Below, piece by piece: positions 1-64,000 of a DNA stretch of 64,000 nt (within the stretch, counting starts at the first letter, position 1; every line of letters starts with the position of its first letter). This DNA comes from Methylocella tundrae (GTDB taxonomy: Bacteria; Pseudomonadota; Alphaproteobacteria; Rhizobiales; Beijerinckiaceae). Where the stretch lies: the NCBI RefSeq assembly GCF_038024855.1, contig NZ_CP139089.1, forward strand, positions 3,320,501 through 3,384,500, read 5' to 3'. The notes under the pieces were generated by a model, which did not search any database, had not been told where the DNA came from, and was given only the letters and a program-made list of their open reading frames with translations. A program made the position numbers and the translations under genes.

Positions 1-1284
1 CGCCAGCGCCTGAAGCTGGTCGGAATCGGTCGTCTGGCCGATCTGCTGCAGCACCGGGGCGAGCGCCTGCTGCGCCTGCGCCTCGGTCAGCTCCGCCGGC
101 AGCGCCTCAAGCGTCTGCGCCAGCGCCTCAAGCGCGAAGGGAGCGGTCGTCTGGCCGATCTGCTGCAGCACCGAGGCGAGCACCTCTTGCGCCTGCGCCT
201 CGGTCAGCTTCGCCGCCAGCGCCTCAACCACCTGCGCCAACGCCTGAAGCCTGTAGCGATCGGTCGTCTGGCCGATCCGCTGCAGCACCGGGGCGAGCGC
301 CTGCTGCGCCTGCGCCTCGGTCAGCTTCGCCGCCAGCGCCTGGAGCGCCCCCCTCAGCGCGCGAAGCGCGGAGGGAGCGGTCGTTTGGCCAATCTGCCAC
401 AGCACCGGGGCGAGCGCCTGCTGCGCCTGCGCTTCGGTCAGCTTTGGCGCTAGCGCGTGGAGCGCCCGCGCCAGCGCCTCAAGCGCGGAGGGAGCGGTCG
501 TTTGGCCAATCTGCTGCAGCACCGGGGCGAGCGCCTGCTGCGCCTGCGCCTCGGTCAGCTTCACAGGCAGCGCCTCAACCACCTGCGCCAACGCCTGAAG
601 CCTGTAGCGATCGGTCGTCTGGCCGATCCGCTGCAGCACCGGGGCGAGCGCCTGCTGCGCCTGCGCCTCGGTCAGCTCCGCCGGCAGCGCCTGGAGCGCC
701 CGCGCCAGCGCCTCAAGCGCGAAGGGAGCGGTCGTCTGGCCGATCCGCTGCAGCAGCGAGGCGAGCGCCTGTTGCGCCTGCGCCTCGGTCAGCTCCGCCG
801 GCAGCGCCTGGAGCGCCCGCGCCAGCGCCTCAAGCGCGAAGGGAGCGGTCGTCTGGCCGATCTGCTGCAGCACCGAGGCGAGCGCCTGTTGCGCCTGCGC
901 CTCGGTCAGCTTCGCCGCCAGCGCCTCAAGCGTCTGCGCCAGCGCCTGAAGCTGGTCGGAATCGGTCGTCTGGCCGATCTGCTGCAGCACCGGGGCGAGC
1001 GCCTGCTGCGCCTGCGCCTCGGTCAGCTTCGCCGCCAGCGCCTCAAGCGTCTGCGCCAGCGCCTGAAGCTGGTCGGAATCGGTCGTCTGGCCGATCTGCT
1101 GCAGCACCGGGGCGAGCGCCTGCTGCGCCTGCGCCTCGGTCAGCTTCGCCGCCAGCGCCTGGAGCGCCCCCCTCAGCGCGCGAAGCGCGGAGGAATCGGT
1201 CGTTTGGCCAATCTGCTGCAGCACCGGGGCGAGCGCCTGCTGCGCCTGCGCCTCGGTCAGCTTCGGCGCCAGCGCCTCGATCAC
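1..1284 (-). repeat. 117-bp in-frame tandem repeat array (11 copies visible)
   Basis: The motif cggtcag recurs at 84, 201, 318, 435, 552, 669, 786, 903, 1020, 1137 and 1254, always exactly 117 bp apart. Each unit encodes 39 residues on the minus strand, roughly ALAPVLQQIGQTTDS, then a variable LQALA/LRALR stretch, then EALAAKLTEAQAQQ. Units differ mainly in two short patches and are otherwise nearly identical at DNA level, which suggests recent duplication or gene conversion. The array is still open at position 1. Confidence 0.95.
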
Positions 1285-3744
1285 AACCCCAATCGACTGA
1301 GGTCTGTTTATGCCAGGTGCACTTCGGAGTGCAGCTAACGCAGCACTAAGGAGTTTCTCGGCCTCACTTGGCAGCGGCCTTTGCAAACCTAGCGATCTGG
1401 AGACTTGCCCGAATCCGGGCGCCACGCGAACCATCTCCTCAGGGTTCCCCACCAAGGTGGAAATGAAGTCTTGTTGGATCGCCGTGTCCGCCGCCGCCAG
1501 CTTCCAAAGGGCATTGCGCTGGTGCGCGGTGAGGGGTTTGTCGGATTCCAACCCGAAATCGTTCAAAATAGCCTCAGCGAGAGCCTCGTTTGCATGGTCG
1601 AGTTGATGCTGCGTTTCCTTCGCCTGCGTCGAGGCCTGATTCAAGAAACAAAGTGCCGAAGCTGCAGAAAGAATAGCAAAACCCGCAGCAACAATAGCAA
1701 TCACCAAATATTTGAGCAGCCGGCGCCCTGAGGCTTCAGCTTGCCGTGCCGCGCCTTCAGCAGTTTTCCTGGCCTCTTCCTCGGCCGCCGCCCTAGCCTC
1801 TGCCTGTCGCGCCGCTTCCTCAGCGGCTTCCCTGGCCCGACGTTCCGCATCGGCAAGCCGCCTCTGATCCGCCAGATCGGCTTCCCGCTCCGCATCGAAA
1901 CGGCCCTTTTCCTTTTCCAGCGACAACTCGACATAATCGCGGAGGTCGTCCACTGCGACATCGCCGGGGTCGTCGAGCAGATCCCGGCCACGCTCGAGTT
2001 GAACGCCAGGATCGAGTAAGTACTTGTCGATCCTGTCTTTTTCTTCCCAGTCCGCCTTGGCTGCGAGGATCACCGCCCGCGCCCGAAGCTTTTCACGATT
2101 CGCGTCGACCCACGCGCGCAGCGTCGGCCAGCGGCGGATCAGCGCCTCATGCGCCACCTCGACCGTCGCGCGCACGTCGTTTCCCGCTTGCGAGGCTCCC
2201 TGCAGCGCCGTGTAGCCAGTCACCAGCAGCCGGGTCCGGGGATTGGAAAAGATATTTATAACATCTCGCTGCTGCGGATCGTCGGGGATCAGGCTGCGCG
2301 CGCGGGTGTCTTCCTGCCCTTCGCCAGGGGTGACAAGACGCAGGAACAGGCACCGCGCCGCGTCCTGCTGCGCCGGCGTCAAGGCCGCGTAGGCGCGCTC
2401 CGCCGTCTTTTCGATAGCGCCCGTGACGCCGCCCACTTCCGTATAGGCCTCAGCGCTGAGCCGATCACCCTGCCGTTTCTCCCATGTTTCCTTTAGCGCA
2501 AACTGAAGCAAAGGCAGCCGCCCTTCCTGTGCGCCGACGTCGTTCAGAATCTGATCGACAAGCGCCGGCGGATCGAAGGAAAGCCCCGCCATCCTGGCCG
2601 GCGTTTCGATCGCCGATCGCAGGTCGCTCCGGCCCATCGGAGGCATATTGACTTGCTGCCGCGGCAGGAGCGCGCTCACCAACGCGTTTCTGATGAGAGG
2701 AGCGTAGAAGTCCGCGCGCACCGTCAACACGACGTTCGCGCGAGGATTTAGCCCGGATGAGGTTGCGACCAGCAGCGCGATAAACTTTTCGACGTCGCCG
2801 GAATGCTGGTGAAGTCGCTCCTTGTCCTCGGCTGCCGGGGCCATGGCGTAAAGCTCTTCCCATTGATCGACATAGATCAGCAGCCGATCGAACTTCTCGG
2901 GCGCAGCGTCGAGACGGTCGTTGACGATGCGGGCGAGCTTGCCTGCGTCGCCCGCACGATAAGCGGCGGCTTCGTCTTCGAGATAGGTGTCGATAGCGGC
3001 GGGTCCGGCATCTTGCGGCGCGGCGCCGAAGGCGGCCGCCAAAGCTCGAAGCGGCGACGCGCCCGGACGGAGCGATACGACGTCCCACATCGTGGTCTGA
3101 CGCTGCTGGCGCAACGCCGGAAGCAGACCGGCGAACACAAGCGATGACTTGCCGCTGCCCGAAGGGCCGATGACGGCCACAAAGGCGTGCGCCTTCACCT
3201 GCGCGACCAGGTCGCTGATTGCGCCATCCCGGCCGCAGAAGAAGGCGGCGTCTTCTTCCCGGAAGGGCTCCAGGCCCCTGTAGGGGCAGATCAGCGCGCG
3301 AATGGACGACGGCGGGACCGCCTCTCCATGAATGGCCTCGCGAAGGAACGCCAGGCTGTCCTGCTGCGGCAGCACCGTGGCGCCCCGGCTGAGGTCAACC
3401 CAGGTCAGAAGCTGCAAAAAGCCGGTTGGCGGGTTCTGGCAGCCCGGCATGAGCACCGGAATCACCGGAAACCCGTCATCGCGCATCTGCCGCACCAAAG
3501 CGAGCTCACGCTCATATTGCTGGGCGTTGCCAATCCCGTGGGGACCGACGAGGATGGCGACAGCATCGGATTGTCCAATCGCGTCTTCGAGCGCCGGGAT
3601 CCAGCGAAGACCCGGGCGAAGCTCACTGCGGTCAAAGAAGGTACGGAGGCCCTGGGCGCTCAGCCAGCCGTTCAGCTCCGCCGCGGCGGCTCCGTCGCTG
3701 CGGGCATAGCTCAGGAAAACATCGTAGCCGCCTTGACGCGTCAT
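1..3744 (-). CDS. TIR - nSTAND1 NTPase - membrane segment - 39-residue repeat protein (3' partial)
   Basis: One open frame runs from ATG at 3744 to the window edge, at least 1248 codons with no stop. Residues 1-130 form a TIR domain opening with YDVFLSYARSD. Residues ~152-172 read CPYRGLEPFREEDAAFFCGRD, split here as CPYRGLEPF then FCGRD, the hallmark entry to nSTAND1 NTPases. Walker A is GPSGSGKSS at ~193-201, and a Walker B-like LLIYVDQWEELY lies near 280. A charged, Glu/Arg/Ala-rich coiled coil occupies ~600-670, followed by one hydrophobic segment at ~675-698. The rest is Ala/Gln-rich helical repeats of 39 residues. TIR domains of this class commonly cleave NAD+, and STAND NTPases act as ligand-triggered switches; a defence or sensing role is inferred. 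The start is set by the TIR fold because the ribosome site is weak. The C-terminus lies outside the window. Confidence 0.85.
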   Translation of the reverse strand, partial: MTRQGGYDVFLSYARSDGAAAAELNGWLSAQGLRTFFDRSELRPGLRWIPALEDAIGQSDAVAILVGPHGIGNAQQYERELALVRQMRDDGFPVIPVLMPGCQNPPTGFLQLLTWVDLSRGATVLPQQDSLAFLREAIHGEAVPPSSIRALICPYRGLEPFREEDAAFFCGRDGAISDLVAQVKAHAFVAVIGPSGSGKSSLVFAGLLPALRQQRQTTMWDVVSLRPGASPLRALAAAFGAAPQDAGPAAIDTYLEDEAAAYRAGDAGKLARIVNDRLDAAPEKFDRLLIYVDQWEELYAMAPAAEDKERLHQHSGDVEKFIALLVATSSGLNPRANVVLTVRADFYAPLIRNALVSALLPRQQVNMPPMGRSDLRSAIETPARMAGLSFDPPALVDQILNDVGAQEGRLPLLQFALKETWEKRQGDRLSAEAYTEVGGVTGAIEKTAERAYAALTPAQQDAARCLFLRLVTPGEGQEDTRARSLIPDDPQQRDVINIFSNPRTRLLVTGYTALQGASQAGNDVRATVEVAHEALIRRWPTLRAWVDANREKLRARAVILAAKADWEEKDRIDKYLLDPGVQLERGRDLLDDPGDVAVDDLRDYVELSLEKEKGRFDAEREADLADQRRLADAERRAREAAEEAARQAEARAAAEEEARKTAEGAARQAEASGRRLLKYLVIAIVAAGFAILSAASALCFLNQASTQAKETQHQLDHANEALAEAILNDFGLESDKPLTAHQRNALWKLAAADTAIQQDFISTLVGNPEEMVRVAPGFGQVSRSLGLQRPLPSEAEKLLSAALAALRSAPGINRPQSIGVVIEALAPKLTEAQAQQALAPVLQQIGQTTDSSALRALRGALQALAAKLTEAQAQQALAPVLQQIGQTTDSDQLQALAQTLEALAAKLTEAQAQQALAPVLQQIGQTTDSDQLQALAQTLEALAAKLTEAQAQQALASVLQQIGQTTAPFALEALARALQALPAELTEAQAQQALASLLQRIGQTTAPFALEALARALQALPAELTEAQAQQALAPVLQRIGQTTDRYRLQALAQVVEALPVKLTEAQAQQALAPVLQQIGQTTAPSALEALARALHALAPKLTEAQAQQALAPVLWQIGQTTAPSALRALRGALQALAAKLTEAQAQQALAPVLQRIGQTTDRYRLQALAQVVEALAAKLTEAQAQEVLASVLQQIGQTTAPFALEALAQTLEALPAELTEAQAQQALAPVLQQIGQTTDSDQLQALA

Positions 3745-3940
3745 CCCGCTGCGCTTTCCGGACAGGCCGATGTTGAACCGCAACGTACGCGTCAGTCAAA
3801 TGTTTAGTCATGGCCGGAATGGAATCGGGAGTGGACGACTTTGAAGTGGCAAGCGGTTTCACGGTCGGCAGGTTTTGAGCTGAAATTGCTTCAAGCATTC
3901 GCATGAACGATGTCGAGGGCAGTTAATGGCGTTGGTCGCC

Positions 3941-4259
3941 CTAGCTTAGCTTCAACCCATGTATATGAACGAGCGTTTCGATGATGGGCGGGCCCGCGAC
4001 CTTACTGCGACCCCATTCAAGAAGCCGGCCGGTGTACTCGTCCACTGACGTTAGTAAATGGGAGTGTTGATAGCCGCCGCGCATTGAACGAAAACAGTAT
4101 TTTGACCCGCTTGCGCATCGTCGGCTCGACTTCCATGAGGCGATTCGTAGCGCGGAGCAACGCGGCAAGGTTATTGAGGTCTATCGCCGCGTCGGCGCGC
4201 CCGCGGTTGCTGTAAGGCGCTTGGGTCGGGCACGAAGCCAAATTTGTTGGCGCGATCAA
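3941..4259 (-). pseudogene. Decayed tetratricopeptide-repeat protein relic
   Basis: Two minus-strand frames together resemble the end of a kinesin-light-chain-like TPR protein. One frame contains DLNNLAALLRATNRLMEVEP, typical of the TPR helix pair. The other frame contains YTGRLLEWGRSKV and ends HIHGLKLS, resembling the usual C-terminal region of such proteins. The change of frame within about 100 bp and the lack of a sensible start show decay. It lies just upstream of the TIR-STAND gene in the same orientation, so it may be a lost partner or an unrelated remnant. Confidence 0.55.
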
Positions 4260-4423
4260 TTGGAGGGCGCAAAGGTAGAGCTTGTCTGATGGAAAGCGAG
4301 CATTGCGCTGCGGCCCGCGGATCAGCGCGTATATTCGAGAGAGCGAGATGACGAGGACAAACTGGGACGACTTGTTTGGTGGCGGATAGGATAAGCTCTT
4401 AAAATCAATCGCTTATCTTTGGG

Positions 4424-4490
4424 TGCGGTCGGGATTTGAACCTGCGGCCTTCAGGTTATGAGTCTCACGCCTGTGCGCCACAACAATTTT
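4424..4490 (-). other. Degenerate initiator-tRNA-like fragment
   Basis: Read on the minus strand, this stretch contains CTCATAACCTGAAGG followed by GCAGGTTCAAATCCC. This matches the anticodon loop (CAT) and T-arm pattern of tRNA-fMet. The T-stem no longer pairs fully and the 5' half (D-arm side) does not form a tRNA, so it is not a working gene. It sits immediately downstream of the integrase stop and may be an old attachment-site copy. The exact limits are approximate. Confidence 0.45.
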
Positions 4491-4540
4491 ACCAGAGGCG
4501 ACGCTACACCTCATTAAGGGTGATCGCGTCGCGCGAGCGG

Positions 4541-5842
4541 TCATAAAGCTTCGTCGCCCGCTGGAAGCCCTATAGAGACCACGCCGTCTTTGGGGGAAGG
4601 CCCATTCATCGCTGCAGCAATCGTCGCGCCAATCGTGTCGACAGCGCGGCGTAGCGGGTCACAATCGAGATGCGCGTAGCGATGCGTCGTTGCGGCCTGC
4701 GTATGGCCCAGGAGCTTGCCGATGATGGGAAGCCCAAGCGAAGCCCCAGCACCGACCGACGCAAATGAATGCCGCAAGTCATGGATGCGCAGGCCCTGCA
4801 GTCCCGCCGCCGCCGTGATCGCGACCCAGGGCTTTTTCAGATCGCTTCGCGAAGCGCCGGCTTTACTGCCGCAAATTACGAAGGAATTGCCTTCGACGCG
4901 CGGAAGACTTTCTAGTATCGGGAGCGCGGCCGGTGGCAAGTAAATCGATTTCTTTCCCGTTTTTGAATCGGCCAAGTGAAGCATGCCACGTTCGAAATCG
5001 ACATGCCGCCATTCCAGGTCGAGGATTTCACGGAGCCGAGCGCCGGTGAGAATCAAGAGGCGGATCGCAGCGATCGCGAACGGGTCGATCACGCGGCGGC
5101 GGTTCTCGGGTTTCGGCGCATGCTTTGCGCTTGGCTTTGTCATATCGATGTCGAAAGCGATCCCGATGGTCTCCCCTTCGCGAAGCGCATCGCCCAGCCT
5201 TCCAAGTTCTAACGAACTCAGAAACCGTTCGCGGCGATGTTCCGGGAAGCGCTCGATCCGGGTGGCTGGATTGGAGCCTTCGGGAACCAGGCCACGGGCG
5301 TTCGCCCAATTGAACAGTTTCGAGATGACGGCAAGGCAGCGGTTGGCTGCGAACGGGGTGGCTCGCATCTTCGCGTGCAATGCTGCGACCTGACCGCGTG
5401 AAAGGCTTTCCGCCCTTAGGCCCCCATGCGCCTTGCGAAGCCGCTGGAGCGCTTCCTTATGGCCTGTAGCAGTGCCCTTCTTGCACTTCAGGGCGACATG
5501 CTCGGCAAGGAAGGCGTCGATCAAGGCGGACACGGTCAGGGCCTCCCGGGCCGCCGCCTTCTCCGCCGCCGGGTCCGCGCCAAGGCGCACTTGAGCGAGT
5601 AATTTATGGGCCGCCGCCCGGGCTTGATCTGGCGTGGTCGGGCCATAACGGCCGAGGGTGAGCCGACGTTTATGAACGGCGCGTCCGCCCCCATGTGGTC
5701 GGTACTCGACGACGAATGTTTTCAGGCCGGATGGCATGACGCGGACGCCAAAACCCGGCAGATCTTCATCGAAGAAGATCGCCGGCTTGTCGGCCGGTCG
5801 TAACCCGTCGACGCTTCGCTTGCCGATTTTGATCTGAGCCAT
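4541..5842 (-). CDS. Tyrosine recombinase/integrase (DUF4102 type)
   Basis: A 433-residue site-specific recombinase of the tRNA-targeting island/prophage class. The N-terminus (MAQIKIGKRSVDGLRP onward, with FFDEDLPGFGVRV) is the DUF4102 arm-binding domain. The catalytic set is visible in order: Arg in TGARLREIL, Lys in DSKTGKK, HxxR in HDLRHSF, His in GHTQ and the nucleophile Tyr in HRYAHL. ATG at 5842 is chosen over an upstream GTG because the conserved N-terminus begins there. It appears intact. The tRNA-Thr 3' fragment lies 140 bp upstream, the usual geometry for an island integrase beside its attachment site. The TIR-STAND gene is plausible cargo of the same island. Confidence 0.92.
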   Translation of the reverse strand: MAQIKIGKRSVDGLRPADKPAIFFDEDLPGFGVRVMPSGLKTFVVEYRPHGGGRAVHKRRLTLGRYGPTTPDQARAAAHKLLAQVRLGADPAAEKAAAREALTVSALIDAFLAEHVALKCKKGTATGHKEALQRLRKAHGGLRAESLSRGQVAALHAKMRATPFAANRCLAVISKLFNWANARGLVPEGSNPATRIERFPEHRRERFLSSLELGRLGDALREGETIGIAFDIDMTKPSAKHAPKPENRRRVIDPFAIAAIRLLILTGARLREILDLEWRHVDFERGMLHLADSKTGKKSIYLPPAALPILESLPRVEGNSFVICGSKAGASRSDLKKPWVAITAAAGLQGLRIHDLRHSFASVGAGASLGLPIIGKLLGHTQAATTHRYAHLDCDPLRRAVDTIGATIAAAMNGPSPKDGVVSIGLPAGDEAL

Positions 5843-5979
5843 GTTTTGTCGCCACCGTGTCGCCACCGCAAATGAAATGTAAGGCTGCTCTAGGAATGCC
5901 TGTCAAGCTTATCGTTTTGAAATAAAAGGTATTTTGAAACGCTGTGAAATGGCAGGAAACGTCGTGAAACCATAAAAAT

Positions 5980-6028
5980 CACATTCGTAATGAGGGGGTC
6001 GGGGGTTCGAATCCCTCTTGCGGCACCA
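5980..6028 (+). other. tRNA-Thr(CGT) 3' fragment, probable att site
   Basis: The sequence contains CATTCGTAATG (anticodon arm, CGT), then GGGGGTTCGAATCCCTC (T-arm), and ends TTGCGGCACCA with an encoded CCA. The upstream 35 bases do not form a D-arm or the 5' acceptor strand, so this is only the 3' half. Such partial copies arise when an integrase inserts an element into a tRNA 3' end. Here the element should lie to the left (integrase side), with the intact tRNA gene beyond position 1. Confidence 0.8.
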
Positions 6029-6343
6029 ATGAAATCAGTATGTTGGACTGCATTTTCGACTACGATTAAAATCTGCACTGCCTGTCGGGTAACGTTTCGG
6101 GTAACGGCCGACATCCCTTGGCGGCATTGATTTTCGAGCTCCTCCTCTGTTCTCTCGTGATTCTTGGTATCTACGCCGTCACGGCTAAGCCATCAGCTTA
6201 GAACCAGGCGTCGAGGCTGCTCTCAGTCAGTGCCCTCTTGCAACGTGTAGCCCCGACGCTCATCATTATTCGCGGCAGTTCCAGCACGGATCGCCGAAAA
6301 ACGATAACGGGCGTCACAAGAATGCTCGAACGGTGGGGAAGAA
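6029..6343. other. Gap without a recognised gene
   Basis: About 315 bp between the tRNA-Thr fragment and the Cys-rich reading frame. Short frames on both strands lack recognisable motifs or good start sites. Nothing identifiable is seen here. Confidence 0.5.
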
Positions 6344-6589
6344 ATGATGTGCGGCAACTGCGAAGGGCATCCAACGTGCTCCTGTAACGCACCATGCGAG
6401 TGCGCCAGTGGAAGATACTGCGAGCATTGCGGGCACTATCCATCCGGGTCGAAATCGTTCGCCGACAAGGGGTTCGCCAAGAGATCGACCGTTGCAATGG
6501 TCGCCCGGTCATCATCCGTCATTTCGGTGTCCGTTCGCGAACCCGCGGCTACGCCCTTCGTTCCGGCCGGCCTCCCGTTCGACGCGTAA
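6344..6589 (+). CDS. Cysteine-rich small protein, metallothionein-like N-terminus
   Basis: An 81-residue frame. Residues 1-34 hold eight cysteines (3, 6, 12, 14, 18, 20, 26, 29) in CxxC and CxC spacing plus three histidines, the composition expected of a metal-binding peptide. A good ribosome site (GGGGAAG) precedes ATGATG at 6344. The remaining 47 residues are Ser/Ala/Val-rich without a recognised motif. No family is recognised with certainty: it could be a metallothionein-like protein, a zinc-ribbon remnant or a chance frame. It lies between the tRNA-Thr fragment and the small island genes. Confidence 0.4.
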   Translation: MMCGNCEGHPTCSCNAPCECASGRYCEHCGHYPSGSKSFADKGFAKRSTVAMVARSSSVISVSVREPAATPFVPAGLPFDA

Positions 6590-6682
6590 TCCAAAGCTGA
6601 GCACGGGCGCTGCCGTTCATACCCAACGGCGGCGCTCGGCATCGTTTTGATCCGATAGATAAAGCGACCACCCGACGCGTCC

Positions 6683-6874
6683 CTAGTTCGGTCGTCCTAA
6701 TCTCCACCCCCGCCGTCGACGCGCCTCCAACGCGTCAGTGCGGATGCTGCATTCGGCGAGGATCAGCCCGGATCTGCGGTGGCAAGCTATGTGGATCTTC
6801 TCAGCGAATTCGCCAATCCAGACCAGCCCCGCCGCCACGCGCAGCATCAGCCGAAGGCGTAGAATGGCGCTCAT
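6683..6874 (-). CDS. Small hypothetical protein (island gene, third of three)
   Basis: A 63-residue, Arg-rich protein beginning MSAILRLRLMLRVAAGLV. Its ATG overlaps the stop of the preceding gene in an ATGA tetranucleotide, the main evidence that it is translated. No domain is recognised. Small genes of this sort are common beside integrases in alphaproteobacterial islands. Confidence 0.45.
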   Translation of the reverse strand: MSAILRLRLMLRVAAGLVWIGEFAEKIHIACHRRSGLILAECSIRTDALEARRRRGWRLGRPN

Positions 6875-7080
6875 GGCGTCACCCCATACTGCTTTTGATG
6901 CCATGATCGCCAGCTAAGATGACGCGACTTGAGGCACGTCTGATATTGGCAAATGGTGCATGCGCTGCATGGAAAGAGGCGGTCAAGCTCAGCAATCTGC
7001 CGATCGACGAGGCCGATCAAGTCGGTGTCGATCTGGCTCGACGCTCGGGCAATTCCGCCCCGAGGCTTGCTTTTGCTCAT
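6871..7080 (-). CDS. Small hypothetical protein (island gene, second of three)
   Basis: A 69-residue protein beginning MSKSKPRGGIARASSQ. It contains CSACTICQYQTC, a cluster of cysteines that could bind metal. It is flanked closely on both sides: the upstream fragment stops 4 bp before its start, and the downstream gene overlaps its stop by 4 bp, so the three form one transcription unit. The function is unknown. Confidence 0.5.
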   Translation of the reverse strand: MSKSKPRGGIARASSQIDTDLIGLVDRQIAELDRLFPCSACTICQYQTCLKSRHLSWRSWHQKQYGVTP

Positions 7081-7083
7081 GAT

Positions 7084-7267
7084 TTAAGCCTCCATCTTGC
7101 GCGAAGCCTGAAGCAGCGCCTTGATATGACCTTCCTCAAAGTGGTTGACATCGATGTGATCGGCGCACAGATAGTCGGCCTTGATTTGCACCTCTTTGAG
7201 CGTGGCGCATCGATAGGCGCATAGAGCCGCCAGCGCCTCATTCTCCGCATCGGAAGCTTGACCTGTC
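7084..7267 (-). pseudogene. 3' fragment of a small island gene cut by the ISL3 element
   Basis: An open minus-strand frame ends at TAA (7084-7086) with the C-terminus DHIDVNHFEEGHIKALLQ followed by ASRKMEA. This resembles the C-termini of small helical proteins found with integrases in Rhizobiales. Its 5' part is missing because the right-facing sequence runs into the ISL3 inverted repeat at about 7268. No continuation was recognised beyond the far end of the element at 8958. Confidence 0.5.
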
Positions 7268-8958
7268 GATTTCCGCCGAGAATTGGCTCTGACTCATATT
7301 TGCTGCGGTTCGCCGGGACGCTCTTGCTGATTCGTCGGAGGAGCTGTGAATGGGTCAGCAATTTCAACGCGCCAGCCTGGCGCCAGATGGCTTTGCAGTT
7401 GATGGTGTCACGGTGGAAGGCGCCCGGGTCCAGATCCGGTTGCGGTCCCTTCGGCCGTTTGGTCATTGTCCAGATTGCGGTCGAAGAAGCGGCCGGATTC
7501 AGAGTCGGTATTTGCGCCGCCCCGCCGACCTTCCCCTTGGCGGCCGCCAAGTCGAACTGATGGTTATTGCGCGACGGTTCTGGTGCGACGCGGTTTTGTG
7601 CGGTCGGCGCATCTTTTGCGAACGATTTGAGACTGGCGTCCTTTCCCCATACGGCCGGCGCACCGGAAGGCTTGAGACTATCGTCCATCATCTCGGTCTG
7701 GCCTTGGGTGGCAGACCTGCGGCGGCTTTCGCCCTTCGCTTGATGATGCCCGTCAGCAACGACACGCTTCTGCGTGTCGTGCGTCGCCGCAGCACCCAGA
7801 CCGATGGCGCCGAGCTTACGGTCATCGGCATTGACGACTTCGCGTTTCGTCGAGGACAGACCTATGGAACGATCGTCTGCGATCTTGAGCGCCGTCGCCC
7901 CGTGATCTTGTTGCCAGATCGGGCGCTGGACACCTCTCGGGCGTGGCTGGCTGAGCGGCCTTCAATACTTACGGTCGCCCGGGACCGGGGCGGCGGTTAC
8001 GGCGAGGCCATCGCCAAAGCCCTGCCGCACGCTGAACAAGTCGCGGATCGTTGGCATCTCCTGGAGAACTCGAGCCGGGCCTTTCTCGATGCGGTTGGCA
8101 AATCCATGCGGCAGATCAGAAAGGCCATCGGCAGCAGCGTCATAGATCCCAAGCTTCTCACCTGTGCTGAGCGCCTCCAGTACCAGGGATATCTGCGTCG
8201 GCAGGAGACAAATGAGGCCATTCTGAAAATGTCGAAGCAAGGCGCCCCAATCAGGCAAATCGTGAGGGAGACGGGACACAGCCGCAAGCTTGTTCGCGAC
8301 GTCCTGCGCGGCCAGCGGACGGATGTCTTCCGGACAAAGCCCAGTTCGCTGGATAGCTGGTCGCCCTGGCTGAATGAGCGCTGGGAGAAAGGGGAGCGCA
8401 ATGCGCTGGCGCTTTGGCGCGAAATGCGTGTGGCGGGCTTTTCCGGGCGAAGCGGCGTGGTGTCACAATGGGCGCAACGCAGACGCCTTGCGGAAAAGGC
8501 AGGTCAAAACGCGCTGGCGCGAACGCCGTCAGCTCGGATCATCGCCCGTCTAATGACGTCGGCACGTGACGACCTGACAAAGTCTGAAGCCATTCTGGTG
8601 GCGGCCATTGAAGGAAATGTCCAGGATCTGGTTGTTGCTCGCGAGGCCATCATGGAGTTCCAATCCATGATCCGATCAAAGGCGGCCGCCAAGCTGGACG
8701 CGTGGCTCGAAGCTGGGAAGGGAACCCTTGTCGGATCTTTCGCCAATGGTGTCGAGAAAGATCTGGCCGCCGTCCGAAATGCGATCATCTCGCCCTGGTC
8801 CAATGGACAGACGGAGGGGCAGATCACTCGTCTGAAACTCATCAAACGCCAGATGTACGGGCGCGCCAAAATCGATCTGCTTCAGGCGCGACTGATCGGC
8901 GCGGGGTAGCTGATCGCCTTCAGCAAAAATGCGTCAGAGCCAGTTCTCAGTGGAAATC
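7268..8958 (+). mobile_element. ISL3-family insertion sequence
   Basis: Terminal inverted repeats of about 38 bp flank the transposase gene. The left repeat begins near 7268 and contains GGCTCTGACTCATATTTGCTG in the top strand (first 20 shown as GGCTCTGACTCATATTTGCT). The right repeat (8921-8958) carries the complement with four or five mismatches. No clear 8-bp target duplication is visible in the flanks (gacctgtc against aacacttt), so one side may have been rearranged after insertion. Confidence 0.75.
7350..8909 (+). CDS. ISL3-family transposase
   Basis: A 519-residue transposase that looks complete. The N-terminal zinc-binding motif is CPDCGRRSGR near residue 40. The DDE domain shows TVIGIDDFAFRRGQTYGTIV near 160, ARDRGGGYGEAI near 215, VADRWHLLEN, and the C-terminal WSNGQTEGQITRLKLIKRQM, where the last Glu belongs to the catalytic triad. 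It carries out DNA transposition of the surrounding element. Insertion separated a small island gene from its 5' end. Confidence 0.93.
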   Translation: MGQQFQRASLAPDGFAVDGVTVEGARVQIRLRSLRPFGHCPDCGRRSGRIQSRYLRRPADLPLGGRQVELMVIARRFWCDAVLCGRRIFCERFETGVLSPYGRRTGRLETIVHHLGLALGGRPAAAFALRLMMPVSNDTLLRVVRRRSTQTDGAELTVIGIDDFAFRRGQTYGTIVCDLERRRPVILLPDRALDTSRAWLAERPSILTVARDRGGGYGEAIAKALPHAEQVADRWHLLENSSRAFLDAVGKSMRQIRKAIGSSVIDPKLLTCAERLQYQGYLRRQETNEAILKMSKQGAPIRQIVRETGHSRKLVRDVLRGQRTDVFRTKPSSLDSWSPWLNERWEKGERNALALWREMRVAGFSGRSGVVSQWAQRRRLAEKAGQNALARTPSARIIARLMTSARDDLTKSEAILVAAIEGNVQDLVVAREAIMEFQSMIRSKAAAKLDAWLEAGKGTLVGSFANGVEKDLAAVRNAIISPWSNGQTEGQITRLKLIKRQMYGRAKIDLLQARLIGAG

Positions 8959-9300
8959 AACACTTTCGGCCGCAAAGGCTTGCGTCGCGCCAAAAATGCG
9001 CCACGCGTCAGCATAAACTGAGAAAATTATTTTCGATATTTGGCGCGAGGATGGCTCCGGGGCGGCTCGGGACTATCCGTTTACTGAATGGCCCGTGGCG
9101 TCAACCGCGCCATCGAGGGCATGGCGGAGCTTCTGGCGGGACTGTCGCGTTGGCCCCCGTCGCATTATGGGCTCCGCAACGGCATAGCCATATTCTGATA
9201 GACGCCTGAATTTCATGGAAGATTGAGCCAAGCGGCGCGACTACTCTCGATGCCGTCACATCGGTGTGGCGGACCAAAAAAGAGCAATCGGGGTAGGAAA
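8959..9300. other. Gap with a short reading-frame relic
   Basis: Between the ISL3 right repeat and the esterase there is no complete gene. A plus-strand frame from ATG near 9088 reads MARGVNRAIEGMAELLAG and stops near 9199; no homologue is recognised. The last 15 bp carry the esterase ribosome site. Confidence 0.4.
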
Positions 9301-11034
9301 ATGTCTAAGCTTTCAAAGCTGTGGCGGCGCCTGCGCTCACGCGCAGATACGTTACGCGCCTCAGGAGCGGGTTTCGCACTGAGCCTGCTTTTCGCGACCA
9401 GCGCCGCCTTGACGCCGCTTCAGGCGGACGCTGCAGGCAAACTTCGCGTCGAAACGAAGGAAGGCCCTGTCAAGGGCTTCCTCAACAATGGCGTCGCCGA
9501 ATTTCTCGGCATTCCCTACGCGGCTCCACCGATCGGCAACCTGCGCTGGAGGCCGCCGCAGAAGCATGAGCGCTGGACCAACGTGCTGCATGCGACCGCC
9601 TATGGCCCAAGCTGCGCGCAGATCTATGAACTCGGCCTCTTTGCGGGCCCCGCGAACAACAACGAAGACTGTCTCTATATCAATGTATTCACACCCGACG
9701 TTGATCCCGCGGGCAAAGAAAAGCTGCCCGTCATGTTCTGGAGTTATGGCGGCGCAGCCGTCGATGGCGAGAGCAATGATTATGATGGGAGCAAGCTCGC
9801 CCGTGACGGCCATACGGTCGTCGTTACCTTCAACTATCGCCAGAACCTCTTTGGCTTCCTGGCGCATCCCGCCCTGGATCACGAGGGTCATTTGTTCGCC
9901 AATTATGGCATCCTGGACAACCAGTTTGCTCTTAAGTGGGTGAAGCGAAACATCGAAAAGTTTGGCGGCGATCCGAATAATGTCACGGTCTTTGGCCAAT
10001 CTGCTGGGGCGAGAAACACAGGTTCCGAGGTATTGTCGCCGCTCGCCAAGGGTTTGTTCAACCGCGCGATCTTCGAAAGCGGCGCTATACCCATTGAAAC
10101 GCCCTTAAGCATTGCTGAAGCGAAGGGGACAGCTTTTGCTGTCGCCGCGGGATGTGGCTCTTTATCGGATGCGGCTACCGCCAAATGTCTGCGTAGTCTG
10201 AGCGCGGCGCGGGTCGAGTCCTTTGCGGGAACAACGACAAGCTCCAACGGCGCTTATCTGGCGGGTTTGATCACGGACGGCCAAATCCTGCCGCTCCCGG
10301 CGATTGACCAGTATCTGAGCGGCAACTTCAATCATGTTCCCATCATCAACGGGAATGCGGAAAACGAGGGCAATTTCTTCATCGTCCTGACGGAGTATTT
10401 CGAGTCGCCGCGCGCGCCGCTCACGGAAGCTCAATTTGTGGCGTATGTGAACAGTGTGTACAGCGGCAACGCTGGGCCTGGCGGGTCGCCGCCGGCATAT
10501 CCGCCGGGGACTGTCGCGGCGGTTTTGGCCCAGTATCCACTCAGCGCCTATCCGAGTCCGCAATTGCAATGGGGCGCGTTAGAAACGGATGCTAATTATT
10601 CTTGCATCTCTCGCCACATGGATCAAATCCTGGCTAGCCAAGTGCCTCTCTATACCTATGAATTCCGAGATCAAACTGCGCCCTTCTACTACCCTCCCAT
10701 GCCCGGGTTCGCATCCTTGGCGTATCACACGAGCGACATCCAATATTATTGGCCGCTCTATCACGGCGGACAAGGGACGCCACACCCGCTCAACAGCAAG
10801 CAGGAGGAGCTCTCGGATCAGCTCGTGACCGCTTGGACGAATTTCGCATGGACAGGCAATCCGAATGGGCAAGGGAATAAACCCTGGCCGCGTTATAAAG
10901 CGCCCAATGGTCTCTTCCTGGCTGAAGACATCAAGCCGGCTGGGTTGTCGACATTTACGGCCGATCAATTCAGCGCCGAACATCACTGTGATTTCTGGGA
11001 CAAACTGCTGGTGTACAAGTCCACCACACCCTGA
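9301..11034 (+). CDS. Secreted type-B carboxylesterase
   Basis: A 577-residue alpha/beta hydrolase of the carboxylesterase/lipase type-B family, which hydrolyses carboxylic esters. ATG at 9301 follows GGGGTAGGAAA; an earlier ATG-like frame from 9223 is less likely because the signal peptide (LSLLFATSAALTPLQADA) would be buried. The family motif EDCLYINVFTP is at ~125, the nucleophile Ser sits in FGQSAGARN at ~232 (GQSAG rather than the usual GESAG), and a HTSDIQYYW segment matches the region of the catalytic His. Export to the periplasm or outside is predicted. It stands alone between insertion sequences, so it was probably gained with mobile DNA. Confidence 0.88.
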   Translation: MSKLSKLWRRLRSRADTLRASGAGFALSLLFATSAALTPLQADAAGKLRVETKEGPVKGFLNNGVAEFLGIPYAAPPIGNLRWRPPQKHERWTNVLHATAYGPSCAQIYELGLFAGPANNNEDCLYINVFTPDVDPAGKEKLPVMFWSYGGAAVDGESNDYDGSKLARDGHTVVVTFNYRQNLFGFLAHPALDHEGHLFANYGILDNQFALKWVKRNIEKFGGDPNNVTVFGQSAGARNTGSEVLSPLAKGLFNRAIFESGAIPIETPLSIAEAKGTAFAVAAGCGSLSDAATAKCLRSLSAARVESFAGTTTSSNGAYLAGLITDGQILPLPAIDQYLSGNFNHVPIINGNAENEGNFFIVLTEYFESPRAPLTEAQFVAYVNSVYSGNAGPGGSPPAYPPGTVAAVLAQYPLSAYPSPQLQWGALETDANYSCISRHMDQILASQVPLYTYEFRDQTAPFYYPPMPGFASLAYHTSDIQYYWPLYHGGQGTPHPLNSKQEELSDQLVTAWTNFAWTGNPNGQGNKPWPRYKAPNGLFLAEDIKPAGLSTFTADQFSAEHHCDFWDKLLVYKSTTP

Positions 11035-11442
11035 CATGGAAGCGTCACCCATGCGCGAAAGCGGTTGATGGCCGCTAGGCCTTCAACCGTGGGAACCACT
11101 GCGGCGAGCAGCGCAACCCGGATTGCTCATCCCAAGTTCCAACGTCGCTCAATTTTCCAAATGTCAGCTTGATCTCGATCCGGAGCGCCTCATATTCATC
11201 GACGAAACCTGGGCGTCGACAAACATGGCGCGCCTGCGCGGACGGGCTTTGAAGGGCGAGCGCCTGCGCGCCGCCATCCCGCATGGCCACTGGAAAACCA
11301 CGACCTTCGTGGCGGGTTGCGGCTTTCCGGCATGGCGGCGCCGATGGTCCTCGACGGGCCGATCAACCGCGATGCCTTCCTGGCCTATGTCGATCAGATC
11401 CTCGTTCCAGAACTCAACCTGGGCGACGTCGTGATCATGGAC

Positions 11443-12805
11443 ATGTATGGACGCCCCCGTTGGCGCAAGAGGAATCTTCAGGCTTGGCGCGGCGCGTAGT
11501 CGGGTGCTGACATGTATCCGGCCTCTGATGCGGCCATCACATGCCGCCGGCCCGTATGGGAGTTCGCGGATCGGATCCATTACAATCTGGCGCGCTCCTG
11601 GGCGCTTATCCATGAACTGGTTTTTCCGATCCCGTCTCATCGACCGTCGCGCCATACCCTCCGTTCGACCTTCCTACGCCTTCGACAACCTCGCGATCTG
11701 TCCGCTATGCGGCCATGATCGGAGCTCTGTATATTCCACCTTTTGCAAGCAGGGCCCAAGCCGTGCGTGCAATTTTGTTGGCGAGCGCCACTCGTACCAG
11801 CATCGGCGGCTTGCGGTAGAGTATCCGGTCAAGCCACGATCCAGCTGGCGCCCCTCTGCGCACACTCCAAGAAGCAACTGCGCTTGCCCCGATGATCAGT
11901 AAACGCCGCAGTGTTCGCTCGCCCATCCTTGACGTCCGGCCAAGGCGTTCCTTGCCACCGGTCGATCGCTGAAGAGGCGTCAAACCAAGCCAGGCCGCAA
12001 AATCACGCCCTCGCTTGAAGGTTGCAGCTGACGGCGCGAGAGCCGTCAACGCTGTCGCCGTTAAAACGCCAACACCAGGGATGGTCATCAAGCGCTGCAC
12101 GACCTCATCCTCCTTCGCCCGACGTGCGATCTCCTTGTCGAGTTTCGTGATCCGTTCATCAAGAGAACGCAGTTGCTCAACCAAAAAGGCGAGAATCATG
12201 CGAGCCGCCTCTGGCAGACCTGACACAGGATCCTCCACGATCGCAATGAGTTTGGAAACATGCTGGGGACCCTTCGCGATGATCATACCGAACTCAGTCA
12301 GATGACCACGCAAGGCGTTGATCGTTTGTGTCCGTTGGCGGACGAGCAGATCGCGTGTACGGAATACGATGGCCGCAGCCTGCGCCCCCTCGCTCTTGAC
12401 GGCGACAAACCTCATGGTGGGACGTTGAGCGGCTTCGGAGATCGCCTCGGCATCTGACACGTCATTCTTCTGCCGCTTCACGAACGGCTTCACATATCCA
12501 GGTGCGATCAGTTTGACCAAGTGGCCGAGCTTGCCAATCTCGCGGCCCCAATAATGACTGCCAGAGCAGGCTTCCATAGCGACTGTGCAGGGAGGGAGAG
12601 CTTCAAAGAAAGGCAAAACCTGGCTGCGGCGCAATTTTTTCCGAAAGACCACGGCGCCCTCCTTGTCGGCCCCGTGCGCCTGGAAGACATGCTTGGCGAG
12701 ATCAAGTCCAACTGTGCTAACATTTTCCATGGACGCCTCCTTTCGAGTGGCCTGACACACTGCCACTCTGGCACAAGATGCCGTCGAGGGGGCGTCCACC
12801 CCATC
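11443..12805 (-). mobile_element. IS110/IS1111-type insertion sequence inside the IS630 relic
   Basis: The IS630 coding sequence is interrupted after ATCATGGAC (11442) and resumes at AATCTGG (12806), which places the ends within a few bases. Both ends carry the short inverted motif TGGACGCCCCC a few bases in from the termini, as expected for subterminal repeats of IS1111-type elements. About 1.36 kb. Confidence 0.7.
11705..12730 (-). CDS. IS110-family transposase
   Basis: A 341-residue DEDD transposase. The N-terminal RuvC-like domain begins [17 protein letters not shown] with the first catalytic Asp, continues with [17 protein letters not shown] (Glu) and [13 protein letters not shown] (Asp pair). 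The C-terminal transposase domain (IS116/IS110/IS902 type) carries [16 protein letters not shown] and [17 protein letters not shown]. The start at 12730 follows AGGAGG; an upstream in-frame extension lacks homology. It looks intact and able to move the element. Confidence 0.93.
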
Positions 12806-13137
12806 AATCTGGCGGCCACAGGGGGCCAGCCATACGCGCCGCGATCGAGGCGGCCGGGGCGCCTGCTCTTCCTGCCACCCTACAGTCCGGACCTCAATCC
12901 GATCGAGAACGCCTTTTCCAAGCTCAAAGCGCATCTGCGAGTGGCGGCCGAGCGAACCGGTGGTGGTCTTTGGAGCAGGATCGGAACGTCCTCGATCTCT
13001 TCATGCGGCAAGATTGCGCAAACTTCTTCGCCGCTGCAGGATATGATCCGGATTAATGCGAATCCGTTCTAGATTAATCGACGCCATTTAACTTTGGCCC
13101 TCAGCAGGAATGCGTCAGACCCACTATTGGAAGCGAT

Positions 13138-13605
13138 TTGACAATTCAGGACTTTGAAGCCGAATGTGCTAACCAGGCTAGGATGGGCTTAAGGTCCTTG
13201 ATCGATCGGAAATATCGAATGAACCGGGTCGCGATTGGTCAGGGCGGCGTGGCGCGGCTGGCATTGTGCGTCTTGGCGCTGTACGTCGCGGATAGATGGT
13301 TCGATATACCGCCCGTTTTCTCGATTCCTGCAGCGTTCCTCGGCGCGCTGGTTTATGGCTACTTTGCGCACGAGCGATCGACGCGGCGAAGGGCTGACTT
13401 GATGGCTGCGGCGACGGCCGCTTGGGACGACGTGGAAGCCGCGGCTCTCGATTTGCGGGAGGCTGAGGGCGAAGGCGCTCCGGCAGCAATCATAGCCGAG
13501 TGCGAGGAAGCTTACGCCGCGGCGTTGGATCGATCCGCGATCGTCGCCAAGCGCCTCGGCGAATATCACTCACTTCACGGCGCTGGCGAACCCAAGACCC
13601 GATAA
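13138..13605 (+). CDS. Hypothetical small membrane protein
   Basis: Up to 155 residues from a TTG at 13138; ATG starts at 13183 or 13219 are equally possible, because the ribosome sites are all weak. Two hydrophobic stretches (VARLALCVLALYVADRWF and VFSIPAAFLGALVYGYF) predict two membrane passes. They are followed by an Ala/Glu-rich helical tail, probably cytoplasmic and possibly coiled. No family is recognised. It lies between the IS630 relic and the tRNA-Val attachment fragment. Confidence 0.45.
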   Translation: MTIQDFEAECANQARMGLRSLIDRKYRMNRVAIGQGGVARLALCVLALYVADRWFDIPPVFSIPAAFLGALVYGYFAHERSTRRRADLMAAATAAWDDVEAAALDLREAEGEGAPAAIIAECEEAYAAALDRSAIVAKRLGEYHSLHGAGEPKTR

Positions 13606-13728
13606 ACCGACGCCCGCTCGATTCCAAAAGTTTCGCGGCGATCTCCCCATGCTTCCTCCGAAAGAAAAGCTTCCGGGCGACTTCAGCATGTGCCGCAGAA
13701 ATACCGTGATTATCAACGGCTTAAATGA

Positions 13729-13775
13729 TGGGCGCGACAGGGATTGAACCTGTGACCCCTCCCGTGTGAAGGGAG
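13729..13775 (-). repeat. tRNA-Val 3' fragment: left direct repeat (att) of a tRNA-Val island
   Basis: These 47 bp are identical to 23443-23489, the 3' part of the intact tRNA-Val(CAC) gene, in the same orientation. The match ends exactly at the anticodon-arm side and at the discriminator base; the next bases differ, including the encoded CCA. The fragment cannot form a tRNA. An integrase gene, now broken, begins 220 bp to its right. Confidence 0.9.
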
Positions 13776-13994
13776 ATAAGCGCCGGTTACAGGAGGCTTA
13801 TTGCGGCATAAGGAGTATATTTTGCTCTCCCGTTAACCGTTGATTTTATTTGTTTTTCCGCATTGCACGGGATACGTTAGGATTTGCGCGGTTAGTTCGA
13901 TCGTGCTGCCTATGTGCTACCCAGAGCTCCGTTGGGTAGCACCGCTTCCGTAAAATCGGCTCTCTTGAGGGGGGCGCGGAGCCGGATGCTATCT

Positions 13995-15198
13995 ATGCCT
14001 AAGAGAAAGATCACCGACATTGTCGCAGCCGCCGCCGAGCCCAGCGAAGGCCAGCAAGAGCAAATCTATTGGGATACGGACGTTGTCGGCTTCGGGCTTC
14101 GTGTGCGGCCATCTCTAAAACCTGGATTATGGCTTATCGCCCTGCTGGCGCGGGCCGGAGCGCGAACACTAAAAAGCTCAGGCTCTCGACTTTCCCGAGC
14201 GTCAAGACCGTCGAGGCGCGCAGGCTGGCGCGCGAAATCGCTGGACGCATCGCGGCCGGCGAAGACCCGGCGGTCAACCGGACTGAGCTCAAGCGCAAGA
14301 AAACATCCAGCGTCGTCGCGCTCCTGGACCGCTACGGCGACGACCTCGCACGCCGAGGCTACGTCAACCGCGTGACAGTCATCAATGGCCTTGAGGCGCG
14401 CCTGGCCCCTTTAAAGCGCGCGATATTAAGACCGTGTCCGGCGCCGATCTGTGGGCAATTATCGAAGCGCTGCAAAAGGTCGGCAAAGAAGGCGCCGCTG
14501 AAGACTTCCGATCGCGCGCACGCGCGTTCTTTACATGGTGCGTCAAGAGCAAGGCGCTCGACGCAAATCCTCTGCTCGGCTACCGCAAAGAGCGGTCGAC
14601 GCGGGCGGACAGAATTTCGAAGCAGGAACACGGCCGCGCTCTTTCCGACGTCGAGCTCGCCAAAGTCTGGCAGGCTGCAAGCCTCGGCGCTCCGTTCGGC
14701 CGGCTCATCCGGTTTCTGATTTTGACCGGGTGTCGCCGCGGCGAAGGCGCCGGCCTGACATGGCCGATGGTTGACCGGGCCGACGGCGTCATCAATCTGC
14801 CAGCGGCTTTTGTGAAGCAGGGCCGCGGGCATTCCGTGCCTATCGCGCCGGCGCTCGCCGACCTGCTCGACGTTTGTCCAATCAGCGCCGGCTCTGATCT
14901 CGTCTTTCCGTCTGTCCGCAGCGGCGGCCTAATGTCCGGCTGGTCGGATTTGACCGGCGCCTTGTCAAAAACCGCGGGCGTCGACTTCAAGTTGCACGAC
15001 TTGCGCAGGACCTTCCGCACCGGGCTCTCGCGCTTAGGCGTGAACAGCGATTTGGCCGAACTGGCGATGGGCCATGCGAGGGTAGGCCTTGAGGCGACAT
15101 ACAATCGAGACGCCGGCCTCGCCGCGCTGCGAGTGGCCTTCGAGTTGTGGTCTGCTCACGTCGAACAGATAGTGTCAAAAAGTCTGTCCTCAGAGTAA
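13995..15198 (+). pseudogene. Tyrosine integrase with two frameshifts
   Basis: Three plus-strand frames together reconstruct a DUF4102-type integrase of about 400 residues. The first gives MPKRKITDIVAAAAEPSEG and VGFGLRVRPS. After a shift near 14120 the second continues TWIMAYRPAGAGRSANTKKL and VEARRLAREIAGRIAAGEDP. After another shift near 14420 the third carries the catalytic domain with TGCRRGEGAGLTW (Arg), HDLRRTFRTGLSRLG (HxxR), MGHARVGLEATY (His and Tyr). The catalytic domain is whole but cannot be made as one protein. It lies immediately inside the tRNA-Val fragment and was probably the recombinase that placed this island. Confidence 0.85.
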
Positions 15199-15229
15199 TT
15201 TAACGCGCGCTACGTAAGACATACACTAG

Positions 15230-16644
15230 CACTACTTTGGCGGATTAACGGATTGGTTACTTTGATTGGCAAGGCTTTGCGCTCCAATGGGAGCGCGAGT
15301 GATGGCGGATTGGAATGCGGCGCTGACGGATTGGTTGAAGCCGTTCGTTGAGAAACTTGGCCACAAGAAGCGGCGGCAGATGTGCCCTTTATATGTGGCG
15401 GGGCTGATTGGGCCGGGGGAACGCAAGAGCATCGAGCCGATGGCGGCGCGCATGGCGCCCGATCGTTACGACCGGCTGCATCATTTCATCTCGGACGGCC
15501 TGTGGGATAGCGCGCCGCTTGAGGCGGAATTGGCGAAGCAAGCGGATAGGCTCATCGGCGCGTCCGACGCCTTTCTGGTCATCGACGACACGAGCCTGCC
15601 CAAGAAGGGCGAGCATTCGGTCGGAGTCGCCCCGCAATATGCGTCCATGCTCGGAAAGAGAGCCAATTGCCAGACCCTGGTTTCCCTGACGCTGGCGCGT
15701 CAAGAAGTTCCGATCGCCGTCGGCTTGCGGCTGTTCCTGCCGGAGAGCTGGACGAGTGATCCGCTCCGCATGGCGAGAGCCGGCGTTCCCGAAGCATCTC
15801 AAAGGCCACTCACCAAGCCGGAGATCGCGCTTCAAGAGATCGACCGGCTGACGGCTCAAGGCGTCCGCTTTGGCGCCGTTCTCGCCGACGCTGGCTACGG
15901 CCTGTCCGCCGCCTTCCGCCAGGGGCTCAGCGCGCGCGGGCTTGTTTGGGCCGTGGGCGTTCCCAAACATCAAAAGGTCTATCCCGCCGGCGTTTCCTTG
16001 ATCTTCCCTGTGGCGGGGCGCGGCCGGCCGCGCAAGAACCAGATCCCCGATCAGCTCTCGGTCGCGGCCGAGACGATGTTGGTCGAGGCCAAATGGAGGA
16101 AAGTCAGTTGGCGGCGTGGCGTCAAAGGTCCCCTGAGCGCCCGCTTCGCCGCCCTGCGCATTCGCATCGCGGACGGGGCGCCTCAGCGCATCCTTGACAA
16201 GGGCCAACAGCACATGCCGGGCGAGGAGGCGTGGTTGGTCGGCGAATGGCGCTCATCCGGCGAGCGCAAATATTATCTCGCCAATCTGCCGGCCAAGGTC
16301 AGTCTCAAGAGGCTCGCCGCCGCAATCAAAGCGCGCTGGGTCTGCGAGCAGGGGCATCAGCAGATGAAAGAGGAACTCGGCCTCGATCATTTCGAAGGAC
16401 GATCATGGCGGGGGCTGCACCGGCACGCGCTCATGACCATGATCGCCTACGCCTTCCTTCAGCATCAGCGCCTCAAGCAGGCGACGCGGGAAAAAAAGAA
16501 TCCTTCACGGGCCGCCGCAACCGACCCTCCCGGCGGTTCGACGCGCCGTCATCAAGGCGCTATCGCCAAAGCAAATCTACCACCGATGTCCCCATTGCCG
16601 AATGCGCTTCAGGCGTACTCAGAATTAATTCCGCCAAAGTAGTG
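15230..16644 (+). mobile_element. IS701-family insertion sequence
   Basis: About 1415 bp with inverted ends: CACTACTTTGGCGGA at the left and its complement at the right (ending AAAGTAGTG). CTAG directly flanks both ends (15226-15229 and 16645-16648), matching the 4-bp YTAR-type target duplication of this family. Confidence 0.85.
15302..16642 (+). CDS. IS701-family transposase
   Basis: A 446-residue DDE transposase. ATG at 15302 follows GGGAGCGCGAG and opens the conserved MADWNAALTDWLKPF. Further motifs are CPLYVAGLIGPGERKS, the first catalytic Asp region AFLVIDDTSLPKKGEHSVGV, the second in FGAVLADAGYG, and the Glu region CEQGHQQMKEELGLDHFEGR. It fills nearly the whole element and appears intact. 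It is the leftmost of three insertion sequences standing end to end inside the island. Confidence 0.93.
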   Translation: MADWNAALTDWLKPFVEKLGHKKRRQMCPLYVAGLIGPGERKSIEPMAARMAPDRYDRLHHFISDGLWDSAPLEAELAKQADRLIGASDAFLVIDDTSLPKKGEHSVGVAPQYASMLGKRANCQTLVSLTLARQEVPIAVGLRLFLPESWTSDPLRMARAGVPEASQRPLTKPEIALQEIDRLTAQGVRFGAVLADAGYGLSAAFRQGLSARGLVWAVGVPKHQKVYPAGVSLIFPVAGRGRPRKNQIPDQLSVAAETMLVEAKWRKVSWRRGVKGPLSARFAALRIRIADGAPQRILDKGQQHMPGEEAWLVGEWRSSGERKYYLANLPAKVSLKRLAAAIKARWVCEQGHQQMKEELGLDHFEGRSWRGLHRHALMTMIAYAFLQHQRLKQATREKKNPSRAAATDPPGGSTRRHQGAIAKANLPPMSPLPNALQAYSELIPPK

Positions 16645-16647
16645 CTA

Positions 16648-17506
16648 GGCTCAGGACTCATTGATTGATCCAGAAGATGACGGTTGCGGCGATGCAGATT
16701 GCGGCGATGCAGATTGCGGAGAAGAAGGTGTGTGCGCATCGGTCGTAGCGGGTGTGGATGCGGCGCCAGTCTTTCAGCTTGCCGAACATGTTCTCGATCC
16801 TGTGGCGCTGACGGTAAAGCGTGCGGTCGTGGTTGATCGGTATTTTGCGGTTCGCCTTCGACGGGATGCAGGGGACGATACCGCGTTCGGCCAGGGCGTT
16901 GCGGAACCAGCCGGCGTCGTAGCCTCTGTCGCCGAGCATGGCCTTGGCTTTCGGCAAGGCGCCAAGCATCAGGGCCGCGCCCTTGTAATCGCTCATCTGG
17001 CCTTCGCTCAGCAGCATCACCAGTGGGCGGCCCTGGCCATCGCAGACCGCGTGAAGCTTGGAGTTCAGGCCGCCCTTGGTGCGCCCGATACGTCTGGGAA
17101 CAGCCCCTTTTTGAGCAGGCTTGCCGCCGTGCGATGGGCTTTGAGATGCGTGGCGTCGATCATAAGCCGGTCGGGCTTGCCGCCCTTGGCCGCCAGCTCG
17201 GCGAAGATCCGGTTGAACACGCCAAGCCGGCTCCAGCGGATAAAGCGGTTGTAGATCGTCTTATGCGGGCCGTAGTCCTTCGGGGCGTCGCGCCAGCGCA
17301 GTCCGTTGCGGATCACGAAGATAATCCCCGAGATCACACGCCGATCATCGACCCGCGCAACCCCATGCGACAGCGGAAAGTAAGGTTCAATACGGCGCAT
17401 CTGCGCCGGCGACAGCCAAAACAGATCACTCATCAAAGCACCTCCCGGCGCCTCCAATGAATCAATCGTTCGCTATCTCCGCAAGCAAATTAATAGGTCC
17501 TGAGCC
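16648..17506 (-). mobile_element. IS5-type insertion sequence, copy 1 (859 bp)
   Basis: Ends are GGCTCAGGAC and GTCCTGAGCC, with CTA before and TAG after, so it sits in a CTAG site that is also the right target duplication of the IS701 element. The copy at 59667-60510 is nearly identical but lacks a 15-bp tandem duplication present here near 16690-16720. Confidence 0.9.
16658..17433 (-). CDS. IS5-family transposase, two frames joined by frameshift (copy 1)
   Basis: The first frame (17433 to 17065) starts MSDLFWLSPAQMRRIEPYFP after GGAGGTGCTTTG and holds the N-terminal DUF4096-type domain and the first Asp (RLMIDATHLKAHRTA). The second frame (17020 to 16658) carries the rest of the DDE domain: AMLGDRGYDAGWFR (Asp) and RHRIENMFGKLKDWRRI (Glu). 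Such elements usually make the full transposase by frameshifting near the A-rich AAAAAGG stretch. This copy has an added five-residue repeat (CIAAI) close to the C-terminus, which may or may not harm it. Confidence 0.88.
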
Positions 17507-17509
17507 TAG

Positions 17510-18373
17510 ATCGTAGTGACGAATTCCTCGCTGGAGGGATTCTCGGCGGTCGTTTTCCATGATTCAAGGCTGATTTTTGGAGATCAGCTCTGATGATTCG
17601 GGATGTCGATGCGCTACGCGACGATCAATGGGAGCGGCTTTGCGACCTCGTGCCGGGCGGCAGGGCCGGTCAGCGCGGGCCGCGCTGTGATAACCGGCGC
17701 TTCGTCGATGCGCTGTTATGGATGGCCCGCTCGGGCGGGCGCTGGCGCGACCTGCCCGAGCGCTTCGGCGACCATCAAGCGGTGAAACGACGCTATTACC
17801 GCTGGATCGAGCGAGGCGCGTTGGATGGGTTTCTGAAAGCGCTCACCACCGAAGCCGACCTCGAATGGCTGATGATCGATTCAACCATCGTGCGGGCTCA
17901 CCAGCACGCTGCCGGCGCAAGAATCGCCAAAGGGGGGCGGATGCCCAAGGTTTGGGGCGATCTCGCGGTGGCCTGAGCACCAAGATCCACGCCGCGACCG
18001 ACGCGCTCGGCAATCCCGTCCGCCTGCTGTTCGGGCCAGGCCAGCGCAACGACATCACCAAGGCGCACGCCCTGATCGAAGGCTTCGAGGCCGAAGCCGT
18101 CATCGCCGACAAGGGTTATGACGCCAATCACTTGCGCCAGGCTGTCCTCGAATGCGGGGCCAAACCCATCATCCCATCGAAATCCAATCGCCGCGCGCCG
18201 CTCCACTACGACAAGGCGCTCTACAAGGAGCGCAATCTCGTCGAGCGTTTCTTCAACAAGTTGAAGCAGTTTCGACGGGTCGCGACAAGATACGACAAGC
18301 TCATCGCCAACTACCGAGGCTTCGTTCTCCTCGCCGCTATCGCCATAGTGCTAAGGTAAATCGTCACTACGAC
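17510..18373 (+). mobile_element. IS5-type insertion sequence, second kind (about 864 bp)
   Basis: Inverted ends TCGTAGTGACGAATT at the left and its complement at the right (ending TCGTCACTACGA) with one mismatch. It is again bracketed by CTAG: 17506-17509 shared with the preceding element, and 18374-18377. Confidence 0.85.
17593..18359 (+). CDS. IS5-family transposase, two frames joined by frameshift
   Basis: The first frame begins MIRDVDALRDDQWERLCDLV and includes FVDALLWMARSGGRWRDLPE and the first catalytic Asp in WLMIDSTIVRAHQHAAG. Near 17930-17980 the frame changes at a G-rich run (GGGGGGCGG). The second frame continues GLSTKIHAATDALGNPV, AVIADKGYDANHLRQ (Asp) and NLVERFFNKLKQFRRVATRY (Glu). 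This layout is typical of the IS427-like group, where frameshifting yields the full enzyme. It is distinct in sequence from the neighbouring IS5-type copy. Confidence 0.88.
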
Positions 18374-18377
18374 CTAG

Positions 18378-18596
18378 ATGAGGCCTCTCCGGACGCACGA
18401 TCAGTGCTAGGCGTATTTTTGGACTTCAATGGCATTTCGCGAGAGAAGATCGCCTTGGCTTGGCATGGTACAAATGGTAGGACAAGCGATGTAGAGCAAA
18501 GCTTGTTTGGATCCTCGCCGACTGCAAAGGAGTAGTCCTCCCGGTCGTTAAACGACTCCTAGCCACTCGTTGGAGGCTTCGCGATCGCCCGCCCCC
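18378..18596. other. Short gap after the IS chain; possible gene 3' relic
   Basis: A plus-strand frame directly after the last CTAG reads GVFLDFNGISREKIALAWHG and stops at 18535. It may be the 3' remnant of a gene cut by the insertion sequences, but no family is recognised. Confidence 0.3.
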
Positions 18597-19118
18597 TCAA
18601 CTCCCGTCGAGCAAATGGTCCCGGATCAGCGCGCGGGCGCCGCGATCCCAGGAATAATCCGCGCCGATGCGCAGATCGCTTGTGCGCGTCAAGATGATGG
18701 CGCCGGTGTGGGCGTCGCGGATCACGAAACTCACCACATAATCGGTGCGGGTGATCCGCGTCACGATGCCGAGAAATGACTGATCGGCGCCGAGCTTTTC
18801 CGCGATGGGCGCCTCGCAGCCGTGGCATTCGCGCAAGCTGCGGTCCTTGACGCCCTCGCCATGCGCGCCCGCGACATCGACCAGAGCATAGCGCCCGGAC
18901 GCCGCGATGAGCTGGCGCGCCATGCTGGTGACGTCGTCGAGATGCCTCAAGTCGGCGGCGGGATCGCCCGCGATGCCGGCCCCGCCGCTGAAATCCTTGA
19001 GCTCGAAATCAAACAGCGCAAGCTTGACCGGAGCCGAATCGGCGCGGGCCGGAAGCGTCGCGAAAAGGGCGATGGCGCAGGCGGCGAACAGGCGGCGCTG
19101 GAAAATATTGGTTTTCAC
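18597..19118 (-). CDS. Secreted DUF2380/DUF3280-like protein A
   Basis: A 173-residue exported protein from a GTG at 19118 preceded by AGCAGGAAT; the longer upstream frame lacks support. A signal peptide (RRLFAACAIALFATLPARAD) is followed by VKLALFDFELKDFSGG, the strand pattern of this uncharacterised alphaproteobacterial family. It has two cysteines in RECHGCEAPIAEKLGADQ and a conserved IGADYSWDRG near the end. The fold resembles periplasmic proteins that assemble nucleotide-binding-like sheets, but the function is unknown. It is the last gene of a three-gene operon with an SRPBCC gene and a paralogue. Confidence 0.75.
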   Translation of the reverse strand: MKTNIFQRRLFAACAIALFATLPARADSAPVKLALFDFELKDFSGGAGIAGDPAADLRHLDDVTSMARQLIAASGRYALVDVAGAHGEGVKDRSLRECHGCEAPIAEKLGADQSFLGIVTRITRTDYVVSFVIRDAHTGAIILTRTSDLRIGADYSWDRGARALIRDHLLDGS

Positions 19119-19177
19119 TGGAATTCCTGCTGGAATGATCGGGTAAAGCGAAGGCCTCTCCACCGCATGAAGAGGGG

Positions 19178-19627
19178 TCAGCGCGACGCGGTTTCCCGTT
19201 GCTTCGCCTCGCGCTCGATGCCGTCGATGAGCCCGGAGAGGGCGCCGAAAAGGAGAGGGACCAGCTCCTCTTTCGCCTCCGGCGCGACGTCGATTTCGAC
19301 GCGCCATGAGACTTCGGAACGGCCCTCCGGCGCGGGGCGGACCTCGACCGTCCCGACATAGCTCTCGACCGGAAAGGGCGAGCGCGTGCGCGTGTAGCGC
19401 AAGCGCCGGCGCTGATGATCGATCTCGTCGATGCGGTCCTCGATTTCGCCGCCGCCCGCGCTGGCGGCGAGGCGCAGGAAGCGCCGCGCGCCCACGCCGG
19501 CGCCTTCGACGCGGCAGCTCTCGATGAGGGGAAGCAAGCGGTCGAGGCCGCCGATGGAGGCGACGACGGCGAAGGCGGCGTCGGGCGGCGCGTCGATCCT
19601 TTTGATGGGGTTCACGGATTCAATCAT
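19178..19627 (-). CDS. SRPBCC-family protein
   Basis: 149 residues beginning MIESVNPIKRIDAPPDAAF, with the helix-grip pattern of the SRPBCC/polyketide cyclase superfamily: early beta strand, VVASIGGLDRLLPLIESCRV, then RLRYTRTRSPFPVESYVGTV and a long C-terminal helix. Members bind hydrophobic ligands; methanol dehydrogenase-associated MxaD is one exported member, but this protein has no signal peptide. It sits 59 bp upstream of protein A and 23 bp downstream of protein B, so the three are co-transcribed. Confidence 0.75.
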   Translation of the reverse strand: MIESVNPIKRIDAPPDAAFAVVASIGGLDRLLPLIESCRVEGAGVGARRFLRLAASAGGGEIEDRIDEIDHQRRRLRYTRTRSPFPVESYVGTVEVRPAPEGRSEVSWRVEIDVAPEAKEELVPLLFGALSGLIDGIEREAKQRETASR

Positions 19628-19650
19628 GGCAAGTCTCCCAAGGTGCGCTT

Positions 19651-20163
19651 TTACGAAGGCGGCAGCGCGGTGATCCCCTCGAAGATGAAGGCTTCGGCCC
19701 GACGCCAGGCGTCGTCCGTGTCGCCGCGAAAGGTGAACAGCTTGTCGAACAGGACGCGCCCCGTCTTGGCGTCGATCGCCTCGATCTTCGCCCATTGCAC
19801 CAGCGTGCTCATCTTGTGGATCCCGCCAATAATGACGACGTCCGCGCCAGCTTCGCGCGCGGCGGCGAGGAGATTGGGAACAGTCGTGCCCGTGAGAGAG
19901 CATGGCTCGGGGCGGCACACCGGCGTCACGACCTGGAACTGCGAGCCTTTGGCGAGATCGCTCCTGAGGGCGCCCGCGAAGGCGGTGAGCCGCGCCTCAT
20001 GCTCTTTGCGCTGATCGCGCACCTCGCCCGACGTGTCGAGATAGTCGAAGTCGATCACCGCGATCGCGCCGCCCTGCACCTTCGCGCCGGCATCCTCGGC
20101 CTTGCCGCAGGACGGCGCCAGCCACAGGCCGGCAGCCAGTATCGGAAGAAGTAAATGACGCAT
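19651..20163 (-). CDS. Secreted DUF2380/DUF3280-like protein B
   Basis: 170 residues starting MRHLLLPILAAGLWLAPSCG, a signal peptide that may be lipidated or simply cleaved after GKA. The mature part starts GGAIAVIDFDYLDTSGE and includes CRPEPCSLTGTTVPNLL and GADVVIIGGIHKMSTLVQWA. It shares the general layout of protein A and is probably its distant paralogue. First gene of the operon. Its start is 187 bp from the divergent histidine kinase gene, so both operons may share a control region. Confidence 0.75.
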   Translation of the reverse strand: MRHLLLPILAAGLWLAPSCGKAEDAGAKVQGGAIAVIDFDYLDTSGEVRDQRKEHEARLTAFAGALRSDLAKGSQFQVVTPVCRPEPCSLTGTTVPNLLAAAREAGADVVIIGGIHKMSTLVQWAKIEAIDAKTGRVLFDKLFTFRGDTDDAWRRAEAFIFEGITALPPS

Positions 20164-20350
20164 GTCGCAAATCCCCGTTGTTTCGCCGTCACCTTGCGCG
20201 GACGGCGGGCGGCCGGAAAGCGCGCGCGTCCCGGCTATGGCCGGGCAATTTGCCCGATCGTCCGCGCGCGCCTTCCATGGGGCGGGTTCCGCCTCTAGAC
20301 TAAGCGCGGCTTTGCGGCTGCGGCCGCCAACCTCGCGAAAGAATTCGCCA

Positions 20351-21763
20351 ATGCGAGCGTCAAGGATCGACCTCAAGCTTCGGCTCGCCCTGCGCGTCGC
20401 CGCTCTGGCGGCGTTCTGTTTCGCCGCCGCCGCGGCTTACGTTCTGTTCGAGACGGACCGCGCCGCGCAGGCGCGGGCGAACTGGATCGCCGAGGTCCTC
20501 GCCAAAGACCTCGCGCTGCAACAGGGCCAGCTCCACTGGATCAAGGGCGCGCCCAGCCAGTTCCCCGATTTGCAGAGAATTGCGCCGGCGCTGATGGCGC
20601 CCGGCGTCTGCGTCGCTTATCGCGCGCGGGATGGCGAGATGATTCAGCGCCTGTGCAGCGGCGTCGCGCCCGGCGACGCCGGCGCCCCACAGCTTTTCGC
20701 CGACCTCTACCAGCGCCTGTTTGGCGCGGACCGGGAGTCGGCGCATCCCGTCATCTACCACGGCGAGGCGCAGGGGGAGGCTGTGGCGTCCATTGATCGC
20801 CAGAGCCTCATCGGACAGAGCTGGCATGAGACGAGCCGCCTCGTCGGGGTCCTCGCCGTCGCGTTGCTTGCGTTGTGCGTCCTTGTCTACGCTGCGCTCG
20901 CCGACGCCTTGCGGCCGACCCGGGCGATCCGCGCCGGGCTTCAGCGCCTCGCCGCCGGCGATCTCTCGGCGCGTCTGCCGCCCTTCGACCTCGCCGAGCT
21001 TTCGGCGGTCGGCAACGTCTTCAATCATCTCGCCGGCAGCCTTGAGACGACGCTCGCCGAGCGCAACGCGCTGACGCAGCGGCTGATCGCGGTCCAGGAC
21101 GAGGAGCGGCGCCATCTTGCGCGCGAGCTGCACGATGAATTCGGGCAGTGCCTCGCCGCCATCGGTGCGGTCGCGGCCTCCGCCGACCAGACCGCGCGGC
21201 GGGAGTATCCGGCGCTGGCGCCCGCGTGCCAGAGCATCGCCCGCACGGCCGCGCATATGATGGAGGTGCTGCGCGGCGCGCTTTTGCGCCTGCGTCCGCC
21301 CGATGTCGATGAGCTTGGCCTCGCCGCGAGCCTTGAAGGCTTGGTTTCTGGATGGAACGGCCGCTGCGCTGGCGGCACGCGTTTTTCAATCGAGCTTGGC
21401 GGCGAATTCGACGCGCTGCCGCGCGATTTCGCGGCGAGCCTTTACAGGATCGCGCAGGAAGCGATCACCAATGCCGCGAAACATGCAGAGGCTTCGCAGG
21501 TGACGCTGAGGCTTGACATGCGGGAGCCCGCCGAAGCGGATCAGCGCGCGCGCATCGAGCTTACAGTCGATGACGACGGCAAGGCCGGGGCCGACGTCTC
21601 GGTCAAATCCGGCATGGGGCTGCTTGGCATGCGCGAGCGCATCGCCGCGCTCGGCGGCGCATTGAGCATCGAGACCTCGCGCCCGAGCGGGCTTCGCCTT
21701 CGCGCGCGAATTCCCGTCCCGCCAGCGGAAACGCCCCCGGACGAGACGAGGGACGCGGCGTGA
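20351..21763 (+). CDS. Membrane sensor histidine kinase (NarL/UhpB-type)
   Basis: 470 residues. The first membrane segment is at ~10-32 (ALRVAALAAFCFAAAAAYVL), a periplasmic domain of ~130 residues follows, and the second segment is at ~165-190. A HAMP domain comes next (LRPTRAIRAGLQRLAAGDLS). The HisKA_3 box ERRHLARELHDEFGQ carries the phospho-accepting His at ~265, and the ATP-binding domain shows EAITNAAKHAEAS and GMGLLGMRERIAALGG. ATG at 20351 gives the first membrane helix; longer upstream frames only add low-complexity sequence. The stop overlaps the regulator start (GTGA), so the two form a kinase-regulator pair. Confidence 0.9.
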   Translation: MRASRIDLKLRLALRVAALAAFCFAAAAAYVLFETDRAAQARANWIAEVLAKDLALQQGQLHWIKGAPSQFPDLQRIAPALMAPGVCVAYRARDGEMIQRLCSGVAPGDAGAPQLFADLYQRLFGADRESAHPVIYHGEAQGEAVASIDRQSLIGQSWHETSRLVGVLAVALLALCVLVYAALADALRPTRAIRAGLQRLAAGDLSARLPPFDLAELSAVGNVFNHLAGSLETTLAERNALTQRLIAVQDEERRHLARELHDEFGQCLAAIGAVAASADQTARREYPALAPACQSIARTAAHMMEVLRGALLRLRPPDVDELGLAASLEGLVSGWNGRCAGGTRFSIELGGEFDALPRDFAASLYRIAQEAITNAAKHAEASQVTLRLDMREPAEADQRARIELTVDDDGKAGADVSVKSGMGLLGMRERIAALGGALSIETSRPSGLRLRARIPVPPAETPPDETRDAA

Positions 21764-22461
21764 CGGACGTTGCGATAATGCTCGTCGACGATCATGCGAT
21801 AGTGCGCGAAGGCTATCGCGCGCTGTTGCAGCAACAGCCGCGCCTCAAGGTCGTCGCCGAAGCGAGCGATGGCGCCGAGGCCTATCGTCTGTTCAAGCAA
21901 GCGAAGCCGGATCTCGTCATCATGGATCTAACCATGCCGGGCTTCGGCGGCGTCGAAGCTATCAGGCGCATCCGGCAATGGGATCCCAATGCCCGCATTC
22001 TGGTCTTCACCATGCATCAGAACGCCGCTTACGCCGTGCAGGCGATCCGCGCCGGGGCGAAGGGCTATGTCACCAAAAGCAGTCCGCCCGAAGCGCTGGT
22101 GCGCGCCGCCTTCGATGTGCTGCAAGGCAGAATTGCGCTCAGCGCCGACATAGACCATGAGCTCGCGCTGAGCCGCGTCGCAGATGCGCCGGTCGCCACC
22201 GATGTGCTGACGCCGCGCGAGTTCGAGATTTTACGCATGTTGCTTGCGGAAAACTCGACCGAGGACATCGCCGGAATTCTTCACGTCAGCCCGAAGACGG
22301 TGGCGAATACGCGCTACCTCATCAAGGGCAAGCTTGGCGTTTCCTCCGACATTGAACTCGTTCTCGCGGCGCTGCGGCAGGGAATTTTGGGCGCGGGGGG
22401 CGATGTCGAGCGGAATTCGGGCAGCCCTTCGGCCGCGCCAGAGGCGCCAAAGCTCGCCTGA
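21760..22461 (+). CDS. LuxR/NarL-family response regulator
   Basis: 233 residues from GTG at 21760, translationally coupled to the kinase. The receiver domain has the acidic pair in IMLVDDHAIVREGY, the phospho-acceptor Asp in DLVIMDLTMPGFGG, and KSS later in GAKGYVTKSSPPEAL. A LuxR-type HTH (LTPREFEILRMLLAENSTED, then SPKTVANTRYLIKGKLGV) binds DNA. The likely target includes the divergent DUF2380-like operon; this is inference from position. Similar pairs control alcohol and formaldehyde oxidation in methylotrophs, but that link is not shown here. Confidence 0.9.
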   Translation: MTDVAIMLVDDHAIVREGYRALLQQQPRLKVVAEASDGAEAYRLFKQAKPDLVIMDLTMPGFGGVEAIRRIRQWDPNARILVFTMHQNAAYAVQAIRAGAKGYVTKSSPPEALVRAAFDVLQGRIALSADIDHELALSRVADAPVATDVLTPREFEILRMLLAENSTEDIAGILHVSPKTVANTRYLIKGKLGVSSDIELVLAALRQGILGAGGDVERNSGSPSAAPEAPKLA

Positions 22462-22642
22462 AACCTGTATGATGCGGCTTCGCACGCCCCGGCGCGATTT
22501 GAAATTGACCACAATTCGCGCTTTAGCTGCGCGATGCGCATAGGGCGCGAAAGATCGGGAGCGTGGCGGGGGCCTCGAACAAGCGAACTCTTGCAAGGCT
22601 GGCAAAACCAGCAAGGCTTAACCGCCGAGGCTCCAATCGCCG

Positions 22643-22927
22643 ATGAATCAGTTTAATCTGTCCTTTTCGCCGCTTCTGCCCTCATCCATTCTGATCGGCT
22701 TCGGCGTTCTGGCGCTGATCGTGGTCGCGCGCAGCCATGCGCCGCGCCGGCGCGGCGCATGGCTGCGCGCGCTCGGCCTTGGCCTCCTGCTGCTGGCGCT
22801 GGCCGATCCCTCCCTCGTTCGCGAAGACCGCGCGGGGCTGAAGGACGTCGTCGCCGTCGTCGTAGATCAGAGCGGCAGCCAGACCATTGGCGAGCGCCAG
22901 GCGCAGACCGAGAAGCCGGAGTTATGA
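22643..22927 (+). pseudogene. 5' fragment of a VWA/amidotransferase-like membrane protein gene
   Basis: 94 residues starting MNQFNLSFSPLLPSSILIGF, with two membrane segments and then LKDVVAVVVDQSGSQTIGER, the opening of a von Willebrand-type fold seen in large (~690-residue) bacterial membrane proteins. The reading frame then runs into unrelated sequence and stops at 22927, so most of the protein is missing. It follows the response regulator by about 180 bp. Confidence 0.6.
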
Positions 22928-23354
22928 CATCACGTTTGGCCCTCTCGACTGTGCGACTGCGCTTTGTGGAGAGTATAGGCCGACGTCTGAACTGCAGCGC
23001 ATCATCGTCGCCCTACGCCGCCACGACAAGGTCTCAACCGAGACCGCGGCGCTCGACTATATCGTCAAGATGGATGCCGAAGAGAGGCGAAAAGCATACG
23101 TCGAATTGGCGGAAGCCAACAAGGCTTACGCGAAGTTTCGCCAGCGATTGGATGATTTTGTGGCCTTTTTCGCTCCTGACAATATCGCGCGGATTGGAGC
23201 GTGGGCCAGCCATGCTTCCCATCCGCAGCCTTTCGAGGCTGCGTTGCTATCAGAGAGGGGCATTTCGGTGGTATCCATGCGACAAGGGGCTCATCAATTC
23301 CGAGCGGTGCTGAATGGTCTTTGGATTGCGATCCCGGATTGGCCAGAGCCGTAG
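22928..23354 (+). pseudogene. Gene fragment of unknown family next to tRNA-Val
   Basis: An open frame without its own start contains ALDYIVKMDAEERRKAYVEL and FVAFFAPDNIARIGAWASHA, and stops at 23354. It is fused out of nowhere to the truncated VWA gene, so it looks like the 3' remnant of a different gene brought together by deletion or island formation. No family is recognised. Confidence 0.4.
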
Positions 23355-23439
23355 CGCAACCGTCCAATTACAAGGTATGCCCGTGCTGCCTGACACGGCC
23401 TTCGCAAAAAGATATTACTAGCTAACTTATTGATTTTAG

Positions 23440-23514
23440 TGGTGGGCGCGACAGGGATTGAACCTGTGACCCCTCCCGTGTGAAGGGAGTGCTCTCCCGC
23501 TGAGCTACGCGCCC
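23440..23514 (-). tRNA. tRNA-Val (anticodon CAC)
   Basis: Read on the minus strand it starts GGGCGCGTAGCTCAGCGGGA, has the anticodon loop TTCACAC, the T-arm CAGGTTCAATCCCTG and ends CGCGCCCA with an encoded CCA. All arms pair. Its last 47 bases before the CCA, running from the discriminator base, recur at 13729-13775, which marks it as the integration target of the island to its left. Confidence 0.97.
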
Positions 23515-23700
23515 GTCCGGCTCGCCGCCCGAAAGGGCTGGGTCGGATCGACCGCCGCGAGACGAAGCGGTTCCTTTATGAAACGCCAAGGGTTGAAGTC
23601 AAGCTCGATTCACTGAATTGCCATGCATCTTGCGCGGGCGCCGTGGCTCAAAGAGGCCAAGAACCCTCCAGTTCTGGTGAAAGGCGCGCGGTAGGGCGCA

Positions 23701-24270
23701 TCATCGCTCCGCCTCCTCCATGACAAATGCCCAAAGACGGTCGTACCAGAGGGTCTGATCGGCCGGCGAGGAATGCGCGTTTGCCGGACTGGGGTTCGGC
23801 ACGACGAAGAGGCGCGCGCCTGCGATGCGCAAAGGTTGCGCTCCGAGGACCGCCTCGCTGTCCACCCCCAGCATTCGATGAAATATCCGGTAGGCCGTCA
23901 TGCCATGGAAACAGGCGACGCCGGGCCGGTAGCGCTCGAGCTTTTCTATGAGAAGCGGCGCGCCCGCGGCAAACTCTGCCGGATTGAGCTCGCTGGCCCG
24001 CGCCGTCGGTCGCGCGACCATGTCGGTGAAGCCGAATCCGTGGTCGAGCAAGGCGCGGTCATGCGTCGGGCCGAGCGAGGATGCGCCAATCGCCTCGCGC
24101 GCCGCCAGACTCAAGACCGAACGCGAGAAGGCAGGCCAGAATCTGTTCGTTTTGCGCGCGAAATAATGTCCCTGCGAAGCCGAGAAGATCGAAGGATTGA
24201 TGCCGACGAAGACCACTTTGAGGCCTTCGCGCAGAAGATCGGGCAGGCCGGGCGGATTTTCATCGTCCAT
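23701..24270 (-). CDS. mug: Mug/TDG-type mismatch-specific DNA glycosylase
   Basis: 189 residues from ATG at 24270 (AAGGGG upstream); a 13-residue longer start at 24309 is possible. It has the family's first motif VVFVGINPSIFSASQGHYFA followed by KTNRFWPAF, and the second motif VVPNPSPANAHSS. These proteins remove uracil or thymine opposite guanine in double-stranded DNA. The gene stands alone just outside the tRNA-Val island and is probably backbone. Confidence 0.85.
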   Translation of the reverse strand: MDDENPPGLPDLLREGLKVVFVGINPSIFSASQGHYFARKTNRFWPAFSRSVLSLAAREAIGASSLGPTHDRALLDHGFGFTDMVARPTARASELNPAEFAAGAPLLIEKLERYRPGVACFHGMTAYRIFHRMLGVDSEAVLGAQPLRIAGARLFVVPNPSPANAHSSPADQTLWYDRLWAFVMEEAER

Positions 24271-24414
24271 TGCCAGCCCCTTTGCCGGCCGCCGATTCCG
24301 CGTGGTCATTTTGCATAAAAATTCCGGACTTGTTCTTGAGCGTCAAAACAACACAATGCGCAGCGTTTACAATCAAGTCGATTTGCGCCGGTTGGCGCAC
24401 CGCAGTGTGGGACA

Positions 24415-25968
24415 ATGATGAACATGCAGTTTGGACGTCTGGCCCTGACGAGCGGCTGTCTGATTTTCGCGCTTGCCGCCGCAGCGAACGCAGGCGATGC
24501 GCCGCCCGCTCCCAAGGGGCTCGAAAAAATCGAAACGATCGTTGTGCTCTATGCGGAAAATCGCAGCTTCGATAACCTTTATAGCCGCTTTCCGGGCGCC
24601 AATGGCCTTGCCGATTTCAAGCCCGGCGAAGCGCCGCAGCTCGATCGCGACGGGGCGCCGCTGCCCGAATTGCCGCCGATCTGGGGCGGCCTGACGCCGA
24701 GAGGCGTCGAGCCCGCGGTTGACCAGGAGCGAACGGCCCATCTGCCCAACGCGCCTTTTGCGATCGACGATCCCAAGGGTTTCAACACGCCGCTTAGCGT
24801 TCCGACGACCGATCTCGTCCATCGCTTCTATCAAAATCAGATGCAGATCAATGGCGGCAAGAACGACAAATTCGTAGCCTATGGCGATTCCGGCGCTCTC
24901 GTCATGGGCCATTACGAAGGCCCGAACCTGCCGCTCTGGCCGATCGCGCGGCGATATGTGCTGGCCGATAATTTCTTCATGGGCGCGTTCGGCGGCTCTT
25001 TTCTCAACCATTTCTTTCTCGCCTGCGCCTGCGCGCCGCGCTATCCGGGCGCGGACAAGAGCCCGGCCAAGGGGTTGACCTCGGTTGTCGATCCGGACGG
25101 CGTTTCGCTGACGCTCGACCCTAACGCGCCAAAGTCCGCGCTCGAACGCATTCCGAAATTTGTCCGCGATGGCGCTCTGACGCCGGATTTCTACGCCGTC
25201 AACACGATGCAGCCGCCCTATCAGCCGAGCGGCGTCAAGCCCGCCCCTGGCGGCGATCCGGCCTATGCCGATCCGGATAAGCCAAGCACGCTGCCGCCGC
25301 AGACCGAATTGACCATCGGCGATCTTTTGAGCGCCAAGGGAGTCAGTTGGGCCTGGTACGCCGGCGCCTGGCAAGTGGCGCTCGACGGAGCCAAAGTCGA
25401 GCCCAATCCGAAGTTCCAGTTCCATCACCAGCCGTTCAATTATTTTGCCTCGATGGCTCCGGGGACGGCGGCGCGCGCGGAGCATTTGCGCGATGGTGGC
25501 CTTGGCGGTGATAAATTCATCGCGGCGATCGATACGGGAACGCTGCCGCAGGTGACGTTCTACAAGCCGCAGGGCGATCTCAACGAACATCCCGGCTATT
25601 CCGACGTGATGGCGGGCGATGAGCATCTCGCCAATCTTGTCGCCCATCTCGAAAAGAGCCCGCAGTGGGCGCATATGGTCGTCGTCATCACCTACGACGA
25701 GAATGGCGGCTTCTGGGACCACGCCGCGCCTCCAAAGGGCGATCGCTGGGGGCCGGGGACGCGCATTCCGGCTTTTATCGTGTCGCCTTTCGCCAAGAAG
25801 GGTTTCGTCGATCACACGCTCTACGATACGAGTTCAGTGCTGCGGCTCATTACCGAACGATTCGGCCTGCCGACGCTGCCGGGCCTGCGGCGGCGCGCGG
25901 ACGCGATCGCGGCTGGCGGCCATCAGCTTGGGGACCTCACCGGCGCGCTTGATCTGGCGACGCCATGA
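24415..25968 (+). CDS. Secreted phospholipase C / acid phosphatase (phosphoesterase family)
   Basis: 517 residues, beginning with a signal peptide (MMNMQFGRLALTSGCLIFAL, then AAAANAG). The phosphoesterase (PF04185) motifs are clear: VVLYAENRSFDNLY near 45, DSGALVMGHYEG near 165, and TYDENGGFWDHAAPPKGDRW near 430. Members are periplasmic or secreted phospholipase C or acid phosphatase AcpA enzymes, giving phosphate release from lipids or other esters; the substrate here is unknown. The stop overlaps the next start by 4 bp (ATGA). Confidence 0.88.
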   Translation: MMNMQFGRLALTSGCLIFALAAAANAGDAPPAPKGLEKIETIVVLYAENRSFDNLYSRFPGANGLADFKPGEAPQLDRDGAPLPELPPIWGGLTPRGVEPAVDQERTAHLPNAPFAIDDPKGFNTPLSVPTTDLVHRFYQNQMQINGGKNDKFVAYGDSGALVMGHYEGPNLPLWPIARRYVLADNFFMGAFGGSFLNHFFLACACAPRYPGADKSPAKGLTSVVDPDGVSLTLDPNAPKSALERIPKFVRDGALTPDFYAVNTMQPPYQPSGVKPAPGGDPAYADPDKPSTLPPQTELTIGDLLSAKGVSWAWYAGAWQVALDGAKVEPNPKFQFHHQPFNYFASMAPGTAARAEHLRDGGLGGDKFIAAIDTGTLPQVTFYKPQGDLNEHPGYSDVMAGDEHLANLVAHLEKSPQWAHMVVVITYDENGGFWDHAAPPKGDRWGPGTRIPAFIVSPFAKKGFVDHTLYDTSSVLRLITERFGLPTLPGLRRRADAIAAGGHQLGDLTGALDLATP

Positions 25969-27161
25969 ACTTACCTGCGGCCGGGCCGGCGACGAGGATT
26001 GAAGCCATGTTGATGCCGGCCACGCCTGACCTTGAATCGAAAGTCGATGCGCTGGCTAATGATTTTGCGCGCCGCGCTGCGGAGCATGACGAAGCAGGAA
26101 CGTTCCCGTTCGAGAATTTTGACGCCCTGCGCAAGGCCGGGCTTCTCGCGCTCACAGTCCCGCCTGCTCTCGGCGGCCTGGGCGGCGGGCTTCGCGCCGC
26201 CAATCGCATCGTGAACGGCATAGGGGCGGGCGAGCCTTCAACCGCGCTGGTGCTGGCGCAGCAATATCTTTTCCACTTCCGGATGCTGCGTAATCCCCAT
26301 TTTCCGCAGGCCTTGAGCGAGGAGATCGCGCGCTCGGCCGTCGCTGAGGGGGCGCTGTGCAATATGCTGCTGGTCGAGCCCGAGCTTGGCTCGCCGATCC
26401 GTGGCGGCTTGCCGGCGACGATCGCCCGCCGCGTCGAGGGCGGCTGGCGCATCACGGGGCGAAAAATCTATTCGACCGGAAGCGTGGCGTTGAGTTGGAT
26501 TGGCGTGTTTGCGCGCAGCGACGACGCCGATCCGCTGGTCGGCGCCTGGATTATTTCGGGCGGCTCAGAAGGCGTCAGGATCGTGGAGAGCTGGGATCAT
26601 CTCGGCATGCGCGCCAGCGCCAGCCATGACATGATCTTCGACAATGTTTTTGTCGCGGAAGACCGCGTCGTCGATCTGCGGCCCGCCGCGACCCAGCAGA
26701 AGCCGGATGATGTTGTCTCGGCGTGGATCGCCACCCTCTTCACTACGATTTATGACGGGGTCGCCCGCGCGGCGCGCGACTGGCTCGTAGCGTTTTTGCA
26801 CAGTCGGAGGCCCTCTAACCTCGGCGCGTCTCTCGCCACTTTGCCGCGAATGCAGGAGGCGGTCGGCGCGATCGACGCTTTACTTTACGCGAACCGCGTT
26901 TTGCTCGCCGACATTGCCAGCCGCTGCGACAGCGGCGCGGCGCCTCCCGCGCGCGAGAGCCACTTCATGAAGCTCGCCGTCACGACGAACGCCATCGAGG
27001 CCGTCGCCAAGGCGCTGGAGGTCTCGGGCAATCCCGGCCTTTCGCGCCATCATGCCCTGCAACGCCATTATCGCGATGTGCTGTGCGGACGGGTCCATTC
27101 ACCGCAGAACGACGCCATTCGGCTGGACGCGGGGCGAGAGGCCCTGTCCATTATCCCCTGA
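25965..27161 (+). CDS. Acyl-CoA dehydrogenase-family flavoprotein
   Basis: 398 residues with the acyl-CoA dehydrogenase layout: N-terminal helical domain (FENFDALRKAGLLALTVPPA, LGGLGGG), central beta domain (GGWRITGRKIYSTGSVALSW) and C-terminal four-helix bundle. The pattern is closer to the DszC/SfnC/hydroxylase-like branch than to classical fatty-acid enzymes, since the usual catalytic Glu region is not obvious. An FAD or FMN cofactor is expected. The start overlaps the phosphoesterase stop, which implies coupled translation, although the metabolic link is unclear. Confidence 0.75.
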   Translation: MNLPAAGPATRIEAMLMPATPDLESKVDALANDFARRAAEHDEAGTFPFENFDALRKAGLLALTVPPALGGLGGGLRAANRIVNGIGAGEPSTALVLAQQYLFHFRMLRNPHFPQALSEEIARSAVAEGALCNMLLVEPELGSPIRGGLPATIARRVEGGWRITGRKIYSTGSVALSWIGVFARSDDADPLVGAWIISGGSEGVRIVESWDHLGMRASASHDMIFDNVFVAEDRVVDLRPAATQQKPDDVVSAWIATLFTTIYDGVARAARDWLVAFLHSRRPSNLGASLATLPRMQEAVGAIDALLYANRVLLADIASRCDSGAAPPARESHFMKLAVTTNAIEAVAKALEVSGNPGLSRHHALQRHYRDVLCGRVHSPQNDAIRLDAGREALSIIP

Positions 27162-27193
27162 TATTCGAGCCCGGGCCGTATCGAACAGCGTCG

Positions 27194-28231
27194 CTACTTT
27201 TCCGTGATCTTCAGTTCGATCCGGCGATTGCGCCGATTGGCCTCGTCGCTGTCGCCGGGGTCGATCGGTTGGAACTCGCCGAAGCCGGCGGCGGCCAATC
27301 GCTGCGGCGATACGCCCTTCGAGGCGAGATATTGCACCACCGCGATCGCCCGCGCGGCCGACAGGGCCCAGTTCGATGGATATTGCGCTGATTGAATCGG
27401 CTTTTTGTCGGTGTGGCCATCGACGCGAACGATCCAGGGAATGTCCGGCGGGATCTCATGTTCAAGCTCGATCAGCGCGCTCGCCAGCTTGTCGAGTTCC
27501 GCGCGGCCTGCGGCGTCGAGGCTCGCCTGACTGGATTCAAACAGAAGTTCCGATTGGAAGATGAATCGGTCGCCAACGACGCTGACGCCCGGCCGGTCGC
27601 CGAGAATCTGGCGCAGGCGTCCGAAGAAATCGGAGCGGTAGCGGGCGAGCTCCTGCACCTTCTGGGCGAGAGCGACATTGAGCCGCGATCCGAGGTCGGC
27701 GATCTTCGTCTGCGATTCGGCCCCGGCCTTTTCCGAGGCGGCCAAAGCCTCTTCAACAGCGGCGAGCTGGCGCCTCAGGGCCGCGATCTGCTGATTGAGG
27801 ATCTCGACCTGAGCCAGCGCCTTGGCCGATACGTCTTGCTGTGACTGTAACTGCTGCTGCGCGCTGGCGGCGCGCGCGTCGGCCGCTTCGGCGCTTTGCG
27901 CCCCAGCGCCCTTTGAATCGATAATGCCCTGCAATTGGGCCTTGTCGTGTTGCTCGGCTTCGAGATTGGCCGACAGCGTGGTGGCCGTGTTCTCCGCTTC
28001 CGCCTTGTTGCTGCGCTCAAGCGCGAGAAGCGCGCTGAGCTCCTCGATCTGGCGATTGAGCTTCGTCAGGGCGGTGTCCTTGCCGGTCACCTCCCGCGCC
28101 AGGAAGAATTGCGCCAGCATAAAGACCGACAGAAGAAAGATGATGACTAGAAGCATCGTCGAAAGCGCGTCGACGAAACCCGGCCAGTAATCGATGTGGC
28201 GCATCCGCTGCCGCGAACGAGTTGAAGCCAT
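27194..28231 (-). CDS. OmpA/MotB-type peptidoglycan-binding membrane protein
   Basis: 345 residues. ATG at 28231 is used (the preceding TTG is less likely). One N-terminal membrane helix (FVDALSTMLLVIIFLLSVFM) is followed by a long coiled coil (~55-190) and a C-terminal OmpA-like domain with VRVDGHTDKKPI and RLAAAGFGEFQPI. It is the stator B-type partner of the MotA/TolQ-like gene upstream, so the pair should form a proton-driven inner membrane complex anchored to the cell wall. It resembles ZorB in layout, but is also a common chromosomal pair in Rhizobiales. Confidence 0.82.
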   Translation of the reverse strand: MASTRSRQRMRHIDYWPGFVDALSTMLLVIIFLLSVFMLAQFFLAREVTGKDTALTKLNRQIEELSALLALERSNKAEAENTATTLSANLEAEQHDKAQLQGIIDSKGAGAQSAEAADARAASAQQQLQSQQDVSAKALAQVEILNQQIAALRRQLAAVEEALAASEKAGAESQTKIADLGSRLNVALAQKVQELARYRSDFFGRLRQILGDRPGVSVVGDRFIFQSELLFESSQASLDAAGRAELDKLASALIELEHEIPPDIPWIVRVDGHTDKKPIQSAQYPSNWALSAARAIAVVQYLASKGVSPQRLAAAGFGEFQPIDPGDSDEANRRNRRIELKITEK

Positions 28232-28359
28232 CAAAATTGCTCGCTCATGAGGGCGCGGTGATTGAGGGTAGGGCGCCCCTGACTTATCGGGGCCTTGCTT
28301 GCCGCCGTTTCTTTAGAGTCGGACGACCTCGGACCGAATTGCGACGCGATCTTTTTCAA

Positions 28360-29328
28360 TCAGCCGCGCTCCTTCAATTCTTCAGCGAGGCGCTGAAGAA
28401 CGTCCTTGACCTCGCGTCCCTGCTCCGCCTGCGCTTCGACCCAGTCACGAATGATCTGCTGCTCGGAGCGCATGTGCTGAACCAGCGCCTGAACGCCGTC
28501 GGCAAGATTGGCCACTGCGATCGACGTCGCCTTGGCCTGGCTTTGATCGGCGGAGGCCGCGAGCTTTTCGAGCGCGATGCGCAGTTCGGCCGGCAGCCCC
28601 TCGTAGCCGGAGGCGATTTCAGCGGGAGTTGCGATCGGAAGCGCCGCCAGACTGTCTTCGAGTTCGCTGAAGAAGCGGTTTTGCGCCTGACCCGCCTGAA
28701 GATCGAGGAACCCGAGCACGAGCGAGCCCGCGAGCCCGAACAAGGATGAGGTGAAGGATATGCTCATGCCCGCGATTGGCGCGGAAAGCCCGTTCTTGAG
28801 GTCGTCGAACATGACGCCGGCGTCCGAGCCGGTCTGCATCGATTTGATCACGCCGCTGATCGAGCCGACCGTTTCGAGCAGACCCCAAAACGTGCCGAGC
28901 AGGCCGAGAAACACAAGGAGCCCGGTCAGATAGCGCGCCGTGTCGCGCGATTCGTCGAGCCGCGCGCCGATCGTGTCGAGGACCACGCGAAGCGGCAGAG
29001 GCGCTGACGGATTGAAAGGTTTGGCGCCGAACAGCTGCGCCACGGGCGCCAGCAAAATCGGGGGCTTGACCCGCCTGGCCTCGCCTCGCAGCAGAGCGTT
29101 GGCCCATTTCACTTCGCGGAACAAGCGAATCACCTGTCGCAGTCCGAGAATGATACCGAATGTCAAAACGCCGATGATCAAGCCGTTGAGGCCCGGATTG
29201 GCCATGAAGGCGGTCGCGATCTGGCGATGCAAAATCAGCGCGCAAAAGCCCGCGAGGATGAGGAACGCCAGCATCCGCACGAGATAGATGACGGGAAACG
29301 AGAGGCGGCCGCGATCGTTACTGCCCAT
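28360..29328 (-). CDS. MotA/TolQ/ExbB-type proton channel protein
   Basis: 322 residues from ATG at 29328 (a GTG at 29337 is an alternative). Two membrane helices come at the N-terminus (FPVIYLVRMLAFLILAGFCA; LNGLIIGVLTFGIILGL). The conserved channel pair comes later: ARYLTGLLVFLGLLGTFWGL and GMSISFTSSLFGLAGSLVLG. The C-terminus is a cytoplasmic helical region ending QRLAEELKERG. It is transcribed 128 bp ahead of the OmpA/MotB-like gene, as one operon. Confidence 0.82.
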   Translation of the reverse strand: MGSNDRGRLSFPVIYLVRMLAFLILAGFCALILHRQIATAFMANPGLNGLIIGVLTFGIILGLRQVIRLFREVKWANALLRGEARRVKPPILLAPVAQLFGAKPFNPSAPLPLRVVLDTIGARLDESRDTARYLTGLLVFLGLLGTFWGLLETVGSISGVIKSMQTGSDAGVMFDDLKNGLSAPIAGMSISFTSSLFGLAGSLVLGFLDLQAGQAQNRFFSELEDSLAALPIATPAEIASGYEGLPAELRIALEKLAASADQSQAKATSIAVANLADGVQALVQHMRSEQQIIRDWVEAQAEQGREVKDVLQRLAEELKERG

Positions 29329-29337
29329 GTCGATCAC

Positions 29338-29647
29338 CGGCAGCGCGAGAGAGGCCGTGCAACGAGGCGTCCGCGAAACTCATTGGCCGATCCTTTGACG
29401 AGGACTGTAACAAGATTTGGCGGGGTCCGGCCAGAGCTTTGACCAGCCAGCCCGCGCCGCAAACAGACTAAAGGCGGCCTTGACCTTGCGCGCAACATCC
29501 AAATGGAGTGAATCCAGCGGCCTCGCGAACGTTCGGAGCGCATGCCGGACTAAGAAAAATCTGATATTTCAATCTCCTGCGCAACGAGAAAAATAGAAGG
29601 GCCGGAACTTTGAACAATAGGAGACGTTGCAAAGCTCTGCATAGGTC
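29338..29647. other. Divergent intergenic region, nothing recognised
   Basis: About 310 bp between the divergent proton-channel and AI-2E transporter genes. It must contain promoters for both but I see no convincing operator, RNA or small gene. Confidence 0.5.
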
Positions 29648-31663
29648 ATGGGGATGAAGGTGAGCGAATTATTCGATGCTGTCGCCGCTCGTCCGCGCCG
29701 GAAGCGTGATTTTCAACGCACGATCGACATGCTGGCGACCTTGGTCGCCCTCGTGTTCTCGGTCGGCGTGCTGTACATCGCGCGTGATATTCTCGTCCCC
29801 ATTGCGATCGCCGTACTGTTGAGCTTCGTGCTGTCGCAGCCGATCCTCGTGCTGCGGCGCCTCGGCCTTCCCCGCGTCCCGGCTGTCATGATCGTCGTTG
29901 CCGGCGCCCTCTTCATCGCTTTCGCGGCCAGCGCCGCGTTGACCCGGCAGGTTTCGGAGCTTGCCGTCGACCTGCCGAAATATCAAACGACCATCAACGG
30001 CAAGATCAGCCGGTTGCGCGACCTCGTCTCGACGAACGCCGTTTTCGAGAAGGGCGCGACCGCGCTGAAAAGCATCGGCCATCTTGATCCGGCGCGGCCC
30101 TCGCCGGACGCCACGCCTTCGCCCTTGCGAAGTGGCGGGGAAAACATCGAGGCTCCGGTTCTGGTCGAGGTGCGCCAGCCGGCGCCGAGCCCCTTCGCTA
30201 TGGTGCAAACCATTGTCGGAACGGCGCTGTCGCCGCTGGAGACGGCGGCGATCGTCGTCATTTTCGTGATTTTCATCCTGCTGCAGCGCGAAGATCTGCG
30301 CAATCGCTTCATTCGTCTCGTCGGATGCGATGACTTGCAGCGCACGACAGTCGCCATGAATGATGCGGCCGGCCGGCTCAGCCGGTTTTTCCTGACCCAG
30401 ACGCTCGTCAACGCCGCGTTCGGCGTCGTCGTGACCGCGGGTCTCTATATGATCGGCGTTCCGAGCCCCATTCTGTTCGGAATCATCGCGTTCCTGATGC
30501 GCTTCGTGCCTTATGTGGGCGCGATCATTTCCGCCAGTTTTCCGTTCGCGCTCTCCGCGGCTGTTGATCCCGGCTGGGCCATGGCGCTGGAAACGCTCGC
30601 CCTGTTTCTGGTTCTCGAAATCCTCGTTGGCAACTTTGTCGAGCCTTTGCTGTATGGCCGTAACACCGGCCTCTCGCCGATCGCTGTCGTCGTTTCGGCG
30701 ACGTTCTGGACCTGGCTGTGGGGACCGATCGGCCTTGTCCTCTCGACGCCTTTGACCGTCTGCCTCGTCGTCCTTGGCAGGCATGTCGATCAGCTCAGTT
30801 TCCTTGACGTCATCCTCGGCGACGCCCCGGCTCTGACCCCGGAAGAGCACTTTTACCAGCGCATGCTTGTTGGCGACGCGTCGGAAGTCGCCGATCAGGC
30901 CGAGCAATTTCTGAAGACCAGTTCGCTCATCGCCTATTACGACGACGTGGCGCTGAAGGGCCTTTTGATGGCGGAGGCCGATTTGAAGCGCGGCGTTCTG
31001 CATGAGGGCCGGCAGGAGCAGATCAAGGAAACCATCATGGAGGTGATCGAGAATTTATCCGATCACGTCGACGAGCCGCCCGCGGCGGTTCCAGAGCCGG
31101 CAAAAAGACCCTATGCCGACCTTGAGGATGGGCCCGCCGCGGCGCCTTCGCTCGAAATCCCGCCGGAGGATGCGCCCCGGCCGGCCGGACCGCGCAAGGC
31201 GGTGCTGTGCATCGCGGGCCGCAATGCGCTCGACGAGGCCGCGGCCGCTCTCCTGGCGCAAATGCTGGAAAAGCATGGAATGGAAGCCAAGCTCGAACCG
31301 CATCAGATGCTGACGATTGGCGGAATTCTGCATCTTACGGGATCGGGCGCGCAGATCATCTGTCTCTCGTATCTCGGGGGGGAGGTCAGCGCCGCGCGCG
31401 TGCGCTACGCCATCCGCCGCTTGCGCCGCCGCCTTCCAGAAGCCAGGATCATCGCCGCCTTTTGGCAATGCGACCCGGAGAAGGCGAGCGAACTCTGTGG
31501 CCAGACCAAGGCGGACCTCTGCGCGACGCGCCTCGCCGAGGTCGTGGCCTTCTGCGTCGCCGAGGCCAAGGCGCATATTGATTCAGAAGGCCCCACTCCC
31601 GCGGATCCGCGCGGAATCGAACTTCGCGAGGAGCCGAATAGCGCGCTTGTCGGTGCGGCGTGA
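29648..31663 (+). CDS. AI-2E family transporter with a C-terminal extra domain
   Basis: 671 residues. The first ~390 match the AI-2E/PerM permease family (PF01594): VALVFSVGVLYIARDILVPI, an amphipathic middle, then GVPSPILFGIIAFLMRFVPY and FWTWLWGPIGLVLSTPLTVC. Members export small molecules or ions. The remaining ~280 residues are soluble: a helical linker, a Pro-rich stretch, then RKAVLCIAGRNALDEAAAAL and AQIICLSYLGGEVSAARVRY, a Rossmann-like pattern reminiscent of cobalamin-binding or receiver folds. ATG at 29654 is an alternative start. Confidence 0.85.
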   Translation: MGMKVSELFDAVAARPRRKRDFQRTIDMLATLVALVFSVGVLYIARDILVPIAIAVLLSFVLSQPILVLRRLGLPRVPAVMIVVAGALFIAFAASAALTRQVSELAVDLPKYQTTINGKISRLRDLVSTNAVFEKGATALKSIGHLDPARPSPDATPSPLRSGGENIEAPVLVEVRQPAPSPFAMVQTIVGTALSPLETAAIVVIFVIFILLQREDLRNRFIRLVGCDDLQRTTVAMNDAAGRLSRFFLTQTLVNAAFGVVVTAGLYMIGVPSPILFGIIAFLMRFVPYVGAIISASFPFALSAAVDPGWAMALETLALFLVLEILVGNFVEPLLYGRNTGLSPIAVVVSATFWTWLWGPIGLVLSTPLTVCLVVLGRHVDQLSFLDVILGDAPALTPEEHFYQRMLVGDASEVADQAEQFLKTSSLIAYYDDVALKGLLMAEADLKRGVLHEGRQEQIKETIMEVIENLSDHVDEPPAAVPEPAKRPYADLEDGPAAAPSLEIPPEDAPRPAGPRKAVLCIAGRNALDEAAAALLAQMLEKHGMEAKLEPHQMLTIGGILHLTGSGAQIICLSYLGGEVSAARVRYAIRRLRRRLPEARIIAAFWQCDPEKASELCGQTKADLCATRLAEVVAFCVAEAKAHIDSEGPTPADPRGIELREEPNSALVGAA

Positions 31664-31705
31664 TTCCTTCGGAAGTCATCCGGCTCCAGAGCAAAAATGC
31701 GTTCA

Positions 31706-31724
31706 AGCGGAATCGTATTCCGCT
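31706..31724. terminator. Hairpin downstream of the AI-2E gene
   Basis: AGCGGAAT-cgt-ATTCCGCT forms a perfect 8-bp stem 43 bp after the stop. No long T-run follows, so terminator function is only possible. Confidence 0.45.
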
Positions 31725-31743
31725 CTTTAAGCCTTTGATTTAA

Positions 31744-31784
31744 TGCATGACGCCCAAAAGTCTGCAACTTTTCGGCGTCATGCA
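31744..31784. repeat. Intergenic palindrome (TGCATGACGCC type)
   Basis: TGCATGACGCC and GGCGTCATGCA enclose AAAAGT/ACTTTT arms, giving a long near-perfect hairpin. Palindromes of this composition are dispersed in Rhizobiales genomes and often lie between convergent genes, as here. Confidence 0.7.
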
Positions 31785-31788
31785 TCTC

Positions 31789-31828
31789 GCGCTTTCCGAT
31801 CGAATGGATCTGATCGGAATATGCGTTA
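31789..31828 (-). repeat. Short (internally deleted) copy of the stop-codon-abutting palindromic repeat
   Basis: On the minus strand it reads TAACGCATATTCCGATCAG and ends CATTCGATCGGAAAGCGC, keeping both ends of the ~115-bp element at 36829, 59553 and 62961 but lacking its middle. Its first three bases (TAA) are the stop codon of mmcB. Confidence 0.75.
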
Positions 31829-32311
31829 GCCGATAGGGCCCATCGCCATCACCTCGGGATCGCTTAATCCGTGCAGCCGATGGGCGGCGGCGTGAGCGAA
31901 GCGCATCAGCACCGCGCGACGCGTCGCCGCCGCCAGGCGATGCTCCGGCGCCTCGCGCAAAATCTCCGCGCCATACGCGTCCGCGACAATGAGCCCGGCG
32001 TCGGGCGGCATGATCTCGACAGGCACGCTTTCAGGAATGGCGAAATAGAGCCGGTCGCAATGGGCGCGATACTCGCGCCATTTCATGTCCGCGCGAAAGT
32101 CGGCGATCGAGGATTTGATCTCGACGATATGAACGCCGCCGTCCGCCGCCAGCGCGACGATGTCGGCGCGTCTTCCGGACAATAAAGGAAGCTCGGTGAC
32201 GGTCGAGAATTTCAGGCGCCGCAACAGACGCCGCGTTCCGCGCGCGACGAACAGCGCGGTCTCGGACTGCCGCCCATCCTGTGGCGTCAGAGTCTGCATC
32301 AACCGTGGCAT
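31826..32311 (-). CDS. mmcB: MmcB-family DNA repair protein
   Basis: 161 residues with a PD-(D/E)XK-nuclease-like core: ADIVALAADGGVHIVEIKSS contains the Asp and ExK. LYFAIPESVPVEIMPPDAGL and a C-terminal helix also match the MmcB family, which in Caulobacter is part of the SOS/damage response. It is a single gene, convergent with the AI-2E transporter gene. The stop codon lies in a dispersed repeat. Confidence 0.85.
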   Translation of the reverse strand: MPRLMQTLTPQDGRQSETALFVARGTRRLLRRLKFSTVTELPLLSGRRADIVALAADGGVHIVEIKSSIADFRADMKWREYRAHCDRLYFAIPESVPVEIMPPDAGLIVADAYGAEILREAPEHRLAAATRRAVLMRFAHAAAHRLHGLSDPEVMAMGPIG

Positions 32312-32482
32312 TTTGGACGTCGGCTCCGCGTCAAGCGTCGGGCGCTTTGATGAGGCGCCTTGACGCGCGATAGCATAGAGGCTGAAGCATGCGCCAGACT
32401 GGCGCGCCGTTCAAGGCCCGGGTCTCAATCTCGCCGGCGCCGCTCGCCCGTTCGACAGAGGCGCGCGGCTCTTCACGACGTC

Positions 32483-34312
32483 CTATTGCGCCGGCGGGTT
32501 CTTCGACGCGTCGACAATGCTGACGTGGTTCAAAGCCTGCGCCTGTTCGCTTGTCGCGGGTCCTTTGGTGAAATGAGCGGAGTCGAGCATGCTCGACGCC
32601 GCGCTGAACGCCATCTTGTAGCCGGCCAAAGGCATCGCGGAGAGAGCGTCCGGGATGATGCGGGCGGCCTGGCGCAGGCCCGTTATGGCCTGGCCCAACA
32701 CCGACTGAGGCGGCGTTTCCGCCGTCGGCGCTTCGCTGGTCAGCTCGTTGTAATTCGATCGGTCGAGCCGCGCCGATATGATTTCAGGCGCTTTGTCGTC
32801 CCTCAAGAGCGTCCGGCGCGGCCTTGGCGCGGTGTCGGGGCTGGCGGCGTAGCCAAGCACTGACGAGGGAAGACCCGGCTGGTCTTTTGGTCCGCGTGTG
32901 ATGACGACGGGCAGGCTCGCCGCCCGCGCGAGCGGGGAGATCGCGTCGGGCTTCGCGGGTGTTTTGGCGGCCTCGCCGGCGTCCTGGCTGGTCTGAGGCG
33001 CGAGAGAAGCGAGGCGAAGCAGCGCCTCCGGCCGGCTCGGAGGCGTCGGAACGTCGGCATAGGCGACGAGGTCCATCGGGCGAGAGGGCGGCAGCGGCGC
33101 CTCCGCGACGATTGTCTTTTCGGCCTTGTCCTTCTTGAGATCCTTCTCCGGCGCGCCGGCGTCCTGATCGGCGGCGGCGTCCTTCTCCCGGGGGACTGGC
33201 GTCGGAACTGGCGCTGGCGAAGGCTCCGGAGCGTGGGCGGCGGGCTGCGCGAGAGCTGCGACCTGCGTTGCATTCGCGGGCGCCGCCGGTTTCGCATCCG
33301 GCGGATTGCTCGCGGCGATCGCGGCCAACGCGGGAGCATCCTTCGCGGCGGCGCGCGCGGCGCGGCGCTCGGCTGCGGTCATCCGGGCGGGTGGCGAATT
33401 GGCGGCGGCGCCAGCTCCGTCGAGCGAAGCGACCTGTGTCGGGCCACGGCCAGGCGCGGCCTCGCGGCGGGCGATGGCCTCTTCTTCGCGATCATGATTG
33501 CCGAAGAGCCACGCGAACAATCCGCCGCCGCCTTGAGGCTGTGGAACATCGGTTGCGACGCCGCCGCGCGCGGTAATCTCGGCGCGCGCTTCTTCATAAC
33601 GCGGCAGCGCGCGGCCGTCCGCCGCGAGATCGACCGACTTGCCGTCCGGGAAGATGCGGGCGAGCTGTTCATAGCTCATGCGCGGCCAGTAGCGGACATT
33701 GCCGACGTCGAGATGAACGAAATTCTCTCTCGGATAATAGCCGACGCCGCCCCTTTGCAGACGCATGCCGATTTCGCGGATTTGCTGCATCGACATGCCG
33801 GGCATGGTGGTGTCCATCGCCTTGCCGAGGATATGCTGCGAATATTCGGCGACTGCGTGAGACCTCGCGCGCAACATCGCATTGGTCTCGGGAGAGCGAT
33901 AGGCGGAATAGACGACGACCGGCTGCGTTGCGCCGGCGGTCCGATAGACCTCCCAGATCACGTCGAACAGACGCGGATCCATGTGAGTCTCGTCATTGTT
34001 GCGCCAGTCGCGCAGGAAATGATTGAGTTGTGCGAGGACGGCCGGATCATAAGATCCGTTGACGCGGAATGTCGCCTGGATCGATTCGCCGGTATGCGAA
34101 TGATAAAGATTGAGCGTGCGGGTGTCGCCGTTGGCGACCGCCGTCTCGGTCGAGGAGTTTACGAAAAAGCTGCTCAGCAATGTGGCGGCGTAAACCGCGG
34201 CGGCTCGGCGCGCCTGTTTTCCGAGAGTGATGCGGGGGCGGGCTAGACGCAATTGTGACTCTCGCAATGGCCGGATGGACGGGGCGAACCCGTCTTCAGA
34301 TGATGTTCGCAT
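32483..34312 (-). CDS. DUF882/YcbK-type murein peptidase with a long Pro/Ala-rich tail
   Basis: 609 residues. An N-terminal membrane anchor or signal (AAAVYAATLLSSFFVNS) is followed at ~65-225 by the M15-like DUF882 domain: VVVYSAYRSPETNAMLRA, QHILGKAMDTTMPGM and ENFVHLDVGNVRYW supply the likely zinc ligands. The remaining ~380 residues are low-complexity Ala/Pro-rich sequence, which is unusual in length. It probably acts on cell-wall peptides in the periplasm. Confidence 0.8.
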   Translation of the reverse strand: MRTSSEDGFAPSIRPLRESQLRLARPRITLGKQARRAAAVYAATLLSSFFVNSSTETAVANGDTRTLNLYHSHTGESIQATFRVNGSYDPAVLAQLNHFLRDWRNNDETHMDPRLFDVIWEVYRTAGATQPVVVYSAYRSPETNAMLRARSHAVAEYSQHILGKAMDTTMPGMSMQQIREIGMRLQRGGVGYYPRENFVHLDVGNVRYWPRMSYEQLARIFPDGKSVDLAADGRALPRYEEARAEITARGGVATDVPQPQGGGGLFAWLFGNHDREEEAIARREAAPGRGPTQVASLDGAGAAANSPPARMTAAERRAARAAAKDAPALAAIAASNPPDAKPAAPANATQVAALAQPAAHAPEPSPAPVPTPVPREKDAAADQDAGAPEKDLKKDKAEKTIVAEAPLPPSRPMDLVAYADVPTPPSRPEALLRLASLAPQTSQDAGEAAKTPAKPDAISPLARAASLPVVITRGPKDQPGLPSSVLGYAASPDTAPRPRRTLLRDDKAPEIISARLDRSNYNELTSEAPTAETPPQSVLGQAITGLRQAARIIPDALSAMPLAGYKMAFSAASSMLDSAHFTKGPATSEQAQALNHVSIVDASKNPPAQ

Positions 34313-34508
34313 TCATTAAACTTGAACCGTTAATGCCGCGTAGCATTGCGTAACATCTTGTGACAGGCGCTCCGCAAAACGACCTTGACGAATCTATGCG
34401 GCAAACCAAGGCTGTAGGTTAAGTCTTTGAATGTGGCGAGCGTGTGTCGCCCCCGGGGAATCGTCTTGCCGCCTTCCTTTCTTCAGTGAATTCAAGGGGA
34501 TAAAAGAC

Positions 34509-35684
34509 TCAGGCGGCAAGGTCTGCGACGACGGCGTCGAGCACTGGAAAACCTTCCGCGCTGACCCTTACGCGACCCTGATGCGTATATTCCACCATGC
34601 CCTCGGCGATCAGCGAAGCGAGCCGTCGCGGGTCGAGGCCGTGGCCCGACATCGCCTCGAAGCGCCGGATTTCGATCCCCTCCGCAAGGCGAAGGCCCAT
34701 CAGCAGGAATTCATCGCCCTGCTCCTCGAGCGATAGAGGCGCGTCCTCGCAAAGCCCATCGCCATTGGCCTCGACGGCGGCGAGCCATTTTTCGGGATCG
34801 CGCTCGCAGGCCTGCGCATGGCGCCCAGTCGCGGTGAGGATGCGGCCATGAGCGCCCGGACCAACCCCGGCATATTCGCCGTAGCGCCAGTAGATGAGAT
34901 TATGCCGGCTCTCCGCGCCAGGGCGCGCATGATTGGAAATCTCATAAGCGGGAAGGCCGGCCTTGTTCATGATGTCCTGTGTCGCGTCCCAGAAATCGCG
35001 CCCAAGGTCAGCATCGGGAAGCGCAAGTTTGCCAGCCTCGCGCAGCCGCTCGAACATGGTGCCGGGTTCGATCGTCAACTGGTAGAGCGAAAGATGATCG
35101 CGCGCATGGGGCAGGGCGGCCTCAAGTTCGCGGCGCCAGTGCTCAACGCTCTGGCCGGGCCTCGCGTAAATCAGGTCGAAGGAGAAGCGGTCGAAGATCG
35201 AAGCGGCGAGCGCGACCGCGGTCATGGCGTCCGCGCTGGTGTGCGTGCGCCCGAGCGCTTTCAGATCGCCGTCATTCAGCGCCTGAACGCCCAGCGAGAC
35301 TCGATTGACGCCAGCGGCGCGATAGCCGCGAAAGCGCTCGGCTTCGACGCTCGTCGGATTGGCCTCAAGCGTGATTTCCGCCTTTGTGTCTATCAGCCAA
35401 TGGCGGCCCACAGCGTCGAGAATCGCGGCGACCGTCGATGGCTTCATCAGCGACGGCGTGCCCCCGCCAAAGAAGATCGAGGAGACCGTGCGCCGAGGCG
35501 TCAGAGCGGCCCGATGGGCGAGTTCCGTCTCGAAGGCGGCGACGAAGCGCGCCTCGTCGATCGGCTGCTGCCGGACATGGCTGTTGAAATCGCAATAGGG
35601 GCATTTCGACAGGCAGAACGGCCAATGCACATAGACGCCGAAGCCGGGATCCTCGCCCTTCAGGGATAGATCAGTCATGGTCAT
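34509..35684 (-). CDS. hemW: Radical SAM heme chaperone HemW
   Basis: 391 residues from ATG at 35684 (a second ATG lies 6 bp later). The radical SAM cluster motif is CLSKCPYCDFN near 25-35, followed by GGGTPSLMK and the substrate region NRVSLGVQALNDGDLKALGR. The C-terminal HemN-like domain ends in LDAVVADLAA. HemW binds heme and delivers it to respiratory proteins, and is commonly misnamed coproporphyrinogen oxidase. In relatives hemW follows rdgB directly; here 1.8 kb of other sequence separates them. Confidence 0.92.
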   Translation of the reverse strand: MTMTDLSLKGEDPGFGVYVHWPFCLSKCPYCDFNSHVRQQPIDEARFVAAFETELAHRAALTPRRTVSSIFFGGGTPSLMKPSTVAAILDAVGRHWLIDTKAEITLEANPTSVEAERFRGYRAAGVNRVSLGVQALNDGDLKALGRTHTSADAMTAVALAASIFDRFSFDLIYARPGQSVEHWRRELEAALPHARDHLSLYQLTIEPGTMFERLREAGKLALPDADLGRDFWDATQDIMNKAGLPAYEISNHARPGAESRHNLIYWRYGEYAGVGPGAHGRILTATGRHAQACERDPEKWLAAVEANGDGLCEDAPLSLEEQGDEFLLMGLRLAEGIEIRRFEAMSGHGLDPRRLASLIAEGMVEYTHQGRVRVSAEGFPVLDAVVADLAA

Positions 35685-35859
35685 CCGGGGTCACGCTCTT
35701 TCGGCGGCTGGTTGCGCCATGATGCGCGCGAAGCCGCGCCTTAATTACGGCCACACTCGTCGCTAGGTCTTGGGCCGTGAAGCCGTCCATTTTGGCGCAG
35801 ACTTCATGCGTTTGGCTACACATTTCAGATTTCCGCCGGCCGATTAAGAGTGCGTTCAC
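35671..35859 (-). CDS. Possible small protein overlapping the hemW start
   Basis: A 62-residue frame containing FTAQDLATSVAVIKARLRAH, with its stop 11 bp inside hemW. The overlap could indicate coupling, but no ribosome site or homology is apparent. It may be chance. Confidence 0.22.
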   Translation of the reverse strand: MNALLIGRRKSEMCSQTHEVCAKMDGFTAQDLATSVAVIKARLRAHHGATSRRKSVTPDDHD

Positions 35860-35925
35860 TACGTTTAATTACCTTGGATGCAAAGAGATTTGCGTAAGCG
35901 TCGAATTTGCGAAAATGGGTGAACA

Positions 35926-36831
35926 TTGAGTTATCTCGATCCCCCGCCTATGCCGGCGCCGGTCGTCGTCATGAAAGACGTCGGCGGCTACGTAAACCAA
36001 TATCAAAGCCAGACCGAACTCTATCGGGCGACGGACCGCGAAGTCCGGCTGCATGAGTGCCGCTCGGCCTGCACGCTGGCGCTCAGCCTTCCGAACGTCT
36101 GCGTCTATCCTGATAGCACGCTGAAATTTCATCTTGCTTACGATCCGCGCAATCATGAGAGCAATTATGATGTGTCGCAGCAGCTCTTCAATTCCTATCC
36201 GCCGGCGGTGCGCGAGAAGCTCGGCCCTCTGACCCGGCAGTACAAGGTTTTGCGCGGCAGCGAACTGATCGCGCTCGGCGTTCGCAATTGTAACGCGCCG
36301 CGCCCTGGTGAGCCGCAGATCATGGTCGCCTCGAACGGGCCGCGCAAAGCCGCGCCTGCCGCGCTTGTCGCCGATGCGCGGACGCCAGCGGGCCCGCAGG
36401 CGTCGATCTTCGGCGGGCTGATGCGCAATGTTGCATCCGTCTTTGGCGCGCTTGGCGGCAAGTCCGAGCCGCAGCAGGCTCGCATCCAGATGGCGCGGGT
36501 CACGCCCGGCAAGCCGCCATCCTCTGAACAGCTCTCAACCGATGCGCCGCTGCCGCCGCCGCGTCCTGCCGGGATCGCCGCGCCAGCTGAGGACAGAGGC
36601 GAGGCCGCTGGCGTGAGCCTCGCGCCAAACGCAGCCGGCATCGAAGCCGCGGATGAGATCGGATCGGCGGCTCAGCCTGTCGAGAGCGAGGCGCCGCCCC
36701 CGCCAAGGCCGGGCGCGGTGGAGATCACTTACGCTTACGGGATGGCGCGCGTGACTTTGCCGAAGGTCATCGGCGGCGCACAGAAAATACTACCGGCGCG
36801 CTTTGTCGCTTACGCGGAACTGGCTCGCTAG
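35926..36831 (+). CDS. Hypothetical protein with a ClpP/crotonase-like (COG3904-like) core
   Basis: 301 residues from TTG at 35926 (an ATG at 35950 is the alternative). Residues ~15-125 include VRLHECRSACTLALSLPNVC and STLKFHLAY, similar to the Ser-containing segment of periplasmic ClpP-like proteins found in Rhizobiales. The rest is Ala/Pro-rich with PLPPPRPAG motifs. No signal peptide is seen with this start, so the true start may lie elsewhere. Its stop TAG is the first base triplet of a dispersed repeat. Confidence 0.6.
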   Translation: MSYLDPPPMPAPVVVMKDVGGYVNQYQSQTELYRATDREVRLHECRSACTLALSLPNVCVYPDSTLKFHLAYDPRNHESNYDVSQQLFNSYPPAVREKLGPLTRQYKVLRGSELIALGVRNCNAPRPGEPQIMVASNGPRKAAPAALVADARTPAGPQASIFGGLMRNVASVFGALGGKSEPQQARIQMARVTPGKPPSSEQLSTDAPLPPPRPAGIAAPAEDRGEAAGVSLAPNAAGIEAADEIGSAAQPVESEAPPPPRPGAVEITYAYGMARVTLPKVIGGAQKILPARFVAYAELAR

Positions 36832-36941
36832 AGGATATTCCGATCAGATCGGTTCGATCTGATCGACACGAATATGCTCAAGCTTTTGCGTCTGGAGTGA
36901 TTTCTGATCGATCGAATGACTCCATTCGATCGGAAAGCGCT
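36829..36941 (+). repeat. Dispersed palindromic repeat, copy A (113 bp)
   Basis: Starts TAGAGGATATTCCGATCAG, has the central pair GATCAGATCGG-TTCG-ATCTGATC, and ends CATTCGATCGGAAAGCGC. The TAG (36829-36831) is the stop codon of the upstream gene. Same orientation as copy C at 62961-63078, inverse of copy B at 59553-59666. Confidence 0.9.
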
Positions 36942-37065
36942 TGGTTTTCTTGGAAGAAGCGTCAGCCGCGCGACCGCCTGAACGCATTCTGCTTTAGCGC
37001 CGTTGCGTCGCCGCCAGAGCGTGCGCCGCATCTCTCGCGCGGGGCGTCCTTCGGGCGGCGATTCT

Positions 37066-37374
37066 CTAAATGGACCGGGAAAGGCGCGGCGCGGCTCCGG
37101 CGGGGATGCGCCGGCTGGGTTTGCGCTCGACGACCACGGTGCGCGGCGTGCGGCCGCTCGAGGTTACGATCTGTTCGGCTTTGCGCGGCGGCGCGCTCTT
37201 CAGCAATTCGGCGCGCACCTCGGCGACGGGCATGTCCATCAGCGCGGCGGCGATCTCGACCTGCTCCAGCAATTGGTCGGTCAATCCCTGCGCGGCGAGG
37301 ATGGCCTCCTTCAGCGTCGGCGGGTCGTGGCGGACCCGGCGCGTTCCATATTTGGTATTCCAGACGGCGGACAT
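37066..37374 (-). CDS. Conserved hypothetical protein of Rhizobiales type
   Basis: 102 residues from ATG at 37374 preceded by AGGGAAAGCG; the longer frame upstream has no support. It reads MSAVWNTKYGTRRVRHDPPT, LKEAILAAQGLTDQLLEQVE, then a helical region and a basic tail (VVVERKPSRRIPAGAA). No enzyme motif is seen. It is probably a small cytoplasmic helical protein. Confidence 0.6.
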   Translation of the reverse strand: MSAVWNTKYGTRRVRHDPPTLKEAILAAQGLTDQLLEQVEIAAALMDMPVAEVRAELLKSAPPRKAEQIVTSSGRTPRTVVVERKPSRRIPAGAAPRLSRSI

Positions 37375-37513
37375 CACGCGCTTTCCCTGCAAATGCAACC
37401 CGTTATATTGCACTGCAATATGATATTGCGCGAGGCGGGGTAAATCAAGTCCTCCGGCCGAAGTTTCGCGAATTTGGCCGTTTTGACGCATCTTCCGCCG
37501 GTCTCGGAAAGCG

Positions 37514-38143
37514 CTAAGCGCGGAAGCAGCCCCGTGCAAAAGCCTGGAAGGCGCGCGCCCGATGAGACAAGGCCGGCGACCCATCCGGCGGAATCGCCTG
37601 CTTTTCTTCCAGCGTCATCTCGCCGAAGGTCTTGGTCAGATCTTCCGGCAGAAAGATCGGATCATAGCCAAACACCAGCGAGCCGCGCGCCGGAAAGACC
37701 AGTTCGCCGTCGACCCGTCCCTCAAAACTCCGGGTTTCGCCGTCTGGAAAGGCGAGCGTGAGCACACAGATGAAATGCGCCTTGAACGGCGGCGCGGCGC
37801 CGGCCGATCGCAGCGCCTCCTCGACCTTCGCCCTTGCGATGCCGAAATCACGCGTCGGTCCCGCCCAGCGCGCGGAATAAATCCCCGGCTCGCCCCCCAG
37901 CGCCTCGACGCAAAGCCCTGAATCGTCGGCGAGAGAGGCGCAACCGGCGCCCGCGGCGGCGGCGATCGCCTTCAGCTGCGAATTGGCGAGGAATGTCGAT
38001 CCGGTTTCTTCCGGCTCCGGCAACCCGAGTTCGCCGGCCGAGACGGCCTTGACGCCGTAATGGTCGAGCAACTCGCGCATTTCCGCGAGCTTGCCTTCAT
38101 TATGGGTCGCGATGACCAGTCTTCCATTGAGGCTGCGCGGCAT
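37514..38143 (-). CDS. rdgB: RdgB/HAM1 non-canonical purine NTP pyrophosphatase
   Basis: 209 residues. It hydrolyses dITP, ITP and XTP to the monophosphates, keeping deaminated purines out of DNA and RNA. Signature: IATHNEGKLAEM at the N-terminus, SLADDSGLCVEALGG near 70, GEPGIYSARWAG, and FGYDPIFLPEDL near 155. It starts one base after the stop of rph, the conserved rph-rdgB order. Confidence 0.95.
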   Translation of the reverse strand: MPRSLNGRLVIATHNEGKLAEMRELLDHYGVKAVSAGELGLPEPEETGSTFLANSQLKAIAAAAGAGCASLADDSGLCVEALGGEPGIYSARWAGPTRDFGIARAKVEEALRSAGAAPPFKAHFICVLTLAFPDGETRSFEGRVDGELVFPARGSLVFGYDPIFLPEDLTKTFGEMTLEEKQAIPPDGSPALSHRARAFQAFARGCFRA

Positions 38144-38857
38144 TCAGGCGACTGCGCACTTTTGCAGCTCGATGAGCTTCGAAATGCCGCCGCGCGCCAG
38201 CGTCAGCATGGAGTTCAACTGCGTTTCGGTGAATACGGCGGCTTCGGCCGTCGCCTGCACCTCGACGAGGGAGCCGGCGCCGGTCAAGACGAAATTGGCG
38301 TCGGTTTCGGCGGCGGAATCCTCGGCGTAGTCGAGGTCCAGCACAGCCTCGCCGTTGGAGACGCCGCAGGAAATCGCCGCGACATGATCGCGCAAAGGAA
38401 ACTCCTTGATGATCGAGCGTCCATGCATCCATTTCAGGCAATCATGCAGCGCAACCCAGGCGCCCGTGATCGAGGCCGTCCGCGTGCCGCCGTCAGCCTG
38501 CAGCACGTCGCAGTCGAGCGTGATCTGGCGTTCGCCGAGGGCCTGCAGATTGGTCACTGCACGCAGGCTGCGGCCGATGAGGCGCTGGATCTCCTGCGTC
38601 CGCCCCGACTGCTTGCCGGTGGTCGATTCCCGGCGCGTGCGCGTATGTGTCGCGCGCGGCAGCATGGCGTATTCGGCGGTGACCCAGCCGCGCCCCTGGC
38701 CCCGTAGCCACGCCGGCGGCTTGTCCTCCAGCGAGGCTGTGCAGAGCACATGCGTCGAGCCGAATTTGATCAGGCAGGAGCCTTCGGCATAGCGCGCGAC
38801 ATTGCGTTCGATCGTGACTGGCCGCAATTCGTCGGCGGCGCGTTGAGACGGACGCAT
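38144..38857 (-). CDS. rph: Ribonuclease PH
   Basis: 237 residues from ATG at 38857 (AGAGGG upstream). It trims tRNA 3' ends by phosphorolysis. Typical motifs are [40 protein letters not shown] (phosphate-binding Arg-rich segment), [20 protein letters not shown] and [19 protein letters not shown]. Complete. First gene of an operon with rdgB. Confidence 0.95.
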
Positions 38858-39001
38858 CAAAAACCCTCTTTTGAGTGAGGCGCATCTCTAGTGGGTCGTC
38901 CACAAATGCGCAACTGCGGCGGGTGGGGCCTCTGTTCAATTTATCCGCGCGGCTGTATTGGAGGCTAAAAAGGGCAGGCAGCGAACCTTAAAGGAGCGAA
39001 A

Positions 39002-39361
39002 ATGCGCCGTCTCACGCTTGCAGCCGCGTCGCTGCTGGTCTTCGCTGCGGCGTTCGCAGACGCGCCCGCGCGCGCCGCCGGCAAGCCGACGCGGTTTTGG
39101 AACCTTACCTCATCGACCGTGACGGAGTTGCGCCTCGCGCCCGCTGGCACGCAGGAGTTTGGCGAAAACCAGTGTCTGAACGATAAGGACGCCGAGGTCG
39201 AGCATGACGAGCGGCTGAAGGTCACGGGTGTCGAGACGGGCCAGTATGACGCCCGGATCGGCTTTCCGGACGGTCGCGTTTGCGCCGCCAAAAACCTGCC
39301 GGTCGAGGCGGGGCAGGTGTTTTCCGTCGAGGACAAGGATCTGGTCGACTGCTCGAAGTGA
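39002..39361 (+). CDS. Small exported protein of unknown function
   Basis: 119 residues with a clear signal peptide (MRRLTLAAASLLVFAAAFAD, cleaved after RAA) and a strong ribosome site (AAAGGAGCGAAA). The mature part (FWNLTSSTVTELRLAPAG) has two or three cysteines, one in the C-terminal DLVDCSK. A similar beta-rich small domain is common in Rhizobiales. The role is unknown. Confidence 0.65.
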   Translation: MRRLTLAAASLLVFAAAFADAPARAAGKPTRFWNLTSSTVTELRLAPAGTQEFGENQCLNDKDAEVEHDERLKVTGVETGQYDARIGFPDGRVCAAKNLPVEAGQVFSVEDKDLVDCSK

Positions 39362-39375
39362 GGGGGGCGGGCGCG

Positions 39376-39627
39376 TCACCCCTTCCGCGGCGGCAGATTT
39401 TGTTGATCGCGCGGCGCCTCGATCACTTTCGTTGGCCGCGCGCGGCCGCCGAAAGCGGAAGCCGCCGCCATGAAGCCCTCCATGCGGCCTTCGAGCGCCG
39501 CCAGCCTTTTGTCGATCTCGACGACGCTGAGGGCGAGTTGCTCGACCTTCTTGGCTTGGCTGCTGATGCGCTCCTCAAGCAGCATCGCCGTTTTGAGGGC
39601 TTTCAGCGCATCGCCAACGGCGCTCAC
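39376..39627 (-). CDS. Small coiled-coil protein, partner of the RHH-like gene
   Basis: 83 residues, mainly one helix (KVEQLALSVVEIDKRLAALE) with a basic tail. Its ATG overlaps the stop of the upstream gene (ATGA), so the two are translationally coupled. Family unknown. Confidence 0.5.
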   Translation of the reverse strand: MSAVGDALKALKTAMLLEERISSQAKKVEQLALSVVEIDKRLAALEGRMEGFMAAASAFGGRARPTKVIEAPRDQQNLPPRKG

Positions 39628-39899
39628 TTCACCGCGCGTCCAAAATGCGCCAGCGCCGCGTCGAGAGCGGCCTCGGTGCGGTCAAGCTGCGCCAGCGTCG
39701 CGGCGTGAATGTCGGCAAAGCCGTCGACAAGGGCGCGCAGCTCCGCCAGCGCCTCTTCGTCGGCGGGCTCATAGGCCAGCGCCGCGCGGCGGACGAATTC
39801 CGCCGTCGAAATCTTGCCGGCCTTTGCGGCCTTGCGTTCGACGAGTTCCTTGTCCCGCGCCGTGATGGGAACGATCAGCCGCTGACTGGCCAGACTCAT
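39624..39899 (-). CDS. Ribbon-helix-helix-like (DUF1778/mobilisation-type) protein
   Basis: 91 residues from ATG at 39899, placed by GGAGGCGGCA. The N-terminus RLIVPITARDKELVERKAAK, then AGKISTAEFVRRAALAYEP, matches the strand-helix-helix pattern of DUF1778 antitoxins and MobC-like proteins. The C-terminal half is helical. No toxin with a GNAT fold follows, so a toxin-antitoxin role is not supported by context. Confidence 0.6.
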   Translation of the reverse strand: MSLASQRLIVPITARDKELVERKAAKAGKISTAEFVRRAALAYEPADEEALAELRALVDGFADIHAATLAQLDRTEAALDAALAHFGRAVK

Positions 39900-39971
39900 T
39901 GCCGCCTCCAATATTAGACATGATCATATACATGATCCTGCGCGGAGCGGCAATGGCGTTAGGCGATCGGC

Positions 39972-40520
39972 TCAATGCCCCGGAAAACTCATCAAGGTCC
40001 GCACCGGCACGCCGAGCGCCCTGATCTTGTCGGCTCCGCCAAGGTCCGGCAGATCGATCACGAAACAGGCGGCGACGACGTCGGCGCCGATCTTCTTCAG
40101 GAGGCCGACCGCGCCCGTCGCCGTGCCCCCCGTGGCGATGAGGTCGTCAACGAGAATGACGCGCTCCCCGGCGACCACGGCGTCGTCATGAATCTCCATC
40201 TCGTCCAGCCCATATTCCAGCGAATAGGCGATCGAGACCTTGGTATGCGGCAGCTTTCCCTTCTTGCGGATCGGCACGAAGCCGGCTGAAAGCTGATGCG
40301 CGACAGCGCCGCCGAGGATGAAGCCGCGCGCTTCCATCCCTGCGACCTTGTCGATTTTGGCGCCTGACCAGGGCTGCACCAATTCGTCGATGGCGCGACG
40401 GAAAGCGCGCGCGTCGCCAAGCAGCGTCGTGATGTCGCGAAACAGAATGCCGGGCTTTGGATAATCGGGAATGGTGCGGATCGCGGCCTTGAGGTCGTAT
40501 GTCTTGTCGTTCAAGGTCAT
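39972..40520 (-). CDS. apt: Adenine phosphoribosyltransferase
   Basis: 182 residues. It converts adenine and PRPP to AMP. The PRPP-binding motif is [20 protein letters not shown] near 125. Upstream [19 protein letters not shown] and [17 protein letters not shown] are classic for this enzyme. Its ATG overlaps the stop of mtnP by 4 bp, so the phosphorylase product adenine is salvaged at once by the co-translated enzyme. Confidence 0.96.
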
Positions 40521-41392
40521 GACTGATGGATCCGCCGCATGATCGCCTCTAGTTTCTTCATGAGAACAGGGTCGCGCGCCGATGGCGCAGTCAGAATCGC
40601 ATTATCGAGGGCGCGGTCCGAGCCGACCGGGCAGGCCTCATGCTCGGCCGGAAAATCATGCAACATGCGAGCCAGAAGGCGCGCGGCATTGCCCGAGTTG
40701 GCGTTGACGATTTTGATCACTGAGGCGACGTCGACGTCGTCGTGGTCCGGGTGCCAGCAATCATAATCGGTGACCATCGCGACTGTCGCATAGGATATTT
40801 CGGCCTCGCGCGCGAGTTTTGCTTCCGGCATCGCCGTCATGCCGATGACGTCATAGCCGGCCGCCTTATAGCTTCGCGATTCGGCGAGTGAGGAAAACTG
40901 CGGCCCTTCCATGCAGACATAGGTTCCGCCGGTGAGGCAGGGGATGGCCTCGGCCTGCGCGGCCAGCGCGATGCGCGCCTGCAGCGCCGGCGCGATGGGG
41001 TGCGCCATTGAGACATGAGCGACGCAGCCATTGCCGAAGAACGAGCTTTGCCGCGCAAAGGTCCGGTCGACGAACTGGTCGATAAGGACGAACAGGCCGG
41101 GATAAAGCTCCTCCTTGAAAGAGCCGCAGGCCGATACGGAAACAATGTCGGTGACGCCGGCGCGCTTCAACGCGTCGATATTGGCGCGGTAATTGATGCC
41201 GGAGGGCGACAGGACATGGCCGCGCCCGTGGCGGGGCAAAAAAACCGCCTCCGTCGCGCCGATCCGGCCAAAATGCAGCGCATCCGACGGCTCGCCCCAG
41301 GGCGTTGTGACGCGCTCCTCGCGGATGTCTTCGAGGCCCGGCAGGTGATAGACGCCTGATCCGCCGATAATGCCTATGATCGCTTTGGCCAT
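40517..41392 (-). CDS. mtnP: S-methyl-5'-thioadenosine phosphorylase
   Basis: 291 residues from ATG at 41392 (GGCGGGCAA upstream; a TTG lies 15 bp earlier). It cleaves methylthioadenosine to adenine and methylthioribose-1-phosphate. Motifs: [38 protein letters not shown], and the substrate loop [20 protein letters not shown] followed by [19 protein letters not shown]. First gene of an operon with apt. Confidence 0.95.
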
Positions 41393-41586
41393 TTGCCCGC
41401 CTTTCAAGCGGCGCAGTTTTAACGCGGCGAGACGTCAGCGCAAGTGGCTGCTGAAGCGCCGCGTCCCCGTGACGCCATCCTCCCGCTCTCGTGATCGCCG
41501 ACGGTCCAAAATCCCGTGTTCGTTCGTAACAAATCCGCCTTGGAGGCCGTATCTTGCCTTTGAGGCGCACGCGCAGGGAGAGCCGC

Positions 41587-42540
41587 ATGTTTGTTCATCG
41601 CCGCAAAGGTTGGGAAATTCGCGAAAGCGAAGCGACGCCGGAACATTTGTTTTTCGCGCGCCGCTCATTGCTCAAAGGCGGCGCGGCGGCGGCCGCGGCC
41701 TCGTGGCTCGCCGCTCCCGCTTTCGCCGCAGGCGATCCCGCCGACGCGCTTTATCCGGCCAAGCGCAACGAGATATTCAAGCTCGACCGCCCCGTGACGC
41801 CGGAAGAGATCAATGCCCATTACAATAATTTCTACGAATTCGGCTCAACGAAGGATATTTTCGACGCCGCTCAGTCTCTCAAGACAAGGCCGTGGACGAT
41901 CAAGATCGACGGGCTGGTGGAAAAACCCTTCGACATCGGAATCGACGATCTCATCAAGTCGATGCCGCTGGAGGAAAGGCTCTATCGCCACCGCTGCGTC
42001 GAGGCTTGGGCGATGGCCGCGCCCTGGACCGGCTTTCCGCTGCGCGCGCTGGTTGAGGCCGCAAAGCCGCTCTCTGCCGCGAAATATGTGCGGATGGAGA
42101 CCTTTCTCGATCGTGGCATGGCGCCGGGCCAGCGGCAGGTCTGGTATCCTTGGCCCTATGTCGAGGGCCTCACCATGGCGGAAGCCGCCAATGATCTGAG
42201 CTTTCTCGTCACCGGCGCCTATGGCAAGCCGCTCGCCAAGAGCTTCGGCGCGCCGCTGCGGCTGGCGACGCCCTGGAAATATGGATTCAAATCGATCAAG
42301 TCGATTACGCGCATCTCTTTTGTCGCCGAGCGGCCAAAGACTTTTTGGGAGAGCCTGCAGGCGTCCGAATATGGTTTTTGGGCCAATGTGAACCCCGCCG
42401 TTCCGCACCCGCGCTGGAGCCAGGCGAGCGAGGAGGTGCTTGGAACGCAAGAGCGCCGTCCGACGCAGATCTTCAACGGTTATGGCGAATTCGTCGCCAG
42501 CCTCTACGTCGGCCTCGAAAAGGAGCGGCTCTTTGTCTGA
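41587..42540 (+). CDS. msrP: Methionine sulfoxide reductase catalytic subunit MsrP
   Basis: 317 residues from ATG at 41587 after GCAGGGAGAG. A Tat signal (ARRSLLKGGAAAAAASWLAA) precedes the molybdopterin domain. The conserved Cys that binds Mo is in RLYRHRCVEAWAM, and further motifs are PWTGFPLRALVEAA and FGAPLRLATPWKYGFKSIKS. It repairs oxidised methionine in periplasmic proteins. The usual membrane partner MsrQ is not adjacent. Confidence 0.94.
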   Translation: MFVHRRKGWEIRESEATPEHLFFARRSLLKGGAAAAAASWLAAPAFAAGDPADALYPAKRNEIFKLDRPVTPEEINAHYNNFYEFGSTKDIFDAAQSLKTRPWTIKIDGLVEKPFDIGIDDLIKSMPLEERLYRHRCVEAWAMAAPWTGFPLRALVEAAKPLSAAKYVRMETFLDRGMAPGQRQVWYPWPYVEGLTMAEAANDLSFLVTGAYGKPLAKSFGAPLRLATPWKYGFKSIKSITRISFVAERPKTFWESLQASEYGFWANVNPAVPHPRWSQASEEVLGTQERRPTQIFNGYGEFVASLYVGLEKERLFV

Positions 42541-42553
42541 GCCGCCTCACGCA

Positions 42554-43057
42554 TCACTGCGCGTAGAATTGATAGACGGCGGAATAGCGGATGCGGGCGA
42601 TATCGCCAAGATGCGCCGCGTCGCAGCCGTCCGGCGGCTCGACGCCGCCTTTCGTATCGATGCGGCGAATGTAATTGACGCTCGAGAGCGTGCCGAATGT
42701 CCCCAGATGCGTCTTGACCTTGAGCAGAAGCCAGGGCACTGAGCCGGCCTCTGGCGCGTCGCTCTTCGCCAAAAGATCGCCGGTGATCGCCGAGCCGTCG
42801 GCGAGCGTCCACATAGGCCCTTTGCCATGCGTGCCGATTTCCCGGCCGGTGTGATTGAAAAGCGACGCCGCCGGGCCGTCGAAAATCCAGACGAAGTCTT
42901 TTTCCTTTGCCGTGCAGACATAGACCTGTACGCCGCTGGCCTCTGCCGCGAGCAAGAGGTTTGACCCGGAGGGCGGGCTTAGCGCATCCTGCGCCGACGC
43001 TTGCTGCGCGAGATTGATAAAGGCAAAGCTCCAAAGCGCGACAGCGATTCGCTTCAT
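42554..43057 (-). CDS. Exported DUF3455 protein
   Basis: 167 residues with a signal peptide (MKRIAVALWSFAFINLAQQ, cleaved after ASA). DUF3455 features are VQVYVCTAKEKDFVWIFDGP, TGREIGTHGKGPMWTLADGS and PPDGCDAAHLGDIARIRYSA. The start codon 43057 leaves a typical signal; a longer frame is not supported. The function is unknown. It is convergent with msrP. Confidence 0.85.
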   Translation of the reverse strand: MKRIAVALWSFAFINLAQQASAQDALSPPSGSNLLLAAEASGVQVYVCTAKEKDFVWIFDGPAASLFNHTGREIGTHGKGPMWTLADGSAITGDLLAKSDAPEAGSVPWLLLKVKTHLGTFGTLSSVNYIRRIDTKGGVEPPDGCDAAHLGDIARIRYSAVYQFYAQ

Positions 43058-43218
43058 GTTGATTCCCCCTCGCCGCCAAATCGCGGCGACAAGGAAGCTA
43101 GCCGAGGCGCGCCGGTGACGCCAGCCACAGACAGGGCCCATGATTTCTTCAGACGAACGAGCCGCAAAATGACGCCGCGGCACCCTTTTGGACCGGTCGG
43201 CCAGCGCCGGGCGCCGGC

Positions 43219-44310
43219 ATGAGCTGGTCGCCGCAGCAGGATGGCGCGCTTTCCGCCGTCTCCGCCTGGATGAAGCGCGGCGAGCCGCAGGTTTTTCGCC
43301 TGTTCGGCTATGCCGGCGCCGGCAAGACGACGCTCGCCAAACAGCTCGCCGAAGACGTCGATGGAGACGTCGCCTTCGCCGCCTTCACCGGCAAGGCGGC
43401 GCTGGTGCTGCGCTCCAAAGGCTGCAAAGGCGCGCGCACGATCCACAGCCTGATTTACCGCCCGCGCGAAGCCGACGTCGACGAGCCGACCTTTGTCCTG
43501 AATGAAGACAGCGCGGTCGCCAAGGCGAGCCTCGTCATCATTGACGAATGTTCGATGGTCGACGCTGACCTCGGCCGTGATCTTCTATCCTTCGGCAAGC
43601 CGGTGCTGGTGCTCGGCGATCCAGCGCAACTGCCGCCGGTGCGCGGCGGCGGGTTTTTCACGGAAGGGGAGCCGGACGTGATGCTCACGGAGGTGCACCG
43701 TCAGGCGGCGGATAACCCGATCATCAAAATGTCCATGCTGGTGCGCGAAGGCCGCCGGCTCGACCCCGGCGCCTATGGCGAGAGCCGCGTCATCGGACGC
43801 AGAGAAATCGATTCGGCGGCCGTGACGGCGAGTGACCAGCTTCTCGTCGGCTTGAACCGCACCCGGCGCTCCTACAATCGCCGAATGCGCGAATTATTCG
43901 GCTATCAATCGGAATTTCCCGAAGCCGGCGACAAGCTCGTCTGCCTTAAGAACGACAACACGAAAGGCCTGCTCAACGGCGGCATATGGATCGTCAAGAC
44001 GACCGGAACAACCCGCAAGAAGAAGCTGGCGCTGAATGTGGCGCCCGAAGACGATCCGACCCGCAAGACGCTGCGCATCGGCGTGCTGCCGGAATTTTTC
44101 TCCGGCGCCGAAGACAGCCTTACGCCGAAAGCGCGCCGCGAATCGGATGAATTCGATTATGGCTACGCGCTTACCGTGCACAAGGCGCAGGGCTCGCAAT
44201 GGAATTCCGTCGTGCTGTTCGATGAAAGCGGCGCCTTCCGGGAACACCGCAACCGATGGCTCTATACCGGCATCACGCGCGCGGCGGAAAGACTGACGGT
44301 TGTCATATGA
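43219..44310 (+). CDS. ATP-dependent DNA helicase, RecD/Dda-like
   Basis: 363 residues. Walker A: LFGYAGAGKTTLAKQL at ~30; motif II: LVIIDECSMVDADLG at ~105; motif III-like VLVLGDPAQLPPV; C-terminal UvrD_C_2 motif YGYALTVHKAQGSQWNSV and RWLYTGITRAAERL. It is a superfamily 1B 5'-3' helicase of the short type used in recombination or replication repair. The start of the next gene overlaps its stop (ATGA), although the functions appear unrelated. Confidence 0.9.
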   Translation: MSWSPQQDGALSAVSAWMKRGEPQVFRLFGYAGAGKTTLAKQLAEDVDGDVAFAAFTGKAALVLRSKGCKGARTIHSLIYRPREADVDEPTFVLNEDSAVAKASLVIIDECSMVDADLGRDLLSFGKPVLVLGDPAQLPPVRGGGFFTEGEPDVMLTEVHRQAADNPIIKMSMLVREGRRLDPGAYGESRVIGRREIDSAAVTASDQLLVGLNRTRRSYNRRMRELFGYQSEFPEAGDKLVCLKNDNTKGLLNGGIWIVKTTGTTRKKKLALNVAPEDDPTRKTLRIGVLPEFFSGAEDSLTPKARRESDEFDYGYALTVHKAQGSQWNSVVLFDESGAFREHRNRWLYTGITRAAERLTVVI

Positions 44311-45230
44311 TGATCTCGCCGCAGCTCTCCCGCCGCGGCGTTCTTTTCGGCGCGCTGGCGCTTGGCGTGACAAAAGCTGTGGCGGCCGCGCCGGTCGTCG
44401 TCAGCTCGAAGCTTGACCTCGAAGGCGCTCTCCTTGGGCAGATGATGCTGCTGGCTCTGGCCCGCGCCGGCGTTCCGACGATAAACGAGCTGCAGATCGG
44501 GCCGACGGCGATTTTGCGTCAGGGCTTGATCTCAGGCGCGGTCGATCTTTGCGTCGAATATACCGGCAACGGCGCCTTTTTCTTTCACCAGGAATCTGAT
44601 CCGGTGTGGCGCGACGCGCGGCAGGGCTTTTTGCGCGTCGCAGAGTTGGACTATGCTCAAAATCGCCTCGTCTGGCTGGAGCCGGCGCCTGCCGATAATA
44701 GCTGGGTCATCGCCATTCCGAAGGCGCTTGCGGCAGAGAAAAGCCTACGCACGTTGGACGATTTCGCCGCTTTCGTCCGGGCCGGAAACAGGATCAAATT
44801 GGCCGCCTCGGCCGAATTCGTCGAAAGCGAGGCGGGCCTTCCGGCGTTTGAAGCGGCCTATGGATTCAATCTGCAGGCCTCGCAACTTCTGGTGCTGTCC
44901 GGCGGCGAGACGACGGCGACGATGAAGGCTGCCTCGGACGGAATTTCGGGCGTCAATGCGGCGATGGCCTATGGCTCCGATGGCGCGCTCAACGCGCTTG
45001 ATCTGTTGCCGCTTGACGATCCGCGCCATGCGGAGCCTGTCTATGCGCCGGCGCCCGTCATTCGCGCCGCGACATTGGCGGACTATCCGCAGATAAGACA
45101 GGCATTGGCGCCAGTCTTCGCTGGCCTTGATCTTACAACCTTGCGGGCGCTCAATGAGCGGGTGGCGGTCGAAGGCGAAGAGGCGACCTTCGTTGCGCGC
45201 AATTATATGACGGCGCAAAATCTGTTATGA
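44307..45230 (+). CDS. Glycine betaine/osmoprotectant-type ABC substrate-binding protein
   Basis: 307 residues with a twin-arginine-like leader (QLSRRGVLFGALALGVTKAV). The OpuAC/YehZ-type fold is indicated by VVVSSKLDLEGALLGQMMLL, LQIGPTAILRQGLISGAVDL followed by CVEYTGNGAFFF, and later NAAMAYGSDGALNALDLLPL. It captures a quaternary amine or related solute in the periplasm. It is first in a tight operon with two permeases and an ATPase. Confidence 0.85.
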   Translation: MMISPQLSRRGVLFGALALGVTKAVAAAPVVVSSKLDLEGALLGQMMLLALARAGVPTINELQIGPTAILRQGLISGAVDLCVEYTGNGAFFFHQESDPVWRDARQGFLRVAELDYAQNRLVWLEPAPADNSWVIAIPKALAAEKSLRTLDDFAAFVRAGNRIKLAASAEFVESEAGLPAFEAAYGFNLQASQLLVLSGGETTATMKAASDGISGVNAAMAYGSDGALNALDLLPLDDPRHAEPVYAPAPVIRAATLADYPQIRQALAPVFAGLDLTTLRALNERVAVEGEEATFVARNYMTAQNLL

Positions 45231-46396
45231 GAATCCTGCGCGCGCTCAAAATTCACGATCGCGTTTTATTGACGCTGTGTTGTATTGGCGCGCTCGCTGC
45301 GGCTTCAACCGCGTTCGTCAATTACGCCGGGAATCGCCTGGCTGACGGAGCGCCCTTATCCGTGTGGCAGGCTCCCTCGGCGGATCTTGGCGCCATCATA
45401 TCAAGCTTTGCCGCGCTCGCCGGCCTGTCGTTTGTCGCGCAAGAAAAGCTCCGCGCATACGCCGCGCTGCTTGCGGGGGCGGCGTTGTTCTTTGCTTGCC
45501 TTGCCGGCGCGGGAGCATTCGCCCATGTCCTCGCCGCGACGGCGCCGCCGGCGGCGCGCATATCGCTTGGGCCCGCCTTCTGGATCCTTGGCGCGGTCGC
45601 TCTCCTCGCCATGTTGAACGCGATGCAGCGCGGCGCGCTTTCCCTCTGGCTGCGCGTGGCCGCAGGCGCGGCTGTCGCGCTTGGCTTTGTGCTTATGGCG
45701 CGCTACGGCGTTTTCACCAGCCTCGCGCTCGCCAGGGAGTTCATGGGGCGCCACGTGGAATTCCAGCAACAGCTCGCCCGCCATGTTGGCCTCGTCGGCG
45801 CCGCCGCGGCTTTTGCGTTGATCATCAGCGTCCCGCTGACCGCGGTGGCTTTGCGTCACGCAGGCGCGCGCGGATGGCTTTTCGCGACGCTCGGAGTCGT
45901 GCAGACGATTCCATCGATTGCGCTTTTTGGCGCGTTGATCGCGCCGCTCTCCGCCCTCAGCGCACGGTTTCCGGCGCTGCGCGAGCTCGGCGTCGCCGGC
46001 GTTGGCCCAACGCCTGCGATCATCGCGCTGACACTCTACTCGCTGCCGCCGCTGGTGCGCATATTTGTTACGGGCTTCAATGCAGTCGCCTCGGAGGTGA
46101 AAGATGCGGCGATCGGCCTCGGCTTTGATCGGCACCGTCTGTTCCTTTCGGTTGAATTGCCGCTGGCGCTGCCGGCCTTGATTTCGGGGCTGCGCGTCGT
46201 CGTCATTCAAGCCATCGGCCTTGCCGCCGTTGCAGCTTTAATCGGCGCCGGCGGACTTGGCGTCTTTGTTTTTCAGGGCATCGGACAATATGCGCTGGAT
46301 CTTGTTCTGCTTGGCGCGATCCCGATCATTCTCCTGGCGCTCGCCGCCGATCTCATCTTTCAGATGCTGCTGGCGGCGGCGAGGAGGCGAGCATGA
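45227..46396 (+). CDS. Osmoprotectant-type ABC permease (YehY-like)
   Basis: 389 residues with about eight membrane segments and the permease signature ELPLALPALISGLRVVVIQA near 300 (EAA loop region SEVKDAAIGLGFDRHRLFLS). The longer N-terminal half adds extra helices as in YehY. ATGA overlap with the binding-protein gene upstream and with the ATPase gene downstream. Confidence 0.88.
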   Translation: MRILRALKIHDRVLLTLCCIGALAAASTAFVNYAGNRLADGAPLSVWQAPSADLGAIISSFAALAGLSFVAQEKLRAYAALLAGAALFFACLAGAGAFAHVLAATAPPAARISLGPAFWILGAVALLAMLNAMQRGALSLWLRVAAGAAVALGFVLMARYGVFTSLALAREFMGRHVEFQQQLARHVGLVGAAAAFALIISVPLTAVALRHAGARGWLFATLGVVQTIPSIALFGALIAPLSALSARFPALRELGVAGVGPTPAIIALTLYSLPPLVRIFVTGFNAVASEVKDAAIGLGFDRHRLFLSVELPLALPALISGLRVVVIQAIGLAAVAALIGAGGLGVFVFQGIGQYALDLVLLGAIPIILLALAADLIFQMLLAAARRRA

Positions 46397-47358
46397 GCCT
46401 GTCGCCCATCATCGAACTGCAAAGCGTGTCGAAATCCTTTGGCGCGACGTCCGCCATTGAAAGCCTCTTCCTGTCCATCGAAGCTGGCGCATTTTGCGTT
46501 CTGGTAGGTCCCTCCGGCTGCGGCAAGTCGACGGTTCTGCGCATGATCAACGCGATGATTGCGCCGGATCTGGGCGTCGTTAGAGTGCGCGGACAAAACG
46601 TCAGCGAGCTCGATCCCATTGAGCTGAGGCGCAGCATTGGCTACGTCATACAATCGGTCGGGCTCTTTCCGCACTGGACTGTCGCCGCCAACATTGCAAC
46701 CGTGCCTCGCCTGATGGGCTGGGACAAGGTCAAAATCGCCGAGCGCGTCGAACATATCGCCGCCGCGCTGCAGATCGACCCTGCGTTGCTGCTTCGCTAT
46801 CCGCGCCAGTTGTCGGGCGGCCAGCAGCAGCGGGTCGGCGTCGCCCGCGCTCTCGCCGCCGACCCGGACATTTTGTTGATGGACGAGCCTTTCGCCGCGC
46901 TCGATCCTGTCAGCCGCGGCGCTTTGCAGGGCGAGTTGCGGCGCCTGCACAAAGAGAGCGGAAAAACGATTGTCTTTGTCACGCATGACATGAACGAAGC
47001 CTTGCGCCTCGCGACCCATATTATTGTGATGGACAAGGGCCGCGTGATCCAGGCGGGCGCGCCGGCTGACATCCTGCTGAGGCCGCGCGATGCATTCGTC
47101 GAAGGCTTTCTCGGACGTGAGGATTTGCCTTTGAGACTACTTGATCTTGCGACTGTCGGGGAGCGCACGCGGCCTGCCACGACCGCCGCTGGTTCAGCGG
47201 ACGAGCCGATTGCGATCAGGGACACGGCGAGTCTGCGGCAGGCGCTGACCCTCATGCTCGAGCGTCATCGCGATCGGCTTGCCGTTGAAAATGAGCGCGG
47301 CGAACTGATGGGCGAAATCGCCGTCGCCGATGTTCTTGGAGCTGGCGATGCGGGTTAG
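46393..47358 (+). CDS. Osmoprotectant-type ABC ATP-binding protein (YehX/OpuBA-like)
   Basis: 321 residues. Walker A VGPSGCGKSTVLRMINAM, Q-loop region YVIQSVGLFPHWTVAANIAT, signature LSGGQQQRVGVARALAADPD, Walker B ILLMDEPFAALDPV, H-loop IVFVTHDMNEAL. A C-terminal CBS-like remnant (ASLRQALTLMLERHRDRLAV) is usual in OpuBA-type proteins. It supplies energy for the two adjacent permeases. Confidence 0.92.
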   Translation: MSLSPIIELQSVSKSFGATSAIESLFLSIEAGAFCVLVGPSGCGKSTVLRMINAMIAPDLGVVRVRGQNVSELDPIELRRSIGYVIQSVGLFPHWTVAANIATVPRLMGWDKVKIAERVEHIAAALQIDPALLLRYPRQLSGGQQQRVGVARALAADPDILLMDEPFAALDPVSRGALQGELRRLHKESGKTIVFVTHDMNEALRLATHIIVMDKGRVIQAGAPADILLRPRDAFVEGFLGREDLPLRLLDLATVGERTRPATTAAGSADEPIAIRDTASLRQALTLMLERHRDRLAVENERGELMGEIAVADVLGAGDAG

Positions 47359-48106
47359 CATCATGGCGGCGGTTCGTGTGGTCGCGCGTCAGCCGGCGTT
47401 CTGGCTCGCGCTGCTGCTCGTCGGCGCGATCGGATCGATGCGATGGAGCGCGCCCTTTTTCGCCGCGCTGTTTCCGGGCGATCCGCGCCCCCTCTATTCG
47501 CGCGCAAGCTTCTTTGAATTGACGCTGGCGCATTGCGAACTCGTCGCGATCTCGAGCCTTCTCGCGGCGGTTGTCGGGATCGGCCTCGCCATCTTCGCCA
47601 CGCGCGATCGCGGGCGCGAATTCGCGGCCATGATTAGCGCCATCGCCGCCGTGGGCCAGACGTTTCCGCCGGTCGCCGTTCTCGCCCTGGCCGTTCCGAT
47701 CCTCGGCTATGGCGCGGCGCCGGCGCTTGCCGCTCTGAGCCTTTACGCCATTTTGCCCATTCTCGACGGCGCTTTGACGGGCTTGCACAATGTGCCCGCC
47801 GCCGCGCGGCAGGCGGCCGAAGGCATGGGCTTTGCTCCCTTTGGGCTCCTCTGGCGGATCGAGCTGCCGCTGGCTTTGCCGTTCATTCTCGCGGGTCTGC
47901 GCAACGCTGTCATCATCAACATTGGGACGGCGACGATCGGCTCCAGCGTCGGCGCTCTTTCGCTCGGCTCGCCGATCCTCGAAGGGCTGTCGGCGTCAAA
48001 TCCCGCTTACGTCCTTCAGGGCGCCCTGATCGTCGCGCTGCTGGCTGTGGCGGTCGATCGCGGATTTCAGTCCTTGGAGACGGCGCTCTGCGCTCCGCGT
48101 GGTTGA
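47348..48106 (+). CDS. Osmoprotectant-type ABC permease (YehW-like)
   Basis: 252 residues. ATG at 47348 has GGAG 8 bp upstream and overlaps the ATPase gene by 11 bp; an earlier ATG at 47330 is possible. About five or six helices, with the permease loop QAAEGMGFAPFGLLWRIELP followed by LALPFILAGLRNAVIINIGT. Last gene of the operon. Confidence 0.88.
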   Translation: MRVSIMAAVRVVARQPAFWLALLLVGAIGSMRWSAPFFAALFPGDPRPLYSRASFFELTLAHCELVAISSLLAAVVGIGLAIFATRDRGREFAAMISAIAAVGQTFPPVAVLALAVPILGYGAAPALAALSLYAILPILDGALTGLHNVPAAARQAAEGMGFAPFGLLWRIELPLALPFILAGLRNAVIINIGTATIGSSVGALSLGSPILEGLSASNPAYVLQGALIVALLAVAVDRGFQSLETALCAPRG

Positions 48107-48144
48107 ATCCACGTTGCTCGCCCGGCGAGTCTGATCATCAAGTT

Positions 48145-48918
48145 TTAGTTGACGACGGTTTTTCCGGGAAATTCGCAGAGATCGACGATCAGGCAGCGCT
48201 CGCACTCCGGCCGGCGCGCCTTGCAGACATAGCGGCCATGCAGAATGAGCCAATGATGCGCGTGCAGCTTATACGTGTCCGGAATAATCCGTTCGAGGCC
48301 GCGCTCGACGTCGAGGGGCGTCTTGCCGGGGGCGAGCGGAATGCGGTTAGAGACCCTGAAAATATGGGTGTCGACCGCGATCGTCGGCGCGCCGAAGGCG
48401 ATGTTCAGCACGACATTGGCGGTCTTGCGGCCAACGCCCGGGAGCCGTTCAAGCGCCTCGCGATCATTTGGAATGATGGCGCCGAAATTGTCGACGAGCT
48501 GCTGCGACAGGGCGATGACATGCTTCGCCTTGGTCCGGTAGAGGCCGATCGTCTTGATCATCTCGCGGAGTCTGTCTTCGCCGAGCGCCAGCATTTTTTG
48601 CGGTGTATCCGCAACCGCGAACAGCGCCTTTGTCGCCTTGTTGACGCCGCTGTCCGTCGCCTGCGCCGAGAGCACCACCGCGACCAGCAGGGTGAAAGGG
48701 TTCACATAGTCAAGTTCGCCCTTGGGATTTGGCGCTGCGGCGGCGAATCGGCGAAAAATTTCCTCGATGCGCGCTGCATCCAGAGATTCGCGGCGCGCGT
48801 TCGCCGGTTTCGGAGCCGTCGTCCCGCCTTGCTTTCGAGCGGCGGCCTTGACGCTTCCGGCGATCGCGCGGGCGGCGCCCTTGGCGACGGTAGCATTTGC
48901 AATAATTCTTTTGACCAT
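48145..48918 (-). CDS. nth: Endonuclease III
   Basis: 257 residues from ATG at 48918, with an extra basic Ala/Lys-rich N-terminus of ~45 residues before the core. DNA glycosylase/AP lyase for oxidised pyrimidines. The HhH motif LERLPGVGRKTANVV holds the catalytic Lys, VDTHIFRVSNRI holds the catalytic Asp, and the 4Fe-4S cysteines are in CKARRPECERCLIVDLC. Convergent with the ABC operon. Confidence 0.95.
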   Translation of the reverse strand: MVKRIIANATVAKGAARAIAGSVKAAARKQGGTTAPKPANARRESLDAARIEEIFRRFAAAAPNPKGELDYVNPFTLLVAVVLSAQATDSGVNKATKALFAVADTPQKMLALGEDRLREMIKTIGLYRTKAKHVIALSQQLVDNFGAIIPNDREALERLPGVGRKTANVVLNIAFGAPTIAVDTHIFRVSNRIPLAPGKTPLDVERGLERIIPDTYKLHAHHWLILHGRYVCKARRPECERCLIVDLCEFPGKTVVN

Positions 48919-48964
48919 GGACGCGTTATAGTTTTCGATAGGGCGGGAGAGAAGGGCCTCTCGG

Positions 48965-49477
48965 ATGTCAGCTGCGAAAATCATCATCGGTGAAATGGAA
49001 GATCCCGCGCTTTTCGCCGCGCGGCTGAAACCACATCGCTCGCTGGGGCGGCGGAACTTTCAGTTTCTGTTGATGGCATTTCTGGGAGCCAATATCGTCT
49101 CGAGCCTCCCATTTATTTTTCTTGGCGCATGGCCCGTCGCGGGGTTCTTCGGGCTCGACGTCGCGCTTTTCTATTTCGCGTTCAAAGCGAATTACCGCGC
49201 CGCCCGCGCCTATGAGGACGTCCATGTGACGCCTTTTGAACTTTTTGTCGCCAAGGTCAGCGCCAAAGGGCGGCGGGACGAATGGCGTTTCAATCCAGCC
49301 TTCGTGCGCTTGGAGCGGGAGGAGCACGAGGAGTTCGGAACTTTGCGGCTGGCGCTCGTCTCGCGTGGCAAGAGCCTCGAAGTCGCGGCGTTCCTCGGGC
49401 CGGGCGAAAAAGCGGATTTTGCCAGCGCCCTGTCGCGCGCCCTTGCCGAGGCGCGGCGCGGACCTCGCTACTCCTGA
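48965..49477 (+). CDS. DUF2244 membrane protein
   Basis: 170 residues. Two adjacent membrane helices (FLLMAFLGANIVSSLPFIFL and AGFFGLDVALFYFAF) follow RLKPHRSLGRRNF, then a soluble beta domain (WRFNPAFVRLEREEHEEFGT) and a final helix. This matches DUF2244, common beside nth in alphaproteobacteria and of unknown function. A later ATG at 48995 is an alternative start. Confidence 0.85.
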   Translation: MSAAKIIIGEMEDPALFAARLKPHRSLGRRNFQFLLMAFLGANIVSSLPFIFLGAWPVAGFFGLDVALFYFAFKANYRAARAYEDVHVTPFELFVAKVSAKGRRDEWRFNPAFVRLEREEHEEFGTLRLALVSRGKSLEVAAFLGPGEKADFASALSRALAEARRGPRYS

Positions 49478-49514
49478 GCCTTCCTAGAGGGACAGCGGCA
49501 AGGCGAAAGAAAAT

Positions 49515-49545
49515 CCGGCCGTCCCAAAGCGAACGGAACGGCCGG
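49515..49545 (+). terminator. GC-rich hairpin after the DUF2244 gene
   Basis: CCGGCCGT and ACGGCCGG pair around a 15-base loop, 38 bp past the stop. No T-run follows. A possible terminator. Confidence 0.45.
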
Positions 49546-49862
49546 CCAGACAAGGCGCGCCAATGCTCGATCAGAAGCAGGACGCGGACTGTCCGAAGTC
49601 CGCGAAGGCATCGAAACCTCGCCTCGCAGGGCTAGCGTTTTTGGCGCTCTTCCGCTTGACCCAAATATGCTAGATCGTAAAAAAATGAATAAATTGGACG
49701 TGATTGCGGCGGATTCCGGATAAAGACCGGTCGCCGCTGCTCTGTCCGGTGAGATAGGGCGGTCTGCGAGCGCAGCCGCAAGGCGCGCGCCCAAAGGCGC
49801 CGCAGGCAAAATGCAAGTTGCCGCGAGGATGCCGCGCCCCAGAGCCCGCGAAATCTGGGCGC
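49546..49862. other. Gap without a recognised gene
   Basis: About 320 bp between the hairpin and the next convergent gene. I see no convincing reading frame, RNA or repeat in it. Confidence 0.5.
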
Positions 49863-50222
49863 CTATCTTTCGCGGCCGTAATTATAGCCGCGATACAGCA
49901 CGGGCGGCTCCGGAAAGATCACCGAGTCGGCATAAAGGCCGCGCGACTGGCAAACGGCGGTCGCGCGAAATCGCGCGGTGTCGCCGACAAGGTCCAACTG
50001 TGGCATGGGAACGACACTGCAACGGGGGTCAGTTGCGAAGGCGTAAGAGGGCGGCGCTGGCGGCGGCGGCGGCGGCGGAGCATAGCTGCGCGGCCCATAC
50101 CCAAGGTCGGCCGCCGCGGCGCCCTGCGCGCCGAGGGCCGATAGCAGCACTAATCCATAGGCCCACTTCTTCGCGGGCCTTGGCGATTGAGCGCCGGACG
50201 CGCCGGCGGCCAAGATGCTCAT
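49863..50222 (-). CDS. Small exported proline-rich protein
   Basis: 119 residues from ATG at 50222 after GGAGAAACATT. A signal sequence (KWAYGLVLLSALGAQGAAAA) is followed by a YAPPPPPPPAPPSYA tract and a short conserved tail with two cysteines (RCSVV, TAVCQSRG). Similar small secreted proteins occur in Rhizobiales; the function is unknown. Confidence 0.65.
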   Translation of the reverse strand: MSILAAGASGAQSPRPAKKWAYGLVLLSALGAQGAAAADLGYGPRSYAPPPPPPPAPPSYAFATDPRCSVVPMPQLDLVGDTARFRATAVCQSRGLYADSVIFPEPPVLYRGYNYGRER

Positions 50223-50374
50223 CAATGTTTCTCCAGCGCAAGGACGCGGCATTCAAGATCACGACCGGCGAATCGAGGCTCGCCCTGATGCCTGATTCGC
50301 CTTTTGATCTTAGTTCCATTCTACGCGGAGAAACACCGAAAACACAACCAGAAAGAGAAAATTACAATTATAGG

Positions 50375-51091
50375 TTATTCTTTTACCTTTAGGCCTTTCA
50401 GACTCGCGAAGACCGAATGCACGTCGATGTCTTCTTCAACCTCGTGCTGCTTGGCCGGCGCAACGCCGAACACCTCGGCTTCGGTGCGACGCTCTTCATG
50501 CGGCGGGCGCGTGGTCGTTTCGGCGGACATCAGGGTCTGGCTGTGATCTTCTTCGACATGCGGCCGATCTTTTGCAGCGCGATTGACTTCGAAATCGAGA
50601 TCAATCTGCGAACAGAGGCCAAGCGTGACGGGGTCGGCCGGCGTCAACGCGGCTGAATTCCAGTGCGTCCGATTGCGAATGGCCTGCAATGTCGTTTTCG
50701 TAGTGCCGGCGAGGCGCATGATCTGCGCATCCTTCAGCTCGGGATGATTGCGCACCAGCCACAAAATGGCGTTCGGGCGATCCTGGCGGCGCGAGAGCGG
50801 CGTGTAGCGGGCGCCGCGTTTGCGCGCCGGCTCCGGCAGCCGCACCTTGGAAACCGCCAGTTGCAGCTGGCGATTGGAATCTTTCTCCGCCGCGGCGATT
50901 TCTTCGCGGGTCAATTGTCCCGAAGTGATCGGATCATGGCCCTTGATCCCGGTCGCGACTTCGCCGTCCGCGATGCCTTTCACTTCGAGCGGGTGAAGTT
51001 TGCAGAAATTGGCGATCTGATCGAAAGTCAAAGACGTATTTTCGACGAGCCATACAGCCGTGGCCTTAGGCATGAGCGGCGCATTGTTCAT
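50375..51091 (-). CDS. trcR: Cell cycle regulator TrcR (DUF1013)
   Basis: 238 residues. The DUF1013 signature is intact: MPKATAVWLVENTSLTFDQI, LEVKGIADGEVATGIKGHDP, then NAILWLVRNHPELKDAQIMR and LAGTTKTTLQAIRNRTHWNS, two helix-turn-helix-like segments. In alphaproteobacteria this conserved protein is named cell cycle transcriptional regulator TrcR. The C-terminal 70 residues are acidic and variable. Confidence 0.9.
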   Translation of the reverse strand: MNNAPLMPKATAVWLVENTSLTFDQIANFCKLHPLEVKGIADGEVATGIKGHDPITSGQLTREEIAAAEKDSNRQLQLAVSKVRLPEPARKRGARYTPLSRRQDRPNAILWLVRNHPELKDAQIMRLAGTTKTTLQAIRNRTHWNSAALTPADPVTLGLCSQIDLDFEVNRAAKDRPHVEEDHSQTLMSAETTTRPPHEERRTEAEVFGVAPAKQHEVEEDIDVHSVFASLKGLKVKE

Positions 51092-51417
51092 GTTTTACTT
51101 CTCCTTTGCGCTCGGAAACTTAAGAATTCCAGCAACCAGCGCCGACGCGCTGTCCGGAGCGCCCGCCGCCGCGCAGGGGCGAGGCCCACGAGACGATGCT
51201 CACGAGACAAGGCTTAATCAATCAGCCATGACGGGAATAGTTACATTATAGGGAGCGCGGAGGCCGAAGGCAATGCGTTTGCCTTTTCACGAGGCAAATG
51301 TTTGTGTCGCCAGATGGCCCAGCCAAAACGGCGGCCGGGCTGGACTATCGCCCTTGGCTCTGACCATCATGATCAAACCGGGCCAATGAGGCTCCTGTTA
51401 AGGGATCCCCGACTTTC
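51092..51417. other. Divergent intergenic region
   Basis: About 325 bp upstream of trcR and of the small membrane protein gene. It should hold both promoters. No specific operator, RNA or repeat is recognised. Confidence 0.5.
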
Positions 51418-51735
51418 ATGATTCGCTTGACCTTGCAATTTATCGGCTTGTTCATTCTGGCCAGCGCCTTCGCGGCTTTGGCCATCGATTCTTCCAGGTC
51501 CTTTGCGGCCGGACACGTGATCTTGACGGAATTGGGCGACACGGCCGCCGCGCTAGCGCCGAACAAGGCGGAGGCGTTGAGGGTCGCGATCAGCGGGCAC
51601 TGGCCGGCGCTCCTCGAAAGGTCTCTAACGAAAGTTGCGCAACTGCCTACTTTTCTCGGGCTCGGCCTGATCGGGGCGCTCATGTTCTGGCTGGCGCGCA
51701 AGCCGCAGCCAAAGATCGGCTACTCCAGCCGGTAA
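51418..51735 (+). CDS. Small conserved membrane protein
   Basis: 105 residues with membrane segments at each end (LQFIGLFILASAFAALAIDS and TFLGLGLIGALMFWLA) and a soluble middle (WPALLERSLTKVAQLP), ending KPQPKIGYSSR. The shape is common for a small inner-membrane protein in Rhizobiales. The function is unknown. The ribosome site (AAGGGAT) is rather far upstream. Confidence 0.6.
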   Translation: MIRLTLQFIGLFILASAFAALAIDSSRSFAAGHVILTELGDTAAALAPNKAEALRVAISGHWPALLERSLTKVAQLPTFLGLGLIGALMFWLARKPQPKIGYSSR

Positions 51736-51908
51736 GCCATTCGGACCCCGTATTGGCGCAAAATTAACGAAACTCGGAAACTTTGCCGGCGTCTGAGCCG
51801 TTGTCTCGGCGCAGTTGAGACCCCATTTGAGCTACATAGAATCCCGGCGAGGGTTAATCCCCCGATGTCCAGTCTATCGCGGGCTGTTTCTCGCGGAAAG
51901 GAGCGGAG

Positions 51909-52565
51909 ATGTTCGCGTTTCGGAAACCGCTGACTTTGCCGACGGCCGCGAACGCCCTGCCTGGTCGTCCGGACCCGATCAAGACCGCTGAAACGCACTT
52001 CCTCACCGGAGGTCGTTTGGCGCCCCCGTTTCCCGCCGGCGTCGAGACGGCCTTATTCGGGCTGGGATGCTTCTGGGGCGCGGAGCGCAAATTCTGGCAG
52101 TTGGGAGACGGGATCTACGCGACAGCGGTGGGTTATGCCGGCGGCCTGACCCCAAACCCGTCATATGAAGAGGTTTGCTCAGGCCTTACCGGCCACAATG
52201 AGGTGGTGCTGGTCGCTTTCGATCCAGCCAAAATCTCCTACGAATCTCTCCTGAGAACATTTTGGGAAAGCCACGATCCGACGCAGGGAATGCGCCAGGG
52301 CAATGACGTCGGAACACAATATCGCTCCGGTGTTTATGTCGCCAGCGCCGATCAGCGCGCCGCCGCCGAATCGAGCAGGGCGGCCTATGGCAAGGCGTTG
52401 GCGGAGAAGGGCTTTGGCCCGATCACAACGGAGATCCTCGATCGGCCGGTTTTTTACTATGCCGAGAGCTATCATCAGCAATACCTCGCCAAAAATCCGA
52501 ATGGATATTGCGGCTTGGGCGGCACGGGGGTTTCGTGTCCGATCGGGGTCGGCGTCGCAGCCTGA
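51909..52565 (+). CDS. msrA: Peptide methionine sulfoxide reductase A
   Basis: 218 residues from ATG at 51909 after AAAGGAGCGGAG. It reduces methionine-S-sulfoxide. The catalytic Cys lies in [15 protein letters not shown]; further family motifs are [30 protein letters not shown] and [12 protein letters not shown]. The resolving cysteines are near the C-terminus ([12 protein letters not shown]). Complete. Confidence 0.96.
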
Positions 52566-52751
52566 TCGCGCCGTTTGCTTTTGCGTATCGCGGAGTGGCC
52601 GCCATCGGTTTGTGGCGCCCCCCCCGTCGGAGCCGGGTTTTGAGATTAATGCAAGGCCGAGGCAACGGTTGCGCAAGTTTGGCGTTGTTCTATTCGCGTA
52701 ATATTTGGGGTCTAGACAGCGGGACGGCGCGTATGACCTTTGGAGCGTTCG

Positions 52752-53024
52752 ATGCGTTTTATTAAAGTTCTTACGATTGGCTCGATCTTCAGCCTTGGCG
52801 TTGCGGGGGCGGCGATGGGCAATCCAATTTCAGCGAAACCGGATGTCGCTGATCGCACGGGGGTGGTCACGACGGCGGTCTACGGCGCGGCGAATGAGGC
52901 CCCGATCGTTTCGGGGCGCAGCGCCGCCATGCATCGCAAATCCAAGATGCACCATCTGATGGTCAAGCCGGCGGCGCCTCTCGAGGCGCCGCTTGCAGGC
53001 GATATCGCGCCTGACAATAACTGA
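52752..53024 (+). CDS. Small exported protein
   Basis: 90 residues from ATG at 52752 (GGAG 9 bp upstream). Signal peptide MRFIKVLTIGSIFSLGVAG, cleaved after AMG, then a short His/Met-containing tail (KSKMHHLMVKPAAPLEAPLA). No family is recognised. Convergent with mepA. Confidence 0.5.
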   Translation: MRFIKVLTIGSIFSLGVAGAAMGNPISAKPDVADRTGVVTTAVYGAANEAPIVSGRSAAMHRKSKMHHLMVKPAAPLEAPLAGDIAPDNN

Positions 53025-53029
53025 CCGCG

Positions 53030-53950
53030 CTATTTTGCGTTGAGAACCGTTCTGCATTCGGTCGGAAGCTGCGCCAATGTGATTGGCGGCTTCGGCCGTT
53101 GTGGCCTCGGCAAGGGATGCAATACGGCGTCCGAGAACCAGTAGGCGAGCGAGGCGTCGCAGCCGTCGCCCGGGGGGACGGGGTCCTGCTCACGGCAGGC
53201 CTGCTCTCCTGACGGACAGACGAGGCGGATGTGGAAATGGTAGTCATGTCCGTAATAGGGGCGTACTTTATTCAGCCATGAGCGATCGCCGGTCGCCTCG
53301 CGGCAAATCGCTTTCTTGATCGCCGCGTTGACGAAAATACGCTGCACTTGCCGGTCTTGCGCGGCCGCCTTGACGACCTCAAGATCATCCTGCGTCCATT
53401 TCGAAGGATCGACGTCGAGTCGGTCCGGCCGCACCACATTGATCGCCGTCATCTCCTCCCGCTCAGAACGCGTCAACTGGCGCGCCGGCATCGGCGTGAG
53501 CCAGACGTCAGCGTCGAGGCCGACTTGATGCGAGGCATGCCCCGTGAGCATAGGGCCGCCGCGCGGCTGCGACATATCGCCGACGAGAATTCCAGGCCAA
53601 TGGCTGACGGTCGGCACCTTGCGGGCAAATCGTTCCAGAAAGGCGAGCAGGGCCGGATGGCCCCAGTTGCGGTTGCGCGAGAGCCGCATCACCTGCCAGG
53701 CGGGTCCATTGACGGGCAGGGGCTGGCCTCCGGCGAGGCAGCCGCGCGAATAAAAACCGATGGTGCGCGCTGCGAGGGGCGCCGGTGTGGTCTCGCGTCC
53801 GAATAATTCCTTGGCTGGAGTTGCCGGATCGTTCGGATGGGCGAGGGGAGGAAGAGCGACGGGTTCGAGCGAACCTCTGTCCTGCGCCAGAGCCGCCCGC
53901 ATCGGCCAAATCGCGCAAAGGGCGGCCAGTAAAAGCAGAGGCGATCGCAT
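53030..53950 (-). CDS. mepA: Penicillin-insensitive murein endopeptidase
   Basis: 306 residues with a signal peptide (LLLLAALCAIWPMRAALA). It cleaves peptide cross-links in peptidoglycan in the periplasm. The LAS/MepA zinc motifs are HASHQVGLDADVWL near 185 and YGHDYHFHIRLVCP near 260, which give His/Asp/His ligands. ATG at 53950 follows GGGGAGCTTCA. A longer upstream frame is unlikely. Confidence 0.93.
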   Translation of the reverse strand: MRSPLLLLAALCAIWPMRAALAQDRGSLEPVALPPLAHPNDPATPAKELFGRETTPAPLAARTIGFYSRGCLAGGQPLPVNGPAWQVMRLSRNRNWGHPALLAFLERFARKVPTVSHWPGILVGDMSQPRGGPMLTGHASHQVGLDADVWLTPMPARQLTRSEREEMTAINVVRPDRLDVDPSKWTQDDLEVVKAAAQDRQVQRIFVNAAIKKAICREATGDRSWLNKVRPYYGHDYHFHIRLVCPSGEQACREQDPVPPGDGCDASLAYWFSDAVLHPLPRPQRPKPPITLAQLPTECRTVLNAK

Positions 53951-54071
53951 TGAAGCTCCCCGATAAACCGGCGCTTTCAACAAGGTCCGTCCGGGGTCGG
54001 CCGAATCGACGCGCGATTTTATATTGAAATCGGGGCACGAAGGTTTTTTTGAGGACAAGCGGAACGCCAAG

Positions 54072-54107
54072 CGCGTGATCGCTTCAAATTGAAGCGATCA
54101 CGCGTGT
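54072..54107 (-). terminator. Strong hairpin after the IalB-like gene
   Basis: CGCGTGATCGCTTCAA and TTGAAGCGATCACGCG pair perfectly with almost no loop, 10 bp past the stop on the minus strand. The absence of a T-run leaves open that it is a dispersed palindrome instead. Confidence 0.55.
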
Positions 54108-54116
54108 TCCCTGGTG

Positions 54117-54764
54117 CTAACGTTTGGCCAACGCATCGAGGGCCTGGTCCAGCCCTTTGAACGATAGCTCGACGGGCACAGGCTTGCCGCTTGGATCGGT
54201 GAAAGTGATCTGGCCGGGCTTGGTCTGTCCGCGGAACGCCTGCATCTGCTCGGCGGTCAGCTCCAGTTGGGCGAAACAAGCGGCCTGGATGCAGGTCTTG
54301 AACGGAATATTGAGATGAGGCTTGGCGGCGTCGGCGACGACCTCGACGCCGGGCGCGATGGTCACATTGACCGGCACGAGAATGATGAGCCGCGTTGTTT
54401 TCTCTTCGCTCTTGGCGTCCTTGTCCGGCGTCGCTTTGTCCGCCGGCTTGTCCTTGTCCGCGGTCTTGTCGGGCGCTTGCTGGTTCTTGGCTTGTTTCTC
54501 AGCCTGTTTCACGAGGCGTCCGAACGCAACCTGCGCGATCGGCCCGGTCTGTCCCGGCAGGACGATCGCGGAATCGACCTCGCAGGCGCGCTCGCCGCTG
54601 CCGGGGTCGACGCCGCATCGCAAAGTCCATTGGCCGAATGTCGTCGCCGTGGGGGCCGGAGGCGCCGCTGGGGCGGGAGGCGCCGTTGTTGCGCGCGTTT
54701 CCGCGATTGCGGCGGCGCAGGAGCCAAGCAACGCGCTTATCGCCAGTATCAGGGTCTTTCGCAT
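54117..54764 (-). CDS. Invasion-associated locus B (IalB)-like protein
   Basis: 215 residues from ATG at 54764. A signal peptide (LILAISALLGSCAAAIA) is followed by FGQWTLRCGVDPGSG, the IalB-family start, then a Lys/Asp-rich insertion (DKTADKDKPADKATPDKD) and the conserved PFKTCIQAACFAQLELTAEQ with paired cysteines. IalB-like proteins are periplasmic and widespread in Rhizobiales; the name does not imply virulence. The charged insertion is longer than usual. Confidence 0.85.
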   Translation of the reverse strand: MRKTLILAISALLGSCAAAIAETRATTAPPAPAAPPAPTATTFGQWTLRCGVDPGSGERACEVDSAIVLPGQTGPIAQVAFGRLVKQAEKQAKNQQAPDKTADKDKPADKATPDKDAKSEEKTTRLIILVPVNVTIAPGVEVVADAAKPHLNIPFKTCIQAACFAQLELTAEQMQAFRGQTKPGQITFTDPSGKPVPVELSFKGLDQALDALAKR

Positions 54765-54924
54765 GGTCAGCCTCAATGTGAGGATCGGAGTTATAGGGAG
54801 GCCAGCGCCCGAGGCAAGCCAATATTTGGCGGTCGCAGACGCCGGAAAGCGGAAACGGCGCATTTGATTTTGGCGCGCCGTCTCCGTAAGCAGGGGCTCG
54901 TCGATTGGCAAACCAAGGCCCACC

Positions 54925-55320
54925 GTGACGGCTCCGAAAATCCAACAACTCGCCTTGATCGCCGCCGCTTTCGCAGGCGTGGCCGGCGCCGCCGGCGTGA
55001 TCCTGTCGGCGGTCTCCGCGCACCTGTCGGCAGGCACGCTGCTGACGACCGCCGCCAGCTTCCTGCTGATCCATGCCGTCGCCACGCTGGCGCTCGCAGC
55101 CCTCGCCTTAGCCGCGCCCCGTCGCGGCGGCTGGTTCCTTTGCGGGGCGGCGCTGTTTCTTTTCGGCAGCATGCTCTTTTGCGGTGATCTCGCCTTTCGC
55201 GCGCTTTTGGGCGTCAGACTTTTCCCCATGGCGGCGCCAATCGGCGGCTCGGCCTTGATCCTCGGCTGGCTATCGTCCGCCGTCGCCGCGCTGGCGGCTC
55301 TCGCGTCAAAACCTGCCTGA
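54925..55320 (+). CDS. DUF423 membrane protein
   Basis: 131 residues from GTG at 54925. Four hydrophobic helices cover nearly the whole chain (LALIAAAFAGVAGAAGVIL; LLIHAVATLALAALALA; GAALFLFGSMLFCGDLAF; SALILGWLSSAVAALAAL). SAHLSAGTLLTTAASFLLIH and LFCGDLAFR match DUF423/YgdD. The function is unknown. Divergent from the IalB-like gene. Confidence 0.82.
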   Translation: MTAPKIQQLALIAAAFAGVAGAAGVILSAVSAHLSAGTLLTTAASFLLIHAVATLALAALALAAPRRGGWFLCGAALFLFGSMLFCGDLAFRALLGVRLFPMAAPIGGSALILGWLSSAVAALAALASKPA

Positions 55321-55419
55321 ATAACCCTCAAGAAATGAACAAATCGTGACCATTTGTGATTCTCTGGACATTAGGGATCGCTCAAGGCAAAGTCAGCCTC
55401 CCAGAAACTAGGTCTCAAG

Positions 55420-55806
55420 ATGACGCTTGCGTGCGCTGGCGATCCGCCATCCAAGAGGATTTTGATCGTCGAGGACGAGCCTTTCGTCGCGCTCTCGCTT
55501 GTCGACGCTTTGTCTGAGCTGGGTTTTGACGTCGCGGGCTGTTTCGGCGACGTCAGCGCCGCGATGGACTTCATTGGCCGGGAACACATTGACGGAGCGC
55601 TTCTCGACATCAATCTCGGTTCGGAGCGGATCGACCCTGTGGCCGATTTGCTGGCGCAGCGGTCGTGTCCGTTCATTTTCACCACCGGCTTCGGACTGTC
55701 CGACATCCCGGCCGCCTATGCGGACAGAGCGATTTTGCAGAAGCCCTTTGGCACCGCGGATCTTGTCTCGATGCTGGACAAAGTGTTTGGCGCCGTTGGC
55801 CACTAG
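55420..55806 (+). CDS. Single-domain response regulator
   Basis: 128 residues, receiver domain only. The acidic pair is in ILIVEDEPFVALSL, the phospho-acceptor Asp in GALLDINLGSERIDP, and the conserved Lys in ILQKPFGTADL. There is no output domain and no adjacent kinase, so it probably acts by protein contact, as is common for such regulators in alphaproteobacteria. Confidence 0.88.
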   Translation: MTLACAGDPPSKRILIVEDEPFVALSLVDALSELGFDVAGCFGDVSAAMDFIGREHIDGALLDINLGSERIDPVADLLAQRSCPFIFTTGFGLSDIPAAYADRAILQKPFGTADLVSMLDKVFGAVGH

Positions 55807-56017
55807 ACCTTCTCGGGCGCTTTCGGAACCCGCGCGCCATTATTCGAGTTTCGAGCAGGCCCTTTGATCGAAAACGGGTTGCTGAGAGCCGAAAATAGGC
55901 CCAGGAGGGCGTATTTTTTGCCTTCTTCGTGACATAGTCGAAGGCCACAAGCTTGTTTTCGCGGGGTGTGCGGGCGAAGCGGCCGGCCGGACGAGAGCTT
56001 GAGGGCGCCTGAAAGCC

Positions 56018-57931
56018 ATGGCTGAAGTGGCGACGACTGCTTCCCTTTCCCCGCAACCGCCGCGCAGGCAGGTCACGAGATGGATCGCGGCCTTCGGCTT
56101 TCTCGCCATTTTCCTCGGCATGACGGTCGCCGCCGTTCCATGGCTGTTTTCGACGAATGTGCTGCGCAATGAGATCATCGCGCAAATCCGGCGCATGACC
56201 GGGCTCATTGCGATATCACAAGGCCACGCCGTTTTCGTTGTTTTGCCGCAGCCCCACATCAGCATCGACAATATCCGTTTCGCCGACCCGTCCGGCGCAC
56301 TGCGCATCGACGCTGCTTATCTCAAGGGCTATCTGCGCGTCGCGGCGCTTCTGCAGGGGCGGCTCGAGATCGCGTCGGCGACCCTTGGCGAACCTGAGAT
56401 GGTGATCAATCTCGACGGTCATCCGATGCCTTCCGACAGCGCGATCGGGCGCGCCGCGAATGCAAAATCATCAAGCCCGCAGGCGACATCCGCCGATGAG
56501 GCGCGGCTTGGAGTGGTGTCATTGGTTGATGGCAGCGCCCGGCTGACGTCGAGCCTTGGCGATGGGGATCTTTGGATCGACGCGATCAATGTGACCCTCG
56601 ACTGGCGCAAATTGGGCGCCGCCGCGAATCTCACCGGGACAGCGCGTTTTCGGGGACAGAGCGCCGATATCGCCGCCATCGTCGATCATCCGACGGATTT
56701 GATGCGCGGCGAACAGTCCGCGCTGAGCCTCAAGGTCAACGGGCCGGCATTGTCGCTCTCAGCCGAAGGCAATCTTGCAAGCGCGCCGAAGGCGCAATTC
56801 ACCGGGCGCATTTTCGCCTCCGCTCCGTCGCTGCGCAAACTGGTCGAAACGGGGGGATATTTTGTCGAGCTGCCGGCTCCTTTCCAGGATTTCGCCCTGA
56901 CCTCGGACGCCAGCATCGGCGCGTCAGGCGCCAGTTTTTCAAATCTGCGCCTTCAGCTCGACGGCAATGCCTATGAGGGCGCTCTCGCGGTCATGATGGG
57001 GCAGGCCAAGCCGATTCTTTCCGGCACGCTGGCGACGAGCGATTTGTCCTTGCGGCCCTTCCTGGCCAATCTGTCTCCGGCGCTCGGGCGCGACGGGCAA
57101 TGGAGCCATGACGCTTTTGATCTCGACGAAGAGAATTTCGCCGACGTGGACCTGCGGGTCTCCGCGGCCCGCCTCGCGCTGCCAGGGATCGAACTGGAGG
57201 ACGCCGCATTTTCCCTGATGAACCAGAAGCAGCGTCTCGACATCGCCTTGATCGAGGCCAGGGCCTATCAGGGGAGCGTCAAGGGACGCGCATCTTTCGC
57301 CAAGACCGGCGCCGGGCTCGCCATGCACGGCAGCGCGGTTTTCTCCGGCGTCGACGCCGCCGGGGTGTGGCCGAACTCCATCGAATCGTGGAAAGTCGAG
57401 GGCGCGCTGACCGCCGCGGGCAATGTCGAGAGCACGGGCGCCAATATGAGCGAATTGATGCGCAATCTCAACGGCCATGCACAGATCGCGCTGGAGCGCG
57501 GCCAAATTGGGGGGATCAATCTCGATCAGGCTTTGCGCTGGATCGACACGAGGCCGCTGGGGCTTGCCGATGATATACGCTATGGCGGCACTGGCTTCGA
57601 TGAACTCGGTTTCAGCCTTCGCATCGCCAAGGGCGTCGCTGAAATCGAGGATGGGCGGATGCGCGGCCGGAACCTTGCCCTCGGCTTCGGCGGCTCCATC
57701 GACATTGGCGAGCGCGCGCTCAATGTCCATGCGACCGCGACGACCGCCGGCGGCGAGGTTAAGCCTGGCGCCGAACGACCGAAATTTTCCTTCGACCTCG
57801 CGGGCTCGTTTGACGATCTCGCTCTCATTCCGGACGCGCGAAGCTTGATCCGGCAGTCTGGCGCGGCGGCGCCCCTGTTTTCCAGCGCTCCCGACGGCGT
57901 CAAACCGACATCCTCAGTTGAGGCGCATTGA
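56018..57931 (+). CDS. AsmA-family protein
   Basis: 637 residues. An N-terminal membrane helix (AAFGFLAIFLGMTVAAVPWL) is followed by the AsmA N-domain (VLPQPHISIDNIRFADPSGA) and repeated beta-strand modules, with the AsmA_2-like C-terminal region GHAQIALERGQIGGINLDQA near 490. Members of this family take part in lipid transport or assembly between the membranes. It is likely anchored in the inner membrane with the bulk in the periplasm. Confidence 0.85.
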   Translation: MAEVATTASLSPQPPRRQVTRWIAAFGFLAIFLGMTVAAVPWLFSTNVLRNEIIAQIRRMTGLIAISQGHAVFVVLPQPHISIDNIRFADPSGALRIDAAYLKGYLRVAALLQGRLEIASATLGEPEMVINLDGHPMPSDSAIGRAANAKSSSPQATSADEARLGVVSLVDGSARLTSSLGDGDLWIDAINVTLDWRKLGAAANLTGTARFRGQSADIAAIVDHPTDLMRGEQSALSLKVNGPALSLSAEGNLASAPKAQFTGRIFASAPSLRKLVETGGYFVELPAPFQDFALTSDASIGASGASFSNLRLQLDGNAYEGALAVMMGQAKPILSGTLATSDLSLRPFLANLSPALGRDGQWSHDAFDLDEENFADVDLRVSAARLALPGIELEDAAFSLMNQKQRLDIALIEARAYQGSVKGRASFAKTGAGLAMHGSAVFSGVDAAGVWPNSIESWKVEGALTAAGNVESTGANMSELMRNLNGHAQIALERGQIGGINLDQALRWIDTRPLGLADDIRYGGTGFDELGFSLRIAKGVAEIEDGRMRGRNLALGFGGSIDIGERALNVHATATTAGGEVKPGAERPKFSFDLAGSFDDLALIPDARSLIRQSGAAAPLFSSAPDGVKPTSSVEAH

Positions 57932-57947
57932 CCCAAGGCTGCGCGGG

Positions 57948-58637
57948 TCAGCCGCCTTCGCGCATCGCTTCGGCTAGACGCGCTTCCAGGACGCCAGGCC
58001 GGACGAGAACGAGGGCGCCGCGGGTTTTCTCTATGAGGCCCTCCTGAGCCAGAGCCGAGAGTTCGCGCGTGACCTGCTCGCGCCGGCAACCGATGCGCGC
58101 CGCCAGAACGTGATGGAAAGGCGGCGGCGTCACTGCTCGTTCCGTCGGCCTGCCGGGGCGCGGATGCGCCATGCGCAACAGTTCAGAATAGAGGCGGTGC
58201 TTCAGATCGAAGATCGAATGTTCGGCGAGCCTTGCGTTCAGCTCGCGAATGCGGCCGGTCAGCAGCCGCAAGATGCGGTCGCAAGCCGTCTGCGAGGCGA
58301 AAATGACCTCGCGGAACACATGGGCCGGCATGATGCAGAGTTCCGACTTCGTCAAGGCGGTCACATTGGCCGAGCGTTTAGCGCCGTCGATCGCCGTCAT
58401 TTCGCCGAAGAACTGGCCGGCGCGGCTTTCTCCGAGGATAATCTCCTTGCCGGCGACGGTGCGGATCAGGACCCGCACTTCACCGGCGACGATGAAATAA
58501 ACATCGGATGATTCGTCTTCGTAATCGACGACGAGTTCGCCATCGTCGAACCGGCGCCACAGACAGAGCCGATCAAAACGCTCGAAGTCGAGATCGGCGA
58601 CATCCTTGAAAAATGGTAGGCGCGCGAGGGTCTGCAT
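57948..58637 (-). CDS. Crp/Fnr-family transcription regulator
   Basis: 229 residues. The cyclic nucleotide-binding beta-barrel (VYFIVAGEVRVLIRTVAGKE, GQFFGEMTAIDGAKRSANVT) is followed by the long dimer helix and a winged HTH (HHVLAARIGCRREQVTRELS, then GLIEKTRGALVL). It lacks the N-terminal cysteines of FNR, so oxygen sensing by an iron-sulfur cluster is unlikely. The FGEM segment with a downstream AKRSANVTA suits ligand binding. Convergent with the AsmA gene. Confidence 0.9.
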   Translation of the reverse strand: MQTLARLPFFKDVADLDFERFDRLCLWRRFDDGELVVDYEDESSDVYFIVAGEVRVLIRTVAGKEIILGESRAGQFFGEMTAIDGAKRSANVTALTKSELCIMPAHVFREVIFASQTACDRILRLLTGRIRELNARLAEHSIFDLKHRLYSELLRMAHPRPGRPTERAVTPPPFHHVLAARIGCRREQVTRELSALAQEGLIEKTRGALVLVRPGVLEARLAEAMREGG

Positions 58638-58835
58638 GGCTTGCTCGAATCAGGAAAGGAGCTTTCGTATCATTCAGTTCAGCTTTGCTGAAACAATCGC
58701 CGCTGTCGCCGAATTTCGCAATTCCGCCAAAGCATAACTTGGTCAGAGGGGCTTCGACCGTTAAATAGCTGATTGCAACGGCTGATTGAATGAGCGAAGC
58801 GCTTTCTTGCTCCCATTTAAAGAAAAACCTGCCTG

Positions 58836-59555
58836 ATGAACGCAAATCTTCAACTCATCGCCGAATCTCTCAAGCTCGACGGCTTCGCATTCGCGCAAGC
58901 CAAACAGATGGAGGCTGCGCTGCGCGAGGCTGGCCTCACCGATTGGGACAGCTTTGCGCAAAGCTGGAACGATCTCGGCATCGATGGTTACATGGCCGAT
59001 GGAGGGCGCTATCGCCGCCGCCGCTACGCCGCTTTCGCCGCCGCGCAGAGCGAAATTACGCGCAAGCCGCACCAGCCCCATTATCAGAGCCGGGATTATA
59101 ATCCCTTGAATGGAGGGCTTGAGCGCTGGTTTGCGCCGGTGACGAGCGCAATCGGCGCCCATCCGGCCATGCGGGCGATCCTGCGCGCCTGTTTCGATCT
59201 CTTCGACGGTTTGACGCCAGCCGACGCCAAGCCTGCGGCATGGCACGTCGAAATCCATCAATTCCGAATCGAAGCGCGCGCCGGCGAGCACGGACTGCCA
59301 ACGCCCGAGGGATTGCACCGGGATGGCGTCGACTGGGTGCTCGTTTTGCTGGTTGCGCGCGAAAACGTCGCCAGCGGCATGACCTCGATCCACGATCTTC
59401 TGAAACAAAACATCGGCAATTTCACTCTGACGCAGCCGATGGACGCCGCCTTCGTCGATGATTCGAGGGTCTATCACGGCGTCACGCCGGTCGAGCCTCT
59501 CGATCCTTCGCGTCCGGCTTATCGGGATGTGCTCGTCGTGACCTTCCGCCGCTAG
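58836..59555 (+). CDS. 2-oxoglutarate-Fe(II) dioxygenase (IDO-like)
   Basis: 239 residues of the 2OG-Fe dioxygenase family that includes L-isoleucine hydroxylase. Iron ligands: the HxD in GLHRDGVDWVLVLLV near 165 and the distal His in DSRVYHGVTPVEP near 218. The Arg for 2-oxoglutarate is in AYRDVLVVTFRR at the C-terminus. The substrate is probably a free amino acid or similar small molecule. The stop TAG is also the first triplet of a dispersed repeat. Confidence 0.85.
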   Translation: MNANLQLIAESLKLDGFAFAQAKQMEAALREAGLTDWDSFAQSWNDLGIDGYMADGGRYRRRRYAAFAAAQSEITRKPHQPHYQSRDYNPLNGGLERWFAPVTSAIGAHPAMRAILRACFDLFDGLTPADAKPAAWHVEIHQFRIEARAGEHGLPTPEGLHRDGVDWVLVLLVARENVASGMTSIHDLLKQNIGNFTLTQPMDAAFVDDSRVYHGVTPVEPLDPSRPAYRDVLVVTFRR

Positions 59556-59666
59556 AGCGCTTTCCGATAGAATGGATCATTCGATCGATCAGAAATCGCT
59601 CCAGATTCAAAAGCTTGAGCATATTCCTTCCGATCAGATCGACCGATCTGATCGGGATATGCTCTA
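59553..59666 (-). repeat. Dispersed palindromic repeat, copy B (114 bp, inverted)
   Basis: Inverse of copies A and C: it starts TAGAGCGCTTTCCGAT and ends GGGATATGCTCTA. The first TAG is the stop codon of the dioxygenase gene; the far end runs into the CTAG where an IS5-type element inserted. Confidence 0.9.
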
Positions 59667-60510
59667 GGCTCAGGACCTATTAATTTGCTTGCGGAGATGG
59701 CGAACGATTGATTCATTGGAGGCGCCGGGAGGTGCTTTGATGAGTGATCTGTTTTGGCTGTCGCCGGCGCAGATGCGCCGTATTGAACCTTACTTTCCGC
59801 TGTCGCATGGGGTTGCGCGGGTCGATGATCGGCGTGTGATCTCGGGGATTATCTTCGTGATCCGCAACGGACTGCGCTGGCGCGACGCCCCGAAGGACTA
59901 CGGCCCGCATAAGACGATCTACAACCGCTTTATCCGCTGGAGCCGGCTTGGCGTGTTCAACCGGATCTTCGCCGAGCTGGCGGCCAAGGGCGGCAAGCCC
60001 GACCGGCTTATGATCGACGCCACGCATCTCAAAGCCCATCGCACGGCGGCAAGCCTGCTCAAAAAGGGGCTGTTCCCAGACGTATCGGGCGCACCAAGGG
60101 CGGCCTGAACTCCAAGCTTCACGCGGTCTGCGATGGCCAGGGCCGCCCACTGGTGATGCTGCTGAGCGAAGGCCAGATGAGCGATTACAAGGGCGCGGCC
60201 CTGATGCTTGGCGCCTTGCCGAAAGCCAAGGCCATGCTCGGCGACAGAGGCTACGACGCCGGCTGGTTCCGCAACGCCCTGGCCGAACGCGGTATCGTCC
60301 CCTGCATCCCGTCGAAGGCGAACCGCAAAATACCGATCAACCACGACCGCACGCTTTACTGTCAGCGCCACAGGATCGAGAACATGTTCGGCAAGCTGAA
60401 AGACTGGCGCCGCATCCACACCCGCTACGATCGATGCGCACACACCTTTTTCTCCGCAATCTGCATCGCCGCAACCGTCATCTTCTGGATCAATCAATGA
60501 GTCCTGAGCC
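59667..60510 (+). mobile_element. IS5-type insertion sequence, copy 2 (844 bp)
   Basis: Ends GGCTCAGGAC and GTCCTGAGCC as in the copy at 16648-17506, again inside a CTAG site (CTA before, TAG after). It is 15 bp shorter because it lacks the tandem duplication of copy 1. It sits between the repeat B and the ferredoxin gene, and its last base is part of that gene's stop codon. Confidence 0.92.
59740..60500 (+). CDS. IS5-family transposase, two frames joined by frameshift (copy 2)
   Basis: The first frame is 59740-60108 (MSDLFWLSPAQMRRIEPYFP), the second 60153-60500 (GYDAGWFRNALAERGIVPCI and HRIENMFGKLKDW). It is nearly identical to copy 1, differing by a Cys for Arg in TLYCQRH and by lacking the CIAAI repeat near the end. 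The shorter form is probably the ancestral one. Confidence 0.9.
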
Positions 60511-60905
60511 TAGTCCGGTTCCGATTTGGGCCGTTGCGGCCTTTCGAGCGTGCGGATTTCGAGACCGCCGATCGCGGCCGTCAAGGCGATCTGGCACGAT
60601 AGCCGATCGTCTTCGTGCGGGTTGTCGATATAGCGCAGCACGCTTCGTTCGCCCCGGCCTGATGGCGTGACGCGAGCGCGCCAGCCTTTGTCGATTCTCA
60701 CTCTGCATCCGCCGCAACAAGCCCGTCCATTGCAAACGGGCATGACGTCTGCCCGCGCCCGCATCAGGGCGTCGAGCAGGCGTTCGCCCGCAAATCCCTC
60801 GATCGGCTGCGCATTTCCGGCGCTATCCCAAAGGATCAGCGAGATCGTCAGCCGCGCGTCGTCGGCCGCGTCAATCGCTTCGGTCGAAGGAGAGAAATTA
60901 TCCAT
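60510..60905 (-). CDS. 2Fe-2S ferredoxin (adrenodoxin type)
   Basis: 131 residues if started at ATG 60905; longer starts up to 60998 are possible and none has a good ribosome site. The cluster ligands are in VCNGRACCGGCRVRI (Cys-x5-Cys-x2-Cys) and, 36 residues on, in RLSCQIALT, the adrenodoxin-type pattern. It transfers electrons to an unidentified oxygenase or reductase. The TAG stop lies in the CTAG site used by the IS5-type element, so the original C-terminus may be intact or slightly changed. Confidence 0.8.
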   Translation of the reverse strand: MDNFSPSTEAIDAADDARLTISLILWDSAGNAQPIEGFAGERLLDALMRARADVMPVCNGRACCGGCRVRIDKGWRARVTPSGRGERSVLRYIDNPHEDDRLSCQIALTAAIGGLEIRTLERPQRPKSEPD

Positions 60906-61056
60906 AGGGACGCACCCGGAGGCGATCATGCCGTTTTGGCGGTCAACCTCATGCATGATCCAGTCCAGCGCCGCCGCCGCGGATCGTCCGACGCACAAGC
61001 GGCGATGCGCAGCTTGCGGGGAAAGCCGTCACGTCACACGCATCGGCCCTGGAAAG

Positions 61057-61797
61057 TCAGACGCGCTGCCGCTGCGGCGCCCCGGCGACGATATTGCCCA
61101 GATTCTCGCTGATGAGACGCGCGGATGCGCTGAACGCCGCCAATTTAGGCGCTATCGTTTCCCCAAGGGCGGCGGCGTTCCGCGCGCCGATCGCCTTCTC
61201 AAGGCTCTCTTTATACTCCGGAATCTGTTCCCATTCGCCGACGGCGCTTGCCTCCACCTCAGTGTGAAACTGCAGGCCATAGGCGTGCCGCCCCCAGCGG
61301 ATGGCCTGCGCCGGGCAGGCCGAATTTCCGGCGAGGATCGTCGCTCCTTCGGGAAGGCGGGATACCTCCGCGCCATGCCACTGAAAGGTCTCAAAGCCCG
61401 GGGCGAACCCTTGAAACAGCGGATCGTCCTGGCCGTTTGGCGTCAGGTCTATCTGCGCGAGGCCGACTTCGGGCCGCGCCATGAGGCTGACCTTCCCGCC
61501 AAGCGCGGCGGCAAGAAGCTGGTGGCCGAGACAGATGCCGAGATAGGGACGCCCCAAAACCCGCACCCAATGACGGATCGCAGCCTTTTCGCGGACGAGC
61601 CACGGATGGGTTCTCTCCTGCCACACGTCCATCGGTCCGCCCATGACGGCGAGAAGGTCGAAGCCGTCGAGAGCCGGGATCGTCTCTCCGGCGTCGAGTT
61701 CGACCGTTTCCCAGTCGTGTCCGGCTTCAGTCCACAACGCGCGGAAGATACCGGGATGCTCGACAGAGAGATGTTGAAACACCAAAATACGCATCAT
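61057..61797 (-). CDS. Class I glutamine amidotransferase (GMP synthase-like)
   Basis: 246 residues. The catalytic Cys is in YLGICLGHQLLAAALGG near 88; His and Glu of the triad are in GLQFHTEVEASAVGEW near 180. The early segment GFDLLAVMGGPMDVWQERTH is typical of the stand-alone GATase1 group. A role in amide nitrogen transfer or gamma-glutamyl hydrolysis is likely; the substrate is unknown. It lies 58 bp from the longest possible ferredoxin start, in the same orientation, so an operon is possible. Confidence 0.85.
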   Translation of the reverse strand: MMRILVFQHLSVEHPGIFRALWTEAGHDWETVELDAGETIPALDGFDLLAVMGGPMDVWQERTHPWLVREKAAIRHWVRVLGRPYLGICLGHQLLAAALGGKVSLMARPEVGLAQIDLTPNGQDDPLFQGFAPGFETFQWHGAEVSRLPEGATILAGNSACPAQAIRWGRHAYGLQFHTEVEASAVGEWEQIPEYKESLEKAIGARNAAALGETIAPKLAAFSASARLISENLGNIVAGAPQRQRV

Positions 61798-62171
61798 AAA
61801 TCCTCAGAAGCAGCTTAAGATTCTGAAGTCTTGTTCGCAGACTCTAGAGTCTTGTTTGAAGGTCGCGGATCCGCTCTGCTCGAGGTTGAAAGCCGCGCGC
61901 GCCAGTGATTTTTTGAATAAAATGGTCGCCCTCCCTCCGTTCGTCGTTATAGGCCGCGAGCCTTGCTGCGCGGCCGCTCATCAGCCCGAAGCAAGATATG
62001 AGCCGGCTACTCTCTCTGTAAGAATTGATTTATATTCCAGAGAAAATTTAGAATTTCTCATAATGCGAGCTGGCGTCAAGCGAGGCCCCCCATTTGGTGG
62101 CGCCGCTCATGCAAGTAACTGAGCGGCCGGCTGATTGAGGCTCGACGTTTGGCGTCGCGCCGCCGAGGGGT
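61798..62171. other. Divergent intergenic region
   Basis: About 370 bp upstream of the amidotransferase (minus) and MOSC (plus) genes. AT-rich compared with the flanks, with TTAAGATTCTGAAGTCTTG near 61815. No gene or RNA is recognised. Confidence 0.5.
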
Positions 62172-62963
62172 ATGGAGCGCATGGGAATGGGGAAGGTTTC
62201 GGGTCTTTATCGATATCCTGTCAAGGGCTTTACGGCGCAGCCGCTGACGGAAGTGGCCGTCATGCCGGCGGCCGGATTTCCAAAGGACCGGTTTTACGCC
62301 TTCAGCAAGGGCACGCTTCAGCCGAGCGATTATGAGGCCGCGCCCCGTCCGAAAACCGATTTTCTGATGCTGCTGTTGCATGAACAATTGGCGAAGCTTG
62401 ATGCAAAATTCGATGATGGCGGTGATGATCGCCTGTTGCTCTCAATGGGCGGCAAGCCGTTGTTCAGCGGTTCGCTGACCCAGGCCGAGGATGTTGAGCG
62501 TCTTGAGCAATTCATCGCGGCTTTCATGAACGGCAAGGTGTCGGGACAGCCGAAACTGCTGCGTATCGAAGGGCGCCAGTTCACTGATGTGGCGGTGACG
62601 AGCGAAGCCATGATGCGGGCGGTCTCGCTGATCAATCTGAAGTCTGTGCGCGTTCTTGAAGAGGCTGTCGGCGCGCCGGTCGATCCGTTGCGCTTTCGCG
62701 CCAATATTTACTTCGAAGGCGACAACCCCTGGGAGGAATTCGACTGGATCGGCAAGGAGGTTCGCATCGGTCCCGCCGGGGCCGTCGGCGTTTTGCGCAC
62801 GAAGCGCTGCGGCGCGACCAACGTCAATCCAGCGACGGCGGAGCGTGACCGCAATCTGCCCGCGGCCCTCGTTCGCGCCTTCAATCATCCGGACATGGGC
62901 ATCTATGTCGAAATGAAAGAGGGCGCCGATATCACTCTTGGCGACGTCATCACTCTCGCTTAG
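62172..62963 (+). CDS. MOSC-domain protein
   Basis: 263 residues. The N-terminal beta-barrel begins GKVSGLYRYPVKGFTAQPLT. The C-terminal MOSC domain shows PLRFRANIYFEGDNPWEEFD followed by VRTKRCGATNVNP-like VLRTKRCGATNVNPATAERD with the conserved Cys. MOSC proteins handle sulfur or molybdenum-cofactor chemistry. ATG at 62181 is an alternative start. Its TAG stop is the first triplet of repeat copy C. Confidence 0.85.
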   Translation: MERMGMGKVSGLYRYPVKGFTAQPLTEVAVMPAAGFPKDRFYAFSKGTLQPSDYEAAPRPKTDFLMLLLHEQLAKLDAKFDDGGDDRLLLSMGGKPLFSGSLTQAEDVERLEQFIAAFMNGKVSGQPKLLRIEGRQFTDVAVTSEAMMRAVSLINLKSVRVLEEAVGAPVDPLRFRANIYFEGDNPWEEFDWIGKEVRIGPAGAVGVLRTKRCGATNVNPATAERDRNLPAALVRAFNHPDMGIYVEMKEGADITLGDVITLA

Positions 62964-63078
62964 AGCATATTCCGATCAGATCGGTTCGATCTGATCGACA
63001 AGGATATGCTCAAGTTTTTGAATCTGGAGCGATTTCTGATCGATCAAATGACTCCATTCGATCGGAAAGCGCTCTAGG
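62961..63078 (+). repeat. Dispersed palindromic repeat, copy C (118 bp)
   Basis: Starts TAGAGCATATTCCGATCAG and ends ATCGGAAAGCGCTCTA, so both ends are inverted copies of TAGAGC. It matches copy A almost base for base. TAG at 62961-62963 is the stop codon of the MOSC gene; CTAG follows at the far end. Confidence 0.92.
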
Positions 63079-63169
63079 GTTAAGCGATCGGGCCCTTGCG
63101 GGAATGGCGGCCCTCGTCATCTGCAGCTTTTGAACGGACGGTCGCGCAGCGGTCGTCGATTGAGGTTTT

Positions 63170-64000
63170 ATGGCGCAGCCTGGAGACGTTTTGGACGCTT
63201 CGAACGCATGGCCCGAGCTTGACTACGCGGCCGGCCGGGAGACCTATGAGACGCTGCATCTGTTGACGCAGATCGTCGGCAAGATCCGGCTGTCGCGAAC
63301 GCCCTGGCTCAATCACTCCTGGCATGTGACGCTTTATGCCTGCGCGCGAGGGTTGACGACTTCGCCAATCCCCTACGGCGAAGGCGCGTTCGAGATCTGC
63401 TTCGACTTTATCGCGCACCGGCTGATCGTCGAGACGAGCGATGGCCAAAGGTGGCATATGCCGCTCCGGTCTTCGACCATCGCCGATCTTTATGCGACGC
63501 TCATGGCGGGGCTCGCCGGCTTGGGCGTCCGATTGGCGATCAATGAAACGCCGAACGAACTCCCGGACCCGATCCGCTTCAATGAAGACCGGCTGCACGG
63601 CCATTATGATCCAGATCAGGCGCATCGCTTCTGGGAAGCGTTGCTGCGCATTGATCGTGTCTTTAAGCTGTTTCGCACCGGTTTTCTCGGCAAATGCAGC
63701 CCTGTGCATTTCTTCTGGGGCAGTTTCGATCTCGCCGTGACGCGCTTCTCCGGGCGGCGCGCGCCGCTGCATCCGGGCGGCGTTCCCTATCTTCCCGACA
63801 GCGTCGTGCGCGAGGCCTATTCGCATGAGGTGAGCAGCGCTGGCTTCTGGCCGGGCGGCGGCGGAATCGATTATCCAGCGTTCTATTCCTATGCCTATCC
63901 GGCGCCGCCCGGCTTTTCCTCGGCTGTCCTGCGTCCGCAACGGGCGTTTTTCAGCACAGACTTGCAGGAGTTCATCCTGCCTTACGACTGCGTGCGAACG
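63170..64000 (+). CDS. DUF5996-family protein (3' partial)
   Basis: 277 codons open to the window edge, starting ATG at 63170 (TTGAGGTTTT upstream). Sequence such as WPELDYAAGRETYETLHLLT, KIRLSRTPWLNHSWHVTLYA and FFWGSFDLAVTRFSGRRAPL matches DUF5996. The family spans ~300 residues and its function is unknown. The minus-strand frame over the same region is a shadow. Confidence 0.85.
   Translation, partial: MAQPGDVLDASNAWPELDYAAGRETYETLHLLTQIVGKIRLSRTPWLNHSWHVTLYACARGLTTSPIPYGEGAFEICFDFIAHRLIVETSDGQRWHMPLRSSTIADLYATLMAGLAGLGVRLAINETPNELPDPIRFNEDRLHGHYDPDQAHRFWEALLRIDRVFKLFRTGFLGKCSPVHFFWGSFDLAVTRFSGRRAPLHPGGVPYLPDSVVREAYSHEVSSAGFWPGGGGIDYPAFYSYAYPAPPGFSSAVLRPQRAFFSTDLQEFILPYDCVRT

Follow-up and report, generated by a model that had tools for sequence, protein, structure and literature searches.

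Toll-like receptors have an LRR ectodomain, with the N-terminus outside the cell, which a single membrane helix connects to a TIR domain in the cytoplasm. On the bacterial side, Avs proteins are soluble, and the antiphage STANDs studied so far, to our knowledge, detect phage proteins inside the cell. The sections available of PMC10907252 report that the studied antiphage STANDs bind phage proteins, and describe STAND targets with periplasmic sensors; envelope-facing conflict systems, namely the iSTAND ternary and GAP1-N2 systems, have also been predicted (PMC7159879, in the part available). For Zorya, reading of the envelope via peptidoglycan binding by ZorB has been proposed (PMC11890865, likewise in part). 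Near-identical repeats in STAND sensors are already known, since the available parts of two papers describe near-identical, shuffled sensor repeats with few variable positions in fungal NLRs, HNWD among them (PMC4986451; PMC12222747).

The gene considered here enters the window, the 64,000-nucleotide stretch of Methylocella tundrae DNA that was analysed, at its left edge (Table 1). The minus-strand frame is open over 1..3783 in the ORF reading of the window, overruns the window edge by 777 bases and, followed further in the genome, contains no stop or frameshift down to position -776. The gene is intact and real, with 1519 codons if translation starts at a TTG and 1506 if it starts at the ATG at 3744, both starts being possible. 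Its product consists, in order, of a TIR domain, an nSTAND1 NTPase, a coiled coil, one membrane helix, a conserved linker, 14 complete HEAT-like repeats and a cap outside the window that ends in a conserved cysteine pair. The earlier note had described from the window a TIR-nSTAND1-coiled coil-TM-repeat protein with at least eleven near-identical repeats, and the complete gene, together with the profile matches, confirms this description.

Table 1 Features of the receptor gene and the right end of its island (window coordinates; negative positions lie beyond the window edge)
Feature	Position	Strand	Basis and remarks
TIR-nSTAND1-TM-HEAT receptor gene, from its ATG	1..3744, on to -776 (L004:9724-14244)	-	Open frame; Pfam
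TIR_2 domain	3382..3720	-	Pfam 2.3e-20; E78 (ATG numbering) in GIGNAQQYERELAL, likely catalytic residue
nSTAND1 NTPase, Walker A GPSGSGKSS, Walker B LLIYVDQWEE	2032..3285	-	Pfam 1.3e-111
Long coiled-coil-like helix, residues 602-665	1750..1941	-	AlphaFold2 secondary structure
Putative single transmembrane helix, R/K-rich on N-terminal side	1630..1707	-	Hydropathy and flank charges
Conserved linker (ANxALAE...RQRNALWKLA...)	1261..1629	-	Alignment A1, homologue search; defines the family
HEAT-like repeat array, 39-aa period	1..1260, on to about -404	-	Repeat analysis, AlphaFold2; Cys-pair cap beyond window
tRNA-Met 3'-end remnant inside island	4418..4469	-	Possibly an older attachment site
Tyrosine integrase with arm-binding domain, right end of island	4541..5866	-	Pfam Phage_integrase 5.3e-18, Arm-DNA-bind_3 1.4e-15
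Right attachment site	5982..6028	+	47 bp identical to 3' end of tRNA-Thr(CGT), genome 3280185

We read this protein, with a probability of about 0.58, as a transmembrane immune receptor in which a periplasmic array senses the envelope and clustering of cytoplasmic TIR domains acts on NAD+. The TIR and nSTAND1 domains would lie in the cytoplasm and one helix would cross the inner membrane; everything from the linker through the HEAT array to the cap would be periplasmic. There the array could bind an envelope ligand with its helix-B face, assumed to be the concave one; the ligand may be a protein used in phage entry, peptidoglycan that has been disturbed or a product of an intruding cell. Binding would be passed on through the membrane helix and the coiled coil, nSTAND1 would then open and oligomerise, and the clustered TIR domains would destroy or convert NAD+, leading to cell arrest; where a relative has no NTPase, clustering of its TIR domains may be direct. 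The NTPase switch, the NADase activity and the role in defence are proposed by analogy with known families.

The TIR_2 and nSTAND1 (PF20703) profiles were matched with 73.8 and 374 bits, against Pfam cut-offs of 28 and 27.1, respectively. The Walker A lysine is kept in 21 of 21 aligned rows and the Walker B aspartate in 20 of them. The glutamate E78, present in all 19 TIR rows of alignment A3, is likely the catalytic residue of the receptor TIR. Of the 20 rows that have a residue four positions upstream of it, 16 carry Ala or Thr in place of the tryptophan; matches of this TIR to PDB sequences are weak (best E 0.03), and a gapped alignment with 3h16 could put E80 at the catalytic place. No Avs family match was obtained for the receptor at E 0.001 in a PADLOC profile scan, and no Thoeris ThsB match in profile scans that included Pfam and PADLOC.

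The receptor gene and its paralogue, which starts 4.3 kb downstream, belong to the same ~46-kb element inserted in tRNA-Thr, which also carries Zorya, type III methylase, patatin and SLATT genes. With its integrase, its duplicated attachment site and the empty site at tRNA-Thr in a genome of the same species, this element is a mobile genomic island, a stronger defence setting than the earlier note could see. Within it, the receptor belongs to a five-gene run with SLATT_1 (1.1e-16) and TPR-S (4.1e-21) genes, separated by gaps of 75, 361, 9 and 113 bases. These neighbours would suit a rather unlikely alternative, in which the TIR is not itself the killer but the source of a nucleotide signal, to which the SLATT membrane protein would respond by opening or the neighbouring TPR-S protein by becoming active. 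The resemblance of the relative P0037 to Thoeris ThcB4, far below cut-off, would agree with such signalling, but no SMODS, SLOG or SAVED partner was found among the genes scanned with Pfam.

Hydropathy and flank charges, and these only, give one membrane helix with the positive flank inside; the segment has a mean hydropathy of 2.46, and a second, weaker one (1.7) falls within the 48-residue repeat, outside both the window and the part modelled with AlphaFold2. A membrane segment precedes the linker in 37 of the 40 rows of the linker-array family. Cysteines are almost restricted to the terminal pair, which is present in both the HEAT and the WD40 versions. Moreover, some relatives carry a PG_binding_1 domain inside the array, and others have the order TIR-membrane-WD40-M23, with an M23 domain that looks degenerate by eye. 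Because of the charge bias at the helix, the cysteine pattern and the peptidoglycan-type domains beyond the helix, the array appears to lie outside the cytoplasm, with linker, array and cap in the periplasm. NAD+ is cytoplasmic, and therefore the helix, if it spans the membrane, would place the array outside. The terminal cysteine pair would probably be closed by a disulfide; in the model of P0015 it falls within or next to a tail of low confidence.

It is quite unlikely, in our estimate, that the hydrophobic segment is non-spanning or a mere tether and that a cytoplasmic array detects an intracellular phage protein; against this stand the flank charges, the distribution of cysteines and the peptidoglycan-type domains beyond the helix, as well as the cytoplasmic location of NAD+. 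The binding of phage proteins by the studied antiphage STANDs, as the available part of PMC10907252 reports it, would favour a cytoplasmic array, as would two relatives, P0009 and P0035, which keep the linker, array and Cys pair without a membrane helix and do not fit an outside array, and the lack of the terminal Cys pair in most TPR-type TIR-TM relatives. In addition, the distant relative P0039 has neither the membrane helix nor the Cys pair, and a Gloeothece CHAT-nSTAND1 protein has the helix and lacks the pair. An origin without a membrane helix for all family members was set aside on account of the helix in 37 of 40 rows. Of the interpretation in the earlier note, the domain order, intact gene, conserved glutamate and island setting stood, and the single pass with the array on the opposite side is supported by comparative evidence (charges, cysteines, domain fusions); its view that a membrane-anchored layout is unusual is not supported, and for nSTAND1 the picture of mostly soluble proteins does not hold, since a membrane segment follows the NTPase in 13 of the 14 nSTAND1 proteins examined from plasmids.

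At the DNA level, the array is a tandem repeat with a period of 117 bp, 12.4 copies and 88% matches (score 2071). Within the window lie 10 complete repeats and the greater part of an eleventh; the complete ones of the whole gene comprise twelve of 39 aa, a single one of 48 aa and one more of 39 aa, with half-repeats at the ends; the 13 repeats of 39 aa have a mean identity of 77% in protein and 87% in DNA. The repeats, noted earlier as Ala/Gln-rich, are HEAT-like because each is modelled by AlphaFold2 as two helices stacked in a HEAT/ARM-like solenoid, with a pTM of only 0.44. No Pfam HEAT profile exceeded its cut-off in the receptor, the only match being UTP20 (23.5 bits against a cut-off of 27); the relative P0011 passes HEAT_2. 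The VIA-align rows span the array only, so that nothing can be concluded from their showing no TIR or NTPase fold. In 34 of 36 proteins, the helix-B positions, chosen after the entropies had been seen, are more variable than those of helix A, and periodic variation shows up in helix A (moment p 0.028) as well as in helix B (0.033); the helix-B peak is as would be expected for a ligand surface. A DNA test detected no diversifying selection on helix B (N/S 9/5 at positions 1-20 versus 27/9 at 21-39, Fisher p 0.50). An apparent all-pairs dN/dS above 1 was discarded, since the pairs are not independent and the minimum-change count was not significant. Repeat homogenisation may account in part for the avoidance of cysteine within the array.

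The linker-array module occurs in at least 39 database proteins: among the matches listed, it follows TIR-nSTAND1 in 19, nSTAND1 without TIR in 6 and TIR without nSTAND1 in 11. The homologue searches scored the 7999 candidates with the most shared words, and the family lists are lower bounds. In overlapping genome samples, with at most 11-12 candidates scored per genome and the own genome counted each time, the linker occurred in 1 of the 397 genomes sampled for the order, in 2 of 397 for the family and in 1 of 385 for the class; the second match in the family (G753) is weak (1.4e-4) and has an in-frame stop. Of two scans of the contigs of named genomes, one gave no relative and the other a single weak match, in Dyadobacter (46% over its best segment, residues 4-40 of the query). 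The viral contigs searched gave none, phage records gave 3 matches to the NTPase part only, and plasmids gave no match to the receptor C-terminal half with the BLAST low-complexity filter on. The N-termini of P0010 and P0020 are DUF4062-like by eye only; Pfam reported no such family.

This patchy presence, together with the highly alike, mosaic repeats and the fungal HNWD precedent (PMC4986451 and PMC12222747, in the parts available), would fit kin or self-recognition, in which the shuffled repeats are an allele type and the trigger is a protein of another strain rather than of a phage; we hold this decidedly improbable, as the gene shares a mobile element with Zorya and restriction-type genes. 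That the array arose neutrally through replication slippage, to which near-identical DNA repeats such as these 117-bp units are prone, and plays no part in recognition is scarcely credible despite the non-significant selection test, given a frame open through all 14 repeats, retained core positions and the greater variability of helix B.

More tentatively, the immune receptor may represent a bacterial Toll-like class, with an exchangeable periplasmic solenoid or propeller (HEAT, WD40, TPR or FGE) as ectodomain, one helix, a cytoplasmic TIR and an optional nSTAND1, in which the Cys pair would mark oxidised sensors outside the cytoplasm and most nSTAND1 receptors would watch the envelope. If the class reads the envelope, NAD+ loss could start at or before DNA injection, and the Cys pair with the peptidoglycan-type fusions could serve as a quick marker for sorting nSTAND1/TIR proteins into outside and inside sensors.

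The receptor resembles Avs and antiphage STAND NTPases in its N-terminal effector, STAND NTPase, C-terminal superstructure-forming repeats and defence-gene setting, but differs from Avs in the membrane helix between NTPase and sensor and in a HEAT array that would lie outside. With the systems of PMC7159879 and PMC10907252 it shares a cytoplasmic switch or effector, a membrane helix and a predicted extracytoplasmic ligand domain, sometimes peptidoglycan-binding; the sensors in the available sections of those papers are vWA-MoxR, GTPase or DGR-diversified lectin sensors, not TIR-nSTAND1-TM-HEAT or TIR-TM-HEAT. Fungal NLRs are similar in their repeats, as far as the available parts of the sources go, but use WD40, ANK, TPR or HEAT repeats, whereas here bacterial HEAT repeats follow a membrane helix. 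Type I Zorya, encoded on the same island and likewise a proposed envelope reader in the accessible part of PMC11890865, has an ion-driven motor with a separate effector arm, and its proteins are unrelated to the receptor. Toll-like receptors share the solenoid ectodomain, single membrane helix and cytoplasmic TIR, with homology limited to the TIR; here the ectodomain is HEAT-like instead of LRR, the TIR is N-terminal, the N-terminus would lie inside instead of outside, and an NTPase is often interposed. If the layout holds, the protein would work rather like an animal Toll-like receptor, a bacterial receptor with the same working parts, arrived at independently.

The window (bases 3320501-3384500) belongs to contig 3 of a 4.42-Mb genome in three contigs, and the reading frame that the earlier note had reported at its edge is open, extending beyond that edge with no stop codon and no frameshift. 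The TIR and nSTAND1 domains read from this frame were borne out by TIR_2 and nSTAND1 Pfam matches far above cut-off. Counted from the ATG at window 3744, the receptor comprises 1506 residues, in which these domains are followed by a long helix, one membrane segment, a conserved linker that defines the family, a HEAT-like array and a cap. The array contains 14 complete repeats, 13 of which are 39 residues long and directly comparable, with a mean identity of 77% in protein and 87% in DNA. The repeats draw in mosaic fashion on a small set of loop types (TDSS, TDSD, TAPF, TAPS, TDRY) and a small set of helix-B types (RALRGALQ, QALAQTLE, EALARALQ, QALAQVVE), a pattern that suggests exchange between them.

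A receptor paralogue of 1394 codons lies on the same strand, its start 4.3 kb downstream. Its identity to the receptor is 38% in the TIR domain, 36% in nSTAND1, 50% over the membrane helix and linker, 45% in the array and 57% in the cap, so the sensor half is the better conserved one; the paralogue's own repeats have diverged (mean identity 38%, six ungapped repeats). The three intervening genes code for TPR-S, PG_binding_1 and SLATT membrane proteins; all five genes, separated by gaps of 75, 361, 9 and 113 bases, may be co-transcribed. The PG_binding_1 protein has a CHAP match just below cut-off; a signal peptide is not evident by eye.

Searching with receptor residues 690-880 gave at least 39 proteins, including the paralogue, and this linker-array family was rare among the sampled genomes. 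According to precomputed Pfam domains, 19 of 39 carry TIR_2 and nSTAND1, 6 nSTAND1 without TIR, 11 TIR without nSTAND1, and 3 neither. A script scan detected the Walker A motif in 24/39; among the 15 members lacking it, P0012 and P0034 are, by eye, cut pieces of nSTAND1 proteins, and in the other 13 a TIR-like domain leads straight to the membrane helix with no NTPase, as in P0015, P0023 (Mesorhizobium) and P0037 (Rhizobium leguminosarum plasmid). The TIR-stalk-membrane part of P0037, used as a query, found 21 proteins, P0037 counted, with a HEAT-like, TPR, WD40 or FGE-sulfatase domain behind the helix (P0042 had no assignment). Thus one inside-and-membrane part occurs with different sensors, and one sensor with different inside parts. 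One relative, on contig 75 of another genome (G753), has an in-frame stop, and the adjoining gene encodes a TIR protein whose start appears trypsin-like by eye. Members P0027 and P0028 have C-termini ending in unrelated sequence, probably from fusion or misassembly; P0027 has a precomputed PF01179 (copper amine oxidase) domain.

Several lines of sequence evidence agree that the array probably lies outside the cytoplasm. Lysine plus arginine flanking the membrane helix average 4.9 on the N side versus 2.6 on the C side, and this charge difference predicts an outside array in 35/38 rows, is absent in three and reversed in none; one of the three equal rows, the distant member P0039, has no true membrane helix. 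The C-terminal motif PP[IV]CPxPPQ...LxCP or a similar form occurs in 34/44 rows and is absent in nine, namely P0039 and eight that are, by eye, truncated, frame-shifted or unrelated-ended; P0034 was left out of this count owing to an accidental match in a shifted frame. In 25 of the 34 the terminal pair provides the sole cysteines over some 500-1100 residues. Behind the linker start there are 16 cysteines besides the pair in 25,386 residues (11 without P0034), and in front of it 79 in 17,149, while W, H, M, F and Y behind it fall to 0.40-0.85 of their front frequency, a milder drop than that of Cys. P0010 (12 member sequences) combines a single membrane helix with a peptidoglycan-binding domain within the array, and Agrobacterium WP_174012738.1 (P0040) has TIR, one helix, WD40 and then Peptidase_M23, a domain also present in the near-identical P0057, in P0058 (91%) and in P0059 (69%). 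By eye, some metal-binding histidines are missing from the M23 part, which may therefore serve in binding and not in cleavage. One TIR-TM-WD40-M23 fusion, on the Agrobacterium plasmid pAtCG920, is annotated solely as peptidoglycan endopeptidase; its relatives occur in R. leguminosarum and others.

Fourteen plasmid nSTAND1 proteins from cyanobacteria, Streptomyces, Caballeronia and Rhizobium, hand-picked and hence non-random (drawn from the first 25 of the best 30 among 176 records), include 13 in which the NTPase is followed by a membrane segment; a single one of the 13 has two segments and no sensor. The terminal Cys pair is present in 11 of 12 with helix and sensor (sensor by eye; the exception is Gloeothece) and absent from both the helix-less sensor protein and the sensor-less one (Fisher p 0.033 in this small sample). 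In the five TIR-TM-WD40 proteins P0061-P0065, too, the part that follows the helix contains exactly two cysteines, which lie close to the end.

Three observations, however, count against an outside array. Members P0009 and P0035 keep linker, array and Cys pair with no membrane helix; beyond the linker they have one and two additional cysteines, respectively, as could be expected of a cytoplasmic protein, although two cases prove little. These two are possibly soluble decoys or partners. Moreover, the terminal pair is absent from most TPR-type relatives, and in the P0015 model it lies in or beside a low-confidence tail.

The expected defence-gene setting was confirmed for the M. tundrae copy. 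The receptor lies on a mobile element of about 46.3 kb, whose empty site is the corresponding locus of the same-species genome G524: there the left flank, at 97.4% across 8.3 kb, leads into an intact tRNA-Thr, and sequence right of the attachment site picks up at window 5982 and continues to 6543 in pieces 91% and 98% identical. PADLOC and Pfam identified a type III methylase (1350 bits), a ResIII-type protein, a UvrD-type helicase, a patatin and Zorya type I A, B, C and D on this element, which is a defence island. ZorD is in two frames, each matching a separate part of the ZorD profile, and may be inactive. Two tRNA-Met remnants suggest layered insertions. Copies of a transposase-like frame right of the island (94-99% identity) occur in one same-species and one same-genus genome.

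Coordinates of features of the element, its surroundings and related loci
Feature	Position	Remark
Integrase	window 4541-5866	right end of mobile element
Right attachment site	window 5982-6028	47 bases identical to 3' end of tRNA-Thr(CGT) at genome 3280185
tRNA-Met 3' remnant	window 4418-4469	within island
Similar tRNA-Met remnant	near genome 2000614	near true tRNA-Met
Transposase-like open frame	window 7350-8909	ISL3 type by eye
ZorD, split	L036:6513-8717 and L036:8777-9613	contig 3, about 3290513-3293613
PG_binding_1 gene	L004:6474-7952	receptor-pair locus
TIR-TM-WD40-M23 fusion gene	L019:5959-8892	Agrobacterium plasmid pAtCG920

The nSTAND1 name was introduced in PMC8195603, conflict systems that contain both membrane helices and parts binding peptidoglycan were predicted in PMC7159879, periplasmic sensors for some STAND proteins in PMC10907252, and DUF4062 was reported as a TIR-like NADase in PMC13174449. 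TIR-TM-HEAT or TIR-nSTAND1-TM-HEAT receptors are not described in the titles and abstract starts of the matches listed (among them the first 20 of 5,534, 5 of 35, 12 of 98 and 10 of 77), in a collection composed mostly of papers outside the subscription literature.

Most likely, an envelope ligand would dock on the array, the resulting change would be passed on by the membrane helix and coiled coil, nSTAND1 would oligomerise as in known STAND families, and the TIR domains would cluster and cleave NAD+ as in known TIR families, arresting the cell ahead of phage multiplication. The expected catalytic glutamate is present in all TIR rows of both alignments (19/19 and 17/17). ZorB binds peptidoglycan and is a proposed sensor of peptidoglycan damage (PMC11890865); the occurrence of Zorya on the same island is in keeping with an envelope theme yet is no proof of it.

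In the model, each repeat forms helix A (positions 3-19) and helix B (23-37), and within-array entropy over 36 proteins and 326 repeats peaks at positions 24 (2.14 bits), 27 (1.84) and 31 (1.59), which share one side of helix B. The concave surface of a HEAT solenoid is lined by helix B, and this variable side is likely the ligand face. Five polar-consensus B positions are more variable than ten of A in 34/36 proteins and, after removal of near-duplicates, in 30/32, both position sets having been chosen once the entropies had been seen. The helical moment of variation (p 0.028 for A, 0.033 for B) indicates a periodicity common to both helices, and selection on the receptor's own array DNA had no significant support. 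A precedent for such an array may be seen in fungal HNWD receptors, whose repeats are likewise near-identical but include a few sites that vary, located at the predicted ligand surface (PMC12222747, PMC4986451).
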